Of a stretch of 64,000 nucleotides of DNA, positions 1 through 64,000 are shown piece by piece. The DNA comes from Thermogutta terrifontis (lineage in GTDB: Bacteria > Planctomycetota > Planctomycetia > Pirellulales > Thermoguttaceae): contig NZ_CP018477.1 in assembly GCF_002277955.1 (NCBI RefSeq), positions 3,989,206-4,053,205 on the forward strand, in the 5' to 3' direction. The notes below the pieces were generated by a model, which saw only the letters and a program-made list of their open reading frames with translations, was not told where the DNA came from and did no database searches. The first letter of the stretch is position 1; each line of letters opens with the position of its first letter. The position numbers were made by a program, and so were the translations under genes.

Positions 1-1200
1 CAGACACTTCTGGGCAGCGGCTACTGTCAGCTGGTTGTGTTTGAGAATGGCAAACAGGCCTGGGAGTGGTTGGAACAACGAATCCGCGAACGACAAACCG
101 ATGCTTGTCCCGCGAGGCAAAACCTGCCGTGTGACCTTGTCATCGCCGATATTGAGATGCCTCAGGTGGACGGCCTTCATCTCACGAAGCGGATCAAAAC
201 GCATCCTCAATTGCACGACATTCCGGTCCTTCTCTACTCGAGCATCATCACTCCCGAGAATAGGCGGAAAGGGGAGGCCGTGGGAGCGGATGCCCAGGTG
301 GCCAAGCCTGACCTCTGCCATGTCGTCGAATACGCCGACCAACTGATCTTTAAGTCAGGAAGTACAGAGACTCAGGATGTGAGCGATTCGTTTCCCTCGG
401 ATTCGACCCCGTCATGCTTTCCCGCAGCCGGGCACAACGAAAGGGAATGGGGTAAGCTAAAGCAGGCTGAGATGCCGTTCGATGAGTCCGCGCCAAACAT
501 GGCTCACATGGTCTGGCAGGAAAAGGAACCCCAAACCGAAACAGAGGAGATTCCCGAGGAAGGTCAGTCCAGTGTTGTGCGAGATGTCGTCAACAACACA
601 CCAGCAGACGCATCCAGGGAGACAACCCCCTCTGACCAATCAGCCTCGTCCCCTAACGAGACTGTAGCCGGCGAAAACCCGTCAGAGATCGCAGGCGGAG
701 CGGGACAGTCTGGCACGCAGCAGGATCAACCAACTCCCGACGATGATGACTTCGAGATAACCAACTGTGTCGAGCCGCCAGAAGAGGTGGATCCTCACTT
801 GTGGCAGACGTTCCTCCATGAATTGCGTCATCGTTCCCAGTTCTTGCGAAAATTGGTTGCTGAGCTTCAGAGACACGGAAAACCTGATCTGTCGTGCAAT
901 TTTGACATCGTGGTGGACTTGGCCCGGACTCTTCACACCATCAAGTCGGCCGCTATGGTGGTTCCGGTAGATGCGGTCGTTCGGGTGACACATTCCCTGG
1001 AGAGCCTTCTCGAAACGGCCACGCGTTCTGAGATGGCTTGGGACGTCACGGTGCTTGTCCGGTACTGCGACTGGCTGAATCTGTTTCTGAACTCCGCGGG
1101 ATTGAGCTGGCAAGATTTAAACGAAATCGGCGAAAATCTCCTGCACGACCTGCGACGGATGATTCCGGCTGAACTACTGGGAGCGAACGTTCAGCAGTGA
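1..1200 (+). CDS. CheV-like receiver protein with C-terminal HPt domain (5' partial)
   Basis: The frame is open from the first base, so the gene begins upstream. About 399 residues are visible. The first ~105 residues are a response-regulator receiver domain. The phospho-acceptor Asp codon is at 148-150 (motif VIADIEMPQVDG) and the conserved Lys is in the VAKPD motif. The wording of this domain (IPVLLYSS, NRRKGEAVGADAQ) matches CheV receivers, so a CheW domain is expected upstream of the window. An acidic, Pro/Ser/Thr-rich linker of about 150 residues follows. The C-terminal ~120 residues contain a CheA P1/HPt-type motif, LHTIKSAAMVV, with the candidate phospho-His at codon 934-936. The protein probably takes part in chemotaxis-type phosphorelay as a coupling or sink protein. 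It ends in a 10-base convergent overlap with the kinase gene. The CheW part is inferred, not seen. Confidence 0.8.
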   Translation, partial: QTLLGSGYCQLVVFENGKQAWEWLEQRIRERQTDACPARQNLPCDLVIADIEMPQVDGLHLTKRIKTHPQLHDIPVLLYSSIITPENRRKGEAVGADAQVAKPDLCHVVEYADQLIFKSGSTETQDVSDSFPSDSTPSCFPAAGHNEREWGKLKQAEMPFDESAPNMAHMVWQEKEPQTETEEIPEEGQSSVVRDVVNNTPADASRETTPSDQSASSPNETVAGENPSEIAGGAGQSGTQQDQPTPDDDDFEITNCVEPPEEVDPHLWQTFLHELRHRSQFLRKLVAELQRHGKPDLSCNFDIVVDLARTLHTIKSAAMVVPVDAVVRVTHSLESLLETATRSEMAWDVTVLVRYCDWLNLFLNSAGLSWQDLNEIGENLLHDLRRMIPAELLGANVQQ

Positions 1201-2201
1201 CGGGAGAAGACGGTATTTGTGCCAGCGTGCTCTAAGGCTGCCGAATAGTCGCGATCGGTGAAAAATTCGATTTCCAGCGGATAGAGTGCCTCAATCAAAG
1301 CGGTCGCGGAGTGCGGTCGTCGTTCGGGAATCCGAGCGAGGAGGCTCCGCAGCAGCCGAACGAGTTCGCGAGGTAGTGTGCCACGCACAGTCTGTGCGGC
1401 CGGAAGACGCCAGGTACGGTGCAGTGCCACCAGTTCATCTAAAGTCTTCGCATTGGTGGGTCGTCGACCACAGAGCATTTCGTAAAGGATTACTCCCAAA
1501 CTGAAAAGGTCGGACCGCGCGTCCGGCCTCCCGTCCATGGTCCACCACTCGGGTGCGATGTAATTAAGTGTCCCGGCAATGAGGCGCCGGCGACCTTGGA
1601 TCTCGCTCTGGCGAACACAGAAGCCAAGGTCGATGAGCGTCACATGATAATCGGAATTGACGATAATGTTCTCCGGTTTAAGGTCGGCGTGAATCCATCC
1701 CGCTGCATGGAGAGCTGCCAGCCCCTCGGCAATCTGGCGTGTCAGCCAAAGGGCCTCAGCCGTTGGAAGAGGAGAACGCTGGCGGAGCAAGTCTCTCAAA
1801 GAGACGCCTTCCAGCCAGGGCATCACAACGTACTGAGGCGGGTGACGCAACTGCCATGCAAGTACCGGCACAATATGGGGATGAGTCACCATCCGTGCAA
1901 CTTCGACCTCCCGGGCGAGAATTCGCTGGGCAATCGAAGAATCGAAACACTCGGGACGGATTGTTTTGACGGCGTATTGGGGTGGTGACCCCGGTGAAGC
2001 TGACGCTGCCTGGGCCTGATAAAGTTGCGTCCAGTTGCCTTCTGCCACCGGGCGGATGAGCACCCATTCGCCAAGCCGGCGCGCACTAACCGGCAATTCG
2101 TGGTGAAAGGATCGCTCGATGGATCCGGCACGCAGGACTGTCATGACTGACTCGCGGCGTTGGGAAGCACACACCAGGCTGGAACGACCTAGCTCAAACA
2201 T
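1191..2201 (-). CDS. Serine/threonine protein kinase (PknB-like, soluble)
   Basis: 336-residue Hanks-type kinase. Visible catalytic features are the ATP-binding Lys79 (YAVK), the helix-C Glu98, the catalytic loop HADLKPEN (Asp173, Asn178), the metal-binding Asp191 in DLG, and the APEWW segment of the activation region. The glycine-rich loop is degenerate (AEGNWTQLY). The usual HRD arginine is Ala and DFG is DLG. There is no membrane segment and no C-terminal sensor domain, which is short for planctomycete Ser/Thr kinases. The start at 2201 has no clear SD sequence; a second ATG at 2144 would still keep the whole kinase core. The gene is convergent with and overlaps the end of the CheV-like gene. 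All phosphotransfer residues are present, so activity is likely; the substrate is unknown. Confidence 0.88.
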   Translation of the reverse strand: MFELGRSSLVCASQRRESVMTVLRAGSIERSFHHELPVSARRLGEWVLIRPVAEGNWTQLYQAQAASASPGSPPQYAVKTIRPECFDSSIAQRILAREVEVARMVTHPHIVPVLAWQLRHPPQYVVMPWLEGVSLRDLLRQRSPLPTAEALWLTRQIAEGLAALHAAGWIHADLKPENIIVNSDYHVTLIDLGFCVRQSEIQGRRRLIAGTLNYIAPEWWTMDGRPDARSDLFSLGVILYEMLCGRRPTNAKTLDELVALHRTWRLPAAQTVRGTLPRELVRLLRSLLARIPERRPHSATALIEALYPLEIEFFTDRDYSAALEHAGTNTVFSRHC

Positions 2202-2450
2202 CGGCCGGAGTGGCTTTGATGTGGAGAAACGGATCGGCGATGCGATCGTTTTGTTACGACCGTCGGGAACGGTACGGGCGAGACAATCATTTTTGCAAAC
2301 AACTTCGGTTTACCGGTTCCTCCCAGTTCTTGTGGTATATTCCGTACAATAGCAAATTGTGGTGCTGCTCTTAACTGATGAGAAACACCGGGGGAACGGG
2401 AACAGGACGTTTCTTCCTCTTTTTCAAATGAGTTACCGGGAAGACCACTG

Positions 2451-3218
2451 ATGCTGGGCCGATTTCTTGGTTGGACGCACCATGCAGCATCAAAACAGGC
2501 GATGACTGATTCGTCAGGCGACCTGTTACGGGTTGTGCAGGTCACGAAAGTCTTTCAAATGGGGGAAGTCATATTAGAAGCCTTAAAAGACGTCAGTCTG
2601 GACATTTATGAGGGGGAGTTCCTGGTCGTTCTGGGGCCGAGTGGCTCGGGTAAGTCCACGTTGCTCAATCTGATCGGGGGACTAGACAGGCCGACTGTCG
2701 GTCACGTGTTGTATAGAGGGATGGATCTTTCCACGTTTTCGCACGGAAAACTTACTTGGTATCGAAGGGAAGTGATCGGCTTTGTCTTCCAGTTTTACAA
2801 TCTGATCAGCAATCTGACAGCGATTGAAAACGTCATGTTGGCGGCCAACCTGGTCACCTCACCGCTGGATCCCTATGAGGTGCTGGAAAAGGTGGGGCTT
2901 CGCGGACGGGCGAACAGTTTTCCCGCCCAACTATCAGGGGGCGAGCAGCAGCGGGTGGCCATTGCCCGGGCCTTGGTCAAGAATCCGCCCCTTCTTCTCT
3001 GCGACGAGCCGACCGGTGCACTCGACGATGTAACTGGAAGGCAGATTTTACGGTTGCTGCTGGACTTGTGCCGCGAAATGAAAAAGACGGTAGTGCTGAT
3101 AACGCACAATACAGCGATTTCGCAGATGGCCGACCGGGTTGTGCGGCTTCGAAGTGGACGAATTGTCGAGGTTTTCCACCAACCCCACCCTTTGCCGCCG
3201 GAAAGCATTCAGTGGTAG
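2451..3218 (+). CDS. ABC transporter ATP-binding protein (LolD/MacB type)
   Basis: 255-residue ATPase. Walker A GPSGSGKST is at residues 62-70, the Q-loop Gln at about 114, the signature LSGGEQQ at 161-167, Walker B LLLCDEPTGALD at about 181-192, and the H-loop is in VLITHN. The sequence style (GLDRPTVGHV, IENVMLAANL) is that of the LolD/MacB/FtsE family, which pairs with FtsX-like permeases and acts by mechanotransmission rather than classic import. A GGAAG sequence precedes the ATG at 2451; an internal ATG at 2502 is the alternative. It is the first gene of an operon with the permease at 3271 and the HlyD-type adaptor at 5665. The cargo is unknown. Confidence 0.92.
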   Translation: MLGRFLGWTHHAASKQAMTDSSGDLLRVVQVTKVFQMGEVILEALKDVSLDIYEGEFLVVLGPSGSGKSTLLNLIGGLDRPTVGHVLYRGMDLSTFSHGKLTWYRREVIGFVFQFYNLISNLTAIENVMLAANLVTSPLDPYEVLEKVGLRGRANSFPAQLSGGEQQRVAIARALVKNPPLLLCDEPTGALDDVTGRQILRLLLDLCREMKKTVVLITHNTAISQMADRVVRLRSGRIVEVFHQPHPLPPESIQW

Positions 3219-3270
3219 GACGGCACAAACTGCTGGCCGGGTTTTTGCCCAAATTGCTTGAAACGAGCCT

Positions 3271-5652
3271 ATGTTCGGTTTGCTCCATCGAAAACTGTTG
3301 AGAGAGCTGCTCGCTTCCGGGATGACGGTTCTGGCCATCGTCCTGGTGACGATGGTGGGCATCGCCTGCTTTGTTGCCATGCGGTCAGCGCATCGTAACC
3401 TGAGCTGGGCACGCGATTATTACTACTCCCGGGGACGCATGGCAGACTTTTGGATTTCGGTCAAGAAACTCCCGCGGGGAGAACTTGCCCGTCTGAAAGA
3501 CGTTCCCGGAATTGTGGAGATCGAACCGCGCATCCGGTTCCCGGTGACCGTTGACCTGCCCGACCAGAACAAACCACTGGCGGGAGTCGCCATCAGTTTA
3601 CCGGATAGCTTTCGTCCCACGCTCAATCAAATTGAGATCCTGCGTGGGGGCTATTTTACGGGCACCCAACCGAAGGAAGTGATCGTCAACGATGTCTTTG
3701 CGGAGGCGCATGGACTGCGGGTGGGAGACAAGATCACGCTCAACCTAGGACGGCGTCGAGAGGATCTGACCATAGTTGGCACGGCGTTCAGTTGCGAGTT
3801 TGTCTATCCGCTGGGGCCGGCAGCCATCGTTCCTGACCGGGAGGGATTCGGCATTTTTTATCTGAAGGACAGTTTTGCCCAGGACGTTTATGACATGGCG
3901 GGAGCAGCGAATGAACTCGTCGGACGGCTGACGCCCGCAGCTCGGGAGGCCGCGAGGACGATTCTTGCAGAACTTGAGCGCAGGATAGACGAATACGGAG
4001 TGATTTCCAATGTGCCTCTTGATGAATATCCATCGAACACTTTCTTGAGTCAGGAAATTGAAGGACTGCGAGCATTCGCGTTTATTATTCCGGCTGTATT
4101 TCTGATTGTTGCGGGAATTATCGTGAATATTGTCATGATTCGGCGGATAGAACAACAAAGAATTATTATCGGAACACTAAAAGCTCTTGGAATGGACGAT
4201 CGCCTCATCGGCTGGCATGTCCTGGAATATGCTTTGGCGGTGGGAGCGTTGGGAGGAATTCTAGGATGTGGCCTGGGGCAGTGGCTGGCGAATTCGATGA
4301 CCTACCTCTATGGCCGGTTTTATGAATTTCCGAGGCTACCAAGTCGGTGCTATCCTGACCTGCACATCGAGGCAGTGGCTCTGGCGATCTTGGCGGCTGC
4401 GGCGGGAGGATGGCAGGGAATGCGACGGTCTCTCACGCTGGAACCGGCCACGGCCATGAGACCCGCCGCGCCCCCTGTGGGAGGCAGTGTGTTTTTGGAA
4501 AGGTTGCGATTTTTTTGGCAGACGCTCACGCCGCCGTGGCGGATGGTGTTTCGGTATCTGCTCCGTCATCCTTTTCGCACCGTTGCGGGTCTCGTGACGG
4601 GACTCCTGGCGACGGCGGTGATGTCGATGATCCTATCACTGACGATCGGGATTGATTACTTGATGACGTTTCACTTCCAGTGGGTGTACCGCAGCGACGC
4701 GACACTGGTTCTGAAAAACGAGCAAAACGATACCGTCATGGACGAGGTGCGGCAGCTTCCGGGAGTTCGATGGGTCGAGCCAGTGCTGGCTGTCCCCGTG
4801 ACTTTACGATATCAGGGACGCGAAAAGCTGACGGCGGTTACCGGCCTGCGGCAGGACCGCCGGCTCACCGTGCCACGCGATCGATTAGGTCATGCCATTG
4901 CGATTCCCCCGGTTGGATTCGTGATCAGTCGGCAACTGGCCCAGGAATTTGGACTTGCGGCGGGAGACGAGGTCGAGTGGCGTCCGGTCAAGGGCCGCCG
5001 GGAGTGGTATCGCTCTCCCATTACGTCGATCGCTGATGACTATGTGGGGACGGCAGTCTACGCGAATATCGCCTACCTAACACAGGTTCTGGGAGAGGAG
5101 TATCCGGTTAATCGTATCCAGATCAGCTTGGATCGAAACCCCCAGCAACGCCTGCGTTTTTTTCAATCGCTCAAGAAACTGGCAGAAGTAGAAGAGGTGC
5201 TCAACCATGCCGATATGAAGGCTAACCTGGAAAACACGTTGCTCCGCAACATTTGGGTGATTCTTTCTTTCGAAATTGGATTTGCCGGCTCTCTGTTCTT
5301 TGGTGCTTTGCTCAGCGCGGGAGTGATTGCCGTAGAAGAAAGACGGCGGGAATTTGGCGCTCTTTACGTGACCGGCTATACGCCGCTTCAAATTGGCGGA
5401 TTGCTCGCTCGGGAACACTTGGTGATTCTGACCCTGGGGCTGATCATGGGATTGCCCTTGGGCTACGTTCTTGCGGACTACGTCGTCGCAACTTACCAGA
5501 GCGACGTGCTTCGCATGCCGCTTTTGTTTCCGCCTCGGGTGTGGTTGCTCACGGCATTCTGGGGAACGGTGTTTGCGGCGGCCTCTCACCTGGTCGTGGA
5601 AATAATGATCTGGCGAACCGCTTGGCTGGAAACCGTCAAGGCTAATGAGTGA
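3271..5652 (+). CDS. ABC transporter permease, FtsX/MacB-like, duplicated type
   Basis: 793 residues. An N-terminal membrane segment (about residues 15-37) is followed by a large extracytoplasmic MacB periplasmic-core-like domain (about 45-265). A cluster of three membrane helices follows (about 268-390), then another single helix (about 430-455), a second extracytoplasmic domain (about 460-655) and a terminal three-helix cluster (about 660-785). This is the two-module FtsX permease arrangement, about twice the size of MacB-type subunits, and could function without a second permease. Domain two repeats the theme 'LPGVRWVEPVLAVPVTLRY', matching 'VPGIVEIEPRIRFPVTVDL' in domain one, which suggests internal duplication. 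It lies 52 bases after the ATPase and ends 12 bases before the adaptor. It likely exports or extracts a lipid, peptide or lipoprotein. Confidence 0.9.
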   Translation: MFGLLHRKLLRELLASGMTVLAIVLVTMVGIACFVAMRSAHRNLSWARDYYYSRGRMADFWISVKKLPRGELARLKDVPGIVEIEPRIRFPVTVDLPDQNKPLAGVAISLPDSFRPTLNQIEILRGGYFTGTQPKEVIVNDVFAEAHGLRVGDKITLNLGRRREDLTIVGTAFSCEFVYPLGPAAIVPDREGFGIFYLKDSFAQDVYDMAGAANELVGRLTPAAREAARTILAELERRIDEYGVISNVPLDEYPSNTFLSQEIEGLRAFAFIIPAVFLIVAGIIVNIVMIRRIEQQRIIIGTLKALGMDDRLIGWHVLEYALAVGALGGILGCGLGQWLANSMTYLYGRFYEFPRLPSRCYPDLHIEAVALAILAAAAGGWQGMRRSLTLEPATAMRPAAPPVGGSVFLERLRFFWQTLTPPWRMVFRYLLRHPFRTVAGLVTGLLATAVMSMILSLTIGIDYLMTFHFQWVYRSDATLVLKNEQNDTVMDEVRQLPGVRWVEPVLAVPVTLRYQGREKLTAVTGLRQDRRLTVPRDRLGHAIAIPPVGFVISRQLAQEFGLAAGDEVEWRPVKGRREWYRSPITSIADDYVGTAVYANIAYLTQVLGEEYPVNRIQISLDRNPQQRLRFFQSLKKLAEVEEVLNHADMKANLENTLLRNIWVILSFEIGFAGSLFFGALLSAGVIAVEERRREFGALYVTGYTPLQIGGLLAREHLVILTLGLIMGLPLGYVLADYVVATYQSDVLRMPLLFPPRVWLLTAFWGTVFAAASHLVVEIMIWRTAWLETVKANE

Positions 5653-5664
5653 GGGACAACGAGG

Positions 5665-7017
5665 ATGGCAACGAGGAGAGCTTTTGCGGGAAGGGCGGTG
5701 CGGGTTCTGGGAACATCGTTCATTCTGTGTGCGCTGGGGCTGGTTCTGTACGTTCTTCTTCGAGGTGCGAACGAAAACAATCAGACCGAGGTAATTCCCT
5801 GCCGTCGTGGCACGATCAGGGAGTTTATCAGTGAACGGGGAATGACCCGATTGCCTGAAACCATCCTGATCAGCATGCCGTTTAACGGTCGGATTGAGGC
5901 CATCCCCTGGCGGGAAGGAACGAAGGTAAAAAAGGGGCAGGTTCTGGCACGAATCGTACCGGCGGATGTCGAGAACATGCTGGCCGAGGCAAGGGCAGTA
6001 GTGGCGCGTGTCGAGGCAGCCATTCGCACCAATCGAGACAATCGCGTGGAGGAGACGGCCCTTCAACAAGCACAGCAGTATGTGGAGTCAATGAAATCCA
6101 CGGTGGAGGCAGCGGCAGCTCGGGCCAATGCCAGCGAGGCCCGATACAACTATGCGGAAACGCGTCTCAAACGGGTGACGGCCCTGGTGGGGTCGGGGGC
6201 CGCATCCCAGGACGATGTGGATCGTGCCCAATTAGCAAGCATCGAAGCCTCGCTCGGTTACCGTCAGGATCGCCTCGTCCATGCGGCGCTGTCTTCCCTT
6301 CAGGCTGCCACGAACCTTTTGCCCACTCTCATTCAGAGGTATATCGAACGCAAGTCCCTGGTTGAAGGCGAGCTTCAACAGCAACTGGCGGAAGCCCAGG
6401 CACGATTGAAAATGGCGGAGGAAAATGCACGACGGGCAGTCATGACAAGCCCCTATGACGGAGTCGTCCTTCACCGGTTTGTGAGCCATGAACAGTTTTT
6501 GACAGCGGGAACCCCACTTCTGGAAATAGGACGGTGGGAGGACCTGGAAGTGGAAGCCGACATCCTTACGGAGCAGGCCGTTCGCATCCGACCGGGCATG
6601 CCGGTAGATATTTTCCTGGGGTCGAGTGAGGACGTGCCGGTCTGCCAGGGGCAGGTCAGCGGTATTTATCCCGCGGCATTTACCAAATTGAGTTCACTCG
6701 GGGTGGAGGAACAGCGTGTCAAGGTGATTGTAACTCTAGCCCCGGAGACTATTGCAAAACTACGGGAGCAGTACAACGTGGGGGTTGGCTACCGGGTACG
6801 TGTCCATATCATCACGCAGGAGCGGGCCAATGTGCTGATTGTGCCCCGCATTGCCGTGGTGCAGCTTGATCAGCAGCGGTGGGCCGTGTGGATCCGAGAA
6901 AAGGGTGCCATTCGCCGACGGCTAGTCCAGGTCGGACTGATGAACGACCGTGAAGCAGAAATTCGAGAAGGGCTGAACGAGGGGGATGAAGTTGTTCTGA
7001 CGCCAATAACGGAATAG
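5665..7017 (+). CDS. HlyD/MacA-type membrane-fusion (periplasmic adaptor) protein
   Basis: 450 residues. One N-terminal membrane anchor lies at about residues 13-32. A biotinyl-lipoyl half-motif follows (PFNGRIEAIPWREGTKVKKGQVLARI, given in part), then an Ala/Glu/Arg-rich coiled-coil hairpin (about 100-260), the second lipoyl half (TSPYDGVVLHRFV), and beta-barrel and membrane-proximal domains to the end. This is the standard adaptor architecture that links an inner-membrane pump to an outer-membrane channel. The ATG follows a GAGG sequence and lies 12 bases after the permease stop, so translational coupling is likely. No TolC-like gene is present in the window. Together with the ATPase and permease it forms a MacAB/DevBCA-like exporter of unknown substrate. 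Confidence 0.9.
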   Translation: MATRRAFAGRAVRVLGTSFILCALGLVLYVLLRGANENNQTEVIPCRRGTIREFISERGMTRLPETILISMPFNGRIEAIPWREGTKVKKGQVLARIVPADVENMLAEARAVVARVEAAIRTNRDNRVEETALQQAQQYVESMKSTVEAAAARANASEARYNYAETRLKRVTALVGSGAASQDDVDRAQLASIEASLGYRQDRLVHAALSSLQAATNLLPTLIQRYIERKSLVEGELQQQLAEAQARLKMAEENARRAVMTSPYDGVVLHRFVSHEQFLTAGTPLLEIGRWEDLEVEADILTEQAVRIRPGMPVDIFLGSSEDVPVCQGQVSGIYPAAFTKLSSLGVEEQRVKVIVTLAPETIAKLREQYNVGVGYRVRVHIITQERANVLIVPRIAVVQLDQQRWAVWIREKGAIRRRLVQVGLMNDREAEIREGLNEGDEVVLTPITE

Positions 7018-7230
7018 GGGGCTTACCTGTCTGTCCTTTGCAAAATGGGAGGTCTCGGTGGCAGAACGGAAAACCGCTTTGCAAACCGGCTCATCGTCAA
7101 TTCTTTTACGGTGCCAAAAAGGAGTGCGGAGCTTGACATCTGCTCGCGCGAGCCAACGCGGAGCGACCAGCGTGTCACGTCCACATCGTGCCCTCACGCA
7201 GTCCACTTCACCGAGTGTGTCCGTGTGATG

Positions 7231-7275
7231 AGTTCAGTTCCTGTTGAACTGTAGGGACAATTCATGAATTGCCCC
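7231..7275. repeat. Two adjacent inverted repeats, the second a REP-like palindrome
   Basis: Within the 434-base gap 7018-7451, AGTTCA (7231-7236) pairs with TGAACT (7245-7250). It is followed at once by an almost perfect 22-base palindrome at 7254-7275. The inner 14 bases, CAATTCATGAATTG, are fully self-complementary, flanked by GGG and CCC arms with one mismatch. This resembles short interspersed palindromes seen in many bacterial genomes, but copy number cannot be tested here. It may also act as a transcript-end hairpin for the upstream export operon, although no T-run follows. The rest of the gap, apart from a putative promoter at 7349, shows nothing recognisable. Confidence 0.55.
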
Positions 7276-7348
7276 TTCAGCACAATTATGCCTTTGCCAT
7301 ATTACTGCTTCCGGATAAAGGGTGGGGACGTGTTGGCCAGGTGGAGCG

Positions 7349-7377
7349 TTGCCGGGTGAGTGAGTCCGTGATACTAT
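7349..7377 (+). promoter_or_regulatory. Putative sigma-70-like promoter upstream of tatC
   Basis: TTGCCG (7349-7354), a 17-base spacer and TACTAT (7372-7377) match the -35/-10 consensus at four of six positions each, with ideal spacing. It lies about 75 bases before the tatC start. The motif is weak and GC-balanced DNA gives such matches by chance. Confidence 0.3.
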
Positions 7378-7451
7378 GGCGATATGGGAAGTTTGTCGTC
7401 GAATGTCGCACTGGACGGCAATAAGAAGAGGAGATTACCCCCATTACGTCT

Positions 7452-8864
7452 ATGATCCGCCTCCTGCCCCCTCCGAAGTCCGACGAGGATCTCTTCCGAG
7501 AATCCACGATGACCTTCGGCGAGCATCTGGAAGAGTTGCGGCAGTCCTTATTCCGCGCTCTCTTGGGCCTCGCTGTTGGCGTGGTGATCGGCCTCATTTT
7601 TGGTAACTGGGTGGTCATGCTGATCCAGCGACCGCTGGAAAAAGCCCTCACCGAGCACTACATTCGGCTATCCCAGAGGGAAGTGGCACAACAAATTAAG
7701 ACGTTACGTGCGGCTGGGGTGGAAACACCATTCACGGAAGAAGCCGCATCGCAGTTTGTGGTTTCGAAGCAGGTGCTCGCGGAGGAATACCTGGTTTCTC
7801 CCCGGGAGTTAGTTGTGCAGTTTGCATCGGCTCTCCAGGCGATGCGGAAGCGGTGGGAAGAGGATCAAAACGCCGTGGTCAGCCTCAAGAAGTTTTTGGA
7901 ATCCCGGGAACCTCTTCCGCACGACACAAATCGTCTCGCGCAGCTTCTCCGTGGGTTTGACGTCCTCGAGTCTCGCTGGCCTGCCGTACTGGGCGAGATG
8001 GCGATAAACACGTCCTCTGGCCAGCCTACAGGTTTGCTTTCCACGAAAGAGATTGCAAAGCTGAAAGAGATGGTCGTAGCGGGGGGGGCCATCAGCGATG
8101 AGGCCCGGGAAAAGTTGGTTGACGCGCTGGGGCGAGTTTCCAGCCAGATTGAGAAGGGAATCGCTACGTTTCACCGGGAACATGGGAATCTGACGAGCCT
8201 GGCCAGTGTGGCTCTTTTGGAACCCGGTCGGGTCGACGATTCCGAACTGATGCACGTGTTTCTGTGGCGACCAGCGAAAGAAGACCCGAGGGTGAGAGCA
8301 AGGAGTTTGAGTGCCCACGAGGCGTTCGCCATCTACATGAAAGCGTCGTTCCTTTTTGGCGCGATCATCTCCAGTCCATGGGTGTTTTACCAGATATGGT
8401 CGTTTGTGGCGGCTGGATTGTATCGCCATGAACGGCGATTTGTCTACATCTTTTTGCCATTTAGTCTGGCCTTATTTCTTGCCGGGGCGGCGCTCGCGTT
8501 TGTGTACGTGTTCGAGCCGGTTCTCACCTTCCTGTTTCAGTTCAACGACTGGCTTGGAATTCAACTCGAGCCGCGAATCAGTGAGTGGTTGTCTTTTGTG
8601 CTCATCCTCCCGCTGGGATTCGGTATTGGCTTTCAATTGCCGCTGGTGATGCTTTTCCTGGAGCGGATTGGCATTTTCACACTGCAGGATTACTGGTCGC
8701 AATGGCGTATTGCAGTGGTGGTCATATTCATTATTGCGGCGATTTTGACGCCTCCGGATCCGTCGAGCCAACTTTTGATGGCCATTCCCCTCTGCCTCCT
8801 TTATTTTGGTGGAATGGCTTTGTGCAAATTCTTTCCCCGGAACATCAGCGCACCGTCGCGATAA
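7452..8864 (+). CDS. tatC: Sec-independent (twin-arginine) translocase subunit TatC with large loop insertion
   Basis: 470 residues, against about 250 for typical TatC. The N-terminal motif FGEHLEELRQSL and the first membrane helix (about residues 27-50) are standard. The remaining helices are also standard and lie after about residue 288: KASFLFGAIISSPWVFYQIW, then LYRHERR, the segment ending in LTPPD, and LAIPLCLLYFGG-like helices. Between helix 1 and helix 2, in the loop facing the periplasm, there are about 220 extra hydrophilic residues (roughly 7660-8310). TatC is the receptor for folded proteins bearing RR signal peptides. A GAGGAG sequence lies 20 bases before the ATG at 7452; ATG 7509 is a shorter alternative. 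No tatA gene is adjacent. The minus-strand oxidoreductase ending at 44794 carries a likely Tat signal. Confidence 0.93.
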   Translation: MIRLLPPPKSDEDLFRESTMTFGEHLEELRQSLFRALLGLAVGVVIGLIFGNWVVMLIQRPLEKALTEHYIRLSQREVAQQIKTLRAAGVETPFTEEAASQFVVSKQVLAEEYLVSPRELVVQFASALQAMRKRWEEDQNAVVSLKKFLESREPLPHDTNRLAQLLRGFDVLESRWPAVLGEMAINTSSGQPTGLLSTKEIAKLKEMVVAGGAISDEAREKLVDALGRVSSQIEKGIATFHREHGNLTSLASVALLEPGRVDDSELMHVFLWRPAKEDPRVRARSLSAHEAFAIYMKASFLFGAIISSPWVFYQIWSFVAAGLYRHERRFVYIFLPFSLALFLAGAALAFVYVFEPVLTFLFQFNDWLGIQLEPRISEWLSFVLILPLGFGIGFQLPLVMLFLERIGIFTLQDYWSQWRIAVVVIFIIAAILTPPDPSSQLLMAIPLCLLYFGGMALCKFFPRNISAPSR

Positions 8865-9286
8865 TTCAGCGCACAAGATTGGCCGTACCGTGGGATCAAG
8901 TTTATGAAGCCCATGGTTCAGGTCGCTCCGTTAATTGAGCCGGACGTCCAGCAAATACACCCGCCGACGGAATTGTCAGAGGTTGACGCAGGCAGGCTCG
9001 TCACGCTGGGCCACAAGACCTGCACGATCTCGTGAACCGTCTCACCCACTTTTTTGAAGTGTGTGCCAGACTCGATGCCCTATCGGGCCAGTTCGTGGAT
9101 TGGCTCCACCATTCTAAAAAGTAGATGACGGAAACCGGTGGGTGAAATGGTTTATCCAATATGGCGATGTGCGCGTGACCGTCCGGACTCCCTCGGGGCA
9201 AAATTCCACCCCTGCGCACCGCCTTTTGGAGATGCGCGTCCCTTCCTAGCAGCAGACAACAGGTTACGATCAGCCAGCGCAGGGAA
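8865..9286. other. Intergenic region, nothing recognised
   Basis: 422 bases between tatC and the end of the convergent phospholipase-like gene. No convincing reading frame, RNA gene, terminator or repeat was seen. A 43-codon frame at 8904-9035 has no supporting SD sequence or similarity that I recognise. Confidence 0.5.
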
Positions 9287-10678
9287 TTATCGTGCCGGGA
9301 TCACCCAGACTTTCTCGATCAGATTGGGAGCGTCATCCGTCCCAGAAATCTGGACGACCAACGTGGAGTGATCCTCATCGGCGGTCAATTCGACTTCGTA
9401 GTGTTTTTGGTCTGTTTGTGCGCCGTTTATCGACACCCGCACTGGTGCCACAGTTTTTCCGGGTTTTTGGGCGGGTTGGGCGATAAACGTGACTGTGGCG
9501 TTGGAAGATTTTAGCGCGGCGCCGCAACGATAGGTCGTGCCTGGCTTGATGACCATAGTCGCGCTTGTCCACACTTTGTTGGGGCCATTGGTTGTGACCG
9601 TCCATCGATCTGGGGTCTCGATGGGGAGGGTGCGGAGAGTGAAGTCGGGATTATAAACGAGGTTCTGGGGTGGATCGCTGGGGAGAAGCGGAATTTCGAT
9701 CTGTTTGGCTTCCCCGTCAGCAAGAGTAACAGAAGCTTTGCCCGGTAATGCGCCGGGACGATACACCGCAAGCTCGTATGCTCCGGCTGGCAGATTATGG
9801 AACTCGGCTTTGCCCAGCCATTGGTCCGTGGTATTCGTGCTTTGGACCTGGGTGAGAGTGGAATAGGGCGAGCCGAGCAGGACGACACGGGCTTCCTGGT
9901 CATTGTTTTCCATGAGCTTGGGGGCTGAAACCAAGACAGTGAGATGAGCACTACCAGGCCCGGGGCCTGGTTTCAATCCAAGCGTGAAAACGGTATAGAG
10001 GACATCGGCGGTCACTCGAGCGGTTTCCAAGGCACTTTCCAAGATGATGGGTTCAACCTGGGAACGGTCCGGATTGGGCTGCGACACGAGCGGCAGTGCT
10101 CTTTCCGCGCGTTCTTTGGAGAATTCCACAAGCCGTTCAATTCGCTTCAGCAATCCGGCCAGGGCCTCCTCATCGGTGTGGCCGAGGAGTTTGGGCTGGT
10201 ATCCTTTGATCGAGATGAGTTCTGCCTTAACCCAGTTTTCCAATTCCCCGTGGTGAGGGCAGTTCTCTTTCGCGTGCGGTGGAGCCCCCACGTCTTCCAC
10301 AAAATGGACAAGCGGCCCCAGTTGACGGCAGGCGTTGGTGGGTGTCTCCGTGCGGAGCGCCAGGAGGGCATGGCGGAAATAAGGTTCAAAGGTTACCTTG
10401 ACTGACGGCATGACGTGGCCCACATGCCTCGGAAGGTCGGGAATGAGAAGGAAATCATCGGCGTAGAAACTTCCCAGATCGCGTCCCCGATGATCGGGAA
10501 GCCAGCAGTACTCCTGGAGTGCCGCCAGGTTCGACTCGCCAAGCTTTTCTTTGACCTCCTCAAGATTGGGAAGAACTTCCAAAGCCGCGCGAGTGATCTG
10601 CGGATGCGGACCCCAGGCGTGGGCCGTTCCCACGACAAGACCAAGAATTCCCACAGCCAGACATGCATACCGGAGCAT
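9287..10678 (-). CDS. Secreted zinc-dependent phospholipase C / S1-P1 nuclease-fold protein with C-terminal beta domains
   Basis: 463 residues. A signal peptide ends at THA (residue 21), which would make Trp22 the mature N-terminus (WGPHPQITRAAL). In Bacillus-type phospholipase C and S1/P1 nuclease the mature N-terminal Trp itself binds zinc, so this fits well. Further metal-ligand candidates are in LPDHRGRD, HVGHVMP and the segment VHFVEDVGAPPHA followed by HHGELENWV, which is the family's HxxxD...H...E pattern. After about residue 235 come a carboxypeptidase-regulatory-like beta domain and a carbohydrate-binding-like jelly roll (NLVYNPDF onward). The start is preceded by GGAGGTGAGG. It is the last gene of the minus-strand NfeD/flotillin block, 77 bases after the dehydrogenase. 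The substrate (phospholipid or nucleic acid) is not decided by sequence. Confidence 0.72.
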   Translation of the reverse strand: MLRYACLAVGILGLVVGTAHAWGPHPQITRAALEVLPNLEEVKEKLGESNLAALQEYCWLPDHRGRDLGSFYADDFLLIPDLPRHVGHVMPSVKVTFEPYFRHALLALRTETPTNACRQLGPLVHFVEDVGAPPHAKENCPHHGELENWVKAELISIKGYQPKLLGHTDEEALAGLLKRIERLVEFSKERAERALPLVSQPNPDRSQVEPIILESALETARVTADVLYTVFTLGLKPGPGPGSAHLTVLVSAPKLMENNDQEARVVLLGSPYSTLTQVQSTNTTDQWLGKAEFHNLPAGAYELAVYRPGALPGKASVTLADGEAKQIEIPLLPSDPPQNLVYNPDFTLRTLPIETPDRWTVTTNGPNKVWTSATMVIKPGTTYRCGAALKSSNATVTFIAQPAQKPGKTVAPVRVSINGAQTDQKHYEVELTADEDHSTLVVQISGTDDAPNLIEKVWVIPAR

Positions 10679-10755
10679 ACCTCACCTCCAAGTCCTTGCG
10701 AATGACAACATGGTGCAGACTGCTGTAAGGCCGGAGCAAAACGACGTTCTTCTGG

Positions 10756-11712
10756 CTACCCCGTGGAGGAACCGGCCCAGGTGGGTGGGCGGTTGAGCCA
10801 ATCAATATTGGAAATTCGTGCCAGGGCAATTTGAAGTGCGTGTGTCCCACTTCGCGCATGGCCGCATGCCGCGACCGCAAGATAGAGCTGTTCGGCGAGT
10901 GCCAGACCGGGCAGGACAAGCCCCATGCGCTTGGCCTCTTGGATGGCGATGCCAAGGTCCTTGATGAGATGTTCCACGTAGAAACCCGGTTCGAACCGAT
11001 TTTGGATAATTCGGGGCCCCAGGTTAGAGATGGACCAACTTCCGGCTGCACCGGAGGCAACGGACTCGATCACTTTATTGAGATCGAGCCCCGCCCGATA
11101 CGCATAGAGAAGTCCCTCGCACACGCCGACCATTGTCGAGGCGATGAGAATCTGGTTGGTCATTTTGGCATGCTGTCCTGCACCTGGGCCTCCATGATGG
11201 ACGATGGTCTTGCCCATCAACCGAAAGCACGGCATGACCGCCTCAACAACATCTGGATGGCCGCCGATCATAATGGAAAGGCGCCCCTCACGGGCACCGA
11301 CATCTCCGCCCGACACGGGAGCGTCCAGGGCGTGGCAACCTCTGGCCTGGGCAGCCTCGTGGATCTCGATGGCCAGTTTGGGTTCATTCGTGGTCATATC
11401 GACGACGATTCCCCCGGGCGCCAGGCCTTGAAGGACTCCCTGTGGGCCCAGGATCACCTCCCGGACGTCATGTGGGTACCCGACGATGGTGAAGACTATA
11501 TCAGATCTTTCAGCAACCTGCTTGGGGCTGTCGGCCCAGCGTGCCCCGGCCACGAGCAGCCCCTCAGCTTTCTGACGAGTGCGGTTGAATACCGTGCAGG
11601 GATAACCTGCCTTCAGCAAATGACTGCACATCGCCGCCCCCATCACCCCGGTGCCAATCCAACCAATTCGGGTTCGGGAGGGATCTGCGGTTGGAACAGT
11701 CATCTGGGACAT
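10756..11712 (-). CDS. NAD(P)-dependent beta-hydroxyacid dehydrogenase (3-hydroxyisobutyrate dehydrogenase / tartronate semialdehyde reductase family)
   Basis: 318 residues. The N-terminal Rossmann motif is [12 protein letters not shown] (about residues 18-29). The substrate-binding signature is [16 protein letters not shown], and the catalytic Lys lies in [11 protein letters not shown]. The length and the all-helical C-terminal half are typical of the family. Members reduce or oxidise small beta-hydroxyacids; the specific acid cannot be read from the sequence. The gene lies 153 bases downstream of the Pro-rich membrane protein on the same strand, so it may share the NfeD/flotillin transcript, although no functional link is known to me. 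Confidence 0.9.
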
Positions 11713-11865
11713 CCTCCTTTCTGGTGCTCTTTGTCCGAATTGTCAAACCACTCAGGTCCAACCAGATGATGAAACAGTGGCCCTTGACTCGTGTTTTGGT
11801 ACCGGTCCTCGGGGCGATTGACGGACGTCATCATTCTCGCCGGGATTCAGAGTTCCCGACAGGAC

Positions 11866-12549
11866 TCACTGTCGCCGCCATCGCCATTCGGGGCGCTCCA
11901 AAACATCCCGCAGGATGACGGCGGTGGCCATCCCCTCCGGAGTGCTGAATGTATTCAGGAGAATCTGAGACAGCGGGTGAAACGGAGCCTCCGTGGGCAC
12001 GGCAGAGGGGGGTGTGGAGACGCCCTCAGCGATCGTGGGTACTGCTTCCGGCGGCTGCGGCGGCTGAGCCTCGTAAGCCACAGGCATTTCACGCGCTGGT
12101 GTTGTCGGTTTGCCTGCAGGCTTGTGTGCGAATCCTTCCTCTGAGACTCCTTTCTGAAAGGTGTGCGCCACATGCTCCGCAATGGTTTCCTCGCCCCGGT
12201 TATCGGCAAGTGAGGCCGTCACGACATCCCCAGGCGATGGTTCTGGCAGTCGTGTGGATGGGGCTGTTCGGCTGGAACCCACAGATTGGGTACGAGGTTT
12301 TCCCGGCGGCTTGGGACGAACCTGCGGACGTTCGATCGTGGTACGCGGCGGCTTCTGTTCGGCTTCTTTAAGAAGGACATCGATATTATCGTCCGGAGGC
12401 CGGGGACGGCGAGCTCGTTTTTGCTGCTCGCGCTTGAGCGCTTCCTGCCGGTTTTGGATGATGGACCCAACTATCGAGAGAATAATAATGATCAGTGCTA
12501 CAATGAGCTGCGTGAAATCGGCCAGAATGAAAATATGACTCGGTGCCAT
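11866..12549 (-). CDS. Membrane-anchored, proline-rich protein of unknown function
   Basis: 227 residues. One N-terminal membrane helix (about residues 8-32, FTQLIVALIIIILSIVGSII) is followed by a basic stretch (EQQKRARRPRPP) and a long disordered Pro/Ala/Glu-rich region. The last 25 residues (TPEGMATAVILRDVLERPEW) look conserved and folded. It lies 48 bases after the flotillin gene on the same strand. I recall similar short C-terminal motifs in planctomycete proteins but assign no function. The location suggests a partner of FloA or NfeD at the membrane. Confidence 0.7.
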   Translation of the reverse strand: MAPSHIFILADFTQLIVALIIIILSIVGSIIQNRQEALKREQQKRARRPRPPDDNIDVLLKEAEQKPPRTTIERPQVRPKPPGKPRTQSVGSSRTAPSTRLPEPSPGDVVTASLADNRGEETIAEHVAHTFQKGVSEEGFAHKPAGKPTTPAREMPVAYEAQPPQPPEAVPTIAEGVSTPPSAVPTEAPFHPLSQILLNTFSTPEGMATAVILRDVLERPEWRWRRQ

Positions 12550-12597
12550 GAATTTTCAGCTCCTGTAGGACAAAGGATCACTGAACAAGCCATGCAG

Positions 12598-13668
12598 TTA
12601 ACCGGCCTGCTGCGGCCGAACCTGCTGGGTAACCGGGACACCCATCCGGGCGATTGCCGACCGCATCTCGGTATCCGCCTGGATATTCTTCAACCGGTAA
12701 TAATCCATGATTCCCAGTTTGCCTGACTCGAACGCTTCCGCGATGGCTCGCGGAACTTCGGCCTCGGCCTCCACGAGTCTTGCCCGGGCTTCTTCGATCA
12801 GGGCCAAATTCTCCTGCTCGGCGGCGACGGCCATGGCCCGACGACCTTCGGCCTTGGCCTGTGCCACCCGCATATCAGCTTCTGCCTGATCGGCCTGAAT
12901 CCTCGCGCCAATATTCTGGCCTACGTCGATGTCGGCAATGTCGATGGAGACAATCTCGAAGGCCGTCTGGCGGTCCAGGCGTCGCGCCAGCACGGCCTTG
13001 GAAATCCTGTCGGGATTTTCTAGAACCTCGTAGTGGCTTTCAGCGGAGCCGATGGCGCTGACGATGCCTTCACCTACCCGGGCGATGATGGTTTCTTCCG
13101 TGGCCCCGCCGATCAACTGCAGAATGTTTGCCCGGACAGTCACACGTGCCTGCACTTTGAGCTGGATGCCGTTGCGGGCGACGGCTTCCAGGGCTTCCTT
13201 GCCGGAGCCCTTCTTGGGGCAGTCGATCACTTTGGGATATACGCTGGTCTGTACGGCCTCAAGAACGTCTCGACCTGCCAGATCGATTGCCGTGGCCAGC
13301 CGAAAATCAAGCTCCGTCATTTTGGCGTTCCGTGCCGCGATCATAGCACGAATCACTTTGTTGACGTCGCCTCCGGCCAGATAATGGGCCTCCAGCGCTC
13401 GCGTGGTGACGCCGTCTTTCTCTGTGATGCCGGCCTGCACCGCCATAATTTTTGCACGAACAATCACCTCGGGCCGGACTTTTCTAAACGTCATACCCAG
13501 CAGGTCGAGGATTCCGATGCGGGCCCCGGTCGTTTTCGATTGAATCCATAGACGAAAGAACTTGAAGAAAACCGCCAGAAACACCAGTGCCACGATAATC
13601 GCGGCAAGGATGAGCACGAAGCCGATAATCTGGAAGATATCTTGGTTTTGCTGGGCAATCGGGAGCAT
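12598..13668 (-). CDS. floA: Flotillin-like protein FloA
   Basis: 356 residues from the ATG at 13668, which has AAGGAAAGG just upstream. The longer frame from 13713 has no such signal. One N-terminal membrane segment (about residues 12-36) is followed by the FloA/UPF0365 core: [20 protein letters not shown], then the SPFH-like domain with [16 protein letters not shown] and [15 protein letters not shown]. An Ala/Glu-rich coiled coil follows (about 265-325). The family organises membrane microdomains that host protease and signalling complexes. It is normally encoded next to NfeD proteins, and two NfeD genes lie directly upstream here. Length is close to that of Bacillus FloA. Confidence 0.93.
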
Positions 13669-13853
13669 CTCGCAACCCTTTCCTTGTGTTCTCGGCAGAC
13701 AAAAGCTGAACATGCAGTGCTACATTGCGGTCATCAACAGCTTTCGCGACAGCTTTTCAATTCTAGCCACATTCCGTTGTCATTGAGCCCCACCAAAGTC
13801 AATTCCACCCGTCCTGAAGCACGTTTCGTGTTTGATGGGTATTCGACTCGTTC

Positions 13854-14444
13854 TCACGCAGTAGCAAATGGATCCAGACCAATTTCGTCGATCGGCTTTT
13901 CACGCCAGTTTTCGCCGGGCTGTTGCTCCGGCTTCTGGTCAACAGGCTGTTCCCCCTCTTCGAGTTTGCGGACCGTAATCCAGGAACCAAAAACGTTCAC
14001 CACACGCACCCATTGATCCGCTTCGATCGGAAAACCATCGCTGACAGCATCATAGGACCGGCCATCGATGACGACCACCCCCGCGGGCAACATCGGACTT
14101 TTGGTTTTGCCCACCCGTCCCACAAGGCTCCGCAACTCGCGAAGCTTGGGATTATCCGGGAGACACGCCTCCACCTGGGGCGGCGGAAGCATCACCCGCT
14201 TTCCTACCGGTGTTTTGGGCCAGAGATAAACCGCCAGAATGACAAACGCAGGGATACCGAAGACGCTAACAAGAAGCAAAGCGACGCCCAAACCGGTGCT
14301 GTACATGAAACCGGTGGCAATTGCCCCCACGACAGCACACAAGGAGAGGAAAGTCAGAATGCCGTGAGAAACAAAAAACAGCTCAAGAATAGCCAGGAAC
14401 AAGCCTGTCAGCATCAGCAGAACCGGCCAAAGCCACGTGTTCAT
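13854..14444 (-). CDS. Short NfeD-family membrane protein
   Basis: 196 residues. Three to four N-terminal membrane helices (about residues 5-75) are followed by the link LWPKTPVGKRVMLPPP and an OB-fold domain (about 103-160) with LVGRVGKTKSPMLPAGVVVI. The OB part parallels the C-terminus of the long NfeD upstream. The tail is Gln/Glu/Pro-rich and ends IDEIGLDPFATA. Short NfeD proteins pair with flotillins and are thought to modulate SPFH assemblies through the OB fold. It lies between the long NfeD gene (259-base gap) and floA (185-base gap) on the same strand. Confidence 0.88.
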   Translation of the reverse strand: MNTWLWPVLLMLTGLFLAILELFFVSHGILTFLSLCAVVGAIATGFMYSTGLGVALLLVSVFGIPAFVILAVYLWPKTPVGKRVMLPPPQVEACLPDNPKLRELRSLVGRVGKTKSPMLPAGVVVIDGRSYDAVSDGFPIEADQWVRVVNVFGSWITVRKLEEGEQPVDQKPEQQPGENWREKPIDEIGLDPFATA

Positions 14445-14703
14445 CCATCACTCCCTCTTACCACCCACCGGCCCGACAGGCAGTATCAAACGGGCATTGT
14501 TTCCGCACTTTTTCCATGCCAGTCGAAGGCCAGTGTATCACAGTGATGCACGTCGAGCAAGTACGCAATGCGGTGCGTTGACCTATGAGGTGGCATTTCC
14601 CCGGAAAGTGTCGGCAGAATGTGGAGGCAAACCTGCCCTGCCGCAGTCGCCTGCCGCTGTACGCGCCAGACGGAGAAAACAACGTGAAGAAACAGTGAGC
14701 ACT

Positions 14704-17037
14704 TTACGGCACTTGGGGACGAACATAGACACGGTTGCCACGCACCTCGGTGACCACGACCGGAGTGCCCGGATCGATCGGATCTCCATCCTGCGAGATA
14801 ACGTCGAGAATTCGCTGGCCGAAACGGGCCTTACCGCTGGGTAACAACTTTGTGACCGCGACGCCTCGTTGCCCCACAAATGATTCGTCAATGTCCAGAA
14901 GGCTTCGCCGTCGAAGCATATCTTCCGCCTCATTTTCGGACGGAGGAGCAAGCATGAGGTGCTTAAGACCAGGAGTTTTAGGCAGCCACCGATTGATGAA
15001 CGCCAGGACCACGCCGATTCCGATCGCTGCGAAGAGAAGAATCAAAAGGGACTTTTGGAGCTGAAGCCATTGGTAACTATTTTGCGGAACGATGAACGTT
15101 TGACTGGCCAGCACCAAAGAGGCCACAATCAGCAGTCCGCCCCCCAGCCCGAAGATGCCGAAGCCGGGTAGCACAAAGATTTCCAGAAGCAGGCAGCTAG
15201 CCCCCAGCAAAAAGAGAAGGACCTCCAGCCACCCGGCCGTCCCTCCGAGAAACCGGCTCCAGAAGAACAGCACGAAACACACCGCCGCCAGGAATCCCCC
15301 GATTCCGATTCCCGGTGTCTGTACTTCCACGAGTAAGGCCACCCCGCCTATGATCAGGAGAAGCACGGCAATATACGGCGAAGAAAGCGCCCGCAAGAGA
15401 GTATCCACCCAGGTGGGTTCCAGAAGAGCAGGATCGTTTTCCAGCCCGTACAGTCCCTTGAACTCAGCGAAGCTTTCGACGAGGTCCCGTGACAGACCGT
15501 ATTCTACTGCTTTCGCGCCGTCCACCTGCAAAGGTTTACCTTTTTCTTTGACCAGGTCTTTTTTCTCCCACTCGTTTTTGTCGGGTAACTGCGCCCATTC
15601 CTCCTCCGACATGTAGTCAGCAAAATCGGGCATCCCCTTGCGCACGTATCGGAACAATTCGACATTGGGGTCTACCAGCGAAAGGGGGAGCGACCAGGTG
15701 CGACCAGTGCGTTTGGCGATCACTTCCCGCACGACGCGCCTGATTTGGAGAAGGTCATCCTCGGTAGGCACCGCGTTTCCTTCTCCCCCCAGCAAGGCTC
15801 CGGGAGCCATAATGATCTGGTCGCAGGCGACGGCGATCAATGCGGCGTCCGCCAGCGCGCGGGAGGGAATATAGGCAACCGTTCGAACTTTTTGCGAATC
15901 CAAATCGGCAGCTAAATACGAAGCGAGTTTGAGTGACTCACGTGGCGAACCTCCCTCACTGTTGATTCGAACACAGACGAAGTTGGCCTCTTTTCGCTGC
16001 CTTGCTTCTTCGATGAGTCGTTGAGCACGCTCGACCAATGCTGGAGTGATGGGGCCCTCGATGAGGACCTGAACAGCCCGCCAGTGATCCGCGACGAATC
16101 GCTCTTCCTGGACGAGATTGGCGCGAAGTCCCAGGGCGGCATAGAGTTCTCGCGCATCGGCAACGGTGCTGCTGATCAAATCCAGCGCCCGCGATTCACG
16201 ACCCGTCAGCCGCCCGAGCTGTCCCGCTGGAAACACTACACTTGGAGCGCCGCGTAAAGTCCGCGTTTTTCGTATTTGCTCCAGCTCATCCGGTGTGACG
16301 AAGAGCCGTTCGGTATCGGTCTCGACCTGGAGAACGGTTCGGGACGGATCCAGCATTCCCAGTGCCACCGCGACGGGGATACTGCGGCGGCGTTCGGCGA
16401 TGTGCCGATAGGCGCTTTGCATCGGGGGCGTGATCCGCCGCTCGGCAATCCCCGCAGCACCCCATTCTGCCTCCGGGGCCATGTAAATCTCGTCACACGC
16501 AATGATGACGAGCACGGCGTGGCCCTCCGCTCGATAAGGAATGTAGGCCACGGTTTTAATGCCGGAAAGGCTCTCGCTCGTGAGAAAATCTGCAAGATCA
16601 TAGCAGGCTCCAAATTCACTTCGTGCCGCGTAGGCCTCTTCACCCTTGTTGGTATCGAATCGCAGAATGAAAACGAGTTTGTCTTTTTGACCTTTGAAAT
16701 TATCGATCAGCCGGAGGATGAGCTGCTTCACCCGGGCACCACTTGGACCGGTGATAGGCAATTGAATGGGGATCAGCCGGCCAATCATCCCGGGACCGAC
16801 GTTGTCCCCCTCTTCCCCTGGGTCGGAAGGGGGCCCGTCACCGGATGGGGCTTCCGCGAAGAGGACTGCTGGAAACGTGGCCGTGATGGAGGCACGAATC
16901 TGAGCGAAACCGGCCTGCTGAAACGCGCCGATTCCCACAAGCGCCGTGACAGGGATTAATAACGCCAAAAGATGGCGCACGATCCATCCTCCTCCGAAAA
17001 ATCGTCGCTCGTTTGTCCGTAACCCCTGCAAACTCAT
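14704..17037 (-). CDS. Long NfeD-family protein with two ClpP-like domains, membrane region and OB fold
   Basis: 777 residues. An N-terminal hydrophobic segment (about 18-40) is followed by a first ClpP/crotonase-like domain (about 95-235) and a second (about 325-525). Several membrane helices follow (about 553-682), then a C-terminal OB fold (about 718-775, FVGQRGVAVTKLLPSGKARF). In catalytic NfeD homologues a Ser nucleophile sits 14 residues before the conserved MAP. The matching positions here are Gly172 in domain one and Ala396 in domain two. Both domains therefore look proteolytically inactive, although the fold-specific strings VAYIP, ACD.I.MAP and INSEGGSPRES are kept. Most long NfeD proteins have one ClpP-like domain. 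It heads the flotillin block. The GG-rich membrane part and OB fold are otherwise standard. Confidence 0.9.
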   Translation of the reverse strand: MSLQGLRTNERRFFGGGWIVRHLLALLIPVTALVGIGAFQQAGFAQIRASITATFPAVLFAEAPSGDGPPSDPGEEGDNVGPGMIGRLIPIQLPITGPSGARVKQLILRLIDNFKGQKDKLVFILRFDTNKGEEAYAARSEFGACYDLADFLTSESLSGIKTVAYIPYRAEGHAVLVIIACDEIYMAPEAEWGAAGIAERRITPPMQSAYRHIAERRRSIPVAVALGMLDPSRTVLQVETDTERLFVTPDELEQIRKTRTLRGAPSVVFPAGQLGRLTGRESRALDLISSTVADARELYAALGLRANLVQEERFVADHWRAVQVLIEGPITPALVERAQRLIEEARQRKEANFVCVRINSEGGSPRESLKLASYLAADLDSQKVRTVAYIPSRALADAALIAVACDQIIMAPGALLGGEGNAVPTEDDLLQIRRVVREVIAKRTGRTWSLPLSLVDPNVELFRYVRKGMPDFADYMSEEEWAQLPDKNEWEKKDLVKEKGKPLQVDGAKAVEYGLSRDLVESFAEFKGLYGLENDPALLEPTWVDTLLRALSSPYIAVLLLIIGGVALLVEVQTPGIGIGGFLAAVCFVLFFWSRFLGGTAGWLEVLLFLLGASCLLLEIFVLPGFGIFGLGGGLLIVASLVLASQTFIVPQNSYQWLQLQKSLLILLFAAIGIGVVLAFINRWLPKTPGLKHLMLAPPSENEAEDMLRRRSLLDIDESFVGQRGVAVTKLLPSGKARFGQRILDVISQDGDPIDPGTPVVVTEVRGNRVYVRPQVP

Positions 17038-17270
17038 GCGTGGTCCGGAGGCAGGTTAGCCTTCTGGCGACCTTGCTTAAGCTCCTGCTGCGCGTCCTGG
17101 GTTCGGCCCCCTACCGCCTACCATTGTAGAGGGTGACAGGTTGTTTGAGCAGCCGTCATGCTGCTGGGTGTGGGACAGAAAGGTTCCAGACAACGCCTCA
17201 CGCGGCGTATGCAAGAGATGGTTGTCACAGATTCTCGGCCGGAAATTCCGAGAGCACACCGGAGAATGGG

Positions 17271-18947
17271 TTAGGGATTCCATTCTGCGGATACGCCAAA
17301 CCGCATGGGTTTCGCCCCGCTTTGGTGTGCCCCCATATCAGGAGCCTTCCCCGTAAAAGGTGGAGAAAAGTTGGGGATAAACTCCCCGGCGCCGCGGCCG
17401 GGTGAATCCGGGGCAAGCCGAAAACTCCCCATTTTGGTATCAAGGTTCAAACCCGCCCCTTTTTCATAGACTGGCACGCCGCGGATTCCGTGGGCCTCAT
17501 GGCCTTCTGGGACTCGACCGTTATAAAGGTCGTAGTCGAAGTCATTGTCCACGTTTTCCCGAGCAGCACTGATGCTTCTCTGCTCAGGGGACATCACCTG
17601 AAGAATATTGTTCCGGGAGACACAGTGCTTCACGATTCGGTTGCCTCCTAAGCCGCCGGTTGGTATGAATGGCTCGCCAGAGAATATGGTGTTATGGAAT
17701 ATGTACATGTGACCTGTCATCCAGTCTTCGCTCCCGGCATAACCCATTTTCAAAAAGTAGCCGCCAGTGTGGTCCGGTCGCCATTGACTGCGGGCGACAA
17801 CGTTCTGCCAGACATAAAGGGGCCCAATCGAGGTTGGGGCGTTACCGATCATCATCATGCACTGCGTGATGTAATTGCCCCATACCCGAACGTTCCGGTT
17901 GCCGCCTTCAACTTCCAGGCCATCGTCCCAGCAATGGCTCACAAAATTGCCGTAGATATCGGAATCCGGGCCGGGCGCACCACGGAAACTACCGTTGCTT
18001 CCGCCCCCGATCACATCGTTGAACATGTGATCCAGATCGGAGTAGCACTCGTTGTAACGGATCACGTGATTGCCCGCAGTATCAAAGAACGAAATGCACT
18101 GCGGGCCTTGCGGATGCGTGGGGTATTTTGGTTCGTACCATGTGTTTGTATCGGCAAAGGGATGGTGCAGTTTGCACCTTTGAATGATCACCCGTTTCAC
18201 ATTGCGGTTCCGACAGAGAATGGCGGCATCGTAATCAAAGCCAAAACCAGTTTCCGGATTGATGCGCCCCCAGTCAGAAATGTCACAATTTTCGATGACG
18301 ATGTCGTGACCGTCGTCGATGCGAATCGCACCGATGGGCGACCGCCTCAAATTCTCGCGGGAACCGGCCCCGCGCAGGACGAGGTTTCTCACAATGATAT
18401 ACGACCCGGAGATCGTAATGCATGCGTCATGGCGATGTCCCACGTCGATCACGGCCCCTTTACCATCATAAACGCGGTAGGCATCTGGTCGTCCGGACTG
18501 GGTGATGTTGACCGGGCTTGTACCACCAGTCAAGACAACGGTTTCGCCCTCAGGAAACTTTTCATCCCACGTGCGTGCCACCAATCGGGTTGACGTGTCG
18601 GTGCCTTCCAACCGGAGCTCGATTTCGTAAGCGGTATTTGGCCGAAGGTTCACGATGCTCCCACGATAGTCAGCCAAGTCTTCATCTGTGTTCGCGATGG
18701 GGTTGTATTTCATGGGGAGTCCGTCTTGCCACGCGTTTGTGCCTGCCTCGCGGAAGCGTATGAAGACCCGCCGGTCGGCAGCACCACCGGGAGGTGACCA
18801 GTAAACTCCTACGCAATGAAACGTCGGAATGGCAACGGGATTAGCGCGGGCCGGTGATGACTCTTCAGCCGACACCGGCACACCCACAATAATCGTTATG
18901 ATCAGGGCCAGTTGCCAAGAAATGAACCGCACCGTCGAAGAACACAT
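17271..18947 (-). CDS. Secreted right-handed parallel beta-helix protein (pectate-lyase-like)
   Basis: 558 residues from the ATG at 18947, which has AGGAG seven bases upstream and opens a clean signal peptide (FISWQLALIITIIVGVPVSAEE). The open frame extends further upstream to 19304, but that part has no SD and no export signal. Residues about 30-120 form a fibronectin III-like domain (VYWSPPG...NTAYEIELRLEG). The rest is a parallel beta-helix with stacked ladder strings (CITISGSYIIVRNLVLRG, DIVIENCDISDW, VKRVIIQRCKLHH, NRIVKHCVSRNNIL). The fold is typical of polysaccharide lyases and related surface carbohydrate enzymes. I cannot identify catalytic residues with confidence, so enzyme activity is inferred only from the fold. 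Confidence 0.78.
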   Translation of the reverse strand: MCSSTVRFISWQLALIITIIVGVPVSAEESSPARANPVAIPTFHCVGVYWSPPGGAADRRVFIRFREAGTNAWQDGLPMKYNPIANTDEDLADYRGSIVNLRPNTAYEIELRLEGTDTSTRLVARTWDEKFPEGETVVLTGGTSPVNITQSGRPDAYRVYDGKGAVIDVGHRHDACITISGSYIIVRNLVLRGAGSRENLRRSPIGAIRIDDGHDIVIENCDISDWGRINPETGFGFDYDAAILCRNRNVKRVIIQRCKLHHPFADTNTWYEPKYPTHPQGPQCISFFDTAGNHVIRYNECYSDLDHMFNDVIGGGSNGSFRGAPGPDSDIYGNFVSHCWDDGLEVEGGNRNVRVWGNYITQCMMMIGNAPTSIGPLYVWQNVVARSQWRPDHTGGYFLKMGYAGSEDWMTGHMYIFHNTIFSGEPFIPTGGLGGNRIVKHCVSRNNILQVMSPEQRSISAARENVDNDFDYDLYNGRVPEGHEAHGIRGVPVYEKGAGLNLDTKMGSFRLAPDSPGRGAGEFIPNFSPPFTGKAPDMGAHQSGAKPMRFGVSAEWNP

Positions 18948-19209
18948 AACCCGGCTCCTGAAAAACCTCTGGCTGGCTGGTATGAAGTTGGTAGGACCTA
19001 AACTGCCAATCGCCACAACCTGGTGATCATTGTCTCGAACATCATTTCTTGTGGCAAGAGTACAGGCGTCCTTTCGCCGTTGATTCCACTCCCTTAGACT
19101 GACTGACAGTGGACCCGGAGACGTGGCGGTTAATTCAGAACTTTCGGCAGAATATAACAAGGACCCAGAGAAAAAGAACCTGATAAACTGCCAGGGAGAG
19201 ATAGAAACC

Positions 19210-20238
19210 ATGCACGCGATGATTCTCAGGGAAATAGCGCAGGTCAACGAGGATTCCCAACCTTTGACGCTTGCGGAGTGGCCAGATCCAGTGCCAGGCC
19301 CCAAAGAGATTCTCCTCGCCGTGACGGCCTGCGGGGTGTGTCACACCGAGCTGGACGAAATTGAAGGTCGCGCTACACCGGCGTTTTTACCGATCATCCT
19401 GGGACATCAGGTGGTAGGTCGGGTGATCGCGATCGGGCCTGAGGTTGAAACATTCTCGATAGGAGACCGGGTGGGCGTAGCCTGGATCTTTTCGGCCTGT
19501 GGACAATGTACCCAGTGCACGTCGGGCGAAGAAAACCTATGCCGACAATTCCGCGGGACCGGGAGGGACGCGCATGGCGGATACGCGGAAAAGATGATCG
19601 CCCACGCCGAATTTGCCTACCGTTTGCCCGACTCATTGGCTGATCATGAAGTAGCCCCCCTTCTGTGCGCCGGTTCAATCGGATATCGCGCATTTCGCTT
19701 GACGAAATTAAAAGATGCAGGCCGGTTGGGGTTAATGGGGTTTGGGGCCTCCGGGCACCTCGTGCTCAAAATGGTGCGCGCCCATTGGCCGAAAATCGAT
19801 GTGTATGTTTTTTCCCGCAATCCAGCGGAAAGGGCCCTCGCCCACGAACTGGGCGCCGTGTGGGTCGGAGATATCGCCGACAGGCCACCAGAGCTTTTGG
19901 ACGCCATCATCGATACCACACCTGTATGGCGGCCTATTGTCGAGTCGCTTGGTTCCTTACGTCCCGGTGGCCGGCTCGTGATTAACGCGATTCGCAAAGA
20001 AGAGGCAGACAAGGAGGCACTTTTGCGCCTTTCCTACCCGGAGCACATCTGGATGGAAAAAGAAATTAAGAGTGTGGCCAATGTCACCAGGCGCGACGTG
20101 ATCGACTTCCTTAAATTGGCCGAGGCTGCAGCAATCCGACCCGTGGTGCGCGAATACAGACTGGAAGAGGCTAATCGGGCACTGCAGGATTTGAAATTTG
20201 GAAAGACACCAGGAGCAAAGGTTCTCCGCATTAGCTGA
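19210..20238 (+). CDS. Zinc-dependent alcohol dehydrogenase (AdhA-like MDR family)
   Basis: 342 residues from the ATG at 19210, preceded by GGGAGAGA at proper spacing. An earlier in-frame start at 19123 has no such signal. The catalytic-zinc region is ACGVCHTELDEIEG followed by LGHQVVGRV, where the usual GHE is GHQ. The structural zinc ligands are the four Cys in CGQCTQCTSGEENLC. The NAD(P)-binding part is GLMGFGASGHLVLKM. The set fits the AdhA/zinc-binding alcohol dehydrogenase subgroup of medium-chain dehydrogenases; the substrate is unknown. It is divergent from the beta-helix gene and convergent with the antiporter gene, with 21 bases between the stops. Confidence 0.9.
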   Translation: MHAMILREIAQVNEDSQPLTLAEWPDPVPGPKEILLAVTACGVCHTELDEIEGRATPAFLPIILGHQVVGRVIAIGPEVETFSIGDRVGVAWIFSACGQCTQCTSGEENLCRQFRGTGRDAHGGYAEKMIAHAEFAYRLPDSLADHEVAPLLCAGSIGYRAFRLTKLKDAGRLGLMGFGASGHLVLKMVRAHWPKIDVYVFSRNPAERALAHELGAVWVGDIADRPPELLDAIIDTTPVWRPIVESLGSLRPGGRLVINAIRKEEADKEALLRLSYPEHIWMEKEIKSVANVTRRDVIDFLKLAEAAAIRPVVREYRLEEANRALQDLKFGKTPGAKVLRIS

Positions 20239-20259
20239 ATGAATGAGGAGCGGTATCGT

Positions 20260-21864
20260 TCACCGCTTAATTTCCTGCAGGAAACGCTGCACCGCCCAGG
20301 CTGCCTCGATTTCCTCGACGATTATGCAGTTGGCGCCGGCCCGTTCCAGTGCACTTCGGTGGCTTTGATATCGGCAACGGGCGATGATGGTGGCTCGGGG
20401 GTTGAGCTGCCGGGCCGCTTTTACAATCGCGATGGCGACTCCGTCATCTGGCACACACACGACGACCATTGCTGAATCCAGGATTTCTGCTCGCTGAAGG
20501 ACGTCCGCTTCCCGCCCGTCGCCACAGATGGTGCGAAAACCCTGCTGAGCGAACGGTTGCAGGTTGAGTGGGCTTTGATCGACGAGGCACACGTCCATTC
20601 CCAGCGTCTCCAGATAAGCGGCGATATGCCCTCCCATAGGACCAGCCCCAATGAGGACCACTTTGGGCAGTTCGGAATCGCCGCTGGCTGTACGATCCGG
20701 CTGCCTCTCTGCCACCGAACCGCGTATGATGCGAAATCCCCAGTAAACCAAAACAGGCGTGGCCATTAAATTGGCGACAGCTATCAGCATGAGCGCATTG
20801 TAGAGGTCGCCGGAAACAATTCCTGTTTGTCGCCCATTCCACAGCAGGAGGAACGACAACTCACCCATCTGGAAGAGCGTCGCACCCAGTCCCACCGCTG
20901 ATCGCCAGGGAAGTCCACTCCATCGCAGGGCGAGGACCAGTGATGCAGCTTTGGCAACAAGACAGAGAGGACAAAAAATCAACGTTCCCATCGTTATTTC
21001 ATGCAATTCCTGGAGATTAAGGTATGCGCCGAGACTGATAAAAAAGATAGCCCCGAAGGTTTCGCGAAACGGCTGGGCAAGGGCGTCGAGCTGTTTCGTC
21101 ATGCGATTCCCATTAAGGACAAGTCCAGCCGCCAGGGCCCCCAATGCTACGGGAAGATTCATCACATAGCTCAAGTAACCGAACGGGGTGAGAACAAGCA
21201 GGGCGAAAAGGACCGCAATCTCCGTGCTCCTCAGCCGCCCAAGCCCGGGGACAATCCACCGGGCAACAACCAGACGGAGAATCGGGATTGCCAAGATCAG
21301 TGGTATTGCTAACAGAATTGAGCTTATTGCAAATGAAACAGCCCCACTGCCGTGCCTTTCACTTGCGGCCATCCACATCACGACCGGAAGGATGGCTGCA
21401 TCCTGAAAGAGCAGGATGCCAATCGCGCGGCGGCCTGCGGGGTGTGTTGTATAACCCCATTCTGTGAAAGCCCGGAACACGATAACTGTGGAACTCACGG
21501 CAACGCTCATGGCCACCACAATGGCCGTTGCCGTTTCGATTCCAAACAGCCGGCACAAAATCACTATCACAAGACAGCACAATCCCACTTGGATTGTGCC
21601 GTTGGTCAGGAACTCTCTCCAGGAATGACGCAATTCTTCCAGGGACAGCTCAATGCCGATCCCGAACAGTAAAAAAAAAAACCCAATCTCGGCAAGTGAC
21701 TCAATCTGATTACCGGGACCAATCAAATGGAATGCGCTGGGACTGATAATGGCACCTGCCAGCACATAGCCGGGTAGTATGGGAATTCTGCACAGGCGAC
21801 ATGTCGCACCGGCCAGAATCCCCACGAGCAGAATAACGATAAGTTGCGGAATGAACGACTCCAC
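20260..21864 (-). CDS. CPA2-family cation:proton antiporter with TrkA-N domain (KefB/YbaL-like)
   Basis: 534 residues. About twelve membrane helices (residues 5-390) include the CPA2 strings GYVLAGAIISPSAF, FFFLLFGIGIELSL and MSVAVSSTVIVFRAF. After a short linker, a Rossmann-type TrkA-N domain follows (about 405-525) with VVLIGAGPMGGHIAAYLETLG, cut here to its Gly motif GAGPMG, and a conserved acidic residue in DQSP. Proteins of this design exchange K+ or Na+ for H+ and are gated by nucleotide or thiol ligands. The start is a GTG preceded by AAGGAG. An unbroken run of eleven A (T on the coding strand) lies at 21671-21681, encoding part of the first helices. Confidence 0.9.
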   Translation of the reverse strand: MESFIPQLIVILLVGILAGATCRLCRIPILPGYVLAGAIISPSAFHLIGPGNQIESLAEIGFFFLLFGIGIELSLEELRHSWREFLTNGTIQVGLCCLVIVILCRLFGIETATAIVVAMSVAVSSTVIVFRAFTEWGYTTHPAGRRAIGILLFQDAAILPVVMWMAASERHGSGAVSFAISSILLAIPLILAIPILRLVVARWIVPGLGRLRSTEIAVLFALLVLTPFGYLSYVMNLPVALGALAAGLVLNGNRMTKQLDALAQPFRETFGAIFFISLGAYLNLQELHEITMGTLIFCPLCLVAKAASLVLALRWSGLPWRSAVGLGATLFQMGELSFLLLWNGRQTGIVSGDLYNALMLIAVANLMATPVLVYWGFRIIRGSVAERQPDRTASGDSELPKVVLIGAGPMGGHIAAYLETLGMDVCLVDQSPLNLQPFAQQGFRTICGDGREADVLQRAEILDSAMVVVCVPDDGVAIAIVKAARQLNPRATIIARCRYQSHRSALERAGANCIIVEEIEAAWAVQRFLQEIKR

Positions 21865-22139
21865 GCTGGAAACCGCTCCTTTTAGTGTTTGTAGAGATGG
21901 TCCGAATCATTTCTCAAAACGCCATCACGTCCATGATACACCGGGTTTGCAAAAATGAGTGGCGCGGTGTGGTCAATTTTGTCGAATCTGGAGGCAGAGG
22001 ACAGCCGGGCAAACCGGAAATAGATGCGTTCCTTGGGAGGTATTCGACGAAAAATGACTGGCCGGTTGCGACCTGCTTTCAGCTTTATTTCGGAACGTAC
22101 CGCAACTTCTGGATTCTTGGACTTTTGGATTGTTGAGGA

Positions 22140-22168
22140 TTGACGCATCGGGAGTACCGGCCTAGACT
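22140..22168 (+). promoter_or_regulatory. Putative promoter for the metal-efflux locus (small Cys/His-rich gene)
   Basis: TTGACG (22140-22145), a 17-base spacer and TAGACT (22163-22168) lie about 20 bases before the start codon at 22189, giving a very short leader. The -35 matches five of six consensus bases and the -10 four of six. The stretch 21865-22139 upstream holds nothing else that I recognise. Confidence 0.42.
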
Positions 22169-22188
22169 ATTCATAGTTGGAGAGTCGC

Positions 22189-22665
22189 ATGGTGCGCCTG
22201 GCGCGACTGTTTATCGCCGCTTGGATTCTCATCGGCTGGGCACCGCATGGTGTGTGCGGTGTCGAAGCCTATCTCTTGCCACAGGCCGCCCCTCCGGTCA
22301 CAACGATGCCGACATCCCAAGGTTCCGGCTGCCCCTATTGCGGCCGAAACCAGGTATTAGGGGGAGCTCCTGATGGAGGAGGGAACATTGCGGACTCTTC
22401 TTCGCGGCAATCCTCTTCCGAATGTCCCACTGAACCTCACAATCCGCATCCGTGCTGTCACCCGCATCCCGGAATTTTGAGCCCCGACTCATCGCTTCAG
22501 ACTGTGGCTGATTGGCAGGCGAACACCGTGGCATGGTTCGCGTGGGACGAGACTCAATGTGTGGCGGGCATGCTTCATGAACAGCTCACGTTGGCCGAGA
22601 ATCATCTTACGCCAACCTGGCAAAATGTGCCCCTCTATGTAGCGTGCTGTTCTTTTCTCATCTAA
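22189..22665 (+). CDS. Small secreted Cys/His-rich protein of the metal-efflux locus
   Basis: 158 residues from the ATG at 22189, with GGAGAG just upstream; a TTG at 22177 is the alternative start. A signal peptide is likely (LFIAAWILIGWAPHGVCG). The mature part contains CPYCGRNQ and a cluster CPTEPHNPHPCCHPHPG. These give ten or so Cys and His in about 75 residues, then a Trp-rich C-terminal stretch with two more Cys. I recognise no family. The Cys/His clusters and position directly upstream of the CusB/CusA-like genes suggest a periplasmic metal-binding protein or metallochaperone. It may instead be a lineage-specific orphan; a metal role is inference. Confidence 0.6.
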   Translation: MVRLARLFIAAWILIGWAPHGVCGVEAYLLPQAAPPVTTMPTSQGSGCPYCGRNQVLGGAPDGGGNIADSSSRQSSSECPTEPHNPHPCCHPHPGILSPDSSLQTVADWQANTVAWFAWDETQCVAGMLHEQLTLAENHLTPTWQNVPLYVACCSFLI

Positions 22666-22784
22666 TGCGATAATTCGGCTGGCTTTTCTCGGTTCCGTGT
22701 TGGCCACATCGCGCTAAATCCTGTTCCGCAGGTTAACATTCCTCGCTCTCCGGACAGCCGTGCTCGGCGCAATCGCTCTGGAAC

Positions 22785-22804
22785 GTGAGTGTTACGACAC
22801 TCAC
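22785..22804. promoter_or_regulatory. Perfect 8-bp hairpin with TACG loop upstream of the cusB-like gene
   Basis: GTGAGTGT (22785-22792) and ACACTCAC (22797-22804) are exact reverse complements separated by TACG, which as UACG is a stable RNA tetraloop. It lies 120 bases after the stop of the small Cys/His-rich gene. No T-run follows, so it is not a standard intrinsic terminator. It may be an attenuation or processing hairpin, or a dyad operator. Confidence 0.55.
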
Positions 22805-22830
22805 TATTTCCAAATGGTCAAGGAGAGTCT

Positions 22831-22877
22831 CGTGTATTCTAGTTGGTTGCAGAATCGAAATTCCACAAGAATACACG
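22831..22877. promoter_or_regulatory. Perfect 10-bp inverted repeat with nested hairpin upstream of the cusB-like gene
   Basis: CGTGTATTCT (22831-22840) and AGAATACACG (22868-22877) are exact reverse complements, with a 27-base interval that itself contains GAAT-CGAA-ATTC. The arms could bind a dimeric regulator or form an RNA structure in the leader between the small Cys/His-rich gene and the cusB-like gene. No known metal-regulator box was recognised. Confidence 0.5.
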
Positions 22878-22936
22878 TCGCCGGTAGATCGGAAAAAATC
22901 GCCAAGGAACTGACATAGGTGACCATAAAAATCGAT

Positions 22937-22965
22937 TTGACGCCGTCAAAAAACATACGGATATT
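22937..22965 (+). promoter_or_regulatory. Putative promoter of the cusB-like gene
   Basis: TTGACG (22937-22942), a 17-base spacer and GATATT (22960-22965) lie 60 bases downstream of the long inverted repeat and about 130 bases before the start at 23098. The match is five of six and four of six. Its position would put the two inverted repeats upstream of the promoter, in operator or activator position. Confidence 0.33.
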
Positions 22966-23097
22966 CTGAAGGAAAAATGGTGCCTTTGATCACTTCGGAA
23001 ACTCGTGAGTAAAAGGGAGATTTTACCGAGTCCGAAGTCATGGTCCGCCAGCTCGACCTGGGCTGTGAAATACTGCAAGACTGTAAAGGAGACGAAA

Positions 23098-25221
23098 ATG
23101 AGCGAGCATAATCGTTCCGCTTATCCAGAAGAACAGAGTATATCGGCTGAGGTGAGACCGTCTCGCGAGGAGAGCGACGCCTTGCCCCAGAAATTGGAAA
23201 GATCGTCCCCACGTCGAATACGCCGGTGGTTGCTCGTGATTGCAATTATTGCGGCGTTCGGGGTTGGTTGGGGCGTTGCTCGGCTGATGCTGCATCAACC
23301 CGCCGGCCGCACGGCGTCCCAGATTAACCAGGTTCAGGGAGAAAAGAAAATCAAATGGTGGACCTGCGCTATGCACCCCCAGGTGCGCCAGCCCGACCCG
23401 GGAAAATGCCCGATTTGCTTCATGGATTTGATACCCGTTTATTCAGAGGAAGAAACTCCGTTGACGGTGCGCCAGATCCGTATGACACGGGAAGCCGTTG
23501 CACTCGCCGAGGTGGAAACAGCTCCGGTCCGCCGTATGTTTCCTACCCGTGAGATCCGGTTATGGGGAAGGATTGATTTTGATGAAACGCGTCTGGCGAC
23601 TATTTCGGCACGATTTCCCGGGCGTCTGGATCGCCTTTATGTCGACTACACGGGTGTACCCGTCCGATTGGGTGACCACCTGGTGGATATTTACAGTCCT
23701 GATCTGGTGGTGGCCCAACAGGAACTGTTGCAGGCACAGATGTCGCTGAAATCAGCCGCACCCGGCAGTGCCCAGTACACCGTCGCATCTTCTCTGTTGA
23801 AGAGTTCGGAAGAAAAACTGCGGTTGTGGGGTATCCTTCCGGATCAGATTGAAGAAATTAAACAACGTGGATTCGCGACCGATCACGTGACGCTCTATGC
23901 GCCGATAGCGGGTATTGTGATCAATAAACACGCCAAAGAAGGGGATTATGTCAAAACAGGAGACCCCATTTATTCCATTGCCGACCTGTCACAGGTTTGG
24001 GCCGTGTTCGACGGTTATGAGGCGGACATCCCGTGGTTGCGGTATGGGCAGACCGTCGTCTTTGAAACAGACGCCTTTCCGGGCGAAAAATTTTCCGGAC
24101 AGATTGCGTTCATCGATCCAACACTCCGAGAAGCGACACGCACGATCAGAGTCCGAGTTAACGTGGCAAATCCTGGGGTGCGTTTGAAGCCCGGGATGCT
24201 GGCACGGGGTTTGGTGGAGGCGCACCTGGCGGCTGGAGACACGGTTTTTGAACCCTCTTTGGCTGGAAAGTGGATCTGCCCCATGCATCCCGAGGTGATT
24301 TCGGACTCTCCAGGGAAATGCACGCGGTGCGGCATGGATCTGGTCCGCGTCGAATCGCTGGGATACGTGGCGATGGATGAAAAACTCACTCCCCCGCTCG
24401 TTATCCCTGCCTCTGCACCGTTGATCACGGGTAAACGCGCGCTTGTCTACGTGCGGCTTCCGGACAGTCAAGAACCCATCTTCGAAAGTCGCGAGATTGT
24501 GCTCGGTCCACGAGTAAAAGAGGGATATATTGTCCACAGTGGTCTGAAGGAAGGAGAGTTGGTGGTCGTCAAAGGCAACTTCAAAGTGGACAGCGCCGTG
24601 CAACTTGCCGGAAAAGCCAGCATGATGCATTCCGTCGATCAGCCGTCAGAGCCCCCTGCCTCGGAAGGACGCGTCGTTAACTCGGCTGGCGATCCTGTGC
24701 TCGCCCGGGCACTCCAAGGTCTTTGGGCCCCCTACCTCAGCATCCAGCAGGCGCTTTCGCGCGATGATCCGGCCGCGGCGGCCGCGGGATTCGCCAGAAT
24801 CGGCGCGCTACTTCCCAAGCTTCTCCGCGCCGACCTTCCGGCGCAGGAGCGGCAACTCCTGACCGATATTCTGACGCATCTGCAAGCAGCTTGTGAAAAG
24901 GCCCGGAATGTTCAGGACATAGAGATTTTGCGATCTGCGTTCGGACAACTTTCCCAATCCCTGATCGAGGCAGTGGAAAAATTCGGCCATGCACATGAGA
25001 GGCCGCTCGTCATTGTTTTTTGTCCAATGGCGTTCTCCAACCGGGGGGCGGAATGGTTGCAGGAGGGGGAGGAAGTGGCCAATCCTTACTTTGGAGACCG
25101 AATGCTTCGCTGTGGAGAGGTCAAGAAGCGAGTAGCGCCACTCGCCAGCAGCGAGGAAGCACTTCCTGGGAATGGCGATTCCCGGTCTCAGACGCGATCG
25201 TCTCCAATCCATCAACACTAA
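23098..25221 (+). CDS. CusB/CzcB-like heavy-metal RND efflux adaptor with two metal-binding (HMBD) motifs
   Basis: 707 residues from the ATG at 23098, which has AAGGAG seven bases upstream. An in-frame GTG at 23005 lacks it. One membrane anchor (about residues 41-60) is followed by a first heavy-metal-binding motif (CAMHPQVRQPDPGKCPICFM), then the adaptor core with lipoyl, coiled-coil and barrel parts. A second motif (CPMHPEVISDSPGKCTRCGM) sits inside the C-terminal half, and a terminal DUF3347-like segment contains CPMAFSNRGAEWLQ. These Cys-x-Met-His motifs bind Cu(I)/Ag(I) in CusB- and CopA-related proteins. The doubling within one adaptor is unusual in the classic enterobacterial systems. 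It should work with the pump encoded 93 bases downstream to move copper, silver or related ions outward. Confidence 0.93.
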   Translation: MSEHNRSAYPEEQSISAEVRPSREESDALPQKLERSSPRRIRRWLLVIAIIAAFGVGWGVARLMLHQPAGRTASQINQVQGEKKIKWWTCAMHPQVRQPDPGKCPICFMDLIPVYSEEETPLTVRQIRMTREAVALAEVETAPVRRMFPTREIRLWGRIDFDETRLATISARFPGRLDRLYVDYTGVPVRLGDHLVDIYSPDLVVAQQELLQAQMSLKSAAPGSAQYTVASSLLKSSEEKLRLWGILPDQIEEIKQRGFATDHVTLYAPIAGIVINKHAKEGDYVKTGDPIYSIADLSQVWAVFDGYEADIPWLRYGQTVVFETDAFPGEKFSGQIAFIDPTLREATRTIRVRVNVANPGVRLKPGMLARGLVEAHLAAGDTVFEPSLAGKWICPMHPEVISDSPGKCTRCGMDLVRVESLGYVAMDEKLTPPLVIPASAPLITGKRALVYVRLPDSQEPIFESREIVLGPRVKEGYIVHSGLKEGELVVVKGNFKVDSAVQLAGKASMMHSVDQPSEPPASEGRVVNSAGDPVLARALQGLWAPYLSIQQALSRDDPAAAAAGFARIGALLPKLLRADLPAQERQLLTDILTHLQAACEKARNVQDIEILRSAFGQLSQSLIEAVEKFGHAHERPLVIVFCPMAFSNRGAEWLQEGEEVANPYFGDRMLRCGEVKKRVAPLASSEEALPGNGDSRSQTRSSPIHQH

Positions 25222-25314
25222 AGCGGAGACAATGCTTTACCACGTTTTCATTAAAGTTGATAACATTGACAATACTCGACTTTCGTTGTATGTGGTTATA
25301 CGGAGAGGAATACA

Positions 25315-28300
25315 ATGAATGACAACAATATTCCCTTCACATCAAAATTCATCGATACAATTATTCGATTTACCCTGGACAATAAACTTGTGGTATTTCT
25401 CATCATCACGGCGATTGTCGTCTGGGGACTGGCCGTGATGCCGTTCGACATCAACCTCCCCTGGTTGCCGCGCTCGCCAATTCCCGTGGATGCGTTTCCC
25501 GATATTGGCGAAAACCAGCAAATTGTGATCGCGGAATGGCCGGGGCGAACTCCCCAGGATGTCGAGGACCAGGTCACATATCCACTCACCGTCTCTCTGC
25601 TGGGAGTTCCCGGTGTTAAAACAATTCGCAGTTCTTCCTATTTCGGATTTTCGATGGTGTATGTCATCTTTCGGGATGACGTGGACTTCTACTGGGCCAG
25701 GTCACGAATCCTGGAACGCCTTCCCGTCGCGCAGAAATCACTTCCGCCCGGGGTCAATGCAACGCTAGGACCGGACGCCACAGCGCTGGGGCAGGTCTTT
25801 TGGTACACGCTGGAAGGCCGCGATCCCAAAACGGGCCAACCGGTTCCCGGATGGGATCCCGAAGAGCTGCGGTCGATCCAGGACTGGCAGGTCCGGTATG
25901 CCCTTCAGTCGGTAGAGGGGGTGGCCGAGGTCGCTTCAGTAGGCGGGTTTGTTCGCGAATACCAGGTGGATGTGGATCCTGAACAGCTTGCGCATTATGG
26001 TGTCACACTGGAACAAGTATTGGATACGGTGCGCCGTTCAAACCTCGATGTGGGAGCACGAACGATAGAAATTAATGGTGTTGACTATATGATCCGCAGC
26101 CGAGGCTTTATTCGCAGTGTAGAAGACCTGGAAAATGCAGTCATTAAGACCTATCGAGAGGTTCCTATTCTTGTCAAAAACGTCGCTCGAGTCACCCTGG
26201 GACCGGCCATGCGCCGGGGCGTTCTCAACAAAGGCGGCGCGGAGGCCGTGGGGGGCGTGGTGGTGGTTCGTTACGGCGAAAACCCGATGGAGGTCATTAA
26301 ACGGGTCAAACAGAAAATCGCCGAAATTGCTCCCGGCCTGCCTCGGAAGAAGCTGTCCGACGGACGGATTTCGCAGGTCACGATTGTGCCGTTCTATGAC
26401 CGCACGCAGCTTATTCAGGAAACTCTGGGGACGCTGAGCGACGCGCTGAGGCAGCAGGTGATTGTGACGATCATTGTCGTGCTTATCATGGTTAATCACT
26501 TTCGGTCTTCTTTTCTCATTTCAAGCTTACTACCAATGGCTGTTTTAATGTCATTTATTGGTATGAAACTGTTCCATGTTGATTCCAATTTAATGTCACT
26601 TGCCGGGATTGCTATCGCCATTGGCACGATGGTCGATATGGGGATCATCCTCACGGAAAACATGCTCAAACATCTGGACGAAGCGCCGCCTGACGAGCCG
26701 CGCAAGGAAGTGATCTTTCGGGCGGCATCCGAAGTGGGGCGGCCGGTGCTGACCGCGATAAGCACAACGGTGCTGGGGTTTCTGCCGGTGTTTGTCATGA
26801 CCGGACCGGAAGGAAAGATGTTTCGGCCACTTGCTTATACCAAGACATTTGCGTTGATAGCGTCGGTCATCATTGCCCTTACGCTTCTGCCGCCACTGGC
26901 ACATATTTTGTTCAGTGTGAGAAAACCGACACGTTGGCTGCGTCTGGCGGCTGCCGGAATTGTGCTTGTGGGAAGTGTGATCGCCGGAGCAAACCTGGGA
27001 TGGTGGCTCGTCGTGGTGGGGATGGCGTGGGCCGGTGGGTTCCTGGTTGCAGAGTTCGCCCCGCCGTGGGAGTTCCGCTACCGGCAGTTTTTGACCCTGC
27101 TCGCCGCTGCCGTGGCCATTAGTATTTTGGCGGCGGACTGGTTACCACTTGGGCCAGGAAAAGGACTAACACGAAATATCATTCTTGCGGGTGGAGTCAT
27201 TACAGGCTTGTTGGCTGTGTTTCTTGTATTTCAGAAGTGTTACTCTGTTTTCCTGAGGTTTTTCCTTAGACACAAGCTTATTTTTTATCTCTTTCCAGTT
27301 AGCAGTTTGCTCCTGGGGGCGTGCATCTGGCTTGGGTTCGAACGCGTGTTTGCCTTCGTACCGAATATTCTCGGGCGGATGGGCATTGCTAGGGAGAGGG
27401 TGCTGGAAGATCCTATTTGGGTTTGGGCACGGCATGAGTTTCCCGGATTGGGTCGGGAATTTATGCCTCCGCTTGACGAAGGTTCGTTCCTGCTGATGCC
27501 CACGGCCATGCCCCACGCAGCCCTGGCCCAAGCGCAAGATTATTTGGAAAAACAGGTCAAACTTGTGTCCTCCATCCCCGAAGTTGACGTGGTTGTGGGA
27601 AAAATTGGCCGAGTGGATAGCGCTCTGGACCCGGCGCCCATAAGCATGATCGAGACGGTGATCACCTATAAGCCGGAATATATCGTTGACACAAATGGCC
27701 GCCGATTAACATTTAAAGCGATTGAAAAAAACGGTCGTCTGGAATTTATTCGGGATTCCCAGGGAAACCTCATTCCGGATCCGCGAGGCTGGCCGTATCG
27801 CCAGTGGCGGCCGGAAATTCGCTCGGCAGACGATTTGTGGCGCGAGATCGAAAGAACGGCACGCCTGCCAGGTCTTACCGCTGCTCCGAAACTCCAGCCC
27901 ATCGCTGCGCGCATTGTGATGTTGCAAACCGGCATCCGGGCGGCAATGGCGGCGCGGATTCGCGGAAACAATTTGGACGACATCTACAAGGTGGCCCTTC
28001 AGGTAGAAAACATTCTCAAAGAGGCACCGGGGGTCGATCCCAAGACCGTGTTCGCCGACCGCATGATCGCATCTCCTTACCTGGAGATTGTCCCCCGACG
28101 GGAAGACCTGGCGCGATACGGCGTGAAAATGGAAGAGTTCCAGTACCTGATAGAGACTGCGGTGGGCGGTGAACCGCTGACCACAACTGTGGAGGGCCGG
28201 GAACGGTATCCGGTCCGCGTACGCTATTTGCGGGAACGTCGCGATTCTATTGAGGAACTGAAACGCATTCTCGTGACCACGGCGACCGGGGCCCAGGTTC

Positions 28301-29211
28301 CGCTGGAACTGCTGGCCGATATTCATTACGTGCAGGGACCGATGGAAATTCGTTCCGAGGATACAAAGCTCGTGGGCTACGTGATCTTTGACAAGCAACC
28401 AGGTTATGCAGAAGTGGACGTGGTGGAAGCCTGCCAGCGTTTATTGCGCCAGAAACTGGAAAGTGGTGAACTGGTCCTGCCCCCGGGGACAGAAATGCCG
28501 ACATTCATCGGCTCGTACCAAAACCAGGTTCGTTCCGCGCGTACTCTAGCGGTGGTGATTCCGCTGACCTTCTTTATCATTTTTTTAATTCTCTATTTTC
28601 AGTTCAGAAACGTCCTGACCACATTTATTGTGTTTTCTGGGGTACTGGTCGCAGCATCGGGCGGTTTTCTGCTGCTCTACCTCTACGCACAACCGTGGTT
28701 TGCTGATTTTTCAGTATTCGGTGTCAATCTGCGAGATCTTTTCCAGATGCGGACGCTCAATCTCAGCGTGGCCGTATGGGTCGGGTTTATCGCGCTGTGG
28801 GGAATTGCCACCGACGACGGTGTGGTCATCGCCAGTTATTTGGATCAGTCGTTTGCGGTCCGGAAGCCGCGCACCGTAGAAGAAATTCGCGAGGCGACAG
28901 TAGCCGCCGGGTTGCGCAGGATCCGGCCGTGCCTGATGACCACAGCCACCACCGTTCTGGCACTTCTTCCTGTTCTCACGAGTGTCGGCCGGGGCAGCGA
29001 CGTGATGGTTCCCATCGCGATTCCTTCATTTGGTGGCATGCTCATCGAGCTCATGACGCTGTTCGTCGTGCCGGTTTCATACTGCTTAATGAAAGAGATC
29101 AGTCTAAAAATGGCCCATATGATCCGATTCGAGAAAGAATCAGCCGAACAGGAGAATGTAAACGGCGAAAATAATTCTACAGTTGGTAATCAGCAGGAAG
29201 TTGGCCCCTGA
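25315..29211 (+). CDS. CusA/CzcA-family heavy-metal RND efflux pump with extra membrane segment block
   Basis: 1298 residues, against about 1040-1050 for CusA or CzcA. The N-terminal helix is followed by the CzcA-type strings IPVDAFPDIGENQQIV and ATALGQVFWYTLEG. In helix 4 the proton-relay Asp is kept (AIGTMVDMGIILTEN). The C-terminal helix bundle includes WGIATDDGVVIASYL. Between helix 6 and helix 7, roughly residues 537-640 (bases 26925-27235), there are about four extra hydrophobic segments, so an even number of crossings preserves the topology. The rest continues with LGREFMPPLDEGSFLLMP. The pump exports monovalent or divalent heavy-metal ions by proton antiport from periplasm or cytoplasm. 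No outer-membrane factor is nearby. It is convergent with the rhomboid gene, stops 11 bases apart. Confidence 0.94.
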   Translation: MNDNNIPFTSKFIDTIIRFTLDNKLVVFLIITAIVVWGLAVMPFDINLPWLPRSPIPVDAFPDIGENQQIVIAEWPGRTPQDVEDQVTYPLTVSLLGVPGVKTIRSSSYFGFSMVYVIFRDDVDFYWARSRILERLPVAQKSLPPGVNATLGPDATALGQVFWYTLEGRDPKTGQPVPGWDPEELRSIQDWQVRYALQSVEGVAEVASVGGFVREYQVDVDPEQLAHYGVTLEQVLDTVRRSNLDVGARTIEINGVDYMIRSRGFIRSVEDLENAVIKTYREVPILVKNVARVTLGPAMRRGVLNKGGAEAVGGVVVVRYGENPMEVIKRVKQKIAEIAPGLPRKKLSDGRISQVTIVPFYDRTQLIQETLGTLSDALRQQVIVTIIVVLIMVNHFRSSFLISSLLPMAVLMSFIGMKLFHVDSNLMSLAGIAIAIGTMVDMGIILTENMLKHLDEAPPDEPRKEVIFRAASEVGRPVLTAISTTVLGFLPVFVMTGPEGKMFRPLAYTKTFALIASVIIALTLLPPLAHILFSVRKPTRWLRLAAAGIVLVGSVIAGANLGWWLVVVGMAWAGGFLVAEFAPPWEFRYRQFLTLLAAAVAISILAADWLPLGPGKGLTRNIILAGGVITGLLAVFLVFQKCYSVFLRFFLRHKLIFYLFPVSSLLLGACIWLGFERVFAFVPNILGRMGIARERVLEDPIWVWARHEFPGLGREFMPPLDEGSFLLMPTAMPHAALAQAQDYLEKQVKLVSSIPEVDVVVGKIGRVDSALDPAPISMIETVITYKPEYIVDTNGRRLTFKAIEKNGRLEFIRDSQGNLIPDPRGWPYRQWRPEIRSADDLWREIERTARLPGLTAAPKLQPIAARIVMLQTGIRAAMAARIRGNNLDDIYKVALQVENILKEAPGVDPKTVFADRMIASPYLEIVPRREDLARYGVKMEEFQYLIETAVGGEPLTTTVEGRERYPVRVRYLRERRDSIEELKRILVTTATGAQVPLELLADIHYVQGPMEIRSEDTKLVGYVIFDKQPGYAEVDVVEACQRLLRQKLESGELVLPPGTEMPTFIGSYQNQVRSARTLAVVIPLTFFIIFLILYFQFRNVLTTFIVFSGVLVAASGGFLLLYLYAQPWFADFSVFGVNLRDLFQMRTLNLSVAVWVGFIALWGIATDDGVVIASYLDQSFAVRKPRTVEEIREATVAAGLRRIRPCLMTTATTVLALLPVLTSVGRGSDVMVPIAIPSFGGMLIELMTLFVVPVSYCLMKEISLKMAHMIRFEKESAEQENVNGENNSTVGNQQEVGP

Positions 29212-29222
29212 TTAACCGGCCT

Positions 29223-30368
29223 TTAACCGTCTAATTGTTGGGGCCGCTGAGGGAACCCAAACCAGGTGGCCAGAAGAACCTGATTTTTCCATAGAATCCA
29301 GGCTGCCACTCCCACCGTGGCTCCACCAAGATGGGCCAGAGCGGATACATCGCTGAGCCCGGACAATTGTGAGTACGCCATGATGATCTGGAGGAGAATC
29401 CATGCCACGAGTCCCCAGATAGCGGAAAATGGAAGCCAGTACAAGTAAAAGAAGTATCTCAGGAAAATACCGAGCTTCGCTTTGGGGAACTGAAGCCCAT
29501 AGAACACGATGACTCCGGATATTCCCGCGCTGGCTCCCACGCAGGGAATATCGGCACGCGGATCGCCCAGGGCATGGAAAAGGCTGCCTGTCACATGGGC
29601 CAGAATAAGCAAGGCGAGATAAAACCATCGGCCGACGTGATCTTCAACATTGTCCCCAAAAACCAGAAGAAAATACATATTCCCGATAAGATGAAATAGC
29701 CCGCCGTGTAAGAAGAACGATGTAAGGAGCGTCAGGCCTCCCAAACGAAACGGCTGTGCCGGAATAAATCCGAGTTCCTCGACAAAAACATTCAAGTTTT
29801 GGAGAGAAAAGAGAAAGACAAGCACACACGCCGCCACCGTTCCCCATGTGAGCCAGGGAATGCTTCTCAGCGTTGGGCCCTCAACTTCCACGGGAAGACC
29901 GAAAAGCGCGGGAATCCATTGCCAGGGTTCCGAGGGCAAATCCTCGCTTGTTGCCTCGCGCCGGGCAATTTGCTCGATTTTGGCGCGGGCAATGGCTTCG
30001 CGTGCTGCTGGAGAGAGTTCCTTCTCAGGGGGACTGACGGAGGGAGGAGCTTGCGGCAGCGCCTCCCACTCTGTGCGGTCGAACCATGCAAGATAACAGT
30101 TTGGACAGATATCGATAGGGATGGTGTGCTCATTGTGAACGATGGGGACAACGGCCATGGGGCGGTGGCATAAGGGGCACGCACCGCCGTGACGGTCTTT
30201 CTGCTCCTTGGCTTGTTTCCAAAGCTGGATGGCGATGCTTTTGGGAGCCCGACCGCGTACCACTGCCCAGCTCGTTGCCCGACCCTTGCACTGGGGACAG
30301 AAGTAAGCCGTCCCTTGCGGAGTGCGGCCGCCTTTCAGCGGAATGTTACAACGCGGGCACAGGAGCAT
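29223..30368 (-). CDS. Rhomboid intramembrane serine protease with N-terminal zinc ribbons
   Basis: 381 residues. Residues 1-100 carry two Cys4 zinc-ribbon motifs (CPRC...CPQC at 4-27 and CPLC...CPNC at 64-91). A linker is followed by the rhomboid membrane domain (about 170-370). It has HGGLFHLIGNMYFLLVFGDN (the conserved HxxxN loop), the catalytic Ser280 in GASAGISG and His346 in AHLGGATVG, forming the Ser-His dyad. Rhomboids cleave single-pass membrane proteins inside the bilayer. The zinc ribbons would face the cytoplasm and may recruit a substrate or regulator; they are not part of classical GlpG. The gene is 943 bases upstream, in transcription order, of no close partner; the epimerase gene precedes it on the same strand. 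Confidence 0.9.
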   Translation of the reverse strand: MLLCPRCNIPLKGGRTPQGTAYFCPQCKGRATSWAVVRGRAPKSIAIQLWKQAKEQKDRHGGACPLCHRPMAVVPIVHNEHTIPIDICPNCYLAWFDRTEWEALPQAPPSVSPPEKELSPAAREAIARAKIEQIARREATSEDLPSEPWQWIPALFGLPVEVEGPTLRSIPWLTWGTVAACVLVFLFSLQNLNVFVEELGFIPAQPFRLGGLTLLTSFFLHGGLFHLIGNMYFLLVFGDNVEDHVGRWFYLALLILAHVTGSLFHALGDPRADIPCVGASAGISGVIVFYGLQFPKAKLGIFLRYFFYLYWLPFSAIWGLVAWILLQIIMAYSQLSGLSDVSALAHLGGATVGVAAWILWKNQVLLATWFGFPQRPQQLDG

Positions 30369-30457
30369 GGTTGCGCTCCTTGTTCCGATCTCTGGCCGCG
30401 CGATGATGAAAATAGGCTCATCGCCCTGCCAGAGCTCTTCCCGTCAAGGTGCTGGAT

Positions 30458-31312
30458 TCATTTCCAACGTTTGGCAACTTCTTCCTTCATGAACCGCAGG
30501 CCATCCGCGGCGAGCTGGCGTTCCGACTCGTACATCCGGCGCCAGATCTTAGTGGCAGGAATGAGCTTGTCCAACGCCAGCCCAAACGCCTCGATGACCA
30601 TCGTGTTGTTGTAGCCAATTTCGTGCAAAGTGTCGAAAGTTTCCTGCCATCGGACGTTTCCTGTCCCGGGGGTACTGCGATCGTTTTCCGAGATGTGAAC
30701 GTGGACGAGGTAGTCCTTCAGGGCGCGAATGGCTGCCGGAATGTTTTTTTCCTCAATGTGGGAGTGAAACGTGTCATACATCATTTTGCATCGCGGATGG
30801 TTGACATCCCGGCAAAAACGGGCTCCATCGGCAGCGGTGTTCAAAAAGTAACATTCAAAACGATTAAGATATTCGATGGCGAGAGTGACCCCGACTTTCT
30901 CGGCATGTTCCGCGACCTCGCGCATCGCTTCCACACCCCATTTCCATTCATCTTCCGTGGGACCCCGGCCGGTGAATTCGCCGAGAGCCGAGTGAAATGG
31001 TCCAGCCATAATCTCAGCCCCGAGCATGGCGCAGCAGTCAAGATTCCGTTTGTTGGCCTCGATGCCCCGGCGACGGATTTCCGGATCAGAACTGATCGGG
31101 TTTGCGTCGGCTGTACGGATTGCCGTGGCTGTCCGGGCAAGCCCAAGCTCATCGAGACGTTTGGCCCACTTCTTGTAATTTGCATCATTGTCGAGATCAA
31201 AGACGGGAAGCTCAACGAGGTCGAAACCTAATTCTTTGACATCGTCGAGCAGCGGCAGGTACTCGTCGCATAAAGTGTCGGTCCACAGGAGTAGGTTGAT
31301 TCCAAATCGCAT
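30458..31312 (-). CDS. Sugar phosphate isomerase/epimerase family TIM barrel (D-tagatose/D-psicose 3-epimerase-like)
   Basis: 284 residues from the ATG at 31312, preceded by GGGAGG. A longer frame to 31447 overlaps the next gene and lacks a signal. The fold is the xylose-isomerase-like TIM barrel. Metal and substrate ligands typical of ketose 3-epimerases are visible: Glu in LAIEYLNRFE, Asp in MYDTFHSHIEE, His in HVHISENDRSTPGTG, and Glu in VIEAFG. The string SENDRxTPGTG is characteristic of the D-tagatose/D-psicose/L-ribulose 3-epimerase group. The natural sugar is not determined. It lies 82 bases after the AcpH-like gene on the same strand and 89 bases before the rhomboid gene. Confidence 0.86.
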   Translation of the reverse strand: MRFGINLLLWTDTLCDEYLPLLDDVKELGFDLVELPVFDLDNDANYKKWAKRLDELGLARTATAIRTADANPISSDPEIRRRGIEANKRNLDCCAMLGAEIMAGPFHSALGEFTGRGPTEDEWKWGVEAMREVAEHAEKVGVTLAIEYLNRFECYFLNTAADGARFCRDVNHPRCKMMYDTFHSHIEEKNIPAAIRALKDYLVHVHISENDRSTPGTGNVRWQETFDTLHEIGYNNTMVIEAFGLALDKLIPATKIWRRMYESERQLAADGLRFMKEEVAKRWK

Positions 31313-31394
31313 GACTGTCCTCCCATTGTTTGTTGCACGACACGGCAGCGCCATCTCCAACCGCGTTCCGAAGTGTGTTCTTATTCTGCCATGG

Positions 31395-32051
31395 CTATGC
31401 CCATCCGTCCAGGGCCCGAAGGAGTTCTTCCGTATGGGCTGTAACAATCGGTCGCGATGCTTCGACGGCCTCCTGAAAGGAATCGGAAAGATTTGGCAGC
31501 CGCAACCGCCGCATGACCTGGTTGAGCCTTCGCAGCAGGCTCATATTGTCCGCATAATCGAAGAGGATTCTCTCCCTGCAAAACAGGCGGATAAAGTGCG
31601 CGAGTCCACTAACCGATTGACCAAGAATTTCGCCTGTTGCCCACTCAGTCCAGTCCGGATCCACGCTTTCTAAATCGGCGTAGTACCGGGAAACGTCCGC
31701 CTGCCGGGTCCGAACGAGTTGGGCGTCGAGCAGGACCTCCACCAGAAGATGGGAAAGAAAAACTGGAGGAATCCCCACACCATTGAGAAACGGGCGGACC
31801 TCCTGAAGCACCGCAACAAGACAGCGGGAAAAGGCCTCGCAATTATGAAAGCGGCTGTCATCCTCAAGGTGTTGCTTGATTCCTGCCATCAGTTCTGAAA
31901 TATTCTGGTCCGCATGAAGAGCTGCTGGATCGAGTCGTTGGGGCCGAAAACGGAGACGTCGATTGACCACGGAAAGCCAGTCCGGAAGCGCTGTGCCCGT
32001 GACAAATCGCGGTCGACCGATGAATCTAAAAGCGTGAGCAAAATAGTTCAT
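31395..32051 (-). CDS. AcpH-like (acyl carrier protein phosphodiesterase-related) protein
   Basis: 218 residues, mostly helical, no signal peptide. The opening MNYFAHAFRFIG and the strings TALPDWLSVV, HLEDDSRFHNCEAF and FLSHLLVEVLLDAQLV resemble the AcpH/HD-like helical fold in which scattered His and Asp residues bind a metal. Overall similarity to enterobacterial AcpH is weak by eye, and planctomycete homologues are usually left as hypothetical. A phosphodiesterase role is therefore only possible. It precedes the epimerase gene on the same strand. Confidence 0.6.
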   Translation of the reverse strand: MNYFAHAFRFIGRPRFVTGTALPDWLSVVNRRLRFRPQRLDPAALHADQNISELMAGIKQHLEDDSRFHNCEAFSRCLVAVLQEVRPFLNGVGIPPVFLSHLLVEVLLDAQLVRTRQADVSRYYADLESVDPDWTEWATGEILGQSVSGLAHFIRLFCRERILFDYADNMSLLRRLNQVMRRLRLPNLSDSFQEAVEASRPIVTAHTEELLRALDGWA

Positions 32052-32147
32052 GGTGTTTTAGTGTTCAGTATGCCCTGGGCTGGGCCTCAGGTGATGGGAT
32101 ACACTGGGAAAAAGCCAAACAAAAATGTTTTGGGCTTTGCCGTGCCG

Positions 32148-32175
32148 TTGCGACTGACTTCGAACATGTTATCAT
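32148..32175 (+). promoter_or_regulatory. Putative promoter of the sulfatase gene
   Basis: TTGCGA (32148-32153), a 16-base spacer and TATCAT (32170-32175) lie about 50 bases before the start at 32227. The -10 matches five of six consensus bases. Confidence 0.38.
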
Positions 32176-32226
32176 ATGCCGCAGAGTAGCTGTTCACCAC
32201 AGTGCGCCAGTGGGAGGTTTCACGCC

Positions 32227-33765
32227 ATGTTCCGAGCAAGCTTGCGATTTACCGGCTTTTTGGCTTGCTTTATTGCGGTCGGTTTTACCGGCGGTCTTTT
32301 GACTGGAGGAGAGGTCGGACAAACTGTTCGGCGGCCGAATATCCTGTGGATTTGCTCGGACGATCACGCCGCGTACGTCACCGGCTGCTACGGCAATCGA
32401 ATCGTTCGCACACCGCACATTGACCGCCTCGCCGCTGAAGGTATTCGATTTGACCATGCGTACTGCAATTCTCCCATTTGCACAGCCTCTCGCCAGTCCT
32501 TCATCACGGGACGTTATCCGCGGAGTGTGGGTGTGACTTTGCTGAAAACACCGCTGCCGCAAAGCGAGGTCACACTGGCGGAAATGCTCAAGGAAGTCGG
32601 TTATGAGACGGCCGCGTTCGGCAAGATGCATTTCAACAGCTCGCTGAAACATGGATTCGATTTACGCCTGGACTTACCGGACTGGCAGAAGTGGCGTAGA
32701 GAACAGCCGCCCCGCCCGCTGCCTGCCGGACTGAACGTTCTACCCCCATGGCGGCCGTTCAAGGATCCCGCACGCATTTGGCTTAACAGCATGTGCTGGC
32801 CCTACGGAGCGTGGGACAGCGAGATGTCAGGAACGTTTTTCGCCCAGAAGGCCGCGGAGTTTCTCGCCAGTCCGCACGAAAAACCATTTTTCCTGATGGT
32901 CAGTTTCTACGAACCACATTCTCCGTTTCATTTTCCCGTGGAATACCGAGGGCGCCATCGGCCGGAGGAGTTCACCGTTCCGGAAATGGGGCCCGAGGAT
33001 GACGACCAAATCCCCGCCATTTTTCGCGATTTGACGGATGATGAGAAACGTGGAATCAATGCGGCTTATTACACCTCGGTGGAGTTCATGGACAAAAACG
33101 TGGGAATTGTGCTCAAGGCGCTGGAAGAAAGTGGTCTGAAAGACAATACGATTGTCGTGTACATCGGAGACCATGGCTACATGCTCGGTCATCACGGGCG
33201 ATTTGAAAAACACTGCAGTTATGATCCGGCGATTTCCGCGCCGCTCATCATGCGGTATCCACCTGTCATCAAACCGGGAAGTTCTACCAAGGCGTTTGTG
33301 GAGTTTATCGATATCGTGCCTACCATTCTCGACTTGTGCGGAGTGCCCATTCCCGAGCGGGTTCAGGGAAAGTCGTTGCGACCGTTGTTGACGGGAGAAA
33401 CCAGCACCCATCGGCCCTACGTCATTGTGGAATATGCGCACAACGATGAGATTTGCCTGCGTGACGAGCGCTACAAACTTGTATATATCCGGGGTAAAAG
33501 AGTGCGGGACGACGGTTACGACCCGGGGCGTCCGTTACCAGGCGTCACGATAAAACTCTTTGACCTCGCGAGTGATCCAGGCGAGTTTTACAATCTGGCC
33601 AACCGGCCAGAACATCAAGAGCGGATCAAGCGGTATCTCGACATTCTCGCCGAACACATCAAAAAGACAGAGCGTCATCCGGAGCAGCTTCCGCAGACCA
33701 ACGATCCACTCGAGATCATCGAATATGGGGTGCAACCGCATGATGTGACCAGTGCTGAGGAATAA
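32227..33765 (+). CDS. Secreted family S1 sulfatase
   Basis: 512 residues from the ATG at 32227, preceded by GGGAGG; it opens a signal peptide (FTGFLACFIAVGFTGG). The frame extends to 32176 without a signal. Metal-binding Asp-Asp lies in ILWICSDDHAAYV. The formylglycine motif is CTASR (Cys85 of this start), the Cys-type sulfatase signature that needs a formylglycine-generating enzyme. Other family strings are TGRYP, GYETAAFGKMHF, NTIVVYIGDHGYMLGHHG and KFEKHCSYD-like (here RFEKHCSYD). Sulfatases of this kind desulfate algal or mucin polysaccharides and are highly amplified in planctomycetes. The specific substrate is not determined. No anchor or C-terminal sorting signal is seen. Confidence 0.92.
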   Translation: MFRASLRFTGFLACFIAVGFTGGLLTGGEVGQTVRRPNILWICSDDHAAYVTGCYGNRIVRTPHIDRLAAEGIRFDHAYCNSPICTASRQSFITGRYPRSVGVTLLKTPLPQSEVTLAEMLKEVGYETAAFGKMHFNSSLKHGFDLRLDLPDWQKWRREQPPRPLPAGLNVLPPWRPFKDPARIWLNSMCWPYGAWDSEMSGTFFAQKAAEFLASPHEKPFFLMVSFYEPHSPFHFPVEYRGRHRPEEFTVPEMGPEDDDQIPAIFRDLTDDEKRGINAAYYTSVEFMDKNVGIVLKALEESGLKDNTIVVYIGDHGYMLGHHGRFEKHCSYDPAISAPLIMRYPPVIKPGSSTKAFVEFIDIVPTILDLCGVPIPERVQGKSLRPLLTGETSTHRPYVIVEYAHNDEICLRDERYKLVYIRGKRVRDDGYDPGRPLPGVTIKLFDLASDPGEFYNLANRPEHQERIKRYLDILAEHIKKTERHPEQLPQTNDPLEIIEYGVQPHDVTSAEE

Positions 33766-33832
33766 CCGTCGGGATGGGCATTGGTGACGAATAATCGGAA
33801 GTTTCAGGCAACGCGACAGGGTGTAAGCCGAA

Positions 33833-35092
33833 TCACTCCTCCGCATCCAGTTGGACCGGAACGTCCAGCGTGCGCCCCTGCCGTATTATGCGAAAGATCG
33901 CGGTTTCTCCTGGCCGTTTCGTGTCGAGAATACTCAACATATCGTCTACAGTTTTTATCGGTTTCCCATCGATGGCGATAACCAGGTCGGCTGTCGAACG
34001 GTCGATGCTGGTGGATTCAAAAACCAGGGGCCCCTGGCGGCGAGTTCGCTTGACTATGCGAAATCCCTGAAGCCCGGCTCTGTCAGCCGCACCACCCGGT
34101 TTCAGAACAGCCAGCAGCACCCCTTGATCCGTTTCCAGGACCTGAAGTATCCCGGCGTCGGCGCGAATCACTCTACCGGTGCGAATGAGCTGAGGAACCA
34201 CCCGAGCAATTGTGTTGACGGGAATCGCAAATCCCACTCCGGCACTCTCTCCTGTTCGGCTGGCGATAGCCGTATTCATGCCGATCATGAGTCCATGACT
34301 GTCAAGAAGTGGCCCACCCGAATTTCCCGGGTTAATGGCCGCATCAATTTGGATCATCTGTTTGAGAGTTCGCTTTGTTCGCGGGTTGGGCAGGGAACGG
34401 TTGAGGCTTGAGATAATGCCTGTTGTGAGGGTTCGCTCCAGTCCAAAAGGATTGCCGATCGCGAAGACGCGCTGACCCACCTTCAGATCTGTGGAATCCC
34501 CGAACACGACCGGAAAGAGCTTTTCCGAGGGGGCGTTGATCTTGAGTACGGCGATGTCACTGGGGGGATCGGCGCCAACAAGCTGGGCGTCATAGGCCAT
34601 CCCATCGAACAATGTGACCGAGATGGCCTGGGCGTTCTCCACGACGTGGTAGTTGGTCAGGATGTGTCCCTGACGGTCGATGACGGAACCGCTGCCTTCT
34701 CCCTCGGCAATGATATCCATGAAGAAAAAGGCACTGCCCTGGATGCTCTTCGTACGAATATTGACGACGCCTTTATTTGCCCGTTCGTAGACGCCGATAT
34801 TGATCAACTCCTCTGGGGAATACTGTCCAACCGGGGGCAAAAACTGTTCCCAGGGGCTGACGGTCTGTTCGAGCGCAATGGTTGCTGTTCCGCTGGGAAG
34901 GTTACTCTGGGAGTACGTGCTGGACTGAAGCAGTTGTCCAACGAGGCCCGAGCGAGCGCCTGGTACGCCCTGATTTTGCGCCAGATGAACAGGCAGGGCG
35001 TGAGGTTGGCTTTGGCCTCGCGCCGACAGAGTCCATGCGAGAAGACCTCCTGCCAAAGCACTCACAAGACAAGCAATCGCTGTCCGGTGCAT
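33833..35092 (-). CDS. Secreted HtrA/DegP-type serine protease with one PDZ domain
   Basis: 419 residues. An N-terminal signal or anchor segment (about 4-24) and a Gln/Ser-rich linker precede the trypsin-like domain. The catalytic triad is His149 (ILTNYHVV), Asp179 (PPSDIAVLK) and Ser258 (NPGNSGGPLLD). One PDZ domain (about residues 305-415) contains LAVLKPGGAADRAGLQG and LVIAIDGKPIKTVDD. The PDZ carries a short insertion (RIVKRTRRQGPLVFESTS). The start is preceded by a strong GAGAGGAGG. HtrA proteases degrade or refold misfolded envelope proteins. The gene is convergent with the sulfatase, 67 bases apart. Confidence 0.93.
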   Translation of the reverse strand: MHRTAIACLVSALAGGLLAWTLSARGQSQPHALPVHLAQNQGVPGARSGLVGQLLQSSTYSQSNLPSGTATIALEQTVSPWEQFLPPVGQYSPEELINIGVYERANKGVVNIRTKSIQGSAFFFMDIIAEGEGSGSVIDRQGHILTNYHVVENAQAISVTLFDGMAYDAQLVGADPPSDIAVLKINAPSEKLFPVVFGDSTDLKVGQRVFAIGNPFGLERTLTTGIISSLNRSLPNPRTKRTLKQMIQIDAAINPGNSGGPLLDSHGLMIGMNTAIASRTGESAGVGFAIPVNTIARVVPQLIRTGRVIRADAGILQVLETDQGVLLAVLKPGGAADRAGLQGFRIVKRTRRQGPLVFESTSIDRSTADLVIAIDGKPIKTVDDMLSILDTKRPGETAIFRIIRQGRTLDVPVQLDAEE

Positions 35093-35912
35093 GTTATCCT
35101 CCTCTCCGGTCGCTTACATGCCAAGGACTATTGCGGGGGACTCCTCAGACTTCTCCGGTACTGGGAGCAAACGATGGCTGTTTCCGCACATAAACAGTTT
35201 GTTTCACTTTAGCGGAGAGCATTTCTCCAGAAAAGGGTCACACTGCTGTTGCAGCCTCGGAAAGTTTGGCTAAGTTCCGAAACGATCGGAAGAGAGCTTA
35301 AAAAGCGGTCGCCCATGCGTTGCGAGAGTTCGGTGCTACCGCTCGGTGTGCTCCACAGCTTGTGGGCGATGGTGGCGATAAGCGACGGCGCTCACCCGGA
35401 GAAGCAGGCCGAATGCCGGGTTTGAGCGAGCAAAACCGGTATTCGGCAATCATTGAGAGAGCTGAGCTGCCGTTATGCTGGCCTTATGCTTTGCTTTCAT
35501 ATCGCGCAGAGATGACCTAGGCGATAGCAGTGCATGCGCCACAATTTGTTGTGGAAGGTTATTACTTTCGCCAAGATGTTGAGTGAGCATTGACACCAGC
35601 CGTACATTCGGTAGATTTTGCTTAGTTCACTCAAACAATTTCTACGGGTTGGAATTCCACGGAGGAAATTCCCCTCGCCATGACAGGGATGTCTTCCACA
35701 TCTATTCCGAGCGTTCAGTGCTCGTCGGTTCCCGCCTCACGGCAACTCGATGCTCTTCGCGTTGATAGACTCCGTGGGCAAGTGTGCCCAACGTGTTTCC
35801 ACCCGGGCGCGGCACAGGAAGTCGGCAGATTCTTCTTCGAGTGGCAACACAACGGCTCCAAGGTATCGGTTCCGGTCCACTGTTTTGTTGTTGACCAACA
35901 GGGAGGTGTTTT
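35093..35912. other. 820-base intergenic region with a strong unexplained hairpin
   Basis: No convincing gene was found between the divergent HtrA and amidotransferase genes. A 40-base imperfect hairpin lies at 35408-35447: arms beginning GCCGAAT and ending ATTCGGC, about 14 base pairs with one G-U and one mismatch around an eight-base loop. No T-run follows. Smaller hairpins include CTGTTT/AAACAG at about 35177-35196. An 83-codon frame at 35680-35931 has weak start signals and overlaps the next gene. A non-coding RNA or regulatory leader is possible but unsupported. Confidence 0.4.
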
Positions 35913-36665
35913 ATGCGACGGAAGCCACTGATCGGCCTGAACATGGACTACCGGCCTGCGGACAAGGTCAATCCCGCAAAGGGAGAGATCTCCGCGGGCT
36001 ATTTCGATTGCCTCATCCGGGCACAGGCGGTGCCTGTGGTGGTGCCTCCGTTAACTTCTCGGTCTGACATTGAGCGCGTTCTGGATACACTGGACGGGTT
36101 CGTTCTGATCGGCGGTGCCGATCTCGATCCCATTCGAGACGGTTGTTACCGCCACGCGCATACCCAGGTCATGCATCCGCGGCGGGAGGACTTCGACCGC
36201 ATGCTGGCGAAGTTGATTGGGCAGCGTCGGATGCCTGTCCTGGGAATCGGGGCGGGAATGCAGCTCCTCAATGTATCCCAGGGGGGCACGCTTTCCCTCC
36301 ACATTCCCGATGACTTTCCCGCGGCTATCCCCCACTGGGATCCCCAGGACCCCTATCACCGACACGGCCTTGTGGTGACCAAGGGCTCCCTCATCGATCG
36401 TGTCTACGGCGAGGGAGAAATCCGCGTGGCGAGTCGACACCACATGGCCATACTGGATCTGGCGCCTGTGTTCGAGGTCACGGCCCGAGCACCGGACGGG
36501 ATTATCGAGGCCATTGAAAGTCGGGATCCCGACTGGTTTGCCGTTGGCGTTCAGTTCCATCCGGAGTGCGAAGCCGCGTCGGCGCTCGATATGCGCGTGT
36601 TTGAGGAATTCGTGGAGGGCTTGTTGAAGCGGTCGGGGAGACACGCCGCGACCGTTCACGCCTGA
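35913..36665 (+). CDS. PuuD-like class I glutamine amidotransferase (peptidase C26) lacking the catalytic Cys
   Basis: 250 residues. The family is clear from IGLNMDYR, DGFVLIGGADLDP, MPVLGIGAGMQLLNVSQGG and the C-terminal GVQFHPE. Gamma-glutamyl-GABA hydrolases use a Cys in the motif LGICRGMQ; here that position is Gly113 (codon 36249-36251), while His216 and Glu218 of the triad are kept. The canonical Cys-dependent reaction should therefore be impossible unless another residue substitutes. It starts ATG, preceded by GGGAGG. It is convergent with the GH57 gene. It may be a binding or regulatory pseudo-enzyme, or a new chemistry. Confidence 0.87.
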   Translation: MRRKPLIGLNMDYRPADKVNPAKGEISAGYFDCLIRAQAVPVVVPPLTSRSDIERVLDTLDGFVLIGGADLDPIRDGCYRHAHTQVMHPRREDFDRMLAKLIGQRRMPVLGIGAGMQLLNVSQGGTLSLHIPDDFPAAIPHWDPQDPYHRHGLVVTKGSLIDRVYGEGEIRVASRHHMAILDLAPVFEVTARAPDGIIEAIESRDPDWFAVGVQFHPECEAASALDMRVFEEFVEGLLKRSGRHAATVHA

Positions 36666-36694
36666 CAAACGGTGGGCCGATTTCCCGCCTCTTG

Positions 36695-36717
36695 AGCGGT
36701 GTTGTGATTGCACCGCT
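36695..36717. terminator. Hairpin between convergent genes, possible bidirectional terminator
   Basis: AGCGGTG (36695-36701) and CACCGCT (36711-36717) form a seven-base-pair stem with a nine-base loop in the 73-base gap between two convergent stops. No T-run is adjacent on either side, so termination efficiency is uncertain. Confidence 0.3.
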
Positions 36718-36738
36718 GTGAGGCTACCGCACCTGGTT

Positions 36739-38931
36739 TCACACAGTGGCGGATAAAATTGGCTCCGGCGTATCGGGTTGGGGTGCCGATTCCGCCACGA
36801 GCAGGAATCGCATGCTTACCGTCCACCGCCCCTCGGCATCCGGCTGGACCAGCCAGTGGGGCTGAACCGCCACTGACTGATGTACTAACTCGAATCCGCC
36901 TTCCGACTGGCTTACGGAAGCCACCGGGAAGGTCCAGACGTCGGTGGGACGGGAGAACCCAACCTGAACGCGCAGCCCAAGCCATTGGTCCACTAAAGCC
37001 AGGCCCGACACCTGGCCGAGGTCCAATCGGGTGCCCAGATGACCGAGTTTCTCCTCGGCGAGGCTGAGGAAGAATCGGTCCTCGGCTTCGGCGGGCAACC
37101 CGGCAAAATTGAATTCCACGGCGAAAAGGAAAGGCCGATCCGGGGCAAGGTTTTCCAGCCGGTAGGCCACTTCGAGGATGGATGAACCGGCACTTAACAG
37201 GACGGCTTTCGTCACGCGGATTTTCTGGTCGAGGACGTCCGCTTCCGTGGCCAGTGTGGCCCGCACACGGTCGGGATTCGTGTGGATGGTGCCCTGGTAG
37301 GGTAGCTCCCAAAGCTTCGCCCAGGGAACCATTTGCCCACTGGCAATCTGTTCAAGCGTGGTCTCGGGGCTCAGGACAAGATCCACAAGACTTTTTCTCG
37401 GATAGATGTCGTACTGGAGGCGGGACTCCAGTCCGGCTTGTTTGAAAACAACCCGATCGTGAATGCTTGCACAGCCGTGGTGTTCCGGCGAGGCACCCGC
37501 TCGAACTTTCTCATGATAAAGCTCAGGGCGGCGGGTCATGGTGGCCAGCAGATTCCGACGGACGGGTCGGCAATCCCATTCATAGAGTATTCCCCCCTGG
37601 TGGGGTGCCAGGTATGCGACCATCCGATCATTGGCCAGGCGGATTTCTGGCCTCCCGTCAAAGTTGAAGTCGTCCGCGTTTGCCTGGACCCAGTGTTCCG
37701 GACGCCCCTGGGCTTTTTCGAGAAGTCCGTCGGCGGTGATAAGCTGCTCGTAAATGGCATTGCGTAAATGGGGGAGGTAAATACCGCCGAAGGCGCCATG
37801 CCAGTACGGGCAATTGCACTGTCCGCGATAGAGTGACAATTGGGCAGCTCGCAATTGCTCGTTGGCTGGGTCGTTGTGGATCGCCTCCTGAATCCGGCGA
37901 CTAATCTCCATCATCCTTGCGTACATTTCATTGGCTTCGGGATATTTGACTCGAAAATTCCGCCAGAAGCCGCCGCGGATGAAGGATCGCACCTGGGGCC
38001 AGCGGTGGTCGCCGTGAAATTGGTGGGTCAGTTCTTGCAGGGCCTGCTGTCGGCGGAACGGCAGCGCCCACTCCGTCATCTCGCGGTAACTGCAATCGGG
38101 GAGATAAATCTTCCCGATGGGCGCCACGGAGTCGTAGGCTTCAGCGAGTGTGCAGACTTCCAGCCAGTCGCGGTTCGCGGTCAGAGCGGTGAAAAATCGC
38201 TCCAACCAACCATCGGAATAGACGTGCTTTTTGGTCTCCGGCCAGGTTCCGAATTTCTCGCCATCATCGCCAAATACGACAACAGAGCCGGGATGCTGTC
38301 GGCCGATCTCGGCGAGATAATCGATCGTGACCTGCGGATCCGCGAAGGGAATCGTGTACCGTAAACGCTCGCTTCCCGGGAAAATGGCCAGCAGGCGACC
38401 TTCATCTTCCGTGAGGTAGTAGCCCGCCAACTCGTCCTCAAAGAGTCCGGCAGCCTTGAAATGAAAATCATCGAGAACCGTGTATTCGATACCGGCAGCC
38501 ACGATGTCGCGGGTCAGCGACTGTTCCCAGACGCGTTCGGGAACCCACATTCCGCGGACCCTCGCTCCCAGCCGGTTTTCCAGAAAACGGGAGTAGCGTC
38601 TGATTTGACCGATTCGGTCGGCACTCGGGATCATGGGGAGAATGGGCTCATAAAATGGCCCACCGATCATCTCCACGCGGCCAGCAGCCACAAGCTCTCG
38701 AAGTTGATCGAGATAGCCCGGCCGATGGCTGGCGAGCCATTCCATAAGCGGCCCGCTGATGTGGAGTGAGATTTTGAGAGGGTCCCACCGGGAAAACACT
38801 TCCAGGAAAGGCCGATAACTATCCTCATAGGCCTGGTGAAAAACGTGGTCGAAATTACCGATGGGTTGGTGATTGTGGAGCAACAAAACGAGTCGCACAA
38901 GGGGGGATCGATTTGCGGGGGAGTGACTCAT
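36739..38931 (-). CDS. GH57 4-alpha-glucanotransferase / alpha-amylase
   Basis: 730 residues from the ATG at 38931; a TTG at 38943 gives four more. The GH57 catalytic barrel has LLHNHQPIGNFDHVF at the N-terminus and the nucleophile Glu in MWVPERVWEQ (residue 137 counted from 38943). The acid/base Asp is in VFGDDGEKFGTWPE (about residue 227). These spacings match the Thermococcus enzyme (E123, D214) shifted by about 14. DUF1925-like and DUF1926-like beta domains form the C-terminal half. The enzyme remodels alpha-1,4-glucans and is cytoplasmic, as no signal peptide is seen. It lies 219 bases downstream of galT on the same strand, suggesting a sugar/glycogen module. Confidence 0.93.
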   Translation of the reverse strand: MSHSPANRSPLVRLVLLLHNHQPIGNFDHVFHQAYEDSYRPFLEVFSRWDPLKISLHISGPLMEWLASHRPGYLDQLRELVAAGRVEMIGGPFYEPILPMIPSADRIGQIRRYSRFLENRLGARVRGMWVPERVWEQSLTRDIVAAGIEYTVLDDFHFKAAGLFEDELAGYYLTEDEGRLLAIFPGSERLRYTIPFADPQVTIDYLAEIGRQHPGSVVVFGDDGEKFGTWPETKKHVYSDGWLERFFTALTANRDWLEVCTLAEAYDSVAPIGKIYLPDCSYREMTEWALPFRRQQALQELTHQFHGDHRWPQVRSFIRGGFWRNFRVKYPEANEMYARMMEISRRIQEAIHNDPANEQLRAAQLSLYRGQCNCPYWHGAFGGIYLPHLRNAIYEQLITADGLLEKAQGRPEHWVQANADDFNFDGRPEIRLANDRMVAYLAPHQGGILYEWDCRPVRRNLLATMTRRPELYHEKVRAGASPEHHGCASIHDRVVFKQAGLESRLQYDIYPRKSLVDLVLSPETTLEQIASGQMVPWAKLWELPYQGTIHTNPDRVRATLATEADVLDQKIRVTKAVLLSAGSSILEVAYRLENLAPDRPFLFAVEFNFAGLPAEAEDRFFLSLAEEKLGHLGTRLDLGQVSGLALVDQWLGLRVQVGFSRPTDVWTFPVASVSQSEGGFELVHQSVAVQPHWLVQPDAEGRWTVSMRFLLVAESAPQPDTPEPILSATV

Positions 38932-39162
38932 GGGTGTGTCCAATCGATGCTCGCAAAACCAACAAAGTTGAGGAAACCATCCATCAAGCCGAGTTGGGAA
39001 GGAACACGTCGGACCGGGTGGGCAGCCAAAAGGAACGGACGCACAAGAGGCCCGACACTTCCTTTTCTTTTAGCCAAACCGTTCTAGTTTCTGTATCGGC
39101 AATCTTAAAGTAGTCACTCCAGATTACCTATCCCAATCTGTTTTCCTGAGCCATACGGATTC

Positions 39163-40173
39163 TCAACTGCCCCGGAGTGTTTGTGCCGCCTCTTCCGGAA
39201 AAACGGGGTTGATGTGGATGCCTGTGCCCCATTCAAATCCGGCTGCCCGACTGACACTGGGCAGGATTTCGATTCGCCAATGAAAATAGGGGGTCTTCTT
39301 GCGAAACGGCGCTGTGTGGAGAAGCACGTTGTAGCCGGGTTTGCCTAGCCGAGTCTCGATTGCCTTCAGCACGCTTTGAATAGTTTCTGCAAGGCTGGAA
39401 AGCGAACCCGGTGTCATCGCTTCAAAGCGTTCTGCGTGAGTGTCGGGAAAAATCCATATTTCGTACGCAAACCGGCTGACGAAGGGACAAAAGGCCGTGA
39501 AGCCGCTGTGCCGCAGAACGATCCGGTCGCCTCCAGCCTGTTCCTGGGATAAAAGCTGACAGTAATAACATTGGCCTTCGCGCTCGGACCAGCGTCGGGC
39601 CGCTTCCAGCTCGCTGCCGAATAACGGGGGAACCATCGGAATGGCCAGGAGTTGCGAATGGCTGTGTTCCAAGGAAGCGCCGGCGGTTGGGCCGACGTTC
39701 TTGAAGATGAGCGCGTATTCCAGATAAGGCTCGTTCGAAAGTTGCGCGAGGCGCTCTCGAAAGACGTCGAGCAGCTCTGTCACCTCGCTGATTGCCATGT
39801 CGGTCAGACTGGCCACGTGCCGCGGCGTGTCCACGATGACGTCGTGGATGCCCAGCCCTGGGAAACATGACGCTGCGAATGTGGAATCCGCTGCTGGCAT
39901 TCCGCTGCACACCGCGGGATATTTGTTAGACACGACACGAACTCGCCAGCCCGGACCGTTCGGTTCGCTGTTGGGATGGCGGCGGGCAAGCACTTCGGGG
40001 GTCGTTTCGCTTTCGTTCCCCTCACAGAAGGGGCATGGACCTGACCGCACGCGGCGGACGGCCGTGTCATAGTCCTGGGGGCGTTGAGACCGGCCCGGGG
40101 CGATAATGACCCACCGACCCGTGAGGGGATCTTTCCGAAATTCCGGTTTTTTATCTGTTGAAATCGCGCCCAT
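39163..40173 (-). CDS. galT: Galactose-1-phosphate uridylyltransferase
   Basis: 336 residues from the ATG at 40173; an in-frame GTG at 40194 adds seven residues without an SD sequence. Family features are FRKDPLTGRWVIIAPGR at the N-terminus, the zinc pair CPFCEGNE, the GASLEHSHSQLLAIP motif with the HxHxQ nucleophile His, and the C-terminal HWRIEILP. The enzyme transfers UMP between glucose-1-P and galactose-1-P in the Leloir pathway. It may alternatively act on other hexose phosphates, as some bacterial homologues are broad. The neighbouring GH57 gene suggests alpha-glucan and hexose-phosphate metabolism. Confidence 0.9.
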   Translation of the reverse strand: MGAISTDKKPEFRKDPLTGRWVIIAPGRSQRPQDYDTAVRRVRSGPCPFCEGNESETTPEVLARRHPNSEPNGPGWRVRVVSNKYPAVCSGMPAADSTFAASCFPGLGIHDVIVDTPRHVASLTDMAISEVTELLDVFRERLAQLSNEPYLEYALIFKNVGPTAGASLEHSHSQLLAIPMVPPLFGSELEAARRWSEREGQCYYCQLLSQEQAGGDRIVLRHSGFTAFCPFVSRFAYEIWIFPDTHAERFEAMTPGSLSSLAETIQSVLKAIETRLGKPGYNVLLHTAPFRKKTPYFHWRIEILPSVSRAAGFEWGTGIHINPVFPEEAAQTLRGS

Positions 40174-40398
40174 TGGGAGTAACCTGCAACTCACTGAACG
40201 AAGCGCCCTACGCGGCAGTCTGACCGTTGGATTCGCCTTTGTAAGTTGGAAAACCCTCCATTATGCCAGTTTTGAGCAAATCCTGCACCATTGGAGATTG
40301 CGGCAGGTTGCCGCCGCTGATAGATTCGCGGCTATGACTTAAGAGATGTATGATAGCGCGGCAGAGGTCACGGTTACCGGGTGGACGGAGTATTGAGA

Positions 40399-41511
40399 AT
40401 GCGTCCCTTTGCAAAAGGGTGTACTGATATGGCCTACGTCGTCTTTGCGAAGCAGTTAGCGGGGCGAGCTTTGCCACTTGGGAGGAAAAGGATCATTCCG
40501 GCCTGGATGGTTGCAGGACCGGCGTTGGTTCTCGGCGGTGTTCTCACAGGCTTCTGTTGGGGCCAGGTGAAAGAACCGCCCTCGCCGGAAAATTTTCCCG
40601 CATTACAGGTTGTTCCGGAACCTTATGGACAAGCGAGTTTCATGTTCGTCCCACTTCGCCAGGAACTCTGCCGATTCCATTTCGGTCCCGGGCTTCAGCG
40701 GCCTTTTCTCTATCCGGTAAACTCCCCGGAGGGTTGGCCTTTGACCAGGATGGGACATCCTCATGACCCGGTGACTCACAGTCACCACAATTCGGTATGG
40801 ATATCGCATGCCGACGTGAATGGCTTTGACTTTTGGGCAGACCGTCCTCAGACTCAGATCGTTTGCAGCCGGGTTAGCGAGTACAACGAAAGCGCCGGTG
40901 ATTCCCTCAGAGCGTGGCTCATCGCAGAGCTTGAATGGCGGGCGGAGGGGCAGCCAATCCTCAAAGAACGCCGTCTTATTGAGGTCAAGGTACCTGTGGA
41001 CAGCAGCTTGGCCTGGCGCTCACCCAAGGAGGCTCTTGCCGGGGGCTATTTCATCCTCATTGAATCTCGTTTCACCCCGGTTGAAAAGGCGGTGACGTTC
41101 GGCGACACGCCGTTTGGACTGATTGGCGTGCGGATGACCAAAACGATTGGAGTGCGCGATGGCGGTGGGCGCATTCTCAACAGTGACGGGCTCGTCAATG
41201 AGAAAGAGGTCTTCCGCAAGCCGGCGAAGTGGGTGGACTACAGCGGTTACATCACGCCAGACGTCGCAGGGGGGATCACCTTGTTTGACCATCCGCAAAA
41301 CGAGGGTTTTCCGCACCCATTCCATGTCCGCGACGACGGTTGGATGGGAATCTGTTTGAGCTTTCAACGGCCGGTGGTGATCCCTCCCGACGGAAATTTT
41401 ACCGTGAAGTACGGTTTGTGGTGTCACAGGGGTGTTCCTGACCGGCAAATAATCGAGCGGCAGTGGGAGTCCTTCACGACGTGGGTGGGGCTCGAAGCTA
41501 GCAAACCGTAG
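40399..41511 (+). CDS. DUF6807 / PmoA-domain secreted protein
   Basis: 370 residues from the ATG at 40399; GTG 40381 and ATG 40429 are alternatives. One N-terminal membrane or signal segment (AWMVAGPALVLGGVLTGFC) is followed by a single large beta-rich domain. The conserved strings FLYPVNSPEG, MGHPHDPVTHSHHNSVWI, GFDFWAD and HPQNEGFPHPFHVRDDGWMG are characteristic of the DUF6807 family, annotated as 'methane oxygenase PmoA' by distant relationship only. The His-rich HPHD...HSHH motif looks like a metal or catalytic site. These proteins are very frequent in planctomycetes and often sit near Gfo/Idh/MocA oxidoreductases and sulfatases, as here. No methane oxidation is implied. Confidence 0.82.
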   Translation: MRPFAKGCTDMAYVVFAKQLAGRALPLGRKRIIPAWMVAGPALVLGGVLTGFCWGQVKEPPSPENFPALQVVPEPYGQASFMFVPLRQELCRFHFGPGLQRPFLYPVNSPEGWPLTRMGHPHDPVTHSHHNSVWISHADVNGFDFWADRPQTQIVCSRVSEYNESAGDSLRAWLIAELEWRAEGQPILKERRLIEVKVPVDSSLAWRSPKEALAGGYFILIESRFTPVEKAVTFGDTPFGLIGVRMTKTIGVRDGGGRILNSDGLVNEKEVFRKPAKWVDYSGYITPDVAGGITLFDHPQNEGFPHPFHVRDDGWMGICLSFQRPVVIPPDGNFTVKYGLWCHRGVPDRQIIERQWESFTTWVGLEASKP

Positions 41512-41746
41512 AATTCGGAAAACGGGGGTAAAGCCGGTCAGTCTTATGGCAGGGCGGATTTTCGCAATTCTGCAGCACAAACCGCAACGTGGCGCCCCGC
41601 GGTGCGCACTCAATATGATGTGACGGTTTAGCCACCATTTTGATGATGGCTGGCTACCACGGAAAGGAGGCCCGTTCAATGGCGTAGATGGAGAGATGAG
41701 TAGTTTCGGTATGACGATTCGCACTCTCATCAAATAGGAGGGCAAA

Positions 41747-43111
41747 TTGAGCGAAGTTCGCAATGACGGGATGTCCACGAGTGAGGTCCGGCGACCATCT
41801 CATCATCCGGCCGGGATGGCAATCGGGCTTGCGGTTGGTCTGGTCCTTGGCCTGCTGGTGAATCTTTTGAGCAAGAACCGAGATACTTTCTGGCTGGCGC
41901 CATTTTTTGGGTGGTTGACGCCCGGGCGGATCGAATGGGTGACCGGACATGTGGTGGAACCGATCGGGAAGGTATTTTTGCGACTCATTTTGTGTGTCGT
42001 TTTGCCCCTGGTTTTTTCAGCGTTGGTGCTCGCCGTCGTTGAGCTTAAAGACATTCGTAAACTGGGTGCACTGGGACTGCGGGCCATAGGTTTCACGCTC
42101 TTATTCTCAGCATGTTCGGTGATGATTGGTCTTGGGCTGGTTCACGTGTTTGGACCGGGCTACGCGATCTCGGAACAAACGCGTGCAGAAATTCAGTCGC
42201 ATTATCGGATCTCAGAGCGAGACGGTCGGCCATCGTCGAAGTCACTCTCGCAGGTTCTTCTCGATCTCATACCTGAAAATCCGCTTCAAGAGGCCGTGGG
42301 GGCATTGGACGGCTCCGCTAAAGGTAACGGAATGCTTGCCCTGATGGTGTTCGCGTTGCTTGTCGGCTGTGCCACCGTGAATGTGGGCAGCAGGACGGAC
42401 GGGTTTGTCGGCGTTCTGGAGGGCCTTTTTGCCATCTCGATGAAAATTGTGGATTGGGCCATGCGGATCGCCCCGTTGGGCGTCGGGTGTCTCATGTTTG
42501 CAGCGATGGCGCGGTTGGGAATGGATTTGGTTGTTCCCCTTTTCGGATTTTTGGCTGTCGCCCTGGCGGGATTGGCGGTGCAGACCTTAGGTGTGTATCC
42601 CGCGGCTTTGCGTTTGTGCGGGATACGACCCGGGCGATTCTTCGGTGCGATCCGTCACGTGATGTTAACGGCCTTCGGAACGTCTTCTTCCAATGCGACG
42701 CTTCCGACCGCGCTGCGTGCTGCCGAAGAAGACCTTGGACTTTCCCCTCAAATTGCTCGATTTGTGCTGACAGTCGGCGCCACAGGCAATCAGAATGGAA
42801 CGGCCTTGTACGAGGGGGTTGTGATCCTCTTTTTGTGCCAGGTCTTTGGAGTTCACCTCACCTTGCTCCAACAGGCAAGCGTTATGGTGTTCGCCATCCT
42901 GGCGGGGGTGGGGACGGCTGGCGTTCCTGCCGGATCTATCCCGATGATCATGGCCATTTTGGCAGGAATCGGAGTGCCGCCCGAGGGGATCGGTCTCATT
43001 CTGGGTTTTGATCGCTTCCTCGACATGTGCCGGACCGTCGTCAATGTGACCGGCGATCTTACGATCGCGCAGTGTTTAGACGCGTGGCATAAGAAGCAGC
43101 AGACCCGATGA
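41747..43111 (+). CDS. DAACS-family dicarboxylate/amino acid:cation symporter
   Basis: 454 residues. The start is a TTG at 41747, supported by AGGAGG five bases upstream; the ATG at 41771 lacks such spacing. About eight helices plus two re-entrant hairpins are visible. Hairpin one has AFGTSSSNATLPTA, and helix 7 has VGATGNQNGTALYEG in place of the usual NMDGT. Hairpin two has GVGTAGVPAGSIPM and helix 8 RFLDMCRTVVNVTGD. These segments bind substrate and Na+ or H+ in GltPh and DctA. A hydrophilic insertion of about 50 residues (RAEIQSHYRISERDGRPSSK region) lies between helices 3 and 4. Substrate could be glutamate, aspartate or C4-dicarboxylates. It is convergent with the glycosidase gene. Confidence 0.92.
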   Translation: MSEVRNDGMSTSEVRRPSHHPAGMAIGLAVGLVLGLLVNLLSKNRDTFWLAPFFGWLTPGRIEWVTGHVVEPIGKVFLRLILCVVLPLVFSALVLAVVELKDIRKLGALGLRAIGFTLLFSACSVMIGLGLVHVFGPGYAISEQTRAEIQSHYRISERDGRPSSKSLSQVLLDLIPENPLQEAVGALDGSAKGNGMLALMVFALLVGCATVNVGSRTDGFVGVLEGLFAISMKIVDWAMRIAPLGVGCLMFAAMARLGMDLVVPLFGFLAVALAGLAVQTLGVYPAALRLCGIRPGRFFGAIRHVMLTAFGTSSSNATLPTALRAAEEDLGLSPQIARFVLTVGATGNQNGTALYEGVVILFLCQVFGVHLTLLQQASVMVFAILAGVGTAGVPAGSIPMIMAILAGIGVPPEGIGLILGFDRFLDMCRTVVNVTGDLTIAQCLDAWHKKQQTR

Positions 43112-43178
43112 TACAGGCCCCCACGAGGTTCCTCGCGTCACCAAGGAATCAGATCGAGGAGGAAACCAGGGTCACTGA

Positions 43179-44624
43179 CTATTCCGTCAGGCGATCAATG
43201 CGGAGCGCGACGTCGTTATCAAAGGCTGGCGATTGGAGGGTGTGAGAGCCTCCGGCCGTCGAGAATGTCTCCACTTTGGCCGTTACGCCGGTTTTGGTGT
43301 CAAGCCACGTCGCCTGATATTTTCCAGCGGGTAAGCGGACCGCAAGTTCCGCAGTGACATTGTGTTTTTCCAGTTCTCGAAGGTTCTTGGGTTTGTTGGG
43401 AAGCGGCACGTGGAGATAGATGGCATACACCTTCCCCGGTTGAGATAAGCAGGTGGCGGTCAACGCGGGAGATACACGTTCAACGGACTCCGTATCCGGC
43501 CGCATGTTAACGGAAGGAAGGGACTCCATAAACCGCTTGAGGATAGCAAGTTGTGGCCGCAGCGCCGGGCTGCCACCTCCCGGAGATTTGTAGTCCAGGA
43601 AGTCGCCCTCCGGATGAGCGGGGGTAAAGGAGTAATCGAGATTGCTATAAAGTGCCCCGCCGGCCAGGATGAAATCCCAGCCCTCGGTCCGATACAGGAG
43701 ATCGTCTTTTCCGCGGAAGCCTGTCTCATTTTCGCCGATGGCAACGTTCCAGTGGTAATTCAGTGCGACGGTATCTGGCGGCACACAGTAATGGAAGTTA
43801 AGTATTTTGACCGCGGGATGGAGTTTTTCCACTTTTGCCCGGCCATTAGCAATATTCATCGATATAAGATGGTGCACACCAAGGCTTTTCTCAGTCTCCG
43901 CAATGACGTCGGCGATCCTCCATTGCCACTCCATCGTGACTCCGCCGAAATAGGGCTCGTTGCAGACTTCGTAATAAAGGTTATCGAAGTCTTTTAGTTC
44001 TGTGATCACCTTTCGCACAAACGCGATTTGAATTTCTGTAAGATCTTTATGTTTAAGCGTGTACACCTCCTCGCGGGGACAATTGCCTATCCCATTGATG
44101 TTATTTCGATGGTTCATCGGATTCGCGGCCCAAAGTTCATCGTTGTAGAACGGGCAGAACAGGTTGAATTCAACAACCACGCCGCACTTTTGGGCCATTG
44201 TCATAAAATCTTTGAGACGCTGGAAATAAGCGTCGTCCCAGCGTCGCAGATCGAATTTGTTACCCCCGTCGAAGTAACCCGGTTGGTCGCTCCGTGCCCA
44301 GGGACAGATGTAGCGCAGCGGTTTGGGCGCGAGGGGATTGTCAGTAATCCCGAAAGAACTGGGAATCTCACGGTAGGTTCCGGAAAAGGTCCGTGTGTGA
44401 TTAAGCCCGTCGCGGGCAAGCGTTTTCAGATAACGGACATAGTCAAAATCAAGATTGAGCACCGCACCGTAGTGTTCACCGGAACCGATAAGCACGGTCG
44501 GCCGACCCCGCCACAGAAAGTAGTGGGGATTCTCCGGATGCAGGCTGATGGGGGGCTGCGCATACACCCACCCTGGCACGAAGAACCAGATGACTGTGAT
44601 GGTTTGCCAAATGCAGTTTTTCAT
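43179..44624 (-). CDS. Secreted GH-A-clan glycoside hydrolase (GH5/DUF4038-like)
   Basis: 481 residues from the ATG at 44624, preceded by GGGGAGA; it opens a signal peptide (IWQTITVIWFFVPGWVYA). The start at 44663 adds 13 residues without export features. A beta/alpha barrel (about residues 40-360) contains the likely acid/base Glu in YYEVCNEPYFGG and the nucleophile Glu in IGENETGF. Both fit clan GH-A logic (NEP motif and strand-7 Glu). The C-terminal ~90 residues form a putative collagen-binding-like beta domain (AVRLPAGKYQATWLDTKTG). It probably cleaves a plant or algal polysaccharide; the bond is unknown. It precedes no close same-strand gene but follows the oxidoreductase in the same direction. 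Confidence 0.8.
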   Translation of the reverse strand: MKNCIWQTITVIWFFVPGWVYAQPPISLHPENPHYFLWRGRPTVLIGSGEHYGAVLNLDFDYVRYLKTLARDGLNHTRTFSGTYREIPSSFGITDNPLAPKPLRYICPWARSDQPGYFDGGNKFDLRRWDDAYFQRLKDFMTMAQKCGVVVEFNLFCPFYNDELWAANPMNHRNNINGIGNCPREEVYTLKHKDLTEIQIAFVRKVITELKDFDNLYYEVCNEPYFGGVTMEWQWRIADVIAETEKSLGVHHLISMNIANGRAKVEKLHPAVKILNFHYCVPPDTVALNYHWNVAIGENETGFRGKDDLLYRTEGWDFILAGGALYSNLDYSFTPAHPEGDFLDYKSPGGGSPALRPQLAILKRFMESLPSVNMRPDTESVERVSPALTATCLSQPGKVYAIYLHVPLPNKPKNLRELEKHNVTAELAVRLPAGKYQATWLDTKTGVTAKVETFSTAGGSHTLQSPAFDNDVALRIDRLTE

Positions 44625-44793
44625 GGCAGAATCTCCCCGCAGACAAAATGTGGGCAAAACCACAACGACGTCAGTCCTCTTGATTGAAGACTGACCGACG
44701 TCCTCTAATTCCGATGGAACCGGGAGGAACTACTGCCCGGTAATATTTTGGCTAGGTGGCCTCGTGCTTCGGCGTGGAACTGGTTTTTTTTCG

Positions 44794-46134
44794 TCAGACT
44801 TCCCAACCTTGTCGGTATTCAGGCTTGAGCCATTGGTTTGCTTCCGCTGGACTGGTTATTCGCTGATTTTTGGCATCCCATTCGATACGGCTGCCGACCT
44901 TGAGGGCAATATTCCCGAGCAAATACGCCATGGTCAGCGGACCGGCGTAACTGAACGGACAGCTTGGACGTTCCGGATCACCGGTTTTGATACCCGCGAT
45001 CCACTCGCTGTACATGTCGCCATAGCGTCGTAATGTTTGCGGAACATCAGGAAAATCTTGCTCGGACTTATGTCCCACACCGATCATTCCCTTGGTGCCC
45101 ACGATCAGTGAGCCACCTTCAGGTACCTCTTTGACGCCGAGAAGGTCGGCGGGAGGCGTTTTACCGCCATCGTACCAGTACAACTTGACTGCCGGTCGGT
45201 TGCCCTTCGCCGGAAAGTTGAATCGCAGGATCGTCGCCAGAGGGAACATCTCCGTCATCGGGCCCGAGGTCTCCACGATCTCGACACTCTCTGGCGCGTC
45301 AAGTTCCAGTCCCCAATACGCGGAGTGCCACATGTGTGGGGCGATATCACCCAGGGCACCCGTTCCAAAATCCCACCAGCCACGCCACACGAATGGATGG
45401 TACACCCAGCCAGAGTGCAGTCGTTGCGGTGGGAGTTTGTAGACAGGATGGCCCTCGGGCCATTTTTCTTTGTACGGGCGCGCCGGGGCAACCCCAAGCC
45501 AGCTGTTCCAATCCAGATAGTTCGGGACGGGATCCTCGCCCTGCGGACGATCGAAGCCCTGTGGCCAGATTGGGCGGTTCGTCCAGTAGTGCACCTCCGT
45601 CACATCACCGATGGCACCACTGCGAATGATTTCCACGAGCCGAACGGTACCCGCACTGCCCCGGCCAGGAGTTCCCATGTGGGTCACGAGCTTTTTCTCG
45701 GCTGCCACTCGGGCCATCTCGTAGGCTTCAAAGACTGTTCGCGTGAGGGGTTTTTCGCAGTAGCAGTGAAGCCCCTGCTTCATCGCTCGCAAACAAATGG
45801 GAGCGTGCATGTGGTCTGGCGTGCTGACAACCACGGCGTCCAGCGTTTTCTCCTTATCCAGGAGTTCGCGGTAATCGGTGTAGATGTGAGCCTGGGGGAA
45901 CCGTCGCGCCGCGGCTTCCAAAGGCCGCCGGTCCACGTCACAAAGGGCGACCACGTTTTCACCGGCGACACCCTGTAGATTCGCACCACCACGACCGCCT
46001 ACCGCGATAACGGCGACGTTGACTTTCTCGTTGGCTTCATAACCGAACGCTAAGCGAGAAGGAAGGATGAGAGTCCCCGTGGAAATGGTTGCGGTGAGCT
46101 TGAGACAATCTCGGCGTGAGAGGGTGCGCTTCAT
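44794..46134 (-). CDS. Tat-exported Gfo/Idh/MocA-family oxidoreductase
   Basis: 446 residues from the ATG at 46134, with AAGGAGG seven bases upstream. Residues 1-30 are a twin-arginine signal (TLSRRDCLKLTAT), so the protein should leave the cytoplasm folded with its NAD(P) cofactor. The Rossmann motif is VIAVGGRGGANLQG. The catalytic-type EKP motif is in CYCEKPLTRT, and the substrate domain includes GWWDFGTGALGDIAPHMWH, a string common in planctomycete paralogues. Members oxidise or epimerise sugars and inositols or act in glycoside cleavage. It lies downstream of the giant gene but is separated by a terminator and a strong-looking promoter. Confidence 0.93.
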   Translation of the reverse strand: MKRTLSRRDCLKLTATISTGTLILPSRLAFGYEANEKVNVAVIAVGGRGGANLQGVAGENVVALCDVDRRPLEAAARRFPQAHIYTDYRELLDKEKTLDAVVVSTPDHMHAPICLRAMKQGLHCYCEKPLTRTVFEAYEMARVAAEKKLVTHMGTPGRGSAGTVRLVEIIRSGAIGDVTEVHYWTNRPIWPQGFDRPQGEDPVPNYLDWNSWLGVAPARPYKEKWPEGHPVYKLPPQRLHSGWVYHPFVWRGWWDFGTGALGDIAPHMWHSAYWGLELDAPESVEIVETSGPMTEMFPLATILRFNFPAKGNRPAVKLYWYDGGKTPPADLLGVKEVPEGGSLIVGTKGMIGVGHKSEQDFPDVPQTLRRYGDMYSEWIAGIKTGDPERPSCPFSYAGPLTMAYLLGNIALKVGSRIEWDAKNQRITSPAEANQWLKPEYRQGWEV

Positions 46135-46187
46135 GGGTGGGCCTCCTTGTGGCAGGAACATGACTCGAGTCGTACTTCAAAGCCGGA

Positions 46188-46206
46188 GCGACCTTCGGAG
46201 GGTCGC
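46188..46206. promoter_or_regulatory. Leader hairpin upstream of the Tat-exported oxidoreductase
   Basis: GCGACC (46188-46193) and GGTCGC (46201-46206) pair around a seven-base loop, in the presumed 5' leader between the promoter at 46222 and the start at 46134. It may be a simple mRNA-stabilising stem. Confidence 0.35.
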
Positions 46207-46221
46207 CTTGGACCGCCCGCG

Positions 46222-46251
46222 ATTATAACCCCGCAGCGCCCGGTTAATCAA
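46222..46251 (-). promoter_or_regulatory. Promoter of the Tat-exported oxidoreductase gene
   Basis: On the minus strand TTGATT (46246-46251), an 18-base spacer and a perfect TATAAT (46222-46227) lie about 90 bases before the start at 46134. This is the closest consensus match seen in the window. Confidence 0.55.
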
Positions 46252-46299
46252 TGAGGAGAAGCCCAGCGATTCCTCTAATTGTAAAAGTCCGGAATGAAC

Positions 46300-46327
46300 A
46301 AAAAACGGCGTAGCCCATGCTACGCCG
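46300..46327 (-). terminator. Intrinsic terminator of the giant gene
   Basis: On the minus strand a perfect eight-base-pair stem (CGGCGTAG with CTACGCCG, 46306-46327, six-base loop) is followed directly by six T (46300-46305). It lies 72 bases after the stop of the giant gene and before the promoter of the next gene, the expected place. Confidence 0.85.
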
Positions 46328-46398
46328 CTCACGCGTTTTTCGTCCACCCAGGTCTATGGGTCAAGCCTCAAGACTGACTTGGTGAGGCTGGGTCTTAA

Positions 46399-49300
46399 TC
46401 ACACGTCCGTCCAGAATCCCTTGGCGATCAGCCAGTCCACGACACCCTCAATATGCTTGGTGTTGGACGGGCTGGTTGCTCTCACTTTGACCTTCTCCAT
46501 CTGCGTCAGGTACACGTAGTAGGGCAGATCGGGATTCTGGAGGAGAGCCTCCAGGCTGTTTGCCTGCAGGTGGTCCACGCCTGGGGAGTCCCACACATCT
46601 CCGGTGTCGTAGCCACCGCCACCGTAAACCTCCACTCGTTCGAAGAACTTCGCACGGTTGTAGAAGCCGGGGCCTTTGAGTCGGCTGAATTCCGGAGTCG
46701 CCGTGAGCACGTCATTTCCGGCCGAACCGTACAGCTTCGCCGTGTCGAAACCGCCGTTGGCCGAGTAGGCATGGACAAAGTCGAAGAACTTCGCTCGAGC
46801 GACGTAATTGTTGCCGGTGATTCGCGTGTAATCGGGTGTCATCACCACGAGATCGTCACCGGCGGTATCGTACAGTTGGGCGGTGTCCAGGCCACCGGCC
46901 TGAGCATAAGCATGGACGGTGGGCACGTCCTGCACCGTGATTGAATAGCCGGGACCAGAGAGCGTGCTCAAACCGGGCTTCGCCACAAACAAATCATTGC
47001 CCGGCGAGTCATACAGTTGAGCCACGTCATCGCCGCCACCGCCAAGAATGGTGACGTTCTCGAAGTCAGAGACGCTGATTTCCACAGATGCGTTGGACAC
47101 GGTGGCCCCGGTTGGGCTGGCCTGGATCGCGTCGGCCCCGCTAGAGCCTGTGATCGTGGCCGCATCCGTACCGCCGCTGGCGAATACTCTGACACGGTCA
47201 AAGAACTTTGCCCGAGCCACGTAGTTTGTGCTGTTCAGGCGTGCCTCCGTTTGAGTGGCCGTCAGAGTATCGTCACCCGATGTGCCGTATAGATTAACAC
47301 TGTCGTTACCCGTGCTGGCATAGCCGTGTACGAATGCGACGTTAGTCAGTTCGTACGAGTAGCCAGGACCACTCATCGTGGCATGGCCGGGCCGAATCTC
47401 CAGCACCTCATCGCCCGCACTGTCGTAAAGCTGCGCGCCATCCAGGCCACCGTTGCCGTCGGCAATGATGCGCTCAACATTGACGGCGGAGACCGTGAAA
47501 CCTGTGCGCGTCATGCGAGCTGTGCTGGGTGTGAAGAGGAACGTCTCCACTGCCGATGTACCGATGAGCGTGATTGTGTCCTCTCCGCCCGCACCGTCGA
47601 ACTGAACTTCGTCGATGTCGCTGACGTTGTAACTGTAATTCGTGCCATTGACCACAATGAGGTGGACGTTTCCGACGGTGCTGACCGAAATGTTATCATT
47701 GAGAGCACTGCCAGTGATGATCACGCGACGTCCCTGTTTCGATACCTGCGTGGTGGACGTCGTGATATTCACCGCATAATCTTCGACCTCACCATCCGGG
47801 GCGTAACCGGTCGGAGCGTCCACGCCTCCGCTGCTGAGGCGGAACCGAGCGAATGTGGTTCCAAGCAATGCCTCGGCCGGTACATTGAACGTGAGGACGT
47901 TCGCGCCAGCCACGACATCACGGCGGGTGAAGATGCGTTCGCCGGGATCATTCCAGTCGCCATCCTGATTGAAATCAATCCAGGCATCCAGCTTGCCCGG
48001 TCCAGAAGCGGTGACCGTAATCGTGGCTGTAGCACCGACTGCCAGCGGAGTGTTGAACACGACACCGTCTTCATCATCGGAAATATAGGTATCATCTCCA
48101 TTGGCCTGGGCACTGGGTCGGCCGTTAGGTTCCGCGTCGGCCAGACTACCCAGTCGGAGACCCGGTGTGATCAGATGGCGGGCACCGTTGTCGGCCAAGA
48201 GTGTCGGATACGGAGCCGGCGCATCACCATAATCCAAACTGCCGTCGTCGTTCAGGATGAGGATCTGAGCCTGCGGATCGCTGATGACGGCAAGCTGCGG
48301 ATTGCTGATGTTCAGGAAGAAGTTTTCATCGGGTTCGATCCTCGTGTCACCAACGATTTCCAGCTCGATTGTGGCACGAGCGACAGCCGGCCTCTGCCGC
48401 GCCACCATGATCTCGTAATTGCCGGAGCGATAGCTGCGCCAGACGACGAGATCACTCGTGACGGCAGGATACCAGTCGTAGCCGGGGTCAGACGAGATAT
48501 TGCGCGGGATCACATTGGCATTGAGATCGGTGTAGAACACCTCCCAATTGCCACCGACGAAGGCGTGCCAGACAAGCCGGTCGCCATAGACACGCGGCAA
48601 TTCGTCGTGCACGGCGTTATCGGTAATCTGTTTGACAGCCGCCGGCCCGATGTTCAGGTTGATGTAATAGATCTCCGTGTCGAAGCCGTCATTGTGCTCG
48701 AAGACAACATTGTTACCCGAGATGTCGGGATGGATGTCGTCCTCGTTGTTGGCGGTGAGAAGTGTGGTGGTGCCTGATGGGATATCGTAAATCGCGATTT
48801 CCCAGTCGGTACCGTCATGCTGTTGCCAGACAACTTTACTTCCATCAATTCGCGGATAACGGTCGTCGAGGACGTTTCTGGTGATTTGCCGAGTGGTACC
48901 CGACGAGTAGAGGTAGATCTCGTTGTCGAACCCGTCGAAACCGTACCACGTGACATTACGTCCTGACACCTGCGGCAGATAATTGTTGAAGGAGTTATTG
49001 GAGATGTTGACGGGGCTCCCCCCAGCCGCCAGATCGTAGGCGAAGATTTGCTGCACACCACCCACGTTCGCCGTCCACACCACGAGGTCACTCGAGAGTT
49101 GCGGGTCGATGTCGTCGTAATCGTTGTCTGTGAGTTTCTGCGTGGTGTTGGTCGTGAGGTCGTAGAGATAGATCTCCCAATCCTGGCCGTCAAACCCACT
49201 CCAGACGACCCGATCACCGAACACGGCCGGCATGCGGTCGTCCGAAGTGTTGTTAGTCAACCGGCGTGTCTGGGTGCCGTCGTACAGATAGATTTCCCAA

Positions 49301-52300
49301 TCCTGACCGTCAAAACTTTCCCATACAACCCGATCGCCCCAGGCACTGAAGTCGTAGTCATTGGATTGATTCTTGGTCAGGAACTGGATGTCCCAGGTTG
49401 GCCGCGGCACCCCTTGTGGGGTGAACACGAACGTTCCGGAGGCCGGGATGTAATCGTTGTCGGCCACGGTCGCTGTGCCGTCGGAGGTCTGATAGTTGAA
49501 GGAGATCGGAGCCCCGAACGAGTCTTTAACCTCGACCGTGACCTTGACCTTGGTCCTGCCGCTGTTGCCCTCAGCCACGGCAACATCCTGGAGCGACACG
49601 GTAGCCAGCCGGTAGTCACCGAAAGTGACGTTGTTAAGCTGCTCGCCGGTGCCGAGCGTGACAATGTAGGAGCCATCGGCCTGACTCCGCGAGGTGACGT
49701 CCTGAACCGGGCTGGTCTGCGGATTAAAGATCACCCTCGGACCAGCAAGATTAACGAGGTCACCGTCGGCTGTTGCGGTGATTCCGAATCCCGCAACGCC
49801 GTTGATCGCATTGGCAATCGCGGCAGCCACCACATTCGGTGAGTCGGTGGCAGTGAACGGCACGCGGCGATTGCCCGCAGCCACGGTGTTGTTATTGTCG
49901 AATTCAAAGACCACGGTTGTGGTGCCGTTCGACAGGGAGAACGTATTACCATCCACCAGCGCGCTCCCGGCCGGGGCCCGCAGGTGCCGGGTTTGACCAT
50001 CCGGCAGCACGATGCCCGCCGACGGATATGTCTGAATCCAGTTCGTCGGCACCTGATGCCGCACCACATAGGTCCCGCTGAACAGGCCGGTGAACTGATA
50101 GAAGCCGGTCTCGTCCACGTTCGGCGTTAACGGATTGTCGTATTGCGTGTAGGTGACCGGCTCGAACGAGTCCGGCATACCGTTGTTGTTAAGGTCCACA
50201 TAAACCAACACGCCTGCAAGACCCGGCTCGACGCCGAAGAGCTGACCACTATTGGGATCAAGGCGGAAAGAGTACTCCTGTCGAGCCATCAGGGTGGCGA
50301 GGTCGGCCGCACTGGCGGGCCGAGCGAACGTGGCGTAGTGGATCCCATCACCAGCGTCGTATCCAATGACAGCCCCAGGGGCACCAAACCCGTTGACACC
50401 CTGGCCATCTCCGGTGGTCCACTGCATGTTGAAGTAGTGGAACACAACGATGTCACCACCGGGATCATCCTCGATGTACAGGGAGAACGTGTTTTTCTTG
50501 TCGTTATGCTGGTTGAAGTAGCCAACGTCGATCCAGTCGATTTGCACGACCGGGTTACCCCGGGCACTCGTGGACCGCTGGAGCCGGATCTGGCCTGTCG
50601 CCCGCGTATCCACATCCGCCCAGAACGGCGCCAGAACTGGTTCGCCCTGTGGGAAGCCGCTCGCGGAGAAAGTGGTCACAGGATTGGCCAGCGACACGAG
50701 CCCATTGGTTGACACGTAAATCTGGTTGTACGTCTTACCGAAGAATTCGAAGTCGAACCCGAGAGGAATCGCCGCGCTGGCCAGATCGTCACCGGCTGGG
50801 ACGATGATATTACCCGCACCCGGTGGCAAAACGTTCACCGGCGGAAGCTGTTGGCTGGGCTGCGTGTCCCAGACACCGTTGGCGTTGAGATCGTTGAAGA
50901 TGTAACCGCTGAGGGACGAGGTCCCCGCAATGATGTTGACCAGGTAATCTTCTACTTCACCGTCGGGAAGTTGATCATCCGGGATCGACGGCGAGGTGTT
51001 GTAGGAAAGCCCCGGCGTGTGGCTGTACCGGAACCGAGCAAAGGTTGCCACGGACTGGAGATCGCGCGGCACACGGAACTGAATCTGTGTGGTCGCACTC
51101 GTGATAAGTTGGTCGATGACGATTTGCTCGCCGGGATCCGCCCAATCGCCGTCAGCGTTGTAGTCAATCCACGCATTTAGATACCCGCCGGTCTGGGAGA
51201 CGGTGACCTGAACCGTCGCCAGCTCCCCAGTCAGCAGCGGCGTGAGGAACACGACACCGTCCTCATCCGCCAGGTCGCTGGTATCGTCACCGGTAGCCGT
51301 GGGGTTGGGCTGCCCGTCCAGTTCGTAATCCACGAGTCGGCCAAGGCTGAAACCGCGAACCACGCGGTGCCGGGCTCCGCCGTCGGCTCGGAGTGTCGGG
51401 TAGGGTGCCGGAGCATCGCCGAAGTCCACCGGCGCATCCACAATGCTGACCCGGTAATCTTCGACCTCCCCGTCGGGCGCCTGGCCTGTCGAGCCGATAT
51501 CAGGCTGCGAGCTGATGCGGAATCGGGCGTACGTAATGCCCTTGACTGCATCAGTCGGAACCACGAACTGGAGGCTATGAACGCCCGAGTTGGTGATAAG
51601 CTCGTTGGTGAAGATCTGTTCGTTGGCGTCGAAAATGTTATTTGCGTTGAAATCCACCCACGCTTGCAGGTACGCTTCAGACATGCCGCTGGGCAGGTTA
51701 ACGACGACCTGAACTTCGACGGGGCTTCCCGGCACCAACGCGTCGAGGAATGTGACGCCATCCTCGTCGTCGATTCCAGCCAGGTCGTCGCCCTGGGCCG
51801 TGGCCCCCGGCCGGCCATTCAGTTCGGCGTCCACACTCTGGCCCAGATACAGGCCGGAACCGAGAATATGTCGGGCGCCGTCGGCCGCCAGAGTTGTACC
51901 GTAGCTGTCCGGGGCGTCGCCAAAATCTTCATGGTAGGGCACCAGTTCCACCTGGTAGTCTTCGACCTCACCGTCCGGGGCGAGACCGGTGGGTGCCAGA
52001 CCGCCAGTGCCGCTGAAACGGAACCGTGCGAACGTGGTGGTCGGATTGAGTCCCGCGGGCAATGTGATGGTGACAATGTTCTCACCCGCCATCAAGTGGT
52101 AGCTTGCCAGCACCTGTTCGTTGGCGTCGGCCCAGTCGCCATCTGCATTGAGGTCAATCCACGCGTCGAGATACCCCTCGGCAGAGGCGATCACTTTGAT
52201 TTGAGTATCGCCACCAATCAGTAGGCCGGTGTCGAAGATGACACCGTCGTCGAAGGTGTCTCCGGTAGCGGTGGCATTTTGCCGGGCATCGGGTTCGTTG

Positions 52301-55300
52301 CTGACACCACTGCCGAGATAGAAACCGGGCACAATGATGTGGCTGGCACCGTTGTTTTTGAGAGTCGTGGGATAAGGCGCGTCCGGCGCATCACCGAAGT
52401 CGATGCCCGCCAGGTAGATGACGAAGTAGGTGGTGCCGTCAGGCCGATTCGGTTGCAGCGGGTTATTAGCAAGATCCCGAATTGTCTGATTGTCCAGCTC
52501 GATCTTGTAGGTATATCCGATCGACCATATGCCGGACGCCGGCACCAGGTAAATGATGTTGTCAACGGGATGGTATTGGAAGAAGTAATCCTTGCCATCC
52601 TCGAGCAGAACATTATCGCGGTACACCTTGACGGCACTGGTGACGACCGTCCGGTCATTGATTCCGACACCCTCCTCGTCTGATAGCCGAATTGCGAACC
52701 GGGTGATCCGCCGACCTGCGATGAACACGTCATAATTCGCCGGATTCCTGTCGATACCGGCGGGATCGTTGTCGAGCGGCTCGATCAGACCCGCCGTTGG
52801 ACCACGGAAGTCCACCCGATCGACGGCACCCCGGTCTTTGTAAATGCTCAATCCGGAACCGGGACCAGGATTCACGGCCGGATCGTCTTTTCGGAGCTGG
52901 CCGTACAGATCGTACGACGGGGCAATGATCGGGGACGGAGCCAGACCGATCGGTTGCAGCACCGAGGTGTAGTATCCGAATCGCTCCTGCAGTGCGTCGA
53001 TGGAGCTATCGATGATTTCCGAACCGCGGTCAGGAATGAAGTTGTAATTGGCGGGATCCACAAAAAGCGGAGCGCCGGGGGCCAGAACTCGGTCGAATGT
53101 CCCGAGACCCATGCCCTGAACATTCTGGTTGTTGCCCTGGTAGGCATTGCCGCCAAGGACCGTGTTCGGAGCTGAGGATGCATCGACGCGAATGCCCGTA
53201 TTCAGATTGGCGAGCACGTTGTTGAGGAGCGTGGGACCAGCGTTATTGACCACTTCGATACCCACGCCCGTGGCAGCCAGCCCACCGTAGACCGTGTTGT
53301 TAACAACCCGCACGAACGGGATAGCACCAGTCGGCTGACCGGTGGAGCCACTAATCCGGATTCCACCCTGCCCATTGAATGCGAGCAGGTTGTTCTTAAG
53401 AGTCACACCCGACACGAGCTGGTTCGGAGCGTTGAGAGTCCGACCGGAGCCTGGATGCGGGTTGTTTGAGCCAGCATCTCGCGGGCCGGGCTCAACGCGA
53501 ATTCCATACTGCGACGCGTTAACCACGCTTATCGATTCGACGACAATGTGTCCCTTCTCGCGATACTGGTTGCGATCACCGATGAGGGGATGACCGTTGG
53601 GGTCTGAATGGAAGAGAGTCACTCCTGGTGGCAGTGTGGGATCGAAGAATGTGGTATAGCGCACGCCTGAAACGCCACGAGCATTGGCCGAAAGATCCAC
53701 TATCCCCGGTCCCGTCACAGAGGCAGTCACCATCAACCGCCCGAGGGCATTTGCCTGATTGATAGCTTGGGCCACGAGGTTGGCGATGGTAATGTTCGTC
53801 ATCCCGAAGTTGAACGAGATTCCAATAACGCCCGGCGGTGGTGTCTCACCGCTGTTCTGATGGATGAACATGAAGGTGACCACATTGCCGTAAGCGTCCT
53901 CGATGGTGAAAGTGTCACGATGGGCAATGGAGTTTCCCGCAGGAGGTAACAAGCGGAACCGAGTGACACCCAGAACGTCCGTGGCGCCAAACAGAATCTG
54001 CTGAATAGGCTGCGGGTTCGCACCGCCCAGGTTTCCGCCTACATACGTTGCACCCCACAGATCAACCCTGTTGCTGGTTGGGATCGAGGCAGCGCTCACA
54101 TTGAGCCGCCCTTGTGAACGGGCAAAATTGACGGCGTCGGCAACCGCGTTGGCAATCTCTCCGGCTGACATGACCGCCCGGAAATACACCGGAATTTCCG
54201 ACCCATTGAGTGGTGGCGTGATAGGTCGGTTCGTTCCGATATCCTGATCGAGGAAAACAAACGTCGCACGGCGCGTCCCGTCTTCGATGAAGAATCGGTC
54301 ACCGTGGGCGATCTTGGTTGCATCAGGAAAGATCAGTGTGATGTCCTGCGTCCAGCGATCGTTGGTATCGGCTTGCTGGGCAAGGACTACCACCCGATAA
54401 GGATCGACCACCAGAGTGCCGAACTCATCACCGCGGCGGATTTCCAGTTGATAACTTCCCTGCACAACAATCGGCTCATCCAGACGTGGCTGCCGGAGGA
54501 AGTCAAAACCCGTGACCCCCGCCGGGGCGTTTGTGACCATCTCGCCGCGTTCGGCGAAGCCGATGATGATATCATCGATGTACCAACCCTCATGGTTGTT
54601 ATTCTGGCCGCGGCGATAGTCGAAGAAGCGGTTATTCGAGCGAGCCGTTGGACCGTAGTATTTGTCAGTGCTGTCGCCCTGCAGTACGTTAGAGTGGAAC
54701 AATGGCCCGGCGTTGGTGACAGATACGCCGTACAATCTCATCAGGGGCTGAGTTCCACCAATTGTGTCTCCGCTCCGATCGTCGAGTTTGATCGACGTGC
54801 TATTGGGATCACTGGTCAACAGCGGACTGTTGGCCGGGTTAAGCAGATTTCTCCCGTCAAAGGCCACCTGCGGCCCAAACAGTTGTACAAACCCGGTTGT
54901 CGTACTCGTGGCCGAGACTTGCACACCTGTGTCACGAGCCAATAGATTGAGCGCATCACGGATGCGGTCCGCGATCTGGGCGGGTGTAGTGGCCCCCATC
55001 AGACCGACATTAAGTCCGTAATCAGCGCGCGCTCCCGCGGGAAGCCTTGTGAAGAACTGATTATTTGGATCGTTTGGATCATCCGGTCGTTTCACCGCGT
55101 AACTGCCCGTGTTGCCAGGATCGAAATAGAGAACCACAAAGGAGGGGACATTCAGCGAATTGAGCGCCACCAGCGTGGCGGTAGTGCCGGCCAGAGTAGC
55201 CACGGTATAGGTCGGCGGAATAAAGATCTGGTTGGGCTGAACTCGGAACGCCCTGTTGACGGCATCCGTGATCAGTTTCGACACTTCGAGCTGGGTCATA

Positions 55301-58300
55301 TCCGGCCGAATGTAAACCGGCACGCGACCCGGTGTGTATTGCCCCGGCGTCGATCCTTCGATGGACCACTGGAGAGGCTGGCCGGATGAAGTACCCTGTG
55401 TGACGCCAGTCGCCGAGATCAGGAACACGCGATATCCATTAGGACCAGTAAAAATGCTGTCCGGCGGCACATAAGCCTGCACGCCCATGTTTGCGCCATT
55501 AACAGCAGCCGCGATGGCATCCGCGACCTGCCGGGTGGTCATATTATTGTTGATGGAAATTGCTCGCCGACCCGACTGCACGCTACCATCTTTATCGAAT
55601 TCGAATGTCTCGACCTGCGGGCCAATTTGCACGGTGAAGTAGTCGCCGTCGTTGATTTTAATCCCGGCGACGTTGGGCAGGACGAGGGCATAGCCAAGGT
55701 CGAACTCGAACGTAATGCCACCGACAACGAAAGTCGCTCCATCATGGAGTTCGGCTGCTGCAGGGGCAGTCAGATATTCACCGCCGGTCGTAGGATCACC
55801 GATGTCCATGTCGCTGGCGGTGCTGAAGTCAAAGCGAAGCCGCAGGTTATCCAATCCCGCGAACTGGCTCAGATCCAGTCGGGCCTGACGCCAGTTCCCG
55901 CCCAGATCGATAATTTCGCGGATGTAACCGCCATAACCGGGTTGCTCACGATTGGGGGCAATGAGCATCCCGTCGTTGAGGTCCGTGTTGGTGGCGAGCA
56001 GCGTCCAGTTCGCGCCGTCGTTGGAGATGTAAACACGGAGACTATCAAAATCGTTGCTGTTTTCCGTGTCCGCGTAGTAGTTAAAGTAGAGGGTGGGCTT
56101 ATCAGCCGGGCTGTAACCTTTCAGGCTGAAGGTTCCGCTTGTCAAACTCCCGTAGGCACCGCCGGGCAGATTATACGTCATGAGGCGGCTGCCATCGCTA
56201 TTCTGACTGGTCGTAAAGTTGGTGGCACCGGGTTGCGTCTCGTTACCGATACCGTCGTCCGGAGCATCCAGGCCGAAGTAGTAGCTCCGGTTCCCTTCCA
56301 GGAGCGGATTATAACCCTCTTGTGGAACACGGCTGCTATCGAATGTGGAGTAAATGCCGTGTCCGTCGTCGTTTTCACGCCGGGCTGTCCAGTGCCACAG
56401 ATTGTAATCAATTGGTGAGAAGGCAATTCCGTAGATATTGCCTACATATGGATCGGGATTGATACTCCTCTGCCCCTGCACAAACACGCCGAGCAAATTC
56501 CCGGTGATGTCCATCGCATACACATTGCCTGAAAGATCCGAGGCGAAGAGCGTGGTGGCATATTTGCCGTCCTCCACGTTCTGTGGACCGGCGGCCAGGC
56601 CGCTGAATTGTATTGGGGCCCCAGTGGTGGGATTACGAACCTGAGTGATGTAATGGAGCTGCGGACCACCGTTGGGGTTCCGTGTGAAGTAGCGTACACC
56701 CTGTTGTGGATCGACCGGGGTAAAGCCCCACGAACCACCGTTTGCGTGGGCACTTATATTGTCAACATAATACAAACCACCGGTGTTGGAGACTGCGAAG
56801 AGCCGCCACCCGGTTCCGGGGACGTTCAGCCAGGCCAGTCCCGTAATATCTCCGCCGACGCCCTCGCCCGTAAAGTCGAGCTGCGGGGCGTTGGTGAGAT
56901 TGACGGGATTCGTCGTTGCAACATTGTTCCGGAGCTCAACAGTTGCTCCCACGGCCACAGCCGTACCGGGACCCATGGTCGCGTTGATGGCGTTGGCGAT
57001 GGCCTGTGCCATTTGCTGGGCCGTGTCGCCCGCCCCAAACGTGATGCGAGTTCCATAGGTCGTGCCGTGAGTTCCATCGACCCAGGTCAGTCCAGGAGCG
57101 TTGGCAAAATTCGGAATCCCGGCGTTCAGGAAGGAGATGCGATCGCCGGGACTCATCGGATTTGTGGAATCCGTCGTTCGATAGGCGTAGCTCGCATCGA
57201 CACCGATCCCTGACGCGTCAACAACTGACTCGATATTCTGCCCGAGTTGTCGACTCGTCCAGGTCTCTTCAAACGAGATGGGTTGGCCTGATGTCACGCC
57301 GAAATCACCCTGGATTTGCACTAGGGCCGGATTGCTGCTGGTAGGAAGCGTGGACTGCGAATCATTTATGAGGGAGACACGATTATTCACAGAGCTGGCG
57401 ACCACCGTGAAGCCGGTTTGAGCGTTGATGGCGTTCACCAGGTTCGCCGCCAGGACACTTCCTTGGTCTCCATTGTTAAAGGCAACACGAACGTTTCCTG
57501 GATTGGTCAGGTTATTGTTGTTGTCGAACTCGAAAGAAATTGAAGCGGTACCACCACCTGGTGGCGTACCATGAATGGTCACGACCACGCCATCCAACGC
57601 CGCCGTGGCCGTCGCCGGCAGAACAATCACCGGCCCGCTGTTGAATTCGAATGTTTGCCATGCACCCGTGATGGCATTAACCAGTGTGAAGTTATCTCCA
57701 TCGCGGAACGCCGCGGCTCCCTGCGGATCAATGCGAACATCGATACCAAGATCGAATTCAAACCTGTATGTCGTTCCAGCCGCATCTGTAATTTCGAACC
57801 AATCTCCATCCCGGAAATCCCGTGGTTGGACACCACCTGGGAACTGGTAAACCGGCTCAAGCTGAGAGGCTGGGTTGACAAGAATTGTGGGGGCTGAGAA
57901 GAGCTGACCCACCGGGACGATATTGCTGAACAATCGATCACCGGAAGCTCGCTGGCCGCTGTTAATCAGGTAATGATTGATCGCCGTTCCATCGGGGTTG
58001 AGGATCCAAACCAAGTTGTGTCCGGAGGTAACGCCTGTGAGGCCGCCACCGAGATCAGGATTAGGCACATTTCCAACGATCATCACCTGGCGGCCCAAAT
58101 TGCCGGTATTTGAGTAATGATGGACAATCGCCTCCACATAGAGGCTATTATTGGGATCATTCTGCAAGGCATTCAAATTGTTTGGATCGCGGCGAATAAT
58201 ATTGATCCCAGTGTCGGTATCAAGGAGCAAGTTATTCGCATTACCTGTATCGAACTCGCGATAACGCGGATTGAAATCGTTCCCCGGTCCCTGCGTGACC

Positions 58301-61300
58301 GTCATCAACCGGCCATCGTTCCGCATGGCAATATCGTGATAAGCGATGCTGGGACTGCCCGGCAGATGGAGATCCGACCAGTCGGTCACGTCGGTTTCCA
58401 CAGCCCCTGTGAAGGGATCGATGGTGAACAGGTCGGAAGGCCCAGCGGAAGGCCGGCTGGAACTCGTGAGAGCATAGAACACCACGTCACCCAGGTGGAA
58501 TTCATCGGGGACAAGGCTCAGACGCTGTTGAACCGTGGTGACGCCCGAGTTTGCCCCACCCTCGATGTGCTCCTCGACAATCCGCGTGATGGAGTTGATC
58601 GGTTCGAGTCGTACCAGCGGATAGGCTGTGGAATCGGCGCTCCATGTTCCACCGATCACCGACGAGAGGACCTGCGGCGTTGCCAGCACAGAGGTCACAG
58701 CGATGTAATAGGTCGCCGTGTTGCTCTCCGGCAAATAGACCGGCCCGATGTAAGGATCGCGATTGCCAACTGATCCACGGTTCAGGTCTTCAATGGCGTT
58801 ACCAATGACCAGGGCCATGTCATCCGCGATGTTGGAATCCGTGCTCCGGAGGATCAGACGCCCCTGGCTGTCGAAGACCCAGATCGACAGGTCCGGTCGG
58901 GCCATTCCATCGGCGTAATCGATATCGAAAATGGTGGACCAAATCGCACCCAGGTCGTTGAGACCAGCAATCGACTGGATGCCCTGGAGGTTGACATCAA
59001 AGCGGTACCAGTCAACGTCAGTCCGCCCGCTGAGATAGCCTGCCACGGAGATCGTGTTGCGGTCGTTGCTGAGGAGATTGCCCAGATATTGGGCATTGCC
59101 GATGGTATCGTTGTTTGCCGTCGTTTCGCTCGTTTCACCCAGCAGCGGATGATGCGCTGGCTGGCCGAAGATTTCGATACCGTTGGTGGCATAACGCACG
59201 TCAGCGTATTTGACCATGCCGCCGGCCACTTCCTGCATCTCCTTCAAGCGGATCTGAAGTTGGTAATGGCCGGACGTGTTGTTGATGACCCGCACCGGCG
59301 TGTTGAGGGCGTTGAACTGGGCGTGAACACCATCCAGGAAGATTTTGCCGCCGACATACCTGGCAGTGACCTCAAACCCTTTCGCGAGCTGCTGCCCATT
59401 GATGGCGGCCACGATGGCGTTCGCAACCTGGTCGGCCGTCATCGTGTTGTCAATAGTCACGGGAACGGCATTGGCGTCGTTCAGTGCCCGGTTCTTGTCA
59501 AATTCGAACACAATCGTCTGAAAGTTGTCGGAAACCAGGAACTGCGTCCCGTCGGCGATCTGAGAGCCGGAGGGGATATTCGTCACCGCCAGCGGGCTGC
59601 GAACCCGGACGTAGTATGTGTGGACCTCTCCGGCCGGGCCGGGCAAGACCACGCGCATTCCGGAATCCCGCGGATTGATGCTGTAGTAATCGCCCAACTC
59701 CGACCGATTGCTCGACGTCGAGCGAATCCAGGCGTCCCTGTTCATGGACTGGGCCTGGGTCGTCTGAGAGCCTTCCGGAAGTTCGTTCAGGGAGTTGTCG
59801 CTGCGGGCCAGGACGTTGCCGTCGGCATCGATCAACTCCACAATCGTGTCGAGCGCGAAAGTGGTCCGGTCGATGTCAATCCACACTTCCGTGCCGGCCG
59901 TGGCGTCAAAGCTGTACACGTCTGAGTCGTTGGGCGAGTTGAACCGTACGGTCCCGTACACATCGAAGCCCAACCGCAAATTGTCATCGCCAGCCTTCTC
60001 GTTGGGCGCGAGCTGTCCCAGATACTGCGCCTGTTGTGGATACGGATTACGGTCCACGCTGTCCTGACCGGTTTCGGCTTCCACAACCGTAGCCACATTC
60101 CGGTCGTGCGCGTACTCGGTGAATTGGATGCTCCGCCAATCGCCGGGTCGGCCGGTGCTTGTGCCGTTACCATTTGTGTCATACTGCGGATTGCCAAAAA
60201 TATCCAGACCGGCGCCAACCGAATCATCGGCGAGCGAGGTGAAGATCACCGGATAGCCAGGCATCCCGATGATCTGCAGGATACCGCCGATGCGGTCATC
60301 GATCTCGGCGGGACCACCAGCTGCGGTGATGCCGGCATTCTGCCCCCACAACTTGACCACGAGGCTCTTATCGCGGCTGCTTTGCAGGCGTAAGCCACCC
60401 TCGTGATGGTAGTTGGGGATGACAATTTCGTCGTAGACGATATGGACGATATCCGTGTCGTCCCAGACTCCCTGGGCATTCAGCGTGCCGGCACGCACCT
60501 CCATGCCGTTGAACTGGTTGCCGGTCATGCGGTTGCCACGAACCAGGGGTCCAAAGTTGTCCGAGTATTCTTCGAAGGCGTCGATAAATCCCGTGCTGCG
60601 ACCCCAGTCGGGTACTTCCCAAGCATTGAGGGAGTTCACATCGATGCTGACGACGTGGCCCTGGTTGTTGACGAACCGGTTGTTTACGATCACCGGTTGA
60701 GCGCCCCGGACATAGATGGTGGCAGGTGTGATGAACCCGCGGCCGTTGCGGTCGCCGGCCGAATTGGCCGCATTGTTTTCGAAGCGGGTGTTGGCAATGC
60801 GGACGTGTGCCTGACGGATTTCAATCGGGTCGAAACCGGCAAAACCACCCTCAATAGCAGACTGGCCGCCCGCGTACGCGATGATGGCCTGATCAATGCT
60901 GCCCTCAGACATCGGCGCGAAGCCAATCCCTGCCCAATCGCCGGGTCGGGGTTGCTGACCGCTCGTGTTCTGGGCCGTATTGAACGTTCCGCCAGCGCCA
61001 TAGCGATTGTCGAGAACCGAAGTGAAGACCACCTTGTAACCAGGAACTGTTTCGGCAAAGCCCGGACGACCTTCGGCGATAAGCTGGGCGCCCACTTCGG
61101 TTTCAATGCGGCTGCCCTGCAATTTGACGATCACGCCGGGATCAATCATCAGCCGGGCGTCGATCCGGGCCTCTCGATTGCCCAAGCCTTCCACTTTCAG
61201 TTGCGCACCCAACTGACGCAGCGTCACGGTCGCGCCGGCACTTGTCGCCGTGACATCCAACCCTCGAGAAGTCCTTGCCGAATTGATCGCGTTGGCCAGC

Positions 61301-64000
61301 GCGGTGGCGACGTCAGCCGCCGTGCTGCTCAGCGTGTAGGGCACGGCAATTCGGCCTGGTAGCACGCCATCGCCGTTGTCGAACTCGAACACCACGCGGG
61401 TACGGCCATCGAAGATCGAGAAGTACTGGCCGTCGAGCGAGACACTCCCTGCCGGGAGCTGGATCTGGAAGTCGTTCAGCAGGGTGACTGCGGGAGCGGT
61501 GGAAGCCTTTTGGATCGGCCCGCCTGGCGTCCCAGCAATTGCCAGGTTTTCGGGAACATAGTGAACAATGTCCCAGTCATCCCAGCGGCCGAATGTGGTG
61601 AGTTTCTTTGTCGCGCCACCAGCCGGGGTTTTCACCCGAACATAAAGCCCGTTGATGGTGTTGTTGACGACATAGTTTCCGTGAATGACCGGGCCAATTC
61701 GCTCGTAATCGACGGTGTAGGGTGCATTCGGGTCCCAACTCTGATACTTCGTGTCGGCGAAGCTGTTGGGATCGGCCGACATGGCGGCATCCGCACTGTG
61801 GGTGACCCGGCTGAAAACAATGGTTGGCCGGGCTTCCACCATGTGGACCGGATCGTAGACCGAGCGAATACCGTTGACGATGACCTCACCGCCGCCGTAT
61901 CGGATGTCAGCATTGCCGATGTAGTTGAGGAATATTCCCTGATCTTCCAGAACCTGACGCGGCGGAAGTCCAGAGGCCGGATCGTACGCCTTGATGAACT
62001 GGTAGTCCAGATCGTTCTTAAAGACGATGCCGCCCCAATCGCCCGGCATGGGAATTGTGGTGTTATTGGGTTCGGCATCCCGGCCGAGAGACTCGTCATA
62101 GTACGAAGTGAAATAGACCGAGTGGAATGGCGTGCCCAAGACCTGAAGAGCGCCGCCGCTTCGATCAATGCCTTCGGCAATGCTGCCCACCATGATGTTC
62201 GAACGGAACAGTTTGATGACTGCCCCGGCGTCGATCATCACGGTGACGCCTTTGGGTACATCCATCCGCACACCGTCGGCAAGCGGCGCGTTATCCACCA
62301 ACCGGCGCCCGATTTCATAGGGGACATTATCCCGAAGGGTTGCCGGGTTGTTTGGGTCGTCGTTGGCAAAGTTGTTACCCACAATGCGCACAATCGTGCC
62401 CGGCTGTGCCGCAGCGAGTGCGCCGGCAATTGTGCTGAAAGGATTATCGATGGATCCCGTGGGTGAAGACGACCCGGAAAGCTTGTCGACAAAGATGGTC
62501 TTGCTAGCTGGTTGGACGTTGAACCAAAAGTTGTAGTCGCCGCCAGGAACGCCGTCCATGTCGCCATCAAAGTAAACTCCGGTGGCGTCAATCAGATGGG
62601 ATGGACGGGCCGTGTTCGGATCGCGGAACGTTTCTGGGTTGTTAGGATCCACGCCGCCGGGCCTGTACGTCACCCGAAGTTTGTACTCGCCCTGGGTCAC
62701 GCCGCCGATTCCGGAGTTGTCCAGAGTTGGGTCGTACTGCGTGTTCCCGCTGGCGCTCACTCCGATGTAGTAACGTCCCGGGGTGAGATAAACTCTCAGT
62801 GCCGAGTCGTCGCTGTAGAAGTCGTCATTGCGTGCCACGACCTCATAGGTTGTTTGGAGAAATTCCTTCTCGACGGGCACGCCATTCTCCATTACGATGT
62901 ACTTCTGCGCGACCTGAACTTCGCGATAGAGTGTGACGGCTGCATTCAGGAGGCTGGAGTTCGTCATTCGCTCCGCCAGGACCTCGACATCCACCAGACC
63001 CCGCTCATTGAGGTCGAAGCGGTACATGTCGATGTCCATGTTGTCCGGCCGGAACATGTGGCGGCCGTGGATGATGTCGGCCACACCGGGGAACACCGGC
63101 TCAAATGAGCCGACGACGGCCTGGGCGTCTTCCGAACTGCCCATGATCACGAACGGAGGAAGATCGTAGCTGTGCCCATACCCCAGCAGGTGGCCGATTT
63201 CGTGCATCGCTACCTGGAACCAGGCGCCGCCGAATTCGCTGGCGCCCCAGTTCTCGGCGTAATCCATGACTGCCATGCCTCCTCCCGCCACACCGGCGAC
63301 ACCGCCCGGTGCAGACTGGAGGCCCATCAGCGCGAGGTCGCCGGTAACAATGGCCAGACCGCCCTGTTCCGATTCATAGAACTGAATTCCCAGATAGTGG
63401 CCAAAGATTTCGAAGATTTCCCGCGCCCGTTGCTTTTGTGCTTCGGTAATGAGATTCCAACTAGCCTTGGGGAAGGAATAGGGAATGGTCGGAATTTGCG
63501 TGGAACCGTCCGGGCTGGACTCGCCGGTTTGATAGTGGTCTTCAATCAAGATGCTATCGTAATCCGGTAGGTCTCGGTGGCCTGGTTCATCGATAGCGCC
63601 CGGCCATTCGAGGTTGTATGAAACCGAACTCGGAGTGACGATGGTGCCGCTGATGATAACGCTTTGACCAACCGTTCCGCTGCCGAATCCGTTCCCGATA
63701 ACTACGGCGTTATAGAAGGTAGACGGTGCGTCGCCACCTTCTGACATATTCCAGGTTTGAATTGGCCGATATTCACTGCCGATTCGCAACCGCGCGGCTC
63801 CGGTGCCGAAGTTCGCCAGATCCTGCCCAAAGTCCAGTCGGACCACATTCTTGTTGGCGTCGTACGTGACGGAGACCGGATTGACAACGACATCATCATC
63901 GGGAGAGGCCGTCTCCTTCGTGAAAATAAGCTGGTAAAACCGGGGATCCTGGGCTGCATTCCGATCGAGCTTGTCATCACTGAAGTAAACTTCGATGATG
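46399..64000 (-). CDS. Giant multidomain secreted protein with zincin motif, GEVED, Calx-beta and propeller modules (5' partial)
   Basis: The frame is open from the window edge (64000) to the stop near 46399, at least 5,866 codons; the true start is outside. In order from the N-terminal side: Ig-like segment; zincin motif HEIGHLLGYGH with Met-turn VIMGS; PPC-like beta domains; beta-helix stretches (about 60.5-62.4 kb and 52.9-53.6 kb); about ten copies of a 60-90-residue 'EFD' module; three GEVED modules (50.9-52.4 kb); an SdrD/Cna-B-like repeat interrupted by a nidogen-like domain; a Calx-beta domain split by an eight-repeat propeller; a fourth GEVED module (47.8-48.2 kb); and seven to eight ~46-residue repeats before the C-terminus VVDWLIAKGFWTDV. 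This is a surface-exposed or secreted adhesin/protease type. No anchor or dockerin was recognised at the C-terminus. Confidence 0.93.
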   Translation of the reverse strand, partial: IIEVYFSDDKLDRNAAQDPRFYQLIFTKETASPDDDVVVNPVSVTYDANKNVVRLDFGQDLANFGTGAARLRIGSEYRPIQTWNMSEGGDAPSTFYNAVVIGNGFGSGTVGQSVIISGTIVTPSSVSYNLEWPGAIDEPGHRDLPDYDSILIEDHYQTGESSPDGSTQIPTIPYSFPKASWNLITEAQKQRAREIFEIFGHYLGIQFYESEQGGLAIVTGDLALMGLQSAPGGVAGVAGGGMAVMDYAENWGASEFGGAWFQVAMHEIGHLLGYGHSYDLPPFVIMGSSEDAQAVVGSFEPVFPGVADIIHGRHMFRPDNMDIDMYRFDLNERGLVDVEVLAERMTNSSLLNAAVTLYREVQVAQKYIVMENGVPVEKEFLQTTYEVVARNDDFYSDDSALRVYLTPGRYYIGVSASGNTQYDPTLDNSGIGGVTQGEYKLRVTYRPGGVDPNNPETFRDPNTARPSHLIDATGVYFDGDMDGVPGGDYNFWFNVQPASKTIFVDKLSGSSSPTGSIDNPFSTIAGALAAAQPGTIVRIVGNNFANDDPNNPATLRDNVPYEIGRRLVDNAPLADGVRMDVPKGVTVMIDAGAVIKLFRSNIMVGSIAEGIDRSGGALQVLGTPFHSVYFTSYYDESLGRDAEPNNTTIPMPGDWGGIVFKNDLDYQFIKAYDPASGLPPRQVLEDQGIFLNYIGNADIRYGGGEVIVNGIRSVYDPVHMVEARPTIVFSRVTHSADAAMSADPNSFADTKYQSWDPNAPYTVDYERIGPVIHGNYVVNNTINGLYVRVKTPAGGATKKLTTFGRWDDWDIVHYVPENLAIAGTPGGPIQKASTAPAVTLLNDFQIQLPAGSVSLDGQYFSIFDGRTRVVFEFDNGDGVLPGRIAVPYTLSSTAADVATALANAINSARTSRGLDVTATSAGATVTLRQLGAQLKVEGLGNREARIDARLMIDPGVIVKLQGSRIETEVGAQLIAEGRPGFAETVPGYKVVFTSVLDNRYGAGGTFNTAQNTSGQQPRPGDWAGIGFAPMSEGSIDQAIIAYAGGQSAIEGGFAGFDPIEIRQAHVRIANTRFENNAANSAGDRNGRGFITPATIYVRGAQPVIVNNRFVNNQGHVVSIDVNSLNAWEVPDWGRSTGFIDAFEEYSDNFGPLVRGNRMTGNQFNGMEVRAGTLNAQGVWDDTDIVHIVYDEIVIPNYHHEGGLRLQSSRDKSLVVKLWGQNAGITAAGGPAEIDDRIGGILQIIGMPGYPVIFTSLADDSVGAGLDIFGNPQYDTNGNGTSTGRPGDWRSIQFTEYAHDRNVATVVEAETGQDSVDRNPYPQQAQYLGQLAPNEKAGDDNLRLGFDVYGTVRFNSPNDSDVYSFDATAGTEVWIDIDRTTFALDTIVELIDADGNVLARSDNSLNELPEGSQTTQAQSMNRDAWIRSTSSNRSELGDYYSINPRDSGMRVVLPGPAGEVHTYYVRVRSPLAVTNIPSGSQIADGTQFLVSDNFQTIVFEFDKNRALNDANAVPVTIDNTMTADQVANAIVAAINGQQLAKGFEVTARYVGGKIFLDGVHAQFNALNTPVRVINNTSGHYQLQIRLKEMQEVAGGMVKYADVRYATNGIEIFGQPAHHPLLGETSETTANNDTIGNAQYLGNLLSNDRNTISVAGYLSGRTDVDWYRFDVNLQGIQSIAGLNDLGAIWSTIFDIDYADGMARPDLSIWVFDSQGRLILRSTDSNIADDMALVIGNAIEDLNRGSVGNRDPYIGPVYLPESNTATYYIAVTSVLATPQVLSSVIGGTWSADSTAYPLVRLEPINSITRIVEEHIEGGANSGVTTVQQRLSLVPDEFHLGDVVFYALTSSSRPSAGPSDLFTIDPFTGAVETDVTDWSDLHLPGSPSIAYHDIAMRNDGRLMTVTQGPGNDFNPRYREFDTGNANNLLLDTDTGINIIRRDPNNLNALQNDPNNSLYVEAIVHHYSNTGNLGRQVMIVGNVPNPDLGGGLTGVTSGHNLVWILNPDGTAINHYLINSGQRASGDRLFSNIVPVGQLFSAPTILVNPASQLEPVYQFPGGVQPRDFRDGDWFEITDAAGTTYRFEFDLGIDVRIDPQGAAAFRDGDNFTLVNAITGAWQTFEFNSGPVIVLPATATAALDGVVVTIHGTPPGGGTASISFEFDNNNNLTNPGNVRVAFNNGDQGSVLAANLVNAINAQTGFTVVASSVNNRVSLINDSQSTLPTSSNPALVQIQGDFGVTSGQPISFEETWTSRQLGQNIESVVDASGIGVDASYAYRTTDSTNPMSPGDRISFLNAGIPNFANAPGLTWVDGTHGTTYGTRITFGAGDTAQQMAQAIANAINATMGPGTAVAVGATVELRNNVATTNPVNLTNAPQLDFTGEGVGGDITGLAWLNVPGTGWRLFAVSNTGGLYYVDNISAHANGGSWGFTPVDPQQGVRYFTRNPNGGPQLHYITQVRNPTTGAPIQFSGLAAGPQNVEDGKYATTLFASDLSGNVYAMDITGNLLGVFVQGQRSINPDPYVGNIYGIAFSPIDYNLWHWTARRENDDGHGIYSTFDSSRVPQEGYNPLLEGNRSYYFGLDAPDDGIGNETQPGATNFTTSQNSDGSRLMTYNLPGGAYGSLTSGTFSLKGYSPADKPTLYFNYYADTENSNDFDSLRVYISNDGANWTLLATNTDLNDGMLIAPNREQPGYGGYIREIIDLGGNWRQARLDLSQFAGLDNLRLRFDFSTASDMDIGDPTTGGEYLTAPAAAELHDGATFVVGGITFEFDLGYALVLPNVAGIKINDGDYFTVQIGPQVETFEFDKDGSVQSGRRAISINNNMTTRQVADAIAAAVNGANMGVQAYVPPDSIFTGPNGYRVFLISATGVTQGTSSGQPLQWSIEGSTPGQYTPGRVPVYIRPDMTQLEVSKLITDAVNRAFRVQPNQIFIPPTYTVATLAGTTATLVALNSLNVPSFVVLYFDPGNTGSYAVKRPDDPNDPNNQFFTRLPAGARADYGLNVGLMGATTPAQIADRIRDALNLLARDTGVQVSATSTTTGFVQLFGPQVAFDGRNLLNPANSPLLTSDPNSTSIKLDDRSGDTIGGTQPLMRLYGVSVTNAGPLFHSNVLQGDSTDKYYGPTARSNNRFFDYRRGQNNNHEGWYIDDIIIGFAERGEMVTNAPAGVTGFDFLRQPRLDEPIVVQGSYQLEIRRGDEFGTLVVDPYRVVVLAQQADTNDRWTQDITLIFPDATKIAHGDRFFIEDGTRRATFVFLDQDIGTNRPITPPLNGSEIPVYFRAVMSAGEIANAVADAVNFARSQGRLNVSAASIPTSNRVDLWGATYVGGNLGGANPQPIQQILFGATDVLGVTRFRLLPPAGNSIAHRDTFTIEDAYGNVVTFMFIHQNSGETPPPGVIGISFNFGMTNITIANLVAQAINQANALGRLMVTASVTGPGIVDLSANARGVSGVRYTTFFDPTLPPGVTLFHSDPNGHPLIGDRNQYREKGHIVVESISVVNASQYGIRVEPGPRDAGSNNPHPGSGRTLNAPNQLVSGVTLKNNLLAFNGQGGIRISGSTGQPTGAIPFVRVVNNTVYGGLAATGVGIEVVNNAGPTLLNNVLANLNTGIRVDASSAPNTVLGGNAYQGNNQNVQGMGLGTFDRVLAPGAPLFVDPANYNFIPDRGSEIIDSSIDALQERFGYYTSVLQPIGLAPSPIIAPSYDLYGQLRKDDPAVNPGPGSGLSIYKDRGAVDRVDFRGPTAGLIEPLDNDPAGIDRNPANYDVFIAGRRITRFAIRLSDEEGVGINDRTVVTSAVKVYRDNVLLEDGKDYFFQYHPVDNIIYLVPASGIWSIGYTYKIELDNQTIRDLANNPLQPNRPDGTTYFVIYLAGIDFGDAPDAPYPTTLKNNGASHIIVPGFYLGSGVSNEPDARQNATATGDTFDDGVIFDTGLLIGGDTQIKVIASAEGYLDAWIDLNADGDWADANEQVLASYHLMAGENIVTITLPAGLNPTTTFARFRFSGTGGLAPTGLAPDGEVEDYQVELVPYHEDFGDAPDSYGTTLAADGARHILGSGLYLGQSVDAELNGRPGATAQGDDLAGIDDEDGVTFLDALVPGSPVEVQVVVNLPSGMSEAYLQAWVDFNANNIFDANEQIFTNELITNSGVHSLQFVVPTDAVKGITYARFRISSQPDIGSTGQAPDGEVEDYRVSIVDAPVDFGDAPAPYPTLRADGGARHRVVRGFSLGRLVDYELDGQPNPTATGDDTSDLADEDGVVFLTPLLTGELATVQVTVSQTGGYLNAWIDYNADGDWADPGEQIVIDQLITSATTQIQFRVPRDLQSVATFARFRYSHTPGLSYNTSPSIPDDQLPDGEVEDYLVNIIAGTSSLSGYIFNDLNANGVWDTQPSQQLPPVNVLPPGAGNIIVPAGDDLASAAIPLGFDFEFFGKTYNQIYVSTNGLVSLANPVTTFSASGFPQGEPVLAPFWADVDTRATGQIRLQRSTSARGNPVVQIDWIDVGYFNQHNDKKNTFSLYIEDDPGGDIVVFHYFNMQWTTGDGQGVNGFGAPGAVIGYDAGDGIHYATFARPASAADLATLMARQEYSFRLDPNSGQLFGVEPGLAGVLVYVDLNNNGMPDSFEPVTYTQYDNPLTPNVDETGFYQFTGLFSGTYVVRHQVPTNWIQTYPSAGIVLPDGQTRHLRAPAGSALVDGNTFSLSNGTTTVVFEFDNNNTVAAGNRRVPFTATDSPNVVAAAIANAINGVAGFGITATADGDLVNLAGPRVIFNPQTSPVQDVTSRSQADGSYIVTLGTGEQLNNVTFGDYRLATVSLQDVAVAEGNSGRTKVKVTVEVKDSFGAPISFNYQTSDGTATVADNDYIPASGTFVFTPQGVPRPTWDIQFLTKNQSNDYDFSAWGDRVVWESFDGQDWEIYLYDGTQTRRLTNNTSDDRMPAVFGDRVVWSGFDGQDWEIYLYDLTTNTTQKLTDNDYDDIDPQLSSDLVVWTANVGGVQQIFAYDLAAGGSPVNISNNSFNNYLPQVSGRNVTWYGFDGFDNEIYLYSSGTTRQITRNVLDDRYPRIDGSKVVWQQHDGTDWEIAIYDIPSGTTTLLTANNEDDIHPDISGNNVVFEHNDGFDTEIYYINLNIGPAAVKQITDNAVHDELPRVYGDRLVWHAFVGGNWEVFYTDLNANVIPRNISSDPGYDWYPAVTSDLVVWRSYRSGNYEIMVARQRPAVARATIELEIVGDTRIEPDENFFLNISNPQLAVISDPQAQILILNDDGSLDYGDAPAPYPTLLADNGARHLITPGLRLGSLADAEPNGRPSAQANGDDTYISDDEDGVVFNTPLAVGATATITVTASGPGKLDAWIDFNQDGDWNDPGERIFTRRDVVAGANVLTFNVPAEALLGTTFARFRLSSGGVDAPTGYAPDGEVEDYAVNITTSTTQVSKQGRRVIITGSALNDNISVSTVGNVHLIVVNGTNYSYNVSDIDEVQFDGAGGEDTITLIGTSAVETFLFTPSTARMTRTGFTVSAVNVERIIADGNGGLDGAQLYDSAGDEVLEIRPGHATMSGPGYSYELTNVAFVHGYASTGNDSVNLYGTSGDDTLTATQTEARLNSTNYVARAKFFDRVRVFASGGTDAATITGSSGADAIQASPTGATVSNASVEISVSDFENVTILGGGGDDVAQLYDSPGNDLFVAKPGLSTLSGPGYSITVQDVPTVHAYAQAGGLDTAQLYDTAGDDLVVMTPDYTRITGNNYVARAKFFDFVHAYSANGGFDTAKLYGSAGNDVLTATPEFSRLKGPGFYNRAKFFERVEVYGGGGYDTGDVWDSPGVDHLQANSLEALLQNPDLPYYVYLTQMEKVKVRATSPSNTKHIEGVVDWLIAKGFWTDV
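46470..47606 (-). repeat. C-terminal ~46-residue repeat array in the giant protein
   Basis: About eight tandem units of 44-48 residues follow the pattern aqLYDsaGdDvl.a.p....l.gpgY...a..F..V.aya..GG.Dt. Examples are AQLYDTAGDDLVVMTPDYT and AKLYGSAGNDVLTATPEF. They loosely resemble hemolysin-type GGxGxD repeats in their GGxD turns but lack the tandem nonapeptide. They are followed by a unique C-terminal tail of about 40 residues. Confidence 0.75.
47760..48235 (-). repeat. GEVED module, fourth copy, in the giant protein
   Basis: A module of about 155 residues opens with DYGDAPAPYPTLLADNGARH, has DAWIDFNQDGDWNDPGE in the middle and closes with TGYAPDGEVEDYAVNI. The GEVED signature is typical of large extracellular planctomycete and bacteroidete proteins. 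Its three relatives lie together at about 50930-52405. Confidence 0.85.
48391..49368 (-). repeat. Eight TolB/propeller-type repeats in the giant protein
   Basis: Eight consecutive repeats of about 40-43 residues share the pattern D.rP...g..vVW...dG.dwEIyLYD....t..lT.N. Copies include DRVVWSGFDGQDWEIYLYD and SKVVWQQHDGTDWEIAIYD. They should form a beta-propeller. The block interrupts a Calx-beta domain whose halves lie at 49396-49600 and 48238-48390. Confidence 0.8.
50930..52405 (-). repeat. Three tandem GEVED modules in the giant protein
   Basis: Three modules of about 155-165 residues each open with DFGDAP (near 52405, 51930 and 51425). Each contains a LDAWIDLNADGDW-like core and closes with GEVEDYQVEL, GEVEDYRVSI or GEVEDYLVNI. 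The repeated (N/D)DG(V/D)W turns suggest Ca2+ binding. Confidence 0.85.
63172..63204 (-). other. Zincin metalloprotease site in the giant protein
   Basis: These bases encode HEIGHLLGYGH, the extended metzincin signature HExxHxxGxxH, with three zinc-binding His and the general-base Glu. VIMGS, a Met-turn candidate, follows about 10 residues later (about 63137-63154). The surrounding ~150 residues (FEIFGHYLGIQFYE, AGGGMAVMDYAENWG) fit a matrixin-like secreted protease. The spacing between motif and Met-turn is short, so activity is likely but not certain. Confidence 0.75.

What the first reader, a model, noticed from the sequence alone, without database searches (positions are those of the whole stretch)
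14704..17037. NfeD protein with two tandem ClpP-like domains, both apparently without the Ser nucleophile
Counting back from the conserved MAP motif, the catalytic Ser position reads Gly172 in domain one and Ala396 in domain two. Two degenerate copies in one protein suggest a scaffolding or substrate-binding role in the flotillin complex rather than proteolysis.
Basis: partly seen in the sequence, partly recalled or inferred. Interest (0 to 1): 0.58.

Follow-up and report, generated by a model that had tools for sequence, protein, structure and literature searches.

The report
Flotillin-partner NfeD with two dead proteases
This bacterial membrane protein, made next to a flotillin gene, carries two copies of a protein-cutting domain that have both lost the residues needed to cut but are still strongly conserved, so the family has apparently swapped protein cutting for another job such as binding or holding proteins.

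Summary
Confirmed. The 777-aa minus-strand gene (17037..14704) encodes an NfeD1b-type protein with two ClpP-fold domains (D1 86-310, D2 311-540), five membrane helices and a C-terminal OB domain, in an operon with a short NfeD and FloA. Both domains align over full length with single-domain NfeD1b and match solved 1510-N (PH1510) at Z 18-19. The Ser97 column reads Gly172 and Ala396; the Lys138 column is Pro205 in D1 (hhalign) and Asp427 in D2 (MAFFT). No conserved Ser/Lys dyad lies elsewhere. The survey corrects the emphasis. Gly in D1 is universal among 141 tandem proteins of the class. In D2 the decisive loss is the Lys plus about nine residues of the loop before it, shared by the window's whole order (column Lys in 1 of 104), whereas Ser still stands in 17 of 104. 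A sister family keeps Ser+Lys in D2 (29 of 32), and single-domain forms keep both (26 of 26). Both dead domains are under strong purifying selection (dN/dS 0.05 and 0.07). This is a maintained, order-wide tandem pseudoprotease: a new variant of NfeD1b. A non-proteolytic role is well supported; peptide holding by D2 and scaffolding by D1 are inference, and the ClpP parts probably face away from cytoplasmic FloA.

The parts
14704..17037 (-). Long NfeD (NfeD1b-like), 777 aa, two ClpP-fold domains, membrane domain, OB domain
   Evidence: ORF; Pfam NfeD_membrane 93.2 bits, NfeD1b_N 63.6, NfeD 47.9
16927..16983 (-). N-terminal hydrophobic segment, aa 19-37 (signal peptide or first membrane helix)
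   Evidence: hydropathy peak; helix 19-34 in the model, low pLDDT
16108..16782 (-). D1, first ClpP-like domain (aa 86-310), no Ser, no Lys, no Gly-Gly motif
   Evidence: hhalign E 4.5e-33 to the NfeD1b reference set; 1510-N Z 18.5; PF25145 22.2 bits
16522..16524 (-). Gly172 at the nucleophile column of D1
   Evidence: Gly in 104 of 104 order, 32 of 32 f6, 2 of 2 f7, 3 of 3 f8 tandem proteins; codon GGC
16519..16521 (-). His173, near-invariant in the order next to the lost Ser of D1
   Evidence: 103 of 104 in the order, 2 of 32 in f6, 3 of 3 in f8
15418..16107 (-). D2, second ClpP-like domain (aa 311-540), no Ser, no Lys, loop before the Lys column shortened, Gly-Gly motif kept
   Evidence: Pfam NfeD1b_N 326-418; hhalign E 1.1e-50; 1510-N Z 18.9
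15949..15954 (-). Gly362-Gly363, the retained Gly-Gly motif of D2
   Evidence: G362 99 of 104, G363 103 of 104 in the order
15850..15852 (-). Ala396 at the nucleophile column of D2
   Evidence: order: Gly 63, Ala 24, Ser 17 of 104; codon GCG
15754..15759 (-). Asp427-Asp428, where the catalytic Lys column falls (427 by MAFFT, 428 by a count from the following helix)
   Evidence: Lys in 29 of 32 f6, 10 of 10 single-domain order paralogues, 16 of 16 outside the class, 1 of 104 order tandem
14983..15417 (-). Membrane domain (aa 541-685), five helices
   Evidence: Pfam NfeD_membrane 555-680; helices 554-573, 579-597, 601-621, 628-648, 654-687
14707..14895 (-). C-terminal OB (NfeD) domain, aa 715-777
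   Evidence: Pfam NfeD 718-774
13854..14444 (-). Short NfeD, 196 aa, OB domain and membrane part, no ClpP domain
   Evidence: Pfam NfeD 44 bits; found near the long gene in 47 of 80 relatives
12598..13713 (-). FloA flotillin, 371 aa
   Evidence: Pfam FloA 480 bits; NCBIfam FloA 488 bits
11866..12549 (-). 227-aa ORF of unknown function downstream, possibly same transcript
   Evidence: no family above cut-off; related ORF found only in L174 of 80 loci

Best explanation
The gene encodes a membrane pseudoprotease of the NfeD1b type. Shown by sequence: two ClpP-fold domains lie in tandem, both without the Ser-Lys dyad of 1510-N, and both are kept by selection. Shown by comparison: D1 has Gly instead of Ser in all tandem proteins of the class examined, while D2 lost its Lys and about nine residues of the loop before it once at the base of the window's order, after which the now useless Ser drifted to Gly or Ala, in Thermogutta to Ala396. 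Inferred: the ClpP pair sits outside the cytoplasm. D1 serves as a structural partner that pairs with D2, in place of the homodimer of 1510-N. D2 keeps a groove with its Gly-Gly edge and holds peptide segments or unfolded envelope proteins without cutting them. The five-helix domain and the cytoplasmic OB domain tie this sensor or holder to the FloA assembly.
For: Both domains are full-length relatives of NfeD1b protease domains. Dyad columns were anchored on PH1510 and on its S97A and K138A mutant chains. Ser and Lys are jointly kept in 29 of 32 f6 tandem proteins and jointly lost in the other 3; both kept in 10 of 10 single-domain order paralogues and 16 of 16 outside the class; Lys column non-Lys in 103 of 104 order tandem proteins. 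Ser-to-Lys-column spacing is 30-32 in 90 of 104 order proteins against 39-41 in 30 of 32 f6; deleting residues 126-133 of that loop abolished 1510-N activity (PMC3795559, passages). No Ser, Lys or His column conserved at 80% or more in D1 or D2 of the order except H173 and S360. dN/dS 0.047 (bootstrap 0.019-0.089) in D1 and 0.068 (0.035-0.11) in D2 against 0.844 in the N-terminal stretch. Order tandem proteins form one clade (SH-aLRT 100). Gly-Gly of D2 is kept.
Against: No biochemistry was done. In one genus of the same family (3 of 3 genomes examined) the homologue lacks both ClpP domains, so whatever they do is dispensable there. floA was not found in 27 of 62 loci with room downstream. Peptide binding by D2, pairing of D1 with D2, and the topology are inferences. 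One order protein (L119) has Lys in the Lys column, with Gly at the Ser column. One f8 protein has Lys without Ser.
Confidence: 0.6

Rival explanations
1. The tandem is still an enzyme with a composite site as in E. coli SppA, where one domain gives the Lys and the other the Ser.
For: E. coli SppA, itself a tandem of ClpP-like domains, is the best Foldseek match over D1 plus D2 (E 4.5e-11). That its Lys and Ser lie in different domains is recalled.
Against: Neither nucleophile column holds Ser in the window. No Lys column reaches 80% in D1 or D2 of the order. The D1-D2 placement fits SppA badly (rmsd 19 over 326-331 residues).
Confidence: 0.04
2. D1 has a new, non-proteolytic catalytic or ligand-binding site built on the near-invariant His173, Cys181 and Tyr210.
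For: H173, C181 and Y210 each in 103 of 104 order proteins, although the protease residues around them are gone. The ClpP/crotonase fold hosts other chemistries; an enoyl-CoA hydratase is a weak profile match of D2 (E 0.0078).
Against: His173 is absent in most of f6 (2 of 32); Cys181 could simply be a core residue, as D2 has its counterpart C405. No ligand evidence. D1 probably lies outside the cytoplasm, away from CoA substrates.
Confidence: 0.12
3. The ClpP domains are passive spacers or oligomerisation modules with no binding function.
For: A genus of the same family has the membrane and OB part without them. 1510-N itself is a dimer (PMC3795559, passages).
Against: Constraint on both domains is close to that on the membrane and OB parts. 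The Gly-Gly edge of D2 is kept although a spacer would not need it.
Confidence: 0.22

Closest known systems
1510-N, the ClpP-like domain of Pyrococcus horikoshii PH1510 (PDB 2deo, 3bpp, 3viv, 6m4b)
   Same: Fold of both domains (Z 18-19), position before an NfeD membrane and OB part, operon with an SPFH protein
   Different: 1510-N has the Ser97-Lys138 dyad and the loop 126-133 and cuts its stomatin partner (PMC3795559, abstract and passages); here two domains, no dyad, shortened loop in D2, partner is FloA
NfeD1b family next to SPFH5 (YqeZ-YqfA/FloA of Bacillus subtilis), Hinderhofer et al. 2009 (PMC2636767)
   Same: Domain order and FloA partner; SPFH5 reported as mainly in Chlorobi, Firmicutes and Planctomycetes, with a ClpP-motif partner (passages)
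   Different: The passages seen describe a single ClpP protease motif and no loss of catalysis
Tandem long NfeD of class relatives ('f6', probably Planctomycetales; name inferred)
   Same: Same tandem architecture, Gly in D1
   Different: D2 keeps Ser and Lys in 29 of 32, so it could be an active protease
E. coli SppA (PDB 3bez, 3bf0)
   Same: Two ClpP-like domains in tandem in a membrane protein
   Different: Active by a dyad split between the domains (recalled); no NfeD membrane and OB part
FloA-NfeD of Staphylococcus aureus (PMC11222466)
   Same: NfeD OB domain pairs with FloA; complex stabilises unfolded proteins without ATP
   Different: That NfeD has a mass of 26 kDa and no ClpP domain is mentioned in the text searched

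Membership tests
NfeD1b (long NfeD) | ClpP-like N-terminal domain | tested here: met
   Pfam PF25145 63.6 bits; hhalign and structure matches for both copies
NfeD1b (long NfeD) | NfeD membrane domain and C-terminal OB domain | tested here: met
   PF24961 93.2 bits, PF01957 47.9 bits
NfeD1b (long NfeD) | Operon with an SPFH-family gene | tested here: met
   FloA two genes downstream on the same strand; conserved in 35 of 62 relatives with room
NfeD1b (long NfeD) | One ClpP domain only | tested here: not met
   Two; usual in the class, as 141 tandem proteins were collected there
1510-N type Ser-Lys membrane protease | Ser97 equivalent | tested here: not met
   Gly172 and Ala396
1510-N type Ser-Lys membrane protease | Lys138 equivalent | tested here: not met
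   Asp427 in D2, Pro205 in D1
1510-N type Ser-Lys membrane protease | Proteolytic activity | not testable with these tools
SppA signal peptide peptidase | Dyad split between two ClpP-like domains | tested here: not met
   No Ser at either nucleophile column, no conserved Lys
FloA-NfeD holdase complex | OB domain binds FloA | not testable with these tools
   OB domain and FloA present; binding not tested

The most novel reading that the evidence does not exclude
A whole bacterial order has turned the flotillin-associated NfeD protease into a tandem pseudoprotease that works outside the cytoplasm as an ATP-independent peptide sensor or holdase wired through the membrane to FloA. The order in which catalysis was lost (D1 first, then the Lys and its loop in D2, then the Ser) is readable in living relatives, and D1 has acquired a new conserved site around His173.
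Probability: 0.25. Interest if true: 0.68.

Novelty: new variant of a known kind. Interest (0 to 1): 0.42.

Why it matters
What the ClpP part of long NfeD does beside bacterial flotillins is open. The only activity of such a domain met in the papers read here is cleavage of a stomatin by 1510-N. A large lineage that keeps the fold under strong selection after losing every catalytic element argues that the domain has a second, non-proteolytic role, and sister lineages with intact dyads provide natural controls. It also warns against annotating such proteins as serine proteases from the fold alone.

Tried and rejected
Single-sequence PDB search with the window protein found no ClpP relative; profiles were needed. 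NCBIfam gave only matches below cut-off (SppA, SDH, phage head maturation protease). A fold of D1 alone without an alignment gave pLDDT 42.6 and was not used. Independent-pair testing of Ser against Lys loss had too few pairs differing in Lys to be significant (median p 0.5), so co-loss rests on counts of related sequences and on the tree, not on that test. The tree is a quick LG+G4 search with SH-aLRT only; L069 and L071 are long branches. A composite SppA-like site and a dyad elsewhere were looked for and not found. Composition, promoters, terminators, repeats and RNA families were not examined. Searches for print on this variant: 'NfeD' with 'Planctomycetes' 2 papers, with 'ClpP-like' 0, with 'pseudoprotease' 0, with 'tandem' and 'serine protease' 1, with 'slipin' 3; of these only passages of PMC2636767 and PMC2605481 were read, none on tandem or inactive NfeD seen. 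The library holds only openly licensed papers.

Rows dropped: L002 and L055 (parts of loci already held) before the alignment of 171; L159, L160, L161 (no ClpP domain) and L169 (fragment) before the state counts and tree of 167. Order relatives broken at contig ends (for example G319, G341, G345, G349, G357) were not fetched. Relatives outside the class were the best-scoring ones only, 16 loci fetched out of the many rows, so 16 of 16 is not a random sample; that set of 16 includes L063, itself tandem. The 26 of 26 is 10 order paralogues plus these 16. The reference profile left out L063, L069, L070 and L071.

Full report
What is there. The gene runs on the minus strand from 17037 to 14704 and encodes 777 aa. 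Pfam finds the NfeD membrane domain at 555-680, the NfeD1b N-terminal domain at 326-418 and the NfeD OB domain at 718-774. Downstream on the same strand lie a short NfeD of 196 aa, FloA of 371 aa (480 bits) and a 227-aa ORF without a family. The genome is one contig of 4,810,751 bases with two long-protein matches in the self-search, the gene itself and the short NfeD, and only these two OB-domain genes.

Two ClpP-fold domains. D2 is obvious from Pfam. D1 is not seen by hmmscan but is hit by the same model in the genome scan (22.2 bits), aligns with the NfeD1b reference profile over 204 columns at E 4.5e-33 and with D2 at E 4.3e-36, and in the predicted structure (80-sequence alignment, pLDDT mostly above 90 in D1 and D2) matches 1510-N at Z 18.5, as D2 does at Z 18.9. 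The best Foldseek match over both domains is E. coli SppA, another tandem.

The catalytic columns. In ten single-domain relatives Ser113 and Lys153 of the alignment are invariant and 40 residues apart. The profile aligns them to PH1510; the wild-type chain 2deo has Ser and Lys there, 6m4b has Ala at the Ser and 3bpp Ala at the Lys, matching the known S97A and K138A mutants (PMC3795559, abstract and passages). In the window the Ser column is Gly172 in D1 and Ala396 in D2, and the Lys column is Asp427 in D2 by MAFFT (Asp428 if counted back from the following helix) and Pro205 in D1 by hhalign (numbered). An internal control in the same genome supports the counting rule: the SDH-type protease ORF in L254 keeps Ser 14 residues before its corresponding Met. 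No alternative dyad exists: of all Ser, Lys and His columns conserved at 80% or more in D1 and D2 of the order, only H173 and S360 appear.

Survey. One search examined 294 genomes of the phylum (236 with a match) and 117 of the order (110 with a match). I aligned 171 proteins and counted states in 167. D1: Gly in 104 of 104 order proteins, 32 of 32 f6, 2 of 2 f7, 3 of 3 f8. D2 in the order: Gly 63, Ala 24, Ser 17 of 104; Lys column Lys in 1 of 104, in a protein with Gly at the Ser column. D2 in f6: Ser and Lys together in 29 of 32, both lost in 3. f7: neither in 2 of 2. f8: neither in 2, Lys alone in 1 of 3. Single-domain paralogues in the window's own order: both in 10 of 10. Outside the class: both in 16 of 16. 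The spacing from the Ser to the Lys column is 30-32 residues in 90 of 104 order proteins, 39-41 in 30 of 32 f6, 10 of 10 order single-domain and 14 of 16 outside; eleven order proteins have 42-90. The shortening falls in the loop whose deletion (residues 126-133) abolished 1510-N activity. Order tandem proteins form one supported clade; the single-domain order paralogues form a separate clade nearer to f6; Lys needs at least 6 changes on the tree and Ser 15. The simplest reading is D1 dead first, then Lys and loop lost at the base of the order, then Ser drifting. Within the window's genus the 55-57% relatives L175 and L176 still have Ser at 396, as does the same-genus L072.

Kept by selection. 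Between the window and its 94% relative, dN/dS is 0.047 (bootstrap 0.019-0.089) in D1 and 0.068 (0.035-0.11) in D2, near the membrane domain (0.026) and OB domain (0.017 to 0.027), while the N-terminal 84 residues give 0.844 (0.415-2.06). So these are not decaying domains. D2 keeps Gly362-Gly363 (99 and 103 of 104); D1 has no such motif but keeps His173, Cys181 and Tyr210 at 103 of 104 each.

Against a simple story. Three genomes of one genus in the same family (G250, G329, G381) have a homologue with the membrane and OB parts and no ClpP domain, although FloA is still in those genomes, at another place. floA was found in 35 of 62 relatives with more than 2 kb downstream, and a short NfeD in 47 of 80. 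Two genomes of the family without a match to the long protein (G385, G389) also lack FloA, while a third (G361) keeps a FloA.

Topology and mechanism, inferred. One N-terminal hydrophobic segment, then D1 and D2, then five helices, then the OB domain. With a positively charged N-terminus inside, D1 and D2 lie outside and the OB domain inside. In S. aureus the NfeD OB domain is cytosolic and binds FloA, and the complex stabilises unfolded proteins without ATP (PMC11222466, passages). The most likely reading is a pseudoprotease that binds but does not cut, linked through the membrane to FloA. Catalytic death is near certain by sequence; the holding function is my inference.

Novelty. Known parts in a new arrangement and state: tandem, dead, order-wide, conserved. 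I saw no description of it (openly licensed papers only). Hinderhofer et al. describe the operon and the ClpP motif of the FloA partner (PMC2636767, passages). A 2008 survey of prokaryotic serine proteases lists single Clp-NfeD architectures in three archaeal proteins (PMC2605481, passages).

Noticed in passing
L148, L149, L151-L158 (family f5 of the order): The D2 loop before the lost Lys column is replaced by long insertions, many Pro- and Gly-rich (spacing up to 90 residues against 30-32 in most of the order).
   Followed up: no
L159, L160, L161 (genomes G381, G329, G250): Genus of the window's family whose long NfeD has membrane and OB parts but no ClpP domains; FloA lies elsewhere in the genome.
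   Followed up: partly
L049, L052, L162-L168, L170: Single-domain NfeD1b paralogues with intact Ser and Lys coexist with the dead tandem form in some genomes of the order; in the tree they group with f6, not with the tandem clade.
   Followed up: partly
Own genome C1:2757593-2758486: Second FloA-like gene (425 bits) although the genome has only the two NfeD OB genes, both in the window operon.
   Followed up: no
L063 (G042, outside the class): A tandem NfeD1b with Gly at the D1 Ser column and Ser-Lys in D2 outside the class, so the tandem may be older than the class or have arisen twice.
   Followed up: no
L219 (JABMRB010000410.1): Record labelled Candidatus Nealsonbacteria carries a tandem NfeD-FloA operon of the window's kind; probably a misbinned contig.
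   Followed up: no
Genomes G330, G333, G362: Two full tandem long-NfeD copies in one genome; not checked whether real duplicates or assembly copies.
   Followed up: no
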